From the IMG/VR virus record IMGVR_UViG_3300049043_000298, positions 1 to 24,067 of that record: DNA of 24,067 nucleotides. The stretch is one strand, 5' to 3'. The position numbers were made by a program, and so were the translations under genes. Source of the stretch: a virus. This document shows, piece after piece, positions 1 to 24,067 of the stretch. Numbering within the stretch: position 1 is the first letter of the stretch; each line of letters begins with the position of its first letter. The notes beneath the pieces are model-generated. The model saw only the letters and a program-made list of their open reading frames with translations, was not told where the DNA came from and ran no database searches.

Positions 1-724
1 TGTCGTTGGTCATGCCGACGAGTTGATCAGCAAACACTTGCTCGCAGTATTGCTTGAACTGTGTGGCCGTGCAGGGCTTGGAGGCCATTGCCTTCAGTTC
101 TTCCATGCCGCCAGTGAACTGTTGGCGCTGCATGTCAATGAGCTGCGGAAGGCGGCTGATGAGCGTGTTGGCGTTGGTGGTGTGGCGGATGGCGAATTTC
201 TTGGCCTTGTTACCAGCAGCAGCACGACCCAGGGCAGCCGAGAGCGTGTTCTGGCACACCACGCGGATGGGGCTAAACATAATTTGGAAAGAAACGGTGC
301 CGTCGTGGCTGGTGCAGCCCACAAGGTATTGGTTAATTTCATCGCCCTTTACCACTTCGCCTTCAGCTCCGTTCACTTTGGCAGTGAATGCCACGCGACG
401 GCCTTCTGCAAGTACGACAACGGCATCCATCGTTGCATCTTCGTGCATTGCTTCAGCAATGCGAATGAGCTGTTCGTTTTGAACAATGCTGTAGCTGTCC
501 TTTTGAATGGAGAGGACAGTGCCAGTGTCCATGCGGGTGATGGCTTTGTGGCCAGGGATTTCCAGCATGTCGCTGGTATAGATGGGCTTGGGCTGCACTT
601 CCCAATCGGCCTCGGCCATGCGGAAGGCTTCGCGGGCAGGCAGGGAGAAATCGACGACGGTGCCGAGGCGATGCCAGGCAGCTTGACCGTTGAAGAAAGC
701 GCCGGAGGTGAATTGGTGGCTCAT
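1..724 (-). CDS. DUF932 (phage/plasmid-like TIGR03299) protein, 3' end outside window
   Basis: A minus-strand frame opens at an ATG at 724 and stays open for 241 codons to the window edge, so the C-terminus is missing. The N-terminus has the family look, with AAWHRLGTVVD, then PAREAFRMAEADWEV and a later GCTSHDGTVSFQIMFSPIRV followed by VCQNTLSAAL, which is the order seen in DUF932 proteins of phages and plasmids. The biochemical role of that family is not established; members often sit among early or replication genes. The long plus-strand frame over the same bases has no family resemblance and is its shadow. No clear Shine-Dalgarno site precedes the ATG. Family assignment is confident, function unknown. 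Confidence 0.88.
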   Translation of the reverse strand, partial: MSHQFTSGAFFNGQAAWHRLGTVVDFSLPAREAFRMAEADWEVQPKPIYTSDMLEIPGHKAITRMDTGTVLSIQKDSYSIVQNEQLIRIAEAMHEDATMDAVVVLAEGRRVAFTAKVNGAEGEVVKGDEINQYLVGCTSHDGTVSFQIMFSPIRVVCQNTLSAALGRAAAGNKAKKFAIRHTTNANTLISRLPQLIDMQRQQFTGGMEELKAMASKPCTATQFKQYCEQVFADQLVGMTND

Positions 725-801
725 GGTTTTGAAGAAAGAGGAAAGGAGCGACGGAGGTGCCGCTTGAAATGAAAGTTAGTTGGTGGAGCAGAGAAGAGTC
801 A

Positions 802-822
802 AGCCCTGGAACGATCAGGGCT
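802..822 (-). other. Hairpin between DUF932 and SH3-barrel genes
   Basis: A perfect 7-bp stem (AGCCCTG at 802-808 with CAGGGCT at 816-822) lies just past the stop of the upstream minus-strand gene. It has no U-run on the minus strand, so it would be a weak terminator or an mRNA stability element. Confidence 0.4.
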
Positions 823-831
823 GCTTATGGT

Positions 832-1110
832 TCAGAAGCAAATGGTTTTGCCGTTGGCTGAGATCTTGGTGACGCGCTCGCAATGGAAGCTGCGCCAGGC
901 CCCTTCGCCAGAGCGACGAGCAATGGAGAAGTCGCGGCAGCGGATGATCGAGGGGTTGGTGGTGGGCTTGCCAGTGCCTTTGATCTCGCGGGAGTCGCGG
1001 GGGTTGAAGCGGAGGGTGCGGAGAGTGCCGTCTTCCTTGACAAATTCCACGCCGACGATGGAGGGGCCAGCGTTGAAGATGAACTGACGGATGAAGGAGG
1101 TTTTGTCCAT
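832..1110 (-). CDS. SH3 beta-barrel fold (DUF2693-like) small protein
   Basis: A 92-residue protein when started at the ATG at 1110 (MDKTSFIRQFIF); upstream residues in the open frame read through a terminator and are unlikely to be translated. The core VGVEFVKEDGTLRTLRFNPR resembles the short phage proteins annotated as SH3 beta-barrel fold-containing (DUF2693), whose members carry a V-x-F-x-K-x-DG-x-LR strand pair. The role of that family is unknown. It lies directly upstream of the DUF932 gene on the same strand, with a terminator immediately before it, so it probably starts its own transcript. The C-terminus is basic and Arg/Ser-rich, compatible with nucleic-acid binding, but that is inference. 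Confidence 0.65.
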   Translation of the reverse strand: MDKTSFIRQFIFNAGPSIVGVEFVKEDGTLRTLRFNPRDSREIKGTGKPTTNPSIIRCRDFSIARRSGEGAWRSFHCERVTKISANGKTICF

Positions 1111-1152
1111 GGGAAAATGCAGAGGCGCCTCGCGGCTTGAGCTAATAGTACG

Positions 1153-1174
1153 AAAAAAGGGGCCTGGAGGCCCC
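1153..1174 (-). terminator. Intrinsic terminator, minus strand
   Basis: GGGGCCT (1159-1165) pairs with AGGCCCC (1168-1174), and on the minus strand the stem is followed by six U residues (A-run 1153-1158 on the plus strand). It ends transcripts from the minus-strand genes at 1234-1725. Confidence 0.85.
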
Positions 1175-1233
1175 TGCTGTAACATTTTGAAACAATTGGC
1201 TGGGGACTTACGAGAATGCGCTTGATGCAGGGC

Positions 1234-1425
1234 CTAATGGAAGCAAGCTCTCCTGGAACCCCCTGCACTGCTCGACGGCACCTTTGTTTGCAGAATAGAG
1301 GCTAGATTATCAACCAACAGAGCACACATTCTGTTAATTGTTTTCTCCCACCACATAGCCCGAGTAGTGGCCAGCATATTCAAGGAGCGCATAGTGGAAG
1401 TGGAAAGGCTTCCTCTCTGCCCCAT
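1234..1425 (-). CDS. Small hypothetical protein, doubtful
   Basis: A 63-codon frame starts with ATG at 1425, three bases after the stop of the preceding minus-strand gene, and ends before the terminator at 1153-1174. Position and spacing suit a real gene in this compact genome. The translation is Met-, Ser- and Thr-rich with no recognisable motif, and an internal Met at about residue 12 could be the true start. I do not recognise it; it may be non-coding trailer. Confidence 0.3.
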   Translation of the reverse strand: MGQRGSLSTSTMRSLNMLATTRAMWWEKTINRMCALLVDNLASILQTKVPSSSAGGSRRACFH

Positions 1426-1428
1426 TGA

Positions 1429-1725
1429 TTAAAGAACTTTCCAGATGGAATCGTTCATTGCATCAGCCAAAGTGTAGATGAAATCTTTGGTGTGCTTGTG
1501 CTTTTTGCCATTTATAGCCCTGGCGAATTCCTTGGCGGAAAGCTGTTCAGGCGCTGTCTTGGCATGCTCCAGGAGGAGAGTGCGAGCAACAGCACGATCA
1601 GCAGTGTTGTATGAAGTCCATTTGAAGCCAATGGCATCGGAGACCATGCGGCTAACGGCGGTTTGAGTGTTGGTGAGGGAGGCTGCGGAGGCTGCGGAGG
1701 CTGCGGAGGGGGTTTGGGAAGGCAT
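1429..1725 (-). CDS. Hypothetical protein with Ala-Ala-Ser repeat at the N-terminus
   Basis: A 98-residue protein starting at ATG 1725. The first 16 residues include a low-complexity SAASAASAAS tract encoded by a 9-bp tandem repeat; the rest looks like a folded domain (SRMVSDAIGFKWTSYNTADR, then LLEHAKTAPEQLSAKEFARA and a C-terminal helix). The repeat makes a flexible linker, so the folded part may be an adaptor or DNA-associated domain, but I recognise no family. It lies between minus-strand terminators at 1762-1786 and 1153-1174, so it probably forms its own short unit with the doubtful gene after it. Confidence 0.6.
   Translation of the reverse strand: MPSQTPSAASAASAASLTNTQTAVSRMVSDAIGFKWTSYNTADRAVARTLLLEHAKTAPEQLSAKEFARAINGKKHKHTKDFIYTLADAMNDSIWKVL
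1681..1707 (-). repeat. 9-bp tandem repeat, three copies
   Basis: The unit ggctgcgga occurs three times in a row and continues partly on both sides. It encodes the Ala-Ala-Ser tract of the minus-strand gene at 1429-1725. Being a multiple of three, copy-number change would alter linker length without shifting the frame. Confidence 0.9.
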
Positions 1726-1761
1726 GAGGCTGTCGCCAGCAGAACAACGGCAGTATGAAGA

Positions 1762-1786
1762 TGGGAAAGCCCCCTGTCAAGGGGGC
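1762..1786 (-). terminator. Intrinsic terminator-like hairpin, minus strand
   Basis: GCCCCC (1769-1774) pairs with GGGGGC (1781-1786); on the minus strand the stem is followed by UUUCCC, a short U-run. It lies just after the stop of the small exported protein gene at 1803, so it probably ends the RlpA-containing transcript. Confidence 0.65.
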
Positions 1787-1802
1787 AATAATGAAGCGAT
1801 GG

Positions 1803-1979
1803 TTAAGGCTTGATGGGCACGGGGAAGCCGTTGGCGATGCGGCAGTAGCGTTCAGGATGAAGCTTCACGCACCTAGCCAGACCTTCGTGATCAGCAGCCG
1901 GGTCTGGGGCCTTCATGATTGCCATGGCGGCAGCAGAGAAGACCATGGTGACAAAGAAAAAGGAAGCAAAGTCTTTCAT
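1803..1979 (-). CDS. Small exported or membrane-anchored protein
   Basis: A 58-residue product from ATG 1979. The N-terminus (MKDFASFFFVTMVFSAAAMA) has a lysine followed by a hydrophobic stretch and small residues, which fits a signal peptide or single membrane anchor. The remainder is short and contains two cysteines (ARCVKLHPERYCRIANG) that could form a disulphide after export. It starts five bases past the stop of the RlpA-like gene and is probably co-transcribed with it, which suggests an envelope-related job. A longer frame starting upstream overlaps rlpA in another frame and is less likely. No family recognised. Confidence 0.55.
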   Translation of the reverse strand: MKDFASFFFVTMVFSAAAMAIMKAPDPAADHEGLARCVKLHPERYCRIANGFPVPIKP

Positions 1980-1983
1980 GGTT

Positions 1984-2334
1984 TTAAAGGCGAGAGAGAC
2001 AAATGCGAGCCGTGCCTTGCCCAGGGGAAGCAATGCGAGAGAAGCTTCCGTAGGAAAGATCAAGGATGCGCCCGCCAGCGTATGGGCCGCGATCATTGAT
2101 TGTCACGACAACAGTCTTGCCATTGTCACGATTCTTTACTTGCACCTTGGTTCCAAATGGAAGCCATGGATGAGCAGCAGTGAGAGCGTAGGCGTTGAAG
2201 CGAGCGCCGCTGGCGGTGGTTTGGCCGTGATAGATATCACCCACGCCATAGTGCGAAGCTTGTCCGCACGACAAAGCAGCCGCTTGAGCAGGGGAGCTGC
2301 CCAGCAGCAGGAGAGGAATTAAGAAACGTAGCAT
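1984..2334 (-). CDS. RlpA-like double-psi beta-barrel wall protein
   Basis: A 116-residue protein from ATG 2334. Residues 1-20 (MLRFLIPLLLLGSSPAQAAA) are a clear Sec signal peptide. The rest is the RlpA-like double-psi barrel: ASHYG near the start of the mature part, TTASGARFNAYALTAAHPWL, then PFGTKVQVKNRDNGKTVVV and INDRGPYAGGRILDLS, with the Asp of the DLS motif matching the family's catalytic acid. RlpA proteins bind or cleave denuded peptidoglycan glycans. In a phage it could assist lysis or wall crossing. The usual C-terminal SPOR domain is absent. The gene has no Shine-Dalgarno site of its own and follows a leader ORF whose stop is three bases upstream, suggesting coupled translation. 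Confidence 0.85.
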   Translation of the reverse strand: MLRFLIPLLLLGSSPAQAAALSCGQASHYGVGDIYHGQTTASGARFNAYALTAAHPWLPFGTKVQVKNRDNGKTVVVTINDRGPYAGGRILDLSYGSFSRIASPGQGTARICLSRL

Positions 2335-2337
2335 CAA

Positions 2338-2391
2338 TCAGGGAGAGATAGCTAGCGAGGGCCGCAGGCATCGCTGCAAGCGGTTCTGCAT
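2338..2391 (-). CDS. Putative 17-residue leader peptide upstream of the RlpA-like gene
   Basis: ATG at 2391 is preceded by a good Shine-Dalgarno sequence (TAGGAG, about 5 nt before the start) and encodes MQNRLQRCLRPSLAISP, ending in TGA at 2340-2338. The next codons in the same frame are TTG and the ATG of the RlpA-like gene. The strong ribosome site on the leader and none on the gene suggest reinitiation or coupling. It could instead be that a stop was created by a base error and the two are one protein, though the RlpA signal peptide then would not be N-terminal. Confidence 0.4.
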   Translation of the reverse strand: MQNRLQRCLRPSLAISP

Positions 2392-2484
2392 ATTGTCTCC
2401 TATTTTTCCAGGGCGATGCAAGTATTGTTAGGTTTTCTTAAGAAATGGAAGGGGCCGTTGGCGAGCCAGAGGCGTGTCGAGTGC

Positions 2485-2490
2485 TACGAT
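2485..2490 (+). promoter_or_regulatory. Possible extended -10 box for a plus-strand transcript
   Basis: TGCTACGAT (2482-2490) reads as an extended -10 (TGnTACGAT). No convincing -35 lies 17 bp upstream, which extended -10 promoters can tolerate. Transcription would start near 2497 and run into the terminator at 2688-2713. Confidence 0.3.
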
Positions 2491-2496
2491 ATCTCA

Positions 2497-2713
2497 GTGG
2501 TTGGTCCTAGAGGCTTAATTGCTTCTCCTGTTCCGCAAGGGGCGGGCCGTAAGGGTGGACGGGTCTGACAATGTGAGCTGATTTCCAGGCGTGCGTCTGA
2601 AGTTCAGCTAGGGGCATACATGGTCCCCGCGAGGCACGTTGTCCCACCGTTAGGTGGAAAGGGCCCATCGGAAGCCACAAAGGGAGGGGAGGGCGAATGC
2701 CCTCCTTTCTTTT
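2497..2713 (+). ncRNA. Candidate structured non-coding RNA ending in an intrinsic terminator
   Basis: No convincing protein is encoded here on either strand. The plus strand shows successive stems: AGCTGA (2576-2581) with TCAGCT (2604-2609), enclosing CAGGC (2586-2590) with GTCTG (2595-2599); GGGG (2611-2614) with CCCC (2625-2628); CCACC (2644-2648) with GGTGG (2653-2657) around a GTTA loop; and GGAGGGC (2688-2694) with GCCCTCC (2699-2705) followed by TTTCTTTT. The last is a typical terminator. Together they suggest a roughly 215-nt RNA or leader. I compared it mentally with tmRNA, RNase P, 6S, cobalamin, hammerhead and HDV-type patterns and found no match. The 5' end is uncertain. Confidence 0.4.
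2688..2713 (+). terminator. Intrinsic terminator, plus strand
   Basis: Seven-base-pair GC-rich stem GGAGGGC/GCCCTCC with a GAAT loop, followed by TTTCTTTT. It has no upstream plus-strand gene to end, which is the main support for a non-coding transcript here. Confidence 0.8.
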
Positions 2714-2718
2714 GCCTG

Positions 2719-2799
2719 CCGCTGTTGCACAGCGGGGAGCTTGTGCAACAAGCTCCGTTACGAGGCTGGCTAGACTCGGCCTATACGATGCTGGCCGAG
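2719..2799. other. Tandem and mutually exclusive hairpins
   Basis: Three perfect inverted repeats follow each other: CCGCTG (2719-2724) with CAGCGG (2730-2735); GGAGCTTGT (2736-2744) with ACAAGCTCC (2748-2756); CTCGGCC (2775-2781) with GGCCGAG (2793-2799). A further perfect pair, TTGCACA (2725-2731) with TGTGCAA (2742-2748), overlaps the first two, so alternative folds are possible, as in an attenuator or switch. The last stem ends three bases before the ATG of the small gene at 2802. Confidence 0.6.
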
Positions 2800-2801
2800 C
2801 C

Positions 2802-2948
2802 ATGAAGCTGTCGCCCGAACAGGAGCGCGAACGTTTAGCAAGGTGGTTGAGGAACTCCGAGACATACGATGACTGGGAATACGGGACTGAGCCGATCCCC
2901 GGCGATCACGAATGGGCAAAAGAAAAGGCCCCTGAAGGGGCCAATTAG
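2802..2948 (+). CDS. Small hypothetical protein
   Basis: A 48-residue product from ATG 2802 (MKLSPEQERERLARWLRNSE, then YDDWEYGTEPIPGDHEW). It is charged, with an N-terminal helix and a Trp/Tyr-rich acidic middle. The frame is open further upstream but runs through hairpins, so this Met is the sensible start. There is no Shine-Dalgarno site, and the start is next to a 7-bp hairpin that could hide it. Its last codons (EKAPEGAN) are encoded by a hairpin that acts as a terminator on the other strand. No family recognised; the composition looks like a real protein. Confidence 0.45.
   Translation: MKLSPEQERERLARWLRNSETYDDWEYGTEPIPGDHEWAKEKAPEGAN
2918..2942 (-). terminator. Intrinsic terminator, minus strand
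   Basis: GGCCCC (2927-2932) pairs with GGGGCC (2937-2942) and on the minus strand is followed by TTTTCTTTT. It ends the minus-strand gene at 2959-3117 and overlaps the 3' end of the plus-strand gene at 2802. Confidence 0.85.
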
Positions 2949-2958
2949 TAAAAGCAGG

Positions 2959-3117
2959 TTAACTATCTTCGTCTAGCTCAATCCAACTAGGCCAAACTAA
3001 ATCAAACATTTCTGGACATTCAACAAAATCCTGCTGGATTTTTTCTTTACATTGTTCGATGCGCTCCCGCCGCTCAGGACTAAAGTTTTTGGTGAGTTCG
3101 GAAAAAGGACGTACCAT
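2959..3117 (-). CDS. Small hypothetical protein
   Basis: A 52-residue product from ATG 3117 (MVRPFSELTKNFSPERRERI, then EQCKEKIQQDFVECPEMFDL). An in-frame TTG at 3156 would add 13 residues. It is predicted mostly helical with an acidic C-terminus and shares an EQCKE helix with the product of 3412-3606, so the two may be distant duplicates. A TATAAT box lies 54 bases upstream and a terminator follows, so it probably forms a single-gene transcript. Function unknown. Confidence 0.5.
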   Translation of the reverse strand: MVRPFSELTKNFSPERRERIEQCKEKIQQDFVECPEMFDLVWPSWIELDEDS

Positions 3118-3170
3118 CGCTGCAAAGATTTCGGCAGGAGCGACTACGCTAGCCAAATAACTTAATAAAG

Positions 3171-3176
3171 ATTATA
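3171..3176 (-). promoter_or_regulatory. -10 box TATAAT, minus strand
   Basis: A perfect TATAAT on the minus strand, 54 bases upstream of the ATG at 3117. The region 17 bases upstream has no strong -35, so it may depend on an activator or a phage factor. Confidence 0.45.
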
Positions 3177-3248
3177 TTACGAGGCCAAAGCTAGTCATAC
3201 CAATGGATTTGACCGTTTTTAGCGCCTCCACAAAATGGTCTGGCAAAG

Positions 3249-3347
3249 TTAACTACGGGCAAGGTGAGCAACTACGGCGATGGTGCCAGTGATGATGGCA
3301 AACCAAATGGCAGCATCGTAAGGAGGGCCAGAGCGTTTCATTGGCAT
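3249..3347 (-). CDS. Small single-pass membrane protein
   Basis: A 32-residue product from ATG 3347 (or 29 residues from the second ATG two codons later). After MPMKRSGPPY comes the membrane segment DAAIWFAIITGTIAVVAHLA and a short basic end, so the chain is little more than one transmembrane helix. Such peptides in phages can be holin-like or superinfection factors, but nothing specific points to either. Its start codon lies inside a perfect inverted repeat (3347-3374). Confidence 0.4.
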   Translation of the reverse strand: MPMKRSGPPYDAAIWFAIITGTIAVVAHLARS

Positions 3348-3374
3348 TCTCAATAAGGAGCAGTTTATTGAGAA
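3347..3374. promoter_or_regulatory. Perfect 10-bp inverted repeat over a start codon
   Basis: TTCTCAATAA (3347-3356) and TTATTGAGAA (3365-3374) are exact inverted arms around an 8-base spacer. The AT-rich symmetric form resembles an operator for a dimeric regulator more than a terminator, since no U-run follows on the minus strand. As RNA it would enclose the start region of the minus-strand gene at 3249-3347. Confidence 0.5.
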
Positions 3375-3411
3375 TTATTGCCTTTCTTTAGTTCGGCTTG
3401 CATAGTGTGGG

Positions 3412-3606
3412 CTACACTGCATCAGTGAGGACCAACACTGCCTTTCTCAAATCTTTAACGGCGAACTGCGTGTCGGCTTCTAATTTATCAAGTCTGTCGC
3501 GAAGCTCAAGAAGACACTCGGCAGTGGACCATGGAATGAACTGTTCTTCTTTGCATTGTTCCACTTTTTCCCATCGTTCAAGATAAGAATATTGCTCGCT
3601 AGTCAT
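3412..3606 (-). CDS. Small coiled-coil hypothetical protein
   Basis: A 64-residue product from ATG 3606, chosen over the TTG one codon earlier. It reads MTSEQYSYLERWEKVEQCKE, then ECLLELRDRLDKLEADTQFA and a C-terminal valine-rich helix; the LRDRLDKLEAD stretch has coiled-coil spacing. Its ATG shares one base with the TGA of the preceding gene (TGATG), a typical translational coupling. Function unknown; the N-terminal helix resembles that of the 2959-3117 product. Confidence 0.6.
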   Translation of the reverse strand: MTSEQYSYLERWEKVEQCKEEQFIPWSTAECLLELRDRLDKLEADTQFAVKDLRKAVLVLTDAV

Positions 3607-3919
3607 CAAGCTGCTCCAGTGCGCGGCGGAGTGATATCTTCATCCTCAGTGCTCCATGAATCTTGGGACAAGATTGCCAGTGCCTGCTTTTTCAAACTTA
3701 GCGGGCGACGAGCGGCGCGAATTTTATTGGCAAGCGAGTTTGCTGCCCAAAAAGCTTACCTCAGTTAGGCACGCCTCCAGCTCCTGGTCTGCGCCCCATT
3801 GGGCAACTTCTAAAGAGCACTCCAGGTATATCAGAGCCCATGGTTTCAATTCGGGCTTGCCAAGCGTCCATCTGCCATTGCGGTGGGGCGATGGGATGGT
3901 TAGATGCTGACGGCTGCAC
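3606..3919 (-). CDS. Hypothetical phage protein, frame broken by two indels
   Basis: Three frames join into one protein of about 104 residues. The first part starts at GTG 3919 (MQPSASNHPIAPPQWQMDAW, QARIE), continues in a second frame (PWALIYLECSLEVAQWGADQ, ELEACLTEV) and finishes in a third (SFWAANSLANKIRAARR, then a Pro/Glu-rich tail). One extra base at 3844-3846 and one in the A5 run at 3749-3753 (plus strand) explain the breaks. The stop overlaps the next ATG as TGATG, and the start overlaps the previous gene's stop, which supports the reconstruction. I recall similar WQxxVWQARL/EVAxWAADQELEAC proteins in cyanophages, function unknown. Confidence 0.55.
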
Positions 3920-4061
3920 GATAAAGCTCCAGATAGTAAGAATCTTGACGAGCCTTCCACATGGCCAGTCGGTTTTCAAGCTGTTGCAAAGTCAATGGAC
4001 GAAGCTTACGCTCTTCATAGTCCCAATCAAGCATGGGATCATTGTCGTACTGTTTATTCAT
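3900..4061 (-). CDS. Small hypothetical protein
   Basis: A 53-residue product from ATG 4061 (MNKQYDNDPMLDWDYEERKL, then LTLQQLENRLAMWKARQDSY). It is helical and charged with no membrane segment. The start overlaps the stop of the gene before it by eight bases and its end overlaps the GTG of the gene after it by twenty, so it sits inside a coupled minus-strand operon. An ATG farther upstream would add residues encoded entirely within the previous gene and is not preferred. Function unknown. Confidence 0.6.
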   Translation of the reverse strand: MNKQYDNDPMLDWDYEERKLRPLTLQQLENRLAMWKARQDSYYLELYRAAVSI

Positions 4062-4239
4062 GGTTCGATGCTGCAATAAATTGAGCAAGAAGCTTTTCAT
4101 AAGCTTGCGCTTTCTTTTGTGCATCTTGAAGCTCATCAGTGATGGCAAGGATTAAATCAGGGATAAATTCATCAATTTTTTCACTATCAAGATAGGCATA
4201 CAGCGTGTTGTATACCATATCAATGTTGTCGCTTCTCAT
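4054..4239 (-). CDS. Small hypothetical protein
   Basis: A 61-residue product from ATG 4239 (MRSDNIDMVYNTLYAYLDSE, KIDEFIPDLILAITDELQ and a helical, Ala/Gln-rich end). It overlaps the upstream stop as ATGA and the downstream start by eight bases. It is acidic and probably all-helical. No family recognised. Confidence 0.65.
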   Translation of the reverse strand: MRSDNIDMVYNTLYAYLDSEKIDEFIPDLILAITDELQDAQKKAQAYEKLLAQFIAASNHE

Positions 4240-4571
4240 TGTGCCTCCTTAACAAATTTGGAATAGTTCATCAAATATTCTTGAAGCTCATTACCATCTT
4301 GCGCTTCTTGCACAAAAGCTTCATGCTTTTTATGGATGAGATCTTCAGTGGCCATGAAGAAAGAAAGAATGCTACCAAGCGCAATCTTTTGCATTAAATT
4401 CGGCTCTTCATCAATGGCCTTCTCAAGTGTGGGCACAAATTGCTGAATGTCTGCCAGGGTAATGAAACGATCAGTGGTGGGCAGGCCAAAGACCATAACC
4501 ATTTCACCTTCACCATTGAAAGCACTAATGGCTTCATTGGGAAGGATTCTGTTGAACGATGGGGAAGGCAT
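4236..4571 (-). CDS. Hypothetical protein, 111 residues
   Basis: Starts at ATG 4571 (MPSPSFNRILPNEAISAFNG). A short beta-rich N-terminal part (EGEMVMVFGLPTTDRFITLA) precedes an all-helical section (DIQQFVPTLEKAIDEEPN, KIALGSILSFFMATEDLIHK). The hydrophobic LGSILSFFMA stretch is too short and too flanked by charge for a confident membrane span. The stop overlaps the next ATG as ATGA. It heads a four-gene coupled run (4571 to 3606, and on to 3412). Function unknown. Confidence 0.7.
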   Translation of the reverse strand: MPSPSFNRILPNEAISAFNGEGEMVMVFGLPTTDRFITLADIQQFVPTLEKAIDEEPNLMQKIALGSILSFFMATEDLIHKKHEAFVQEAQDGNELQEYLMNYSKFVKEAQ

Positions 4572-4653
4572 GGTTGATGCAGGATGGTGCAGACTCTCGC
4601 CTGCTTGCCCGTCATCTTACTTTCATTGCCAGCCGCGTCAAGGCTGATGCCTA

Positions 4654-5055
4654 TTAGTGTTTCTTATGGCCACGAAGACCCTTGGCCATAACCTTGCCTC
4701 CCAAGGGCTTGTCCCGCCACTTAACAGCCATGCAATGGCAATGGCCCATAGCCTCAAGTTCAGCGTGTCTGAAAGCCCTGTCCAGCAAGATTTGAAAGGC
4801 TTGGCGACGTGCTTTAGGCAATGGCGCCTCCGGCTCCTCAATATTGCAGCGAGCGAAGTCTGCAATTTCAGAGATGTCATCGAGGTTGTTGGTGCTAAGC
4901 ACAAAATGGCGCCCTTTATGGCGCACTTTGCCCCATGCAGGATGCACTGGCGGATTTTCAGCAGCCAGCGCCAATGCATCTTTCTCCAATTGAGGCGGGA
5001 TGCATATATGCACCATGGGACTTAAGTCTTTAATCAATGAAAGCTGAGTGTCCAT
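4654..5055 (-). CDS. Hypothetical protein, 133 residues
   Basis: Starts at ATG 5055 (MDTQLSLIKDLSPMVHICIP). The middle has a small beta-like core (KVRHKGRHFVLSTNNLDDIS, EIADFARCNIEEPEAPLPKA) and the C-terminus is rich in Lys, Arg and His (MGHCHCMAVKWRDKPLGGKV, then a basic tail GHKKH). The HCHC cluster could bind metal, but that is a guess. The basic end suggests nucleic-acid contact. It is separated from the operon downstream by 82 bases and follows the gene at 5086-5252 closely. No family recognised. Confidence 0.7.
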   Translation of the reverse strand: MDTQLSLIKDLSPMVHICIPPQLEKDALALAAENPPVHPAWGKVRHKGRHFVLSTNNLDDISEIADFARCNIEEPEAPLPKARRQAFQILLDRAFRHAELEAMGHCHCMAVKWRDKPLGGKVMAKGLRGHKKH

Positions 5056-5085
5056 TTGTTTGCTATTTGCAAATAGAGGATAGCT

Positions 5086-5252
5086 TCAATATTCAGGCTC
5101 TGGCAAAGGCATAATTTCTTCCACCATTGCCACTTTCAAATCAGGGACGAATAACGGCCAAAAAATGCTCTGCCTGTTTAGGAGAAATGGCTCCTAAGGC
5201 AATGCGTTGGCCGTCAGCAGGTGACGATAAGGAACGTGCGGCAAACGTTCAT
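5086..5252 (-). CDS. Small hypothetical protein, frame broken by two indels
   Basis: The upstream gene's TGA overlaps an ATG at 5252. Removing one base just after it gives MTFAARSLSSPADGQRIALG, then AISPKQAEHFLAVI in one frame, and removing one base near 5144-5150 continues into VPDLKVAMVEEIMPLPEPEY and a stop at 5086, a protein of about 54 residues. The acidic end resembles that of many small phage proteins. The reconstruction rests on sensible composition rather than a known family, so it is less certain than the other repaired frames. Confidence 0.35.
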
Positions 5253-5674
5253 GGCTCTTCAATGTGTTCCAAAATTGCCTGGCTAATTTCACTTTCCAGC
5301 ATTGCCTTCCAATCTTCGCTGCCACCCAGGCTTCCCACTTCAGCAACGAGATGAAGACTGTCGCTAATGCGCGTGGCGTCCATCAGGCAGGCACAAGCCT
5401 CAGGAAGCTGGCCGGTGGCGAATAGATCGTCTGCTGCTTCAATGTGGGTTTCAAACCACTTACCAAGCGAAAACAGGGCAATTTGACGATAGGCTTCATC
5501 GCCATACTGAGCCAGCATGGAGCGGAACGTATCCGCTAGCGATGGTGGAATGCCAACTGTTCCAGGGTCTTGAATGTGAGGCTCAATGTAAGACGAAATG
5601 GCGTCGCGTTTGCCTGCCTTTGCTGCAGCGGCCTGCTGCAGGAATTCATTGACAGTGGAGAAAGAAGAGTCCAA
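5249..5674 (-). CDS. Hypothetical all-helical protein, 141 residues
   Basis: The frame opens at TTG 5674 (MDSSFSTVNEFLQQAAAAKA); no ATG occurs before residue 52, and a stop lies seven codons farther up. The chain is predicted all-helical with the segments RDAISSYIEPHIQDPG, PSLADTFRSMLAQYGDEAYR, LGKWFETHIEAADDLFATGQ and SEDWKAMLESEISQAILEHI, a pattern compatible with a helical-repeat fold. An ATG at 5700 in another frame (MRLLLLPIGLFFL) could be the real start if one more indel is present. Stop overlaps the next ATG. Function unknown. Confidence 0.6.
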   Translation of the reverse strand: MDSSFSTVNEFLQQAAAAKAGKRDAISSYIEPHIQDPGTVGIPPSLADTFRSMLAQYGDEAYRQIALFSLGKWFETHIEAADDLFATGQLPEACACLMDATRISDSLHLVAEVGSLGGSEDWKAMLESEISQAILEHIEEP

Positions 5675-5719
5675 TGGGAAGAAGCAACAGGCGCATTATG
5701 CAGAGGCTAGCCAGGATAG

Positions 5720-6469
5720 TCAATAGTCGTCTTCATTAATTGTTTGTAAAGGCATGGTTTCAGGCCATGCTTCTTGTTCTGGAGAGGAATCAAAGCTAAT
5801 CGCTGTAGCAGAAGCTGGTAGCGCATTTTCTCTACGTTCTTCCGTAGCTTTAGCTTCTTTTTCTTTTTCAATGGTTTGTGACAAATCTTGAAGAAATTTC
5901 CTATAGCTATTGTCTTGCGTTTCAACTACTTTGGCTTCATTAAGACCAAGAAGCTTAGCCTGCTCCACAAGGCTATTTTTTGCCACTGTTAAGAATGCAC
6001 TATCTCCAGCACTTTCTTCAATGCGAACCATTTGCCTATCATTATGATCGCCTTCAGTCATCGTAATAATTCGCTTCCGCTTGCTATCTTCAAAACTTTT
6101 AATAGCCAGTTCCTTTAAATCAATTTGCTCTTTCAAAAGACGTGCTCGATGCACGTCTTGATTTTTTAAAATTTCTTCAGTGTATAACAGACGATTAAAC
6201 TTCCTATCACCATTGACGGTTTCTTTGCTTAGTTTTAAAACGTTTGCAATTTGACGATTGCTCATTGATGCAGCTAGTAATTCTTGCACCATCCATCGCC
6301 TCATTCCCAGCATTTCCTTGGAATAGGCAGCAGCTCCAGTGCCACCATGCACCTTCGTATCACGAACTGCTTCTAATTGAGTTTCAGAAATGCCAGCTTT
6401 CTTTAATGCTTCTTTCGCATAACTAAGTTCTTCATCAGCATTGTTAAATTCAATTTCTGGCCGAGGCAT
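5720..6469 (-). CDS. HTH protein, possible small terminase subunit
   Basis: A 249-residue protein from ATG 6469 (MPRPEIEFNNADEELSYAKE). Around residues 60-95 it has a helix-turn-helix of the kind that recognises DNA (MVQELLAASMSNRQIANVLK, LSKETVNGDRKF). This is followed by long charged helices (HRARLLKEQIDLKELAIKSF) and a Glu-rich, low-complexity C-terminus. That arrangement is typical of phage small terminase subunits, which bind the packaging site, but regulators can look the same and no large terminase is in the window. Codon use is more AT-rich than in neighbouring genes. Unlike many neighbours it has no overlap with flanking genes. Confidence 0.6.
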   Translation of the reverse strand: MPRPEIEFNNADEELSYAKEALKKAGISETQLEAVRDTKVHGGTGAAAYSKEMLGMRRWMVQELLAASMSNRQIANVLKLSKETVNGDRKFNRLLYTEEILKNQDVHRARLLKEQIDLKELAIKSFEDSKRKRIITMTEGDHNDRQMVRIEESAGDSAFLTVAKNSLVEQAKLLGLNEAKVVETQDNSYRKFLQDLSQTIEKEKEAKATEERRENALPASATAISFDSSPEQEAWPETMPLQTINEDDY

Positions 6470-6482
6470 ACTAATTCTTTAG

Positions 6483-6662
6483 TCACCTATGCATTGTATC
6501 TCCCTTTCCATGGAGAGAACGTACAAACAATTCAGTGAATCGTTCCATTTGTGAAGCGACGACAGTCGCTGGCGCTTCATCAATAGCTGCCTTCAATTTA
6601 AATAGCTCTTGCCATTCTTTTTCAGACAATAATGATGAAGACGATGCACTAGGAGAGGTCAT
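6483..6662 (-). CDS. Small hypothetical protein, 59 residues
   Basis: Starts at ATG 6662 and ends 13 bases before the HTH gene. It begins with a Ser-rich stretch (MTSPSASSSSLLSEKEWQEL) followed by helices (FKLKAAIDEAPATVV, MERFTELFVRSLHGKG). Its start overlaps the stop of the membrane protein gene at 6649-6804 by 14 bases. It is probably a partner or accessory of the HTH protein because of the tight linkage; no family recognised. Confidence 0.55.
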   Translation of the reverse strand: MTSPSASSSSLLSEKEWQELFKLKAAIDEAPATVVASQMERFTELFVRSLHGKGDTMHR

Positions 6663-6804
6663 GCTTTAATAAGCTAATTGCGTGGAAAACTCCCAATAAA
6701 ACAGCGGCGCCCAAAGCGCCGCTTGCCCATGCCACTTTAATTTCATGCTGACGAATCTTTTCGTCAATTAAACGTTCAATGTCCTCAGCAGAAAGTTTGG
6801 TCAC
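6649..6804 (-). CDS. Small membrane protein with GTG start
   Basis: A 51-residue product from GTG 6804, whose first bases overlap the upstream TGA (GTGA). After an N-terminal charged helix (MTKLSAEDIERLIDEKIRQH) there is one membrane segment (KVAWASGALGAAVLLGVFHA) and a short tail. A cytoplasmic helix plus one span fits a holin-like or scaffold role, but there is no endolysin next to it. The Gly/Ala part of the span is encoded by a perfect GC-rich hairpin with a U-run, so the gene carries a terminator-like element in its own coding strand. Confidence 0.5.
   Translation of the reverse strand: MTKLSAEDIERLIDEKIRQHEIKVAWASGALGAAVLLGVFHAISLLKHDLS
6695..6723 (-). terminator. Terminator-like hairpin inside a same-strand gene
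   Basis: AGCGGCGC and GCGCCGCT (6703-6710 and 6716-6723) form a perfect 8-bp stem; on the minus strand GTTTTATT follows. It lies within the coding sequence of the small membrane protein at 6649-6804, so it would either end transcripts inside the gene or act as a partial attenuator. Confidence 0.5.
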
Positions 6805-7034
6805 TGTTCAGGATCCTCGACGACAAATTGCTTGTCAATAAGCTGTTGTATTTCGTCAAGACTAGAGCGCCAATGGCGCTCTCCATTTTCATCCCTTGCT
6901 CCATAAATAGTACGGGCCGCAGGTCGCGGCCCTTTATCCGGCGAAGAAAAGCCATAGTGAACAATTGGCTCAATATCTACGCCGTTATGGCTAAGCAAAG
7001 GAAGCTTGTCAACAGCCTTAGGAGCTTTAAGCAT
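6801..7034 (-). CDS. Hypothetical protein, 77 residues
   Basis: Starts at ATG 7034 (MLKAPKAVDKLPLLSHNGVD); a TTG at 7046 would add four residues. It contains HYGFSSPDKGPRPAARTIYG and a C-terminal helix DEIQQLIDKQFVVEDPEQ. Two perfect palindromes (6864-6882 and 6914-6932) lie within the gene and are translated as part of it. Stop and next GTG overlap as GTGA. Function unknown; the short basic loop region followed by an acidic helix could be a small adaptor. Confidence 0.55.
   Translation of the reverse strand: MLKAPKAVDKLPLLSHNGVDIEPIVHYGFSSPDKGPRPAARTIYGARDENGERHWRSSLDEIQQLIDKQFVVEDPEQ
6864..6882. other. Perfect 8-bp palindrome inside a gene
   Basis: AGAGCGCC (6864-6871) and GGCGCTCT (6875-6882) around a three-base loop, followed on the plus strand by CCATTTTC. 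It is antisense to the gene at 6801-7034 and has no plus-strand gene before it. Confidence 0.5.
6914..6935 (+). other. Terminator-like palindrome antisense to a gene
   Basis: GGGCCGC (6914-6920) and GCGGCCC (6926-6932) with a five-base loop, then TTT on the plus strand. There is no plus-strand gene to terminate, so it is better seen as one of a set of GC-rich palindromes spread through 6700-7600. Confidence 0.4.
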
Positions 7035-7071
7035 TGGAAGAAACAAATCTTTGCAATGCTAGGAACGGGAT

Positions 7072-7326
7072 TTAGTTTTGAAGGTTTCTTTTGCCTTTTA
7101 CTAATTCCGCTCCGCCCTTTGGGGGCTTCGCTCCGTCTGAGCGGCAAGGCGGAGGTTTACTGGTCTTGTGCAGGCTTTTGTTCTTTTTAAGGAATTTTGG
7201 CCTGCTGGATGGACGCTCCGCCCTTGGGGGCTCCGCTCTGGCTGGAGGCCATGCCAGAACGTAGTGGAGAGCTGAGCGCAGGATTTTTGGTTGCGCTCGG
7301 GACTTTCCGTAACCAGCATACTCCAT
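7072..7326 (-). CDS. Basic hypothetical protein carrying two palindromic insertions
   Basis: An 84-residue frame from ATG 7326. The N-terminus (MEYAGYGKSRAQPKILRSAL) looks like a normal protein and the frame is open upstream to the stop of the gene at 7369. The rest is Pro/Arg/Lys-rich and is encoded partly by two copies of a GC-rich palindromic repeat, read as RAEPPRAERP in one copy and GAKPPKGGAE in the other. This looks like a gene whose C-terminal part has been overgrown by an inserted element, as known for palindromic coding elements in some bacteria. Whether it is expressed is unclear. A frame on the same strand starting at 7334 is a weaker alternative. Confidence 0.35.
   Translation of the reverse strand: MEYAGYGKSRAQPKILRSALHYVLAWPPARAEPPRAERPSSRPKFLKKNKSLHKTSKPPPCRSDGAKPPKGGAELVKGKRNLQN
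7109..7142. repeat. GC-rich palindromic repeat, copy 1
   Basis: CGCTCCGCCCTTTGGGGGCT followed by TCGCTCCGTCTGAG. It is nearly identical over its first 25 bases to the copy at 7214-7247, self-complementary (GCTCCGCCC with GGGGGC...), and stands out against AT-rich surroundings. Confidence 0.75.
7214..7247. repeat. GC-rich palindromic repeat, copy 2
   Basis: CGCTCCGCCCTTGGGGGCTC followed by CGCTCTGGCTGGAG, 105 bases from copy 1 in the same orientation and differing by one T in the central run. Both copies lie in the frame at 7072-7326 but are read in different phases. Confidence 0.75.
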
Positions 7327-7368
7327 GCCACCAAGCGTCCTTATGCCAGCGCCGAGATTGGCATAGCC

Positions 7369-7515
7369 CTAGCCTTCTCCATCGTCTTCGCTTTCAAAGT
7401 CGGGAGCCGCCTGAAACCAAGCCTCTGCCGCTTCAATGACAAGCTCAGGAGATTTAGGCGCAGCAAAAAACGGCGCTTCAGGCGCCGTTGTCTCTTCGTT
7501 CCAAATAATCTTCAT
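7369..7515 (-). CDS. Small acidic hypothetical protein
   Basis: A 48-residue product from ATG 7515 (MKIIWNEETTAPEAPFFAAP, then SPELVIEAAEAWFQAAPDFE and an acidic end). The sense strand of its first third forms a strong intrinsic terminator (7465-7489), so either little full-length message is made or the element is an attenuator. The longer upstream extension to 7647 would overlap the PAPS-reductase-family gene and is not preferred. Function unknown. Confidence 0.45.
   Translation of the reverse strand: MKIIWNEETTAPEAPFFAAPKSPELVIEAAEAWFQAAPDFESEDDGEG
7465..7489 (-). terminator. Strong intrinsic terminator inside a same-strand gene
   Basis: AACGGCGC and GCGCCGTT (plus-strand 7469-7476 and 7482-7489) form a perfect 8-bp stem with a five-base loop, followed on the minus strand by six U residues. 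It would end transcripts coming from the primase and PAPS-reductase-family genes, about 26 bases into the small gene at 7369-7515. Confidence 0.75.
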
Positions 7516-7574
7516 GACAACAATGAGAATATTTCTTTTACAATCTAATAAGTCACCAGCAGCGGAAGGTGACG

Positions 7575-7599
7575 GGGAGGCTGTGCAATAGAGCCTCCC
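7575..7599. other. Hairpin downstream of the PAPS-reductase-family gene
   Basis: GGGAGGCT (7575-7582) and AGCCTCCC (7592-7599) form a perfect 8-bp stem ten bases past the stop at 7610. It lacks a U-run on the minus strand, so it may protect the 3' end of the message. Confidence 0.45.
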
Positions 7600-7609
7600 T
7601 CCTATTGGC

Positions 7610-8354
7610 TCAAAAAGTGCGCTCCTCGCAAAAAATACCACATTCAAAATCCATATTTTTCATTTTTCTACCCTTAGCCTCAATTGGCAATTCGTCCAAA
7701 AACATCCGTTTTCCTTTCCATCTCACAAGTCTGCAGCCAATATCTCTAGACTGTTTGGCCCGTTCTTCAAATACTGTTGGATCTTCTTTTCTGACGTGAT
7801 TCCAATAGGTAGCGGAAGTTGCCTTTACACAACCAATGCAATTTGCGTTTGGGTAACCGCGAAGATAAATGGAAGGAAGAGATATTCCAGCATTGGCAAT
7901 AATTTCAAAACATTTTTGCTTAGTAATTCCCTCTTCAATTAACACTGGCAATACATTTGAACGTTCTGTTGATACAAAACGTTCGTGCCGATTTTTTCGT
8001 CAAAAGTAAAGCCAAGTACATGCCAGTCAACCTTGTTGTCTTTTTCCCATTGTTGTCTCGCTTTTTTTTGAGTTCCATGGTACAAGGAGCACCGATTGGT
8101 CCGCTCATAAATTTGCGATCCGCCCAAACATCAACGCAAGAACACGATGGATACTTAGGGTTTATTGCGTATTCAATTTTTTTCCCCAACCATTTTTCTA
8201 CATCAAAAAGAAACCTGCGATTATCTGCATCTTCTTCAGCTACTGGGTTATTGACAATACGAATATCATGAGAGGATCCGTACTTTTCAATTGTCTTAAA
8301 TGCGGCAACGGCACTAGCCGCTCCGCAAGAAAACCATACAGCAATCGTATCCAT
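7610..8354 (-). CDS. PAPS reductase / PP-loop family protein, frame broken by two indels
   Basis: Three frames join into a protein of about 248 residues. From ATG 8354 it begins MDTIAVWFSCGAASAVAAFK, a PP-loop-like motif in which SGGxDS has become SCGAAS. Family cysteine motifs follow: SCSCVDVW, PCTMELKKKAR, and later YPNANCIGCVKA. Between them lie LGFTFDEKNRHERF and the typical NVLPVLIEEGITKQKCFEII. One A is missing in the A8 run at 8062-8069 and one in the A6 run at 7992-7997 (both T on the plus strand). Phage members of this family are often labelled phosphoadenosine phosphosulfate reductase, but their substrate is usually unknown; nucleotide or DNA sulphur chemistry is possible. It follows the primase gene by 26 bases. 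Confidence 0.75.
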
Positions 8355-8380
8355 TTCAAAAGTATAAACAATAAAAACAA

Positions 8381-10374
8381 TCAGAACCAATCATCGTCTT
8401 CCTTCACGGGAAGACTTTCAATGGGGGAAGGATCAACAAAGATTTGCGCTTCGGGCTGATCAAAATTAAGGTCTGGTCCCTGATAGTCCCAGGAATGGTA
8501 AAGGCGAGAACGCTCGTCAATTGGCCCCACATTGAAACTGCTCGTGATGAGGCCCTGGCGGCGTGCCATCTCCAGCAAATTGCCAGTGGAGATCAGATCG
8601 TTCAGGCCCGTACCCACTGACACTTGCTTGCGAGTGAAACGTTCATGCGGGCGCATGCAGATGTAATTCACAACTTTGTCCAGTTCGACAATGGAATTGC
8701 CAAGGGGACCAGCATATTCCCATCCATAGTTCATCGCATTACGCTTTAGAGCGTGCTTACCAGCTAAACCACTCCTACTCTTCACCCATTCCAAGACGAA
8801 TTGATTGGGGTCAAAGTTGTTTTCGGGACGGTAAAGCTTCACCACTTCGCTTACGTTGTCAACAAAGCTGGAAGAATCTCGTAGTCCTCCTTGACGATTT
8901 AAATGGTGGAGAATGACAATGGAACATTGATAATTATTGGCCAGATCTCGCAGAGCATATAAAGAATCGCCAGCGTTACTTTTAATCAAATCAATGTTCA
9001 TGCCTGCAAAACATGCAGTGAGAGAGTCGATGACAATAAAAAGAGGACGGTTTTTACGAACAAAATGTTCTAGTTGCTGGATGTGAGCGAAGCGCCAGGT
9101 TTCCCAAAATGAAACCATGCCAGCTTCAATGCCAGCGTCTTTGTAACCAATAATTGCCAGCTTTTCTTTGGTGTCTGACAATGGTTCATCAGCGGAGATC
9201 AGCAGGCATTTACCTTTCATGCAACGCCGCTTGCTCCACGGAGTGCCAGTGGCGACGCCCATTGCCCAGTTATACATCAAGCTGGTCTTGCCTGTGCCCC
9301 CAGAGGCCGCGAGAAGCGTGACGCTGCCCAAAGGAACGATGCCAGCAATCAGCCATTCCCTAACGGAATCATCGTTAACGAGAGCCAAGGCATCAATTGT
9401 TTCAATTTCTTCCTTGCCAAAGATGCGAGCTTTGGCTTCGTCAATCATCTTTTCAATATTACTCTGGGTCATCTTGATGCCATGGCCATCTAACCATTGA
9501 CTGGCTTCAAAAATGATGCGGGCGTCATTATTAAAGAGGCCAACCATCCGTTCAAATGCAGCAATTATTTCTTCATAAGATGGAAGCCCGTCTTTCCCTT
9601 CGTGACGATCTTTAGAAACAATGGCGGAAAGAATGGTTTCTTGATCGGCACCATCGTCTAACCAATCGGCCAGGTCGTAACCGCCATTTTGCGGCAGACT
9701 GTCCCATTCAAAGCTATTGGGTTCAGCGTAAAGCCACTGTGCGCCTACGTTGTCGGCTGCCACTTCACGCATGAGCGCCACGCCAGGCTCATCGCGATCA
9801 GGGCAAAGAACAATTTTCTTGCCGCGAAATAGTGAAGAATAATCACCGTTTGCGCGATATTGACCGCTGCCACCTAGGAATGTGATGGCGGGAAGGCCAA
9901 CTTCCCAAAGCCTGTCACAAGTGAGTTCGCCTTCAACAATAAAGACGGGAAGACCAGTGGTTTGAGAAGCTGCACAAGCCTCTTGAAAACGGTAAGGAAG
10001 AATATTGGTTCTGATGTCATCAATTTGTGCCTTGCGCTGATGAGCGCCTTGCGACACGGTTGGATAGCTTTGGCGAATGGTTTTCTTGCCGCTGCTGTCG
10101 TCACGATGGACATTGATGACGGTCTCGCCGTTCTTGTTCTGGTAGTTAAAGGTGTAGGAATGGGCTTCACGGAGAGGGCGTTCCCAGCGTTCTAAGGGCG
10201 CGAGGATGTTGCGAATTTCGGCGCGGTGCTTAGCCGAGTCGTCGTTGAAACAGTTGTATGCGCCATTTTTCGTATTAATGGAGAGGTCGTTACCGCCGCA
10301 GGCCGGGCAGATATATTTGCCAGCATGATCACTTTCTCAAGATTCTCAATGTAGTCAAGGATGGAGAATGCCAT
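8381..10374 (-). CDS. DNA primase-helicase, frame broken by one indel near the start
   Basis: A replication protein of about 664 residues. It starts at ATG 10374 (MAFSILDYIENLEK), is interrupted by one missing base near 10330-10336, and continues with a zinc ribbon (YICPACGGNDLSIN ... YNCFND). A TOPRIM domain follows, with VEGE near residue 146 and CPDRDEPG near 193. The C-terminal half is a RecA-like helicase with Walker A ASGGTGKTS near 358, Walker B-like LFIVIDSLTACFAG and an HHLNRQGGLRDSS sensor segment. Such proteins unwind DNA and lay primers at the fork. The zinc ribbon shows only three cysteines; a histidine (SAKHR) may be the fourth ligand. A GTG at 10057 would give a 558-residue form without the zinc domain. 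It is divergent from the plus-strand recombination module. Confidence 0.88.
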
Positions 10375-10463
10375 GGCGGAGTGAGAGATGAGGCGGTTCT
10401 AGCAAGGTTTTTGGCGTCTGGCTGGGCATTTCCAATTCTTAATTCGTGCTTAACAAGCTGGAG

Positions 10464-10491
10464 TTGACGCCCTTGAAACCATGGCTAGTCT
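10464..10491 (+). promoter_or_regulatory. Weak candidate promoter for the recombination module
   Basis: TTGACG at 10464-10469 matches a -35 box well; the best -10 at the right distance is TAGTCT (10486-10491), a poor match. It lies in the 106-base gap between the divergent primase and regulator genes, where promoters are expected. If correct, translation of the regulator would begin at the ATG at 10514 rather than 10481. Confidence 0.3.
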
Positions 10492-10798
10492 GTACACGTT
10501 GTCCATCCTGGCCATGATTGCCTTGCCAGTTTCACCGCCTGATTACGGCGAAGTTAAGAAGGGTCGTCACCTCACAATGACAGACACTGCTTACGCCCAC
10601 CTCACCAACATCGCCCACGAAGCTCGTCTTTCCTTAAGCGAAACTGTTGAGCGCCTTGTGCGCTCCACGCCAATTTGGGAAGGCTCGGCCACACTGGCCG
10701 ATGGCGCATTTGTCCTCATTGAGGACTATGCCGTCTCCCTTTCCTCCTCCCCTGACTCTTTCTCTTCGCTTTCGGACGATGAAGGTTTCGCAGCTTAA
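10481..10798 (+). CDS. Ribbon-helix-helix (CopG-like) regulator
   Basis: The C-terminal two-thirds carry a ribbon-helix-helix pattern: a basic strand KKGRHLTMTDTAYAHL followed by helices TNIAHEARLSLSETVERLVR and the tail STPIWEGSATLADGAF, an arrangement I recall in small cyanophage and cyanobacterial proteins. Such proteins bind operators as dimers. The frame opens at ATG 10481 (105 residues); ATG 10514 (MIALPVSPPDYGEVKKGRHL) is equally plausible and still keeps the DNA-binding strand, whereas starting at the Met of MTDTAY would cut it. It is the first gene of the plus-strand recombination module, so it may regulate it. It overlaps the next start by 20 bases. Confidence 0.65.
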   Translation: MASLYTLSILAMIALPVSPPDYGEVKKGRHLTMTDTAYAHLTNIAHEARLSLSETVERLVRSTPIWEGSATLADGAFVLIEDYAVSLSSSPDSFSSLSDDEGFAA

Positions 10799-11027
10799 AA
10801 ATGCCGCCGAGCAGTTTTTGATTTCCCATGGCGACTCGGAAGTGACGCTGTGCTGGGAAGAAGGCGTGTTCATGGAAGGCTACAATCCTGAATACGAAGA
10901 GCCCGTCAATGACGCCAGAGCGGTGCCAGACTGGCCGCTCCCTGGCTGCTCTCTCATCTACTCGCACGAAGAAATGGCACACAAGTTTGTGCTGTTCTAC
11001 GGCGAAAACGAAGGTAAAAACCAATGA
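10779..11027 (+). CDS. Hypothetical protein, 82 residues
   Basis: Starts at ATG 10779 inside the end of the regulator gene (MKVSQLKNAAEQFLISHGDS) and ends overlapping the ATG of the Sak3 gene by four bases. An alpha/beta pattern with SEVTLCWEEGVFMEGYNPEY and a C-terminal CSLIYSHEEMAHKFVLFYGE suggests a small compact domain. Tight coupling on both sides implies a role with the annealing protein or its regulator. No family recognised. The longer frame upstream is a shadow of the regulator. Confidence 0.65.
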   Translation: MKVSQLKNAAEQFLISHGDSEVTLCWEEGVFMEGYNPEYEEPVNDARAVPDWPLPGCSLIYSHEEMAHKFVLFYGENEGKNQ

Positions 11028-11958
11028 CTTCCACATTCAACATGTACGCACCCTCCGATTTCACCTCCATGGATCAAGTGGCTAGGCAGGCGATGGTTGA
11101 TCGCTACACGGGGGTTTTCGCTCCTTTAGAGATCACCGCCGAAGAATTCAAGCGGGCGTATGACACTCCCGATATTGGCCCACACATCGAGAAAGATTAC
11201 AAGGGCCTGTCCTATCTTTCTTGGCCCTTCGCCTACCGCTACCTCAAGGAGCACTTCCCTTCCATCTTCGTGGCCTTTGAAGAAAGGACCATTGGAGAGG
11301 TGGTGTTTGGTGGTCCTGGCTACTACTACCTCCGCCCCTATCTGACCGACGGCATTAAACGCACTGTTGCCCTCATCTTCCCCGTGATGGACAGGCGGCA
11401 TAATGCTGTGAAGGAACTTGATGGACGTGCCATCAGCGACAACTGTCAGCGTGCTGCAGTGAAATGCATCGCCACCTTCACCGGCCTCGGGCTGCGGCTC
11501 TATGCAGGCGAAGACATCCCTAAAGACGATGAAAAAGGATCGGCCAAACTCCCGCTCCAACAGGAAACGCCGAAGCCTGCTGCGGGGCAAAACAGAAACC
11601 AGCGGAAGCTGCACCAGCTTCTTCTGACGCTGGAAGCGAGGCAGCTCCTCCCTTCGATGGGAAAGAAGCTTTAACGGCTTTCTGCAAGCTCAATCCCCTT
11701 GACTATTCAGACAGTGCCCGTAGCATGCAGGCGGGCAAACTTGCCATTGAAACTCTTGGCCTCTCTCGCGCCACTGAAATTAAAAGCTGGCAGCACTTTG
11801 GCAATGTCATTTCTGCCATGGTCACATTGTGGGCCAAGGAAGAAGAACTTCGCATTACCAAAACGGCCATGCGCGAAGAACTCGATCTGATTGTTGCTGC
11901 TGATTCCGTGGAGGCAATGGCAACAAAAGTGAAGGAGTTTGTGGCAAAAAAGAAATAG
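11024..11958 (+). CDS. Sak3-type single-strand annealing protein (DUF1071-like), frame broken by one indel
   Basis: About 311 residues in two frames. The first has the Sak3/DUF1071 core: KGLSYLSWPFAYRYLKEHFP, the strand GPGYYYLRPYLTDGIKRTVA, LIFPVMDRRHNAV, ISDNCQRAAVKCIATF and GLGLRLYAGEDIP. One missing A in the run at 11546-11548 then shifts the frame; the second part has an Ala/Pro linker and a helical C-terminal domain from about residue 215 (FDGKEALTAFCKL to VKEFVAKKK). Sak3 proteins anneal complementary single strands during phage recombination. A RecB-like nuclease downstream is the likely partner. The uncorrected frame would stop at 11674 with an unlikely Gln/Leu-rich tail. Confidence 0.8.
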
Positions 11959-11969
11959 ATCTGGCAGCG

Positions 11970-11990
11970 GCCCGTTTGTCGCGGGCTTTT
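11970..11990 (+). terminator. Intrinsic terminator after the annealing protein gene
   Basis: GCCCG (11970-11974) pairs with CGGGC (11982-11986), followed by TTTT. It lies 12 bases past the stop at 11958. The stem is short, so some read-through into the following small genes is likely. Confidence 0.65.
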
Positions 11991-12013
11991 GCTGGCTCTC
12001 TTATGTTTAAACC

Positions 12014-12151
12014 ATGACGGCCTCCCAATTATTGAACATCCTTCCGCCCTCTTTGGCTCATGATCCATTGGGACTTTTCCTTCTGGTTTCATTGCTTTCT
12101 GCTTCCCTCGCTGCTCTCATCTACGTCTTATGTCTTCTGACTTCCCGATAG
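12014..12151 (+). CDS. Small single-span membrane protein
   Basis: A 45-residue product from ATG 12014. A short N-terminus (MTASQLLNILPPSLAHDP) leads into a hydrophobic helix (LGLFLLVSLLSASLAALIYV) and a short end. It overlaps the next gene by 22 bases. A lone membrane helix in an early module may act in takeover or superinfection exclusion, but nothing specific supports this. Too short for most gene callers. Confidence 0.5.
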   Translation: MTASQLLNILPPSLAHDPLGLFLLVSLLSASLAALIYVLCLLTSR

Positions 12152-12357
12152 GAAAATGGACTTACGGTTACCGCGAAGGTGATCTCCATTTAACCATGAC
12201 TTCCGACACTAATTTTTGTCGTGAAGTGATAGAGAATTTTTCTCATTTTCTTCGTGGTGCTGGTTTTTGTGACAGCAACATTATTGACGGTTTTGCTGCC
12301 GTGCTAGAAGAAATGGAAAGCATTCGCCCCTCCACCATCGTTCATGAAGAATCATGA
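12130..12357 (+). CDS. Hypothetical protein, 75 residues
   Basis: Starts at ATG 12130 (MSSDFPIGKWTYGYREGDLH). A beta-hairpin-like N-terminus (GKWTYGYREGDLHLTMTSDT) is followed by two helices (FCREVIENFSHFLRGAGF, DGFAAVLEEMESIRP). It overlaps both neighbours. A beta-hairpin plus helices of this size can be a small protein-binding adaptor. No family recognised. Confidence 0.65.
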   Translation: MSSDFPIGKWTYGYREGDLHLTMTSDTNFCREVIENFSHFLRGAGFCDSNIIDGFAAVLEEMESIRPSTIVHEES

Positions 12358-12586
12358 AACGCTCCTTGACAAATGCCAAGAGGCATTTTGGAATTGGCCC
12401 GACGATGGCCTTAGTAGTGATCGCCGCATTGCCGCCGTACTGGCTACAGTGGCAGACTCAATGTTGAATGGGCAGCTTGCCCTATATTCCAAGACAGACA
12501 CTTGCCAATTTTTCTATGACATCGCCCATTCCCGTGGTCTTGTCCGAATTGAAATGGGTTCAGGACAAGACGACGCCAACCCTTGA
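12344..12586 (+). CDS. Hypothetical helical protein, 80 residues
   Basis: Starts at ATG 12344 (MKNHETLLDKCQEAFWNWPD), 14 bases inside the previous gene. It is mostly helical with the segment DRRIAAVLATVADSMLNGQL and an acidic, polar end. The ATG at 12354 lies in another frame. It overlaps the HNH-type gene that follows. Function unknown. Confidence 0.65.
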   Translation: MKNHETLLDKCQEAFWNWPDDGLSSDRRIAAVLATVADSMLNGQLALYSKTDTCQFFYDIAHSRGLVRIEMGSGQDDANP

Positions 12587-13145
12587 TGATTTAATTTTTT
12601 TCACATCTAAATGCCTTGAACACAACGAATCAATTGGACTTGATCCGAACTTGCTGCATAATGCCCATCATCCAATGCCAAAATGTTTTGGCGGAATAGA
12701 GACAGTCAAATTAACTACGTCTCAGCATGCGGCGCATGGAACAATACAGTCTTGCGTTATGAATCATCCCTGCATTTGGAGCTGGGAGCAAGTATTTATA
12801 GAGCATGACTGGCCTGAATTGTTGGATTTGTTTCATAAATGGATGGTCATAAAGAACAAAAAAGCTGGATCAAAAGGCGGTCAAGCCTTATCTTTTGAGC
12901 AGTATTCAAGTGCAGGAAAAATTGGAGGATCAATCACTGGAAGGCAAAATGTTGAATCTGGTCACTGGAAACGCTGCCAAGCGATAGGCGTAAAAGCAAG
13001 TTTTCGCTATAAATATGCGTGTTTAATCACAGGTTTCTGTGGCTATCCCATGCATGTATCTCGCCATCAGAATAAATTTGGCATTGATACAAAAATGCGG
13101 ATTCGTCTTGTCCCCCAAGTGTTAAAGGAGCAAAAAATTGCCTGA
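12516..13145 (+). CDS. HNH-type endonuclease with Gly-rich repeat helices
   Basis: The recognisable part runs from about 12640. It has an HNH-like core, HHPMPKCFGGIETVKLTTSQ followed by HAAHG, and IWSWEQVFIEHDWPELLDLF, then Gly/Ser repeat helices (AGSKGGQALSFEQYSSAGKI, GGSITGRQN) like the NUMOD-type DNA-binding helices of homing endonucleases. It ends KMRIRLVPQVLKEQKIA. Such free-standing enzymes cut double-stranded DNA and spread with their gene. The start is unclear: ATG 12516 is used here, ATG 12468 is possible, and a later non-ATG start after the preceding stop at 12586 is also possible. No intron was seen nearby. Its end overlaps the next start by eight bases. Confidence 0.7.
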   Translation: MTSPIPVVLSELKWVQDKTTPTLDDLIFFTSKCLEHNESIGLDPNLLHNAHHPMPKCFGGIETVKLTTSQHAAHGTIQSCVMNHPCIWSWEQVFIEHDWPELLDLFHKWMVIKNKKAGSKGGQALSFEQYSSAGKIGGSITGRQNVESGHWKRCQAIGVKASFRYKYACLITGFCGYPMHVSRHQNKFGIDTKMRIRLVPQVLKEQKIA

Positions 13146-13293
13146 CATTGCAATGTGCCAAGGGGGCGAATGCCCTGTCCGAGAAAATTGTTGGCGCTAT
13201 ATCGCGCCTGCTGATCGTTGGCAGAGCTATTTCGGCACGCCGCCATTCGATGAGGATGGCTGCGAATACTTCTGGGATGTAAACGAAAAATGA
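13138..13293 (+). CDS. Small Cys/Trp-rich protein with TTG start
   Basis: A 51-residue product whose start is fixed by a strong ribosome site: AAAGGAG at 13124-13130, seven bases before TTG 13138. It reads MPDIAMCQGGECPVRENCWR, then YIAPADRWQSYFGTPPFDED and GCEYFW. Four cysteines (CxxxxCxxxxxC and a later C) suit a small zinc or disulphide fold. I recall similar CPxxxxCxR/ QSYFxTPP peptides in cyanophages and cyanobacteria, function unknown. The end overlaps the next ATG by four bases. Confidence 0.7.
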   Translation: MPDIAMCQGGECPVRENCWRYIAPADRWQSYFGTPPFDEDGCEYFWDVNEK

Positions 13294-13457
13294 AAACCAT
13301 TCTCGTTATTTCCTGCATTATTTGCTCGCCATTTTCTGCATTGGCGCAAACTTTTCCCATTCAACAGAGTGGCAGGATCATTGCCCATCTGGGCTATTAT
13401 TCCTCTTCTGGCTATTGCGTGCCCAGCTATGGCAATAGTGGACAAGTGGTCCAGTGA
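13290..13457 (+). CDS. Small secreted protein
   Basis: A 55-residue product from ATG 13290 (overlap ATGA with the gene before). The first 20 residues are a signal peptide (MKTILVISCIICSPFSALA, likely cleaved before QTFP). The mature part is about 36 residues, Ser/Tyr/Gly-rich (GRIIAHLGYYSSSGYC) with a single cysteine. A secreted product in a replication module is unexpected. It could modify the infected cell's surface or periplasm; no family recognised. Confidence 0.5.
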   Translation: MKTILVISCIICSPFSALAQTFPIQQSGRIIAHLGYYSSSGYCVPSYGNSGQVVQ

Positions 13458-13580
13458 CTAATCCGCCTAGTGCCAAACACTGCATGCTCCATTAGGCACG
13501 TATAAAAACGGAAATTATTGTACAAAAAGCTATGGCAGCCGCTGATGGGTTGTTACGATTTGTGTCTCCACAAATTGACG

Positions 13581-14346
13581 ATGCCCACGTTTCCGCGTTA
13601 CGAGCCCAACCGGCTCCAATTGAACAAAGCGCAGGCATTACGTTTGCAACGATTTTCCCAATGTCCCAGAAGGGTGTGTTTTGCCCTCTGTGACGACTAT
13701 TGCGAGCGCGTGTTCGCCCCCTGGCAAAATTGCGGCATTAATGAACTGGCGCAAGAAAGTCGGGAACGAAGAAGCGAATCGTCGCACTCGAAATGCCGTA
13801 GATCGTGGCAATTGGCTCCATGGCGTTTTAGAGGATTTCTGGAACGGTGAGGATATTAATTGCCACCTTGATTCCCATCCTTCTTACGTTCCTTATTTTG
13901 AAAGCATTGCTTCGTTCCTAGAAGGCATTGATAGTCCGCTTCTCGTGGAGAGCGCCATTGCCTGGTACGACAATGCAAGAGAAATTGGTTATAGCGGCAC
14001 GTTTGACATGCTGGCCACAATGAACAATGGCAACTACGCATTGTTGGATTGGAAGACCAGTTACAAACAAAAGCCTGATACACAGCTAGCCGACTATCGC
14101 ATGCAGCTCGGTGCTTATGTGCAGGCTATTGAGCAGATGTATGGCATTGAAATTAATGAAGCGCATTGCGCCATTGCTATTTACGACCCAGACACTGACA
14201 AAGGCCAGGAAGCTCAAGTGGTGAGCCTGTCGGCAGGCGAGCTGGTCATGCAGGCCGACATCATGGTTCAGAAGACGCAGCAGTTCTTCTTTGACCATTA
14301 TCCAGGCCGCGTGCCCTTAACCATTTCTATGGATAGGGCAGCATGA
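13581..14346 (+). CDS. RecB/Cas4-like PD-(D/E)XK exonuclease, frame broken by one indel
   Basis: About 255 residues. The gene starts at ATG 13581 (MPTFPRYEPNRLQLNK); one extra A at 13626-13628 throws it out of frame, and the protein continues RRHYVCNDFPNVPEGCVLPS then VTTIASACSPPGKI. Nuclease motifs are clear: an early His in NWLHGVLEDF, the acid in GYSGTFDMLA, ALLDWKTSYKQKP giving D-x-K, and QLGAYVQAIEQMYG as the family's Q-x3-Y motif. Such enzymes resect DNA for phage recombination, matching the Sak3 annealing protein upstream. A TTG at 13681 would rescue a 221-residue protein that still holds all the catalytic motifs. The C-terminus ends before a 70-base gap. Confidence 0.82.
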
Positions 14347-14416
14347 CATTGCGAAATGTGACAGTAGGCTAGTTCAGCCCGTCCAGGGCCCACTACTTTC
14401 CTTTGAGGAACAACCA

Positions 14417-14698
14417 ATGCCCTCTGGCAATCTTCCCGTTTTTTCTGGCACCGTCGATCTGACGCCCGACATCCTTAACGCCGCCAAGAAAGCTGGCCCC
14501 AATCAACAGGGCAATTACAGCTTCCGCGTGGCGCTGTGGGACAACGACAAGCGCGACAAGGACACTTCTCCCCATTACAAAGGGCAAGTGACTGTTAATA
14601 AGATGGAAAACAGCCCTAAGGCTTATTCCAGCTTCTGGAAGAACGACAACGCCTCCTCTGGCGGTAGCCGCTCGTCTTCCAGCGACGATCTTCTTTGA
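14417..14698 (+). CDS. Small protein with acidic tail, possible ssDNA-binding protein
   Basis: A 93-residue product from ATG 14417, with GAGGA about ten bases upstream. A beta-rich core (LPVFSGTVDLTPDILN, GNYSFRVALWDNDKRDKDTS, YKGQVTVNKMENSPKAYSSF) is followed by a Ser/Gly linker and an acidic end SSDDLL. An OB-like core plus disordered acidic tip is the layout of single-stranded DNA-binding proteins, whose tips recruit other replication enzymes. Its place between the nuclease and nucleotide genes fits. This is inference from layout, not a sequence match. Confidence 0.6.
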   Translation: MPSGNLPVFSGTVDLTPDILNAAKKAGPNQQGNYSFRVALWDNDKRDKDTSPHYKGQVTVNKMENSPKAYSSFWKNDNASSGGSRSSSSDDLL

Positions 14699-14726
14699 GC
14701 CAGTTTCTTGAAAACTGACTAGTATG

Positions 14727-14748
14727 GGGCGGCATCAGCCGCCCTTTT
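14727..14748 (+). terminator. Intrinsic terminator abutting the next start codon
   Basis: GGGCGGC (14727-14733) pairs with GCCGCCC (14738-14744), then TTTT. The ATG of the dCTP-deaminase homologue is at 14750, leaving no room for a separate ribosome site. Confidence 0.8.
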
Positions 14749-14749
14749 C

Positions 14750-15337
14750 ATGGCCCTTCTCTCTGATAAAGAGATCAGCATCCTCGCTGAAAATGACATC
14801 CTTTTCCCCTTCGTGGGTGAGAAGCGACGTGAGCTGGACAATGGCACCAAAGCCCTTTCCTATGGCCTCTCGCACGCTGGTTACGACCTTCGCCTGTCCC
14901 CCAAAGGCTTTATGGTCATCAACAACAACAATGCAGTGGAAGCTCTCGACGTGAAGGCTTTTAACTCATCGTTGATGTATGAGGCCACCCCCATTGAAGA
15001 ACTCGGCAGCACGTTCTTTGTTCTGCCTCCATTTTCTTATGCCTTGGGCGTAAGCATGGAACTTATCACAATGCCTCCCAATATTATGGGCATCTGCGAT
15101 GGGAAGTCCACTTATGCACGACAGGGAACCATTATTAACGTTACGCCAATTGAGCCTGGTTGGTCTGGCCACCTTACTATCTGCATTGTCAATCCCTTGG
15201 CTTTTCCAGTGAGGATTTATGCCAATGAAGGCATTGTGCAGATTATGTTTGCTCGGCTATCCAGCAAAGTGAATGAAGTCTATGGTGATGGTAAATATCA
15301 AAATCAAGGGGCTAAAGTAGCATTTGCTGCAGTCTGA
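14750..15337 (+). CDS. dcd: dCTP deaminase / dUTPase superfamily protein with altered catalytic site
   Basis: A 195-residue protein, close to the usual length for dCTP deaminase. It starts MALLSDKEISILAENDILFP and keeps the family pattern: SYGLSHAGYDLRLSP, LPPFSYALGVSMELITMPPN, the nucleotide-binding GKSTYARQGTIINV, TPIEPGWSGHLT and the end YANEGIVQIMFARL. In the enzyme of E. coli the base that activates water is Glu138, in the segment after GWSG; the matching residue here is Cys (HLTICIVN). It may therefore be inactive as a deaminase, or act more like a dUTPase, which has a small residue at that point. Either way it lies near ThyX, the step from dUMP to dTMP. Confidence 0.85.
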   Translation: MALLSDKEISILAENDILFPFVGEKRRELDNGTKALSYGLSHAGYDLRLSPKGFMVINNNNAVEALDVKAFNSSLMYEATPIEELGSTFFVLPPFSYALGVSMELITMPPNIMGICDGKSTYARQGTIINVTPIEPGWSGHLTICIVNPLAFPVRIYANEGIVQIMFARLSSKVNEVYGDGKYQNQGAKVAFAAV

Positions 15338-15340
15338 TGA

Positions 15341-15703
15341 GTGAGTGCTCTTGAAGATCAATTTCTCGGGCTTTGGCAGGCACATTTCCCTAATCTTCCA
15401 TTGATTAGAGAATTTAGTGATGTGGAAACTTGGGAGAAAGATTTTGAAGAACGTTATGCAAAATCAAAACGCTCTAAACGCTATCGGGCCGATTTCGCTC
15501 ATTTACCATCCCGTAGTCTCATTGAAATCCAAGGCGGAACTTTCAATCGAGGCCGTCACGTTACGGGCAGTGGTTATGAGCGAGACGCCCGAAAGTTTAA
15601 TCTTGCCACCATTGGAGGATGGCGAGTGTATTTATTAACTAGCCAAACGGCCAAAGACGCCGCTTGGCTTGAGAGGATCGCCGCTGCACTTCGTCAGAAA
15701 TAA
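15341..15703 (+). CDS. Predicted PD-(D/E)XK nuclease
   Basis: A 120-residue protein with GTG start at 15341, directly after the dcd stop. The core RYRADFAHLPSRSLIEIQGG gives the D and E-x-Q spacing of restriction-like nucleases, followed by RGRHVTGSGYERDARKFNLA and GWRVYLLTSQ. This combination (GRH, then YE-x-D-x-K-x-N-x-A and GW) is common in small phage nucleases related to Vsr, VRR-NUC or resolvase folds. It could act in repair, recombination or host DNA breakdown. It converges with the minus-strand gene at 15639, overlapping it by 65 bases. Confidence 0.65.
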   Translation: MSALEDQFLGLWQAHFPNLPLIREFSDVETWEKDFEERYAKSKRSKRYRADFAHLPSRSLIEIQGGTFNRGRHVTGSGYERDARKFNLATIGGWRVYLLTSQTAKDAAWLERIAAALRQK

Positions 15704-16010
15704 CCTTGGAAGCTTCTTCCAGCAGTTCAGAAGCAGCACTTAGGTCATAGTCTTTGATGGTCATTGCTTGCCGCAGCTCAAGATTTTCCTTGACTAGCGA
15801 CCCTACGGCTTCTTGCATATTGGACCAGCCTTCCAACAAATTGCCAGCAACTTCCCGCAGCTTCTCAATGTCATTGCATTCTGCTAATGCTTTTTTGTTG
15901 AGCGTTAGAGCGAAATCACGCTCCATGCTGCGTTCAAAAGGCCCCATGGCGGCAGTGTAATTTTTTCCGTTGTACTGTAACTCTACTGGAATTGAAAAAT
16001 GCGTGGACAT
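15639..16010 (-). CDS. Hypothetical coiled-coil protein, 123 residues
   Basis: Starts at ATG 16010 (MSTHFSIPVELQYNGKNYTA). A short beta-rich N-terminus (LQYNGKNYTAAMGPFERSME) precedes long helices (LREVAGNLLEGWSNMQEAVG, SLVKENLELRQAMTIKDYDL, SAASELLEEASKV) and a basic end. I recall similar proteins (YNGKxYTAxLGPF ... GWSNxQ) in cyanophages, of unknown role. It lies alone on the minus strand between two plus-strand genes; no terminator or promoter was clear. Confidence 0.65.
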   Translation of the reverse strand: MSTHFSIPVELQYNGKNYTAAMGPFERSMERDFALTLNKKALAECNDIEKLREVAGNLLEGWSNMQEAVGSLVKENLELRQAMTIKDYDLSAASELLEEASKVISDEVQRRSSQAKRRLWPFG

Positions 16011-16074
16011 TGTTTCTCGACCATTTGCTCTAGCCTAACGAAAGGGACTATTGGCAAACAGTTTGTATACAGGG

Positions 16075-16358
16075 TGGACGATGGAAAGAAAGCCGTAATA
16101 AAAACTACGGAGCACCGTCCATATCGCCTTGCACGCACGCCTCGCGCTCATGAATGGCGCCCTGGAGAAGACGTGATATACGTGCAGCCAACAGCCGCAG
16201 GGTGGATGCTGACGGGCCTTGTCGGCACGCTTATTGGTTTTGTTTTTAATGGAAACAAAAGAAAAGCCGTTGTTATTTGGCATACAGAAACCAGCGTTTC
16301 GCCTACAATCAGTCTGCAGCGACTACGACCAGCCTCATTGTTTCATGGCTCTTTCTAG
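16075..16358 (+). CDS. Doubtful small protein upstream of thyX
   Basis: The 300-base stretch before thyX has one plus-strand frame with protein-like content (KAVIKTTEHRPYRLARTPRA, WRPGEDVIYVQPTAAGWMLT and a hydrophobic GLVGTLIGFVF). The only start that keeps most of it is a GTG at 16075. It would overlap thyX by 14 bases. A minus-strand frame here is less convincing. I recognise neither. Confidence 0.35.
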
Positions 16359-17058
16359 CTTTATTGACCCTTTAAACGATGGCATCAGCTTTGTGCGTCT
16401 TATTGACTGGATGGGCAGTTCTCTTGATATCGTCTGCGATGCTCGTCAATCTTTTGATCAAACCAGCGCAGACTGGTCCGAAAAAGATCAAAAACTCCTC
16501 AACTATTTAGTTAAGCATCAACACACCAGCCCATTTCGTGGCGTTGTCACTAAATGGCAAGTGAAGGCTCCGCTGTTTATTGCTCGTCAATGGTGGAAGC
16601 ATGTTATTGGCGGCACATTTGCCAATGATCAACTGGGCTGGAACGAAAAAAGCTTTCGTTACTGCGAAGCTGATAGCGAGGAATTTTACATGCCTCGTGA
16701 GTTTCGTAAACAAAGTGACAACAACAAACAGGCATCTGCTGGCCCCTTAGAAGGCGCTTCGCATGACCTGGCCATGATTGAATATGCCAAGGGGCTGCAG
16801 GCCGCTAAACAGGCTTACAACAGCCTCCTGTCGCTTGGTGTGAGTAAAGAGCAGGCTCGTGGCGTGCTGCCAACTTCCCTCTATACTTCCTTCACTTGGA
16901 CCTGTAGTTTGCAGGCTCTTCTCCATTTTCTGAGCCTGCGGAGTCCCGCTGATGCTCAAGGAGAGATTCAAGCTTATGCTCAAGCCCTTTCTCTTTTAGC
17001 CCGTCCCCTTTTTAAAGAAGCTTTTGAAGCTTTTGAAAACAATGACTGTTCCTTTTGA
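16345..17058 (+). CDS. thyX: Flavin-dependent thymidylate synthase
   Basis: A 237-residue protein from ATG 16345 (MALSSFIDPLNDGISFVRLI, then DWMGSSLDIVCDARQSF); the open frame upstream is not part of the domain. The ThyX core is clear: HQHTSPFRGVVTKWQVKAPL, FIARQWWKHVIGGTFAND and GWNEKSFRYCEADSEEFYMP, with SKEQARGVLPTSLYTSFTWT and the end ALLHFLSLRSPADAQGEIQA. It makes dTMP from dUMP with FAD and folate. The classic RHRx7S motif is KHV with a longer loop before the Ser, a variant seen in other phage ThyX proteins as I recall. The end overlaps the next start by 17 bases. The last codons hold a 9-bp direct repeat (GAAGCTTTT twice, near 17018-17034). Confidence 0.93.
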   Translation: MALSSFIDPLNDGISFVRLIDWMGSSLDIVCDARQSFDQTSADWSEKDQKLLNYLVKHQHTSPFRGVVTKWQVKAPLFIARQWWKHVIGGTFANDQLGWNEKSFRYCEADSEEFYMPREFRKQSDNNKQASAGPLEGASHDLAMIEYAKGLQAAKQAYNSLLSLGVSKEQARGVLPTSLYTSFTWTCSLQALLHFLSLRSPADAQGEIQAYAQALSLLARPLFKEAFEAFENNDCSF

Positions 17059-17412
17059 AGGAGTGCCACAAGTGTTTGACTCCGTTGATCGTCCTTTTCA
17101 CTATGGTTTTGGTGGTGTTGAAACTATTGAAGCTTTAGAAGCCAGCATGACGCCTGAAGCTTTTCGTGGCTTCCTTAAGGGGAATGTAATGAAATACGTA
17201 TGGCGCTACGAAAATAAAAACGGCCTGGAAGATTTAAAGAAAGCAAAATGGTATTTAAAAACTCTCATCCATGCTTTAGAAATGGACGAGGAAAAGAAGC
17301 ACTCTCCACCATTGAAAACAATTGCAAAGATGGTTTCTGTCCAATGCCAGGCGCTCGTATGGGTGACGTGGTAATTGACTCTCCAATGTTTGCTCCAATT
17401 AGTGATTGCTAA
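17042..17412 (+). CDS. DUF3310 protein, frame broken by one indel
   Basis: About 123 residues, starting at ATG 17042 inside the end of thyX (MTVPFEGVPQVFDS). DUF3310 is plain: PFHYGFGGVETIEALEASMT, PEAFRGFLKGNVMKYVWRYE and DLKKAKWYLKTLIHAL. One missing A at 17292-17295 shifts the frame; restored, it goes on EMDEEKEALSTIENNCKDGF, CPMPGARMGD and ends ISDC. DUF3310 proteins are common in phages next to nucleotide genes; a nucleotide-kinase or regulator role has been suggested but is unproven. A TTG at 17024 is a less likely start. It converges on the HNH gene, sharing four bases, and a bidirectional terminator follows. Confidence 0.8.
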
Positions 17413-17888
17413 GCCGCATAAGCATCGGTTAAAACAAAGCCCCCAATAATGGGGGCTTTCTCTTGCGATGGAATATAAAGCCCACGCTCTTCTGCATAGG
17501 CTTCAATGTCCTGCAACGACGTATGGGCACTCACATAGCTATAGCAGTACACCCATGCAGTAAGAATTTCTTCTCGTTGTTCAGTCCAAAATTGCTGAGG
17601 CCGCCACCATTCAAAGATGGGCTCTGCCCCTTTCTCTAGGTTACATTTTTTGCACGAAGGCACCAAATTATATTTTGCAAAATGAGGACCGCCCTTACTT
17701 TTAGGCACGATGTGATCAATGGTAAGCTTTTCATTCCATCGACCACAGTAAGCACAAGAACAATGACCCAATGGCCCTCTTAAGGGATAGTCCTCAAAAA
17801 TACTTTTTCTAAACCGTCGTCTAGCGTCTCCAGGGCGAAGTTCAATGAGGGAATACAAAAGCTCATCGGGACCATTCGCAGTTGGCAT
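17409..17888 (-). CDS. HNH endonuclease
   Basis: A 159-residue protein from ATG 17888 (MPTANGPDELLYSLIELRPG). The HNH/zinc core is complete: CSCAYCGRWNEKLTIDHIVP, then KSKGGPHFAKYNLVPSCKKC and NLEKG, with paired CxxC motifs and the D-H-I catalytic pair. It is followed by helices (EWWRPQQFWTEQREEILTAW) and a C-terminal tail encoded by a terminator hairpin. It may be a free-standing homing enzyme, or cut DNA at packaging, as HNH proteins do near terminases. It is divergent from the lysis cassette and convergent with the thyX unit, so it stands alone. Confidence 0.9.
   Translation of the reverse strand: MPTANGPDELLYSLIELRPGDARRRFRKSIFEDYPLRGPLGHCSCAYCGRWNEKLTIDHIVPKSKGGPHFAKYNLVPSCKKCNLEKGAEPIFEWWRPQQFWTEQREEILTAWVYCYSYVSAHTSLQDIEAYAEERGLYIPSQEKAPIIGGFVLTDAYAA
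17436..17459. terminator. Bidirectional terminator within the 3' end of the HNH gene
   Basis: AAAGCCCCC (17436-17444) and GGGGGCTTT (17451-17459) form a perfect 9-bp stem. On the plus strand TTTCTCTT follows; on the minus strand TTTGTTTT. It can end both the thyX/DUF3310 transcript and the HNH transcript, and is translated as part of the last codons of the HNH protein. Confidence 0.75.
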
Positions 17889-17949
17889 GGCGCATATTTA
17901 ATTTTCCTGCCACTAATCTAACCACTAAATTTGCCCCCCTGAGAATGTT

Positions 17950-17955
17950 TATAAT
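17950..17955 (+). promoter_or_regulatory. -10 box TATAAT upstream of the lysis cassette
   Basis: A perfect TATAAT in the 87-base gap between the divergent HNH gene and the first small membrane protein, 20 bases before its ATG. The -35 region is poor (an A/T-rich TAAATT at about the right place), as expected if a phage factor is needed. Confidence 0.55.
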
Positions 17956-17975
17956 GAACAAATGGCGGCATAACA

Positions 17976-18185
17976 ATGAACTTTTTTCAGGAAGGCTTTG
18001 CTAATTTTGTTGCCACCTTAACGGCTGGCATGCTTCTTGCCACTGGCGGAATGCTTGTTACAGTTGGCCATCAGCAGGTAAAAGTGGCCACGCAAATTGA
18101 AAGCATCACTGAGAAATTAGACACCCTTACGGAAAACTTAACTACGCTAGAAGTAAGAGTGCGTTCGCTGGAAATTCGTCGCTAA
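17976..18185 (+). CDS. Membrane plus coiled-coil protein, holin-like
   Basis: A 69-residue product from ATG 17976. A short N-terminus (MNFFQEGFANFVATLTAGML) leads into one membrane helix (LATGGMLVTVGHQQ) and then a coiled coil (TEKLDTLTENLTTLEVRVRS). It is the first gene after the TATAAT box, two genes before the endolysin. One membrane span plus a coiled coil suits a holin, antiholin or spanin-like piece. Position is the main support. Confidence 0.6.
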   Translation: MNFFQEGFANFVATLTAGMLLATGGMLVTVGHQQVKVATQIESITEKLDTLTENLTTLEVRVRSLEIRR

Positions 18186-18213
18186 GCTAAAGATATAAAT
18201 TTGCCTTGGAACA

Positions 18214-18357
18214 ATGGGCGGAGCAGAATGGTTTGTTGTTGGTGGCATTATTATTGCCGCTGCCGATCAAATTCTTGATCGTTCTCCATGGAAAAGCAAT
18301 AACGTGCTTCAGCTTTTAATGGAAGGCTTGAAGACTGTTTTCCGCGTTAAGAACTGA
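18214..18357 (+). CDS. Small membrane protein of the lysis cassette
   Basis: A 47-residue product from ATG 18214 (MGGAEWFVVGGIIIAAADQI). A single hydrophobic helix is followed by LDRSPWKSNNVLQLLMEGLK and a basic end (TVFRVKN). It lies between the holin-like gene and the endolysin. I recall similar GGxEWFxxGxIIAAADQ peptides in cyanophage lysis regions. It may be the second holin component. Confidence 0.55.
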   Translation: MGGAEWFVVGGIIIAAADQILDRSPWKSNNVLQLLMEGLKTVFRVKN

Positions 18358-18366
18358 GCTTTTCCA

Positions 18367-19311
18367 ATGTGGGCTAATAATCGAGCGTTCTGGGATGAAT
18401 GCTTCCAGACTGCCCGTCGTTGCGGTGCTCGCTATCCCGAGCTTGTTGCGGCTCAATGTAGCCTAGAAAGTGGCTTTGGAAAGCATACCAGCGGCAAAAA
18501 CAACTACCTTGGCATTAAAGGGCCAGGCAGTGCTACAACCACGCAAGAGTGGTACGACGGTCAATGGGTGACAATTAGGGCTGGTTTTATTGACTTCCCC
18601 AGTCTTGCAGCCTGCATTGATTATTTAGTCACGCGATGGTACAAAGACTATCGTCATTTTAAGGGCATCAATAATGCTGCTAATCGTTATGCCGCAGCCA
18701 GGGCATTAAAGGAGCAACGTTATGCCACTGATCCCGACTATCCGACTAAGCTCTCTGAGCTGATGAAGGAATATGCTCCAGAATCAACAAAAATTACTAT
18801 GATTGGCCCCAAGAAAAAGCCTCAACAATTTGGTTTTAAAAAAGGAGACTCCCATCTCATTGTTAACGACATTAGCGAAACAATGAAAGCCTTTAATTTT
18901 GAAGGTGAATTTTTATGGGAAATCCCCTGTCTCGCTCGTGGACAATATTCTGACAATGAATTTAAGCTGCAAAATTCTGACACACCGCCAGGAGTCTACA
19001 AAATTGGCGCCATTTACAAAGATTATGAGGCCAAGGGGGATAAGCCTGCTTATGATCGCACGCTTATGTCCTTTGGTTGGTACAGTTTTGATTTAGTTGA
19101 TTTAGAAGGGCAAGAAACTGGCATTGGCCGTGCTGGCTTAATGGTTCATGGCGGTGGAAGTGCATGTGGGTGGCCTGGCGCATGGGCTCCCAAGCAACAA
19201 CTATTTCCCACTCATGGCTGCATCCGCTGTCATAATGTTGATCTTCGCGACAAAATTCTTCCCCTAAGCAAACAAGGAACTATTTTTATTTCCGTTTTTC
19301 AGGAAGGATGA
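18367..19311 (+). CDS. Two-domain endolysin: glucosaminidase plus L,D-transpeptidase-like
   Basis: A 314-residue protein from ATG 18367. Residues 1-140 are a FlgJ-type glucosaminidase (YPELVAAQCSLESGFGKHTS, with the Glu of LESG as the likely catalytic acid; GKNNYLGIKGPG; WYKDYRHFKGINNAANRY). A linker (PKKKPQQFGFKKGDS) leads to a YkuD-like domain near 165-314: LIVNDISETMKAF, TPPGVYKIGAIYKD, LMVHGGGSACGWPGAWAP and the catalytic motif FPTHGCIRCHN. The first domain cuts glycan strands; the second normally makes or exchanges L,D cross-links using that Cys, and its job in a lysin is unclear. It follows two membrane proteins and overlaps the next gene by four bases. Confidence 0.88.
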   Translation: MWANNRAFWDECFQTARRCGARYPELVAAQCSLESGFGKHTSGKNNYLGIKGPGSATTTQEWYDGQWVTIRAGFIDFPSLAACIDYLVTRWYKDYRHFKGINNAANRYAAARALKEQRYATDPDYPTKLSELMKEYAPESTKITMIGPKKKPQQFGFKKGDSHLIVNDISETMKAFNFEGEFLWEIPCLARGQYSDNEFKLQNSDTPPGVYKIGAIYKDYEAKGDKPAYDRTLMSFGWYSFDLVDLEGQETGIGRAGLMVHGGGSACGWPGAWAPKQQLFPTHGCIRCHNVDLRDKILPLSKQGTIFISVFQEG

Positions 19312-19712
19312 GCGGACAAAGCTGGTTTAATGCTTTGTGCTACGAAGCTGGGCTTTGGCTGGCATCGCTGCGACCTTCTCTTGCTTTTCAGCCATGGTTC
19401 AAAATGCTTATGGCTTATTGCAAGCCCGACTGGATTGAATGGAAAACCAAAATAGTCATGGAGAAAGTGGATGAGCAGGCAGCAGTATTAGTAAAACAAT
19501 GGGAAAAAGAAGAACGAGAAACGAAAGCAAATGCTTTAGCAAATGAAGCTAAAAAGCTTTTCCCCGATGCTATCGTCACGCCTCTTCCCAACGCCATCGT
19601 GCCATCCGTGATGATTGAAAAAGCCCCGCCAGCAGACGCTAGCGAGGCCGTCAAAGCTCTCGGAGGAGAGCTTCGCATTACTTACCAGCTCAAAGGCCCA
19701 GAGCCCTTCTGA
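19308..19712 (+). CDS. Hypothetical protein of the lysis cassette
   Basis: A 134-residue product whose ATG overlaps the endolysin stop as ATGA. It starts MSGQSWFNALCYEAGLWLAS, an amphipathic or weakly hydrophobic stretch, then has a charged helix (MEKVDEQAAVLVKQWEKEER, ETKANALANEAKKLF) and a Pro/Ala-rich C-terminus. It could be a spanin-like or regulatory partner for lysis, but no signal peptide or lipobox is visible. Ends facing the small minus-strand gene at 19690, overlapping it by 23 bases. Confidence 0.6.
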   Translation: MSGQSWFNALCYEAGLWLASLRPSLAFQPWFKMLMAYCKPDWIEWKTKIVMEKVDEQAAVLVKQWEKEERETKANALANEAKKLFPDAIVTPLPNAIVPSVMIEKAPPADASEAVKALGGELRITYQLKGPEPF

Positions 19713-19893
19713 GGCGCTCCCATTTGCCTAGCTCTTCGCGATGGTAGTCCTCCCACGAAGCAATGGCATCAATGATGCATTTACGGGCTTGATCAATATC
19801 CCCGTCAATTAACAATTCCTGCAATGTGTCAGAAAGCGTTTCTTTCTGCTGCTCGTACCATTTGTCGGGCCAAAGCTCGGGAGAAATCGTCAT
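19690..19893 (-). CDS. Small hypothetical protein
   Basis: A 67-residue product from ATG 19893 (MTISPELWPDKWYEQQKETL). It is helical and acidic in the middle (SDTLQELLIDGDIDQARKCI, IDAIASWEDYHREELGKW) with a basic end. It is the last gene of the minus-strand tail operon, 31 bases past the tail-fibre stop. Function unknown. Confidence 0.6.
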   Translation of the reverse strand: MTISPELWPDKWYEQQKETLSDTLQELLIDGDIDQARKCIIDAIASWEDYHREELGKWERLRRALGL

Positions 19894-19923
19894 TGCTAAA
19901 AAGCATTTGCCGCCATTTTAGCC

Positions 19924-20886
19924 TCAATATGAACCACCGTCAATTTCTACGCCATCAACAGTGCCACCAGTAATGCTTACATTATTGGCATTTTGAGTGG
20001 AGAGAGTGCCCAGTCCCAACGTACTGCGCCCAGCCGATGCATCCGCATCATCAATTAAACTTCTCCCAAAACTGGTAAGCGTTGCCACTGAAGCCGTTGC
20101 AGCGCCAGTGAAATACGGCACTTTATCAGCAGCAGATGTCACGCCTGCTAATGCTGCTAAATCGGCGTCATATGCTTGCACATCGCTACCAATGGCCAAA
20201 CCAAGATTGGTCCGAGCCCCAGAAGCTGTAGTGGCTCCTGTGCCACCATACGACGTTCCAATGGCAGTGCCCTGCCAAGTGCCACCACTAATCGTGCCAA
20301 CACTGGTCAGGCTAGACGTAACAATGCTGGTTCCCAGCGTGGTGGCGCTTAAAACCTGAGATGTGTTGATATAAAACGCTTTACCATTGGCCAGGTCTAA
20401 ATGTTCACTGCTCGTCCATGCATCAGTGGCATTGCTCCAATTAAACGTCTTATCTGTGCTGCCCTTGAGAGTTAAGCCACCACCATCAGCAGTAGTATCA
20501 GAAGGGGAGGCTACACTGCCGAGTTCAATATTTTTATCATCAACAGTAACAGTTGTACTATTGACGTGAGTAGTGGTGCCATTAACAGTAAGATTGCCGC
20601 CAATTACAACATCGCCAACAGTCGTAATTCCACTAAGAGTTTGTAAAGAAACAGTGCCAGTAAAGGTTTTGTTGCCGCTAATTGTTTGGTTTCCAGTGAG
20701 AGTGACAAAAGCTCCACTACCACCAATCGCTTCAACGGTGGTCGCAGTACCACCGGCCCCTCCAGTGCCTTTACCGTAATAAAGAACGTCATCAACCTCG
20801 TTAAAAGCTAATTCAGCATTGGCTAAACTGCTTGGGGCACCGGCAGCACCACTGGCACGCCGCTTAATGCGAATGGTATTAGCCAT
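19924..20886 (-). CDS. Tail-fibre protein
   Basis: A 320-residue protein from ATG 20886 (MANTIRIKRRASGAAGAPSS). The N-terminal LANAELAFNEVDDVLYYGKG is the attachment motif common to cyanophage fibres and to major-tropism-determinant-like proteins. The middle is repetitive Gly/Thr/Val beta structure (GNQTISGNKTFTGTVSLQTL, SGITTVGDVVIGGNLTVNGT) of the kind that forms a trimeric shaft, and TSYGGTGATTASGARTNLGL is a standard fibre repeat. The tip (GGTVDGVEIDGGSY) is short. The protein would bind the host surface. Its frame is intact. The start overlaps the stop of the next upstream gene by one base. Confidence 0.85.
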   Translation of the reverse strand: MANTIRIKRRASGAAGAPSSLANAELAFNEVDDVLYYGKGTGGAGGTATTVEAIGGSGAFVTLTGNQTISGNKTFTGTVSLQTLSGITTVGDVVIGGNLTVNGTTTHVNSTTVTVDDKNIELGSVASPSDTTADGGGLTLKGSTDKTFNWSNATDAWTSSEHLDLANGKAFYINTSQVLSATTLGTSIVTSSLTSVGTISGGTWQGTAIGTSYGGTGATTASGARTNLGLAIGSDVQAYDADLAALAGVTSAADKVPYFTGAATASVATLTSFGRSLIDDADASAGRSTLGLGTLSTQNANNVSITGGTVDGVEIDGGSY

Positions 20887-21296
20887 TAATAATTACCCCC
20901 GTCTGTCAATGACAATGAAGTGAAAGAAGAATTTGCAACAAACTGTTGGCTATTTCCATCATAAACAAGGACGCTTCCATCAGTTTTATTTGTCACATTC
21001 ACATCGGCCATATCGCTAATATTTAAAGTCTTCCATTGCGTGTCATAATTTACACTACTGGTTTTGGCTAACACTTGACCAGTGGTGCCACTTGGAATGA
21101 TGCCGGGCCCAGGAACACCTTGCGGACCATTGCCAAAAAAATCAAGCTCAACTAAAGTTGATGCTTCTATGGCAACAATGGGAGCACCATTGGCCGTAAC
21201 AATTATTTCATTCGGCTCTTCGCGAGCAATGATTACAGAAGCGTTTTCTTCTGTGACATTAACCGTGCTTTCCGAAGATTGAACAACAACTGTCAT
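20886..21296 (-). CDS. Short collagen-like tail protein
   Basis: A 136-residue protein from ATG 21296. An N-terminal beta-rich part (STVNVTEENASVIIAREEPN, EIIVTANGAPIVAIEAST) is followed by a brief collagen-like GPQGVPGPGI, then PSGTTGQVLAKTSSVNYDTQ, a fibre motif that recurs in the 22911-23576 protein, and a C-terminal NISDMADVNVTNKTDGSVLV. It is probably a tail-fibre or baseplate decoration protein. Stop and next start overlap. Confidence 0.75.
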   Translation of the reverse strand: MTVVVQSSESTVNVTEENASVIIAREEPNEIIVTANGAPIVAIEASTLVELDFFGNGPQGVPGPGIIPSGTTGQVLAKTSSVNYDTQWKTLNISDMADVNVTNKTDGSVLVYDGNSQQFVANSSFTSLSLTDGGNY

Positions 21297-21632
21297 TTAA
21301 AGCTAAGCCCCTCGTTAATATAAGCATTGCCCTCTAAAAGATAGTATTTATCATTGCTGGGTTCAGTTACCAATACGTCATATTGACCCTGTTCAGTGAT
21401 GCCACTTGTGCCAAGACGCTTCAATGCGAATCTTAAAAATACCACTGGCTTGGCTTACATAACTTGCCGTAAAATCAGCAAGTTTAGTTGTTCCTAAGCG
21501 ATTGTAAAGCTTAGAAGCAATGGTATATCCACTCATGTTGACAGGCGTGCCAGTATTGTCTTTGTATTGCACTTGCAGCTCAAAAGTTGCGCCCTGATAA
21601 ATTGTAATGTCGTGCTTTCCTGGCGTAATCAT
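21293..21632 (-). CDS. Tail protein, paralogue of the 23579-23921 gene, frame broken by one indel
   Basis: About 112 residues. It starts at ATG 21632 with a good ribosome site (AAAGGGG upstream): MITPGKHDITIYQGATFELQ, then TGTPVNMSGYTIASKLYN and ASGIFKIRIEA. One extra base at 21411-21420 moves the rest to another frame (LGTSGITEQGQYDVLVTEPS, then YYLLEGNAYINEGL). The domain (YQGATFELQ ... G-x-P-V-N-M-S-G-Y) matches the small BppU-like beta domains of phage baseplates. Residues and layout match the other copy, which is broken at the same place. The stop overlaps the next ATG as ATGA. Confidence 0.7.
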
Positions 21633-21663
21633 AATGAGCCCCTTTCTTTCATTGTAAAGAAAA

Positions 21664-22819
21664 TTAGACGAGTTCTCTCCATCCAATTAGCCCTGTAGCC
21701 TCCTGGCTACTACTACATTGGATGGTTAAAGCGATAATATCACTGGTGCCACTAGCATCTTTTCCCAATACTCAACGCCAGCGCACTAGCAGGATCAAAT
21801 TCAACATCTAGAGCGAGCGGCAATAAGACCCACCACCAATAACAGTGCCTCCACTAAACGTGCCACTGGCCATTGCTTCCACATTGCCTCGCCCATTATC
21901 AGCAGCAGTCCAAACGCCGCTAACCGTAGGATTCAAGGCGAAGCCGCCATTCTGCAGCAGTGTTGGCACGCAGGGTTGCCGCCAATAGTCACATCAATTT
22001 GTGCCGGTAGAACTAAATTATCTGTGCGGCCACTAGCCATGCGAATGGCGGCAACCATGGTTTCAGAAGAAATGTTTGAAAAATTACCAGCCCCACGTCC
22101 AGCAAGATAAATAGGGCCAATCGGGCTCATAGCCGCCTTCGCTAATAGCAGTGCAACAAATTTGTTTTAACGTGTGGCTTGATAATTGAGCAGAATCATT
22201 GCGAATGCGATATGACAATGGAAGAATGGCAGTGGTCATATAAACAGTAGTATTAGCATTGGCATGATTAAATTCATGGCACCATTTAATCTCTCCGTCA
22301 ATAACAAAACCAGTCCTAACTCTGCCCCACTCCCAACCACTCAAGATCAGTGATAAAAATATTAGTTTTACTAAAATCTAAATCTTCAAAACTGCATCAA
22401 TGTTCCAGTCTAGTTTGATTTACCACGTTTTCAACTACGCTTCCTGACGCCTTGCTGCGAATAACAAATTGCACTGTCGTGCCACTAGCTCTTACCATCA
22501 CGCCATTGCTATCGTCAAAATATCCCACTTCTTGAATTAAGCCCGCTACGGGAGTTGCGCCACAAAAGCTTTCCATGATCATCAAGCTTTTGCCTGGCTG
22601 ATAAGGCATGTTGCGCTTGGTTCTACGCAATGCAGTATCGCCAGATGCAGTGTTAACAATTAAAGAAAGACTGCTTTCATTTGTTAAATAGCTTGTTGAT
22701 GCTCCGCCAGTCGTGGCTTCATACCATAAATTAGTCTGCTTGCTATAACGCAATGAACTATCAAAAAGCGTATGAGGCTCGCTAATTCTTGCCCTGCCAA
22801 AAGCGTCTACATCTGCCAC
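21664..22819 (-). CDS. Large tail/adsorption protein, frame broken by seven indels
   Basis: About 385 residues when the fragments are joined. It starts at GTG 22819 (MADVDAFGRARISEPHTLFD) and runs SKQTNLWYEATTGGASTSYL, PYQPGKSLMIMESFCGATPV and VRTGFVIDGEIKWCHEFNHA, then ANTTVYMTTAILPLSYRIRN, IGPIYLAGRGAGNFSN, RTDNLVLPAQIDVTIGG and NGGFALNPTVSGVWTAADNG, ending TIQCSSSQEATGLIGW. The FGRARISEP start and LGVGRVRTGF-like core recall proteins of the tail tip in cyanophages and pelagiphages. Breaks lie near 22412, 22392, 22326, 22123, 21969, 21822 and 21761. The parts keep good protein content throughout, so the gene is probably intact in nature. Confidence 0.7.
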
Positions 22820-22908
22820 TGTCTGGTCCCTTTTTGCAAAATTTTGCCGCGATAATCCGCCTCAATGTGAGTTTCAAATTGTTCGCCGCCAGCAATAATT
22901 TGCCCCAT
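22807..22908 (-). CDS. Very small protein in the tail operon
   Basis: A 33-residue frame from ATG 22908, overlapping the next gene's GTG by 13 bases and starting just after the stop at 22911. It reads MGQIIAGGEQFETHIEADYR, then GKILQKGTRQW. The operon spacing supports it; its size does not. It may be an N-terminal extension of the next protein separated by yet another indel. Confidence 0.4.
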   Translation of the reverse strand: MGQIIAGGEQFETHIEADYRGKILQKGTRQWQM

Positions 22909-22910
22909 AA

Positions 22911-23576
22911 TTATGCACGAATAAGACCTAAATTACGAAGAGCAATAATCACACCGCTTAATGCCGTCAACACTTCAGCGGTAGAGGCCCCACCACTTGG
23001 AATGGCAATGCCAGAAGGGCATACAACAGGCGATGCACCATAAAATCCCATCGAGGCGCCGCTAGCAAAAACAGTCACCCCGCCGGAGGCCGACATGGTT
23101 CCCGAAATTGTCGGAGAAACAACCACTGGACTGTTAAAAGTGCCGCTAGTAATTGTGGCAACATTGCTTACAGTGCCAGAAAGCGTAATATTAAAAATCG
23201 TTCCATCTTCAAATGTTGAATTATCAATGGTACATTGATCAATAATTACACTAGACAATGCCGTGCCATTGGCCGTGCCTCCATTAATGGTTGGCCCATT
23301 AATCGTGGAGCCAGTCATTGTGATTGACTGATACGTACCGCCAGAGCTAGTGCCTAAAATAGTTGCTCCAGAAATAGTACAATTTCTTAAAACCAAACCA
23401 GACGCTGTGGAGGTCCACGATGCGTCATAATCAGTAGAAGATGCTTTCGTGATAATTTGGCCAACGGTGCCTCCGGAGGGCAACGTGCTTTGTCCCATTG
23501 GACCTTGTACGCCAGGAATGGACAGGCCGATGTCAACCGGCTCGCCGCTAACAACAGTGAGAATAATATCGGGCAT
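22911..23576 (-). CDS. Tail-fibre protein with collagen-like start and beta-repeat shaft
   Basis: A 221-residue protein from ATG 23576 (MPDIILTVVSGEPVDIGLSI). It has the brief GVQGPMGQ collagen-like segment and PSGGTVGQIITKASSTDYDA found also in the 20886-21296 product. A shaft of Thr/Ser/Gly/Ile repeats follows (LRNCTISGATILGTSSGGTY, GSTINGPTINGGTANGTALS, IDQCTIDNSTFEDGTIFNI) in the style of pentapeptide or beta-helix repeats. The C-terminus (ASTAEVLTALSGVIIALRNL) is helical and hydrophobic. It is a host-contact or fibre protein. The frame is intact between two broken genes. Confidence 0.75.
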   Translation of the reverse strand: MPDIILTVVSGEPVDIGLSIPGVQGPMGQSTLPSGGTVGQIITKASSTDYDASWTSTASGLVLRNCTISGATILGTSSGGTYQSITMTGSTINGPTINGGTANGTALSSVIIDQCTIDNSTFEDGTIFNITLSGTVSNVATITSGTFNSPVVVSPTISGTMSASGGVTVFASGASMGFYGASPVVCPSGIAIPSGGASTAEVLTALSGVIIALRNLGLIRA

Positions 23577-23578
23577 GA

Positions 23579-23921
23579 TCAGTTCCTAGAGCAAGTGCCT
23601 GACACTGTACAAGTGCCCTTTAACCAATAGTAACGATCTCCACCTGCTTGAGTGGCGCTAACGTCATAATTGTAAATTCCCACTTCTAATCCACTGGAAA
23701 CAGTTGGCGGCAAGTGTTAATTGAAAAATTCCGCTAGCTGCATTTGTAATAGCTGGCACAAAACTTGCAACAATATCTCCGTCCAATGCGCCGCAAATAT
23801 CACTATCAATGGTATAGCCGGAAAGGTTAATGGGCGTGCCTCCACTTTGCGTTGCGGTGATTTGCATGCGATAAGTGGAATTTTGCAACACCACTATGTT
23901 GTAAGTGGCGGGATAATACAT
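23579..23921 (-). CDS. Tail protein, paralogue of the 21293-21632 gene, frame broken by one indel
   Basis: About 113 residues. It starts at ATG 23921 (MYYPATYNIVVLQNSTYRMQ), then TQSGGTPINLSGYTIDSDI and NAASGIFQLTLAA. One extra base near 23704-23705 moves the rest to another frame (TVSSGLEVGIYNYDVSATQA, GGDRYYWLKGTCTVSG), ending at 23579. It aligns throughout with the 21293-21632 product, and the break falls at the same codon. It is the first gene after the TATAAT box at 23944-23949 and probably a baseplate or fibre adaptor. Confidence 0.7.
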
Positions 23922-23943
23922 TTACGCCCCATCGTTTTGTTTT

Positions 23944-23949
23944 ATTATA
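23944..23949 (-). promoter_or_regulatory. -10 box TATAAT, start of the tail operon
   Basis: A perfect TATAAT on the minus strand 22 bases upstream of the ATG at 23921 and just after the terminator at 23971-23992. A TTGTTA lies 14 bases upstream, too close for a standard -35, so a phage factor may be needed. Confidence 0.6.
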
Positions 23950-23970
23950 GCCTTGCACTGTTTTAACAAT

Positions 23971-23992
23971 AGAAAAGGGGCCTTGCGGCCCC
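23971..23992 (-). terminator. Intrinsic terminator, minus strand
   Basis: GGGGCC (23977-23982) pairs with GGCCCC (23987-23992); on the minus strand TTTTCT follows. It ends the gene that enters from the right edge and separates it from the tail operon. Confidence 0.85.
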
Positions 23993-23996
23993 TTAA

Positions 23997-24067
23997 TTAT
24001 TTGCCTTGCCCCCTGAGCATTTTTCGACCATGGGAAGGCTTGCTATTTTTTCCTTGCCCTTGTTTGG
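23997..24067 (-). CDS. C-terminal end of a gene entering from the right edge
   Basis: The minus strand from the window edge reads a very basic tail (KQGQGKNSKPSHGRKMLRGQ, GK) before a TAA at 23999-23997, just ahead of the terminator. Only about 22 codons are present, so no function can be assigned. A second frame ending three bases later (MVEKCSGGKANN) is possible but less likely. Confidence 0.4.
   Translation of the reverse strand, partial: KQGQGKNSKPSHGRKMLRGQGK

Follow-up and report, generated by a model that had tools for sequence, protein, structure and literature searches.

Organization of the locus

We analyzed a 24-kb virus record (IMGVR_UViG_3300049043_000298), and the window refers hereafter to the whole stretch of 24,067 nt; positions are window coordinates and the plus strand is that of the element under study. 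About 460 bases separate an rlpA-like gene from the gene of a 48-aa protein, and the plus strand of this gap presents, in this order, an extended -10 box, a structured core and an intrinsic terminator. The features of the locus are as follows.

1984-2337, minus strand: gene of an RlpA-like double-psi beta-barrel protein (Pfam DPBB_1, E = 2e-23), divergent from the RNA
2482-2490, plus strand: extended -10 element TG-C-TACGAT (TGCTACGAT), recognized by sequence
2496-2713, plus strand: RNA gene of about 218 nt with a predicted 5' end at 2496, delimited by promoter spacing, covariance model and terminator
2496-2679, plus strand: structured core, 184 bases
2497-2502, plus strand: 5' strand of P1, GUGGUU, pairs with 2673-2678
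2504-2507, plus strand: 5' strand of P2, GUCC, pairs with GGAC at 2557-2560 and encloses three hairpins
2509-2526, plus strand: hairpin P2a, from the alignments of 47 and 66 sequences and RNAalifold
2527-2546, plus strand: hairpin P2b, 100% paired, with changes on both sides
2547-2554, plus strand: P2c, CC-GURA-GG, a GNRA-type tetraloop on a 2-bp stem
2561-2566, plus strand: 5' strand of P3, GGGUCU, pairs with GGGCCC at 2661-2666
2567-2575, plus strand: 5' strand of P4, pairs with 2635-2643
2576-2609, plus strand: hairpin P4a, longer than in most relatives
2611-2628, plus strand: hairpin P4b, with a conserved CAU(GG) in its loop
2644-2657, plus strand: hairpin P5, the most variable part
2667-2672, plus strand: junction J31, AUCGGA, invariant and unpaired
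2673-2678, plus strand: 3' strand of P1, AGCCAC, pairs with 2497-2502
2680-2713, plus strand: intrinsic terminator in the minimum-energy fold, with a GAAU loop and a U-rich 3' arm
2802-2948, plus strand: gene of a 48-aa conserved cyanophage protein (MKLSPEQERERLARWLRNSETYDDWEYGTEPIPGDHEWAK...), identified by tblastn, with a start of its own 3' of the terminator

A sequence-only reading of this DNA had proposed a structured RNA here, and the extended -10 box, paired elements and terminator that it described were all found where it had placed them. Its 215-base noncoding structured stretch stands, but its extent is best taken as 218 nt (2496-2713).

Distribution of the element

A distant blastn search returned a match to the element's 5' half from Synechococcus phage S-CBS4, where the copy occupies an unannotated gap adjoining the rlpA gene, on the same strand. 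In the phage record (HQ698895.1), the base of P1 falls at about 64,727 on the minus strand. We also searched IMG/VR independently of the RNA, using the RlpA protein, which yielded 57 loci. Among the 40 closest rlpA loci (at least 69% identity), the element lies just upstream and on the opposite strand in all but one, which is cut off at this point by the contig end; carriers of a more distant rlpA (58% identity or less) are without it. Further members were added using DNA patterns derived from the core. In total, the covariance model matched about 93 IMG/VR contigs, among them the S-CBS4 record. Many of these contigs are near-duplicates, and the weight of the analysis rests on 66 distinct sequences rather than on contigs. 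The window scores 132 bits (E = 9e-33; 2496-2679; model R1) but is one of the model's own sequences, and it is therefore the held-out members that provide an independent test of the fold.

The element is present as one copy per genome (12 large contigs and S-CBS4), and no copy was found in six other cyanophage records, all T4-like (five cyanomyovirus records and one of S-RIM50). S-CBS4 is the only isolate with the RNA in the phage collection that we searched: two other variants of the element retrieved nothing else from this collection, and the matches of the neighboring proteins likewise singled out S-CBS4. One weak member (L177; 39 bits) presents neither P2 nor the promoter and is perhaps degenerate, and one pattern match (L173; 12 bits) was dismissed as chance. 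Cellular homologues were sought by one exact-pattern scan of genome contigs, which divergent members would escape; it returned 33 stretches, none in cyanobacteria, and the covariance model found none of the cellular matches credible (best: 18 bits, E = 0.004, in a high-GC actinobacterium). As far as seen, the RNA is restricted to S-CBS4-like cyanophages, a siphovirus lineage.

Conservation of base pairing

Using a MAFFT alignment of 47 relatives built from sequence only and fitted to no structure, we observed that 94.7% of cells pair and that 35 of the 53 pairs have changed on both sides. When partners were slid by 1-3 columns as a control, pairing was 41-50%. We counted double substitutions on a FastTree phylogeny by Fitch parsimony, in place of R-scape, and compared them to a null in which the substitutions of each branch were kept but moved to random columns. 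The 47 sequences present 61 compensatory double changes, where the null gives 2.2 on average (maximum 5; 60 simulations). An alignment of 66 sequences, which was fitted to the structure through the model, presents 167 such events (null mean 5.1, maximum 11), with 46/53 pairs changed on both sides. The covariation search that the sequence-only reading had proposed thus gave a very strong signal.

Eleven divergent members outside the first model were also tested, and all six P1 pairs and all four P2 pairs can form in them. The letters of P1 differ from those of the window in most of these members (CAAGUC/GACUUG, CUGGUU/AGCCAG, UGAGGU/ACCUCA, UAAGUU/AGCUUA). A phylogeny-aware G-test on the 47 sequences, whose few clades leave it low power, identified two column pairs at E < 0.05, each belonging to the structure. 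Six were significant once two further pairs had been listed: four in the structure and two representing adjacent-register pairs of P1. When the divergent members were added, 11 of 11 significant pairs fell in the structure. No pair was significant outside the structure and P1's own neighbors in these tests, and we thus found no evidence of a pseudoknot.

The plus strand contains 418 G-U cells and only 25 A-C cells. This asymmetry indicates that the plus strand is the RNA, since the complementary strand would be riddled with mismatches. It also bears on the idea of a DNA-level element (an origin, a recombination site or regulatory DNA) whose inverted repeats merely resemble RNA. An intergenic position beside a divergent gene would suit such an element, but nested helices with branched junctions covary, G-U is common and A-C rare, and a conserved promoter and terminator frame the covarying part exactly. 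We consider this explanation extremely improbable.

The plus strand of the element folds better than expected (z = -4.67; none of 200 shuffles as good), and the minus strand gives z = -1.29. However, the cores of many relatives reach only about 0 to -2, so that folding energy alone is weak evidence; the reality of the element is settled by the comparative evidence. We consider covariation decisive here, and on the comparative record 2496-2713 is almost certainly a real structured RNA kept by base pairing. The earlier proposal of a candidate structured RNA is thereby borne out by strong covariation, a conserved plus-strand fold, a conserved promoter position and the terminator.

Predicted structure

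The overall fold can be written P1[P2(P2a,P2b,P2c) P3(P4(P4a,P4b) P5)]: P1, P2 and P3 meet in a three-way junction whose joining strand is AUCGGA, and the P2 domain is four-way. Manual parsing and RNAalifold concur on P1, on P2 with its three hairpins and on P4 with its two hairpins, while P3 and P5 were located by hand (P3 from complementarity). Both P1 and P2 are 100% paired, the former in the alignments of 47 and 66 sequences with changes on both sides, the latter with covarying variants. All six pairs of P3 change on both sides, with up to six pair types: relatives carry GCUUGA/UCAAGC, GCCACU/AGUGGC or UUUCU/AGAAA, among others, where the window has GGGUCU/GGGCCC. P4 is 98.5-98.9% paired, and both sides have changed in 7/9 pairs with 47 sequences and in 8/9 with 66. 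P4b is 99.6-100% paired and the CAU of its loop is at least 97% conserved. Certainty is lowest for P5, owing to its shifting register: only 70-78% of its cells are paired in the two larger alignments, where it is out of register. The fold and the gene boundaries are well supported overall.

Invariant residues cluster in AUCGGA, in the G between P1 and P2, in P2c with its flanks and in the CAU of the P4b loop. P2c is invariant or nearly so in the 66 distinct sequences. Its motif, as GCCGURAGG, served together with AUCGGA as the search pattern for divergent members, and the invariance of these two motifs in those divergent members is partly a matter of ascertainment, although it also holds in members found through rlpA alone. 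The loop of P2a is not conserved among divergent members.

We noted that many members carry a Shine-Dalgarno-like AAGGAG in the 5' strand of P4b and an AUG in its loop (2611-2634 in the window), and that an unpaired GAGG or AGGAG lies just 3' of P4b in many members. The arrangement AAGGAG-N7-AUG was considered as a start site and rejected: a stop follows three codons on in some members (ATG GTC TCC TGA in L063), lengths vary out of frame and no frame is conserved.

Promoter and terminator

The motif TGnTAnnnT lies upstream of the RNA in 61 of 68 relatives, and its spacing is fixed at 5 nt from the RNA start in 46 of those. A single match to this motif within the window is not unusual by chance, and the evidence for a promoter is therefore its conserved position. 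No -35 element is evident upstream of the RNA. The extended -10 box at the proper distance, as the sequence-only reading had it, is thus present at 2482-2490 and keeps its position among relatives.

The arms GGAGGGC/GCCCTCC described in that reading lie at 2688-2694/2699-2705 and are directly followed by TTTCTTTT at 2706-2713, which confirms the terminator and its trailing run (2688-2713); in the minimum-energy fold (2680-2713) the stem reaches 15 bp. A terminator is found 0-11 nt past P1 in all 68 relatives, in the form of 47 different stems. This arrangement is most naturally read as a predicted transcript that begins with P1 and finishes with the terminator. As judged from these conserved signals, 2496-2713 is very likely transcribed as a stand-alone RNA.

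A further pair of hairpins (..GCCGCTGTTGCACAGCGGGGAGCTTGTGCAACAAGCTC..) lies 3' of the terminator at 2714-2757 on the plus strand of the window. It is also found in a few relatives (L013, the L014 group and L172, with a near copy in L111), is cleanly missing elsewhere and resembles a small mobile or inserted element.

Independence from the flanking genes

We examined whether the RNA follows its neighbors. The small gene downstream shares the strand of the RNA in 50 of 68 contexts and is inverted in 9; it was not found in the remaining contexts, some of which are cut by the contig end. The rlpA gene was not found in 5 of 68 contexts (L165, L176, L188, L093 and L177), among which L093 and L177 have an upstream flank of just 22 and 209 nt. 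The upstream gene of L165 and L188 encodes a product that resembles by eye a SWIM-type zinc finger, and a SWIM-like gene is also upstream in 13 contexts that have rlpA. S-CBS4 has a conserved counterpart of the 48-aa protein, and about 90 cyanophage records conserve part of it; the match adjoins nrdB in the two records inspected (S-RIM50 and SynMITS9220M01).

These data bear on the possibility that the RNA is a cis leader, namely a transcription-terminating riboswitch or attenuator for the 48-aa gene. An aptamer-like three-way junction with a terminator directly after it has the appearance of such a leader, and a short conserved gene does follow on the same strand in the 50 contexts above. However, the RNA and its terminator persist where this gene is on the opposite strand or was not found, so that a gene under its control, immediately 3' and in the same orientation, is not a constant of the family. 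No alternative pairing of the aptamer or P1 with the terminator was found either: P1/J31 pairs with its own terminator at -3.30 kcal/mol and with swapped terminators at -3.24, and the terminator stems differ freely (47 kinds). The two P1 strands, by comparison, are specific to each other (-6.79 kcal/mol native vs. -2.34 swapped). Since the downstream gene flips or is not found and P1/J31 is not terminator-specific, we consider a leader, riboswitch or attenuator quite improbable. Of the roles proposed by the sequence-only reading, the leader is thus disfavored, the RNA having its own terminator in 68/68 relatives, while a regulatory RNA or decoy stays. The independence of the RNA from its flanking genes is well supported, and a cis role that needs no neighboring gene may be envisaged.

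Comparison with known families and proteins

Neither the window nor eight relatives gave a match to any Rfam 15 family at gathering score, and permissive E-values revealed no family; the Rfam search suggested by the sequence-only reading therefore left the RNA without a family. The closest candidate in the window was PrrB/RsmZ (RF00166), a family of CsrA-binding sRNAs, with 21.9 bits (E = 0.0046) against a gathering score of 44 bits. This match was not reproduced in the relatives L060 and L182 and its alignment disregards the covarying helices P1-P3, and it was rejected. A chance-level match to skipping-rope RNA (15.9 bits) was on the other strand and was not reproduced. ARAGORN found no tRNA or tmRNA gene in the window.

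We found no Pfam match for the frames tested across the region, and no reading frame across the RNA is kept open among 68 relatives, in agreement with the earlier statement that the stretch encodes no protein. The core measures 154 to 196 nt in relatives, and its lengths cover all three residues modulo 3. Frames that could hide a small protein (98 aa on the minus strand, 50 and 61 aa on the plus strand) are not conserved and were rejected.

The window presents covarying P1, P2, P3 and P4 together with AUCGGA and GCCGURAGG, which define the family. We therefore propose that the S-CBS4-type RNA represents a new RNA family, as judged from sequence comparison. Among the papers searched, we found none describing it, although an earlier listing may have gone unnoticed.

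Other phages carry structured noncoding RNAs of unknown function, namely GOLLD and ROOL (PMC12286853) and skipping-rope RNA (Rfam RF02924). The first two are large and ornate, and occur in bacteria as well as in phages. Like these three, the RNA described here is noncoding, elaborate and kept by base pairing, but it is about 218 nt long, belongs to S-CBS4-like cyanophages and has no Rfam match at gathering score. In T4-like cyanomyoviruses, the RNAs CfrI antisense, PhotoRC-II, wcaG, manA, glnA and abiF have been described, several of which are cis-regulators with Rfam models (PMC2864571, PMC9964418, PMC10665884). They share with the S-CBS4-type RNA their occurrence in phages of marine or estuarine Synechococcus, whereas the latter stands alone and belongs to a siphovirus lineage. 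The S-CREM1 and S-CREM2 papers sought noncoding RNAs by Rfam search. Because the published cyanophage annotations that we consulted rely on Rfam for such RNAs, they are blind to uncatalogued families, which explains why this RNA was missed earlier.

Proposed role

Our results suggest that the element is an independent phage gene for a structured noncoding RNA of about 218 nt that acts in trans and probably binds protein; we assign this reading a probability of about 60%. We infer its transcription, trans action and protein binding as follows. Host RNA polymerase would start at the extended -10 element, placing the 5' end at the base of P1, and synthesis would end 0-11 nt beyond the closing of P1, at the dedicated terminator. 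The transcript would then fold around its compact three-way junction, with the four-way P2 domain, the GNRA-capped P2c and the AUCGGA joining strand. A compact tertiary fold is likely because a 2-bp stem under a GNRA loop would probably need a tertiary contact to be stable. In the infected cyanobacterium, the RNA would act in trans and, rather than pairing with messages, would most likely bind a protein or complex of host or phage as a decoy, inhibitor or scaffold.

The strictly conserved unpaired residues are short and lie in junctions and loops, which suggests tertiary structure or protein contact more than a long seed. Protein binding is favored over pairing with messages because no conserved unpaired run exceeds 6 nt, and we give this mode of action, taken by itself, roughly even odds. 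The competing explanation is a base-pairing sRNA in which a short seed, either AUCGGA or the CAUGG loop of P4b, would pair with host or phage messages. A stand-alone promoter and terminator are typical of sRNAs, and both AUCGGA and CAU(GG) are conserved and predicted to be unpaired. Yet these runs of at most 6 nt sit in a junction or a closed loop, the P2a loop is variable among divergent members and the fold is far more elaborate than that of typical seed sRNAs; this explanation seems rather unlikely.

A packaging or virion RNA, similar to the pRNA of phi29, which belongs to the packaging motor, or another structural phage component would also be single-copy, lineage-wide and multi-junction with a GNRA loop, and the size and style of the element suit an assembling RNA. 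In the linear 69.4-kb record of S-CBS4, however, the RNA (64.5-64.7 kb) is not adjacent to the packaging genes, terL and the portal gene being found at 5.4-9.2 kb, and a search of the window with an E limit as high as 10 gave no pRNA family. Such a role appears very improbable.

Among known protein-binding RNAs, 6S RNA is a decoy of RNA polymerase, a long hairpin whose central bubble mimics an open promoter; it binds the polymerase holoenzyme and serves as template for pRNA synthesis. The trans-acting RNA proposed here resembles it as a stand-alone structured RNA (about 180-220 nt) and possibly also as a decoy, but it presents three- and four-way junctions and no match to the Rfam 6S model.

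The covariance model and alignment would allow others to annotate the RNA immediately. Since S-CBS4 has been isolated and its host is named (Synechococcus CB0101), the RNA is directly testable. The contig name of another member, L176 (IMGVR_UViG_2786546945_000009), is in the style of isolate genomes; if it represents a prophage of a cultured organism, it would provide a second testable host. The RNA is conserved in every sufficiently complete member of the lineage that we examined, which implies a function important to infection. Tentatively, it could be a core, lineage-wide cyanophage RNA directed, as a ribonucleoprotein or decoy, against a central machine of the host, which may be RNA polymerase, the ribosome, RNA decay or a defense complex, and it would then represent a functional class not yet described.
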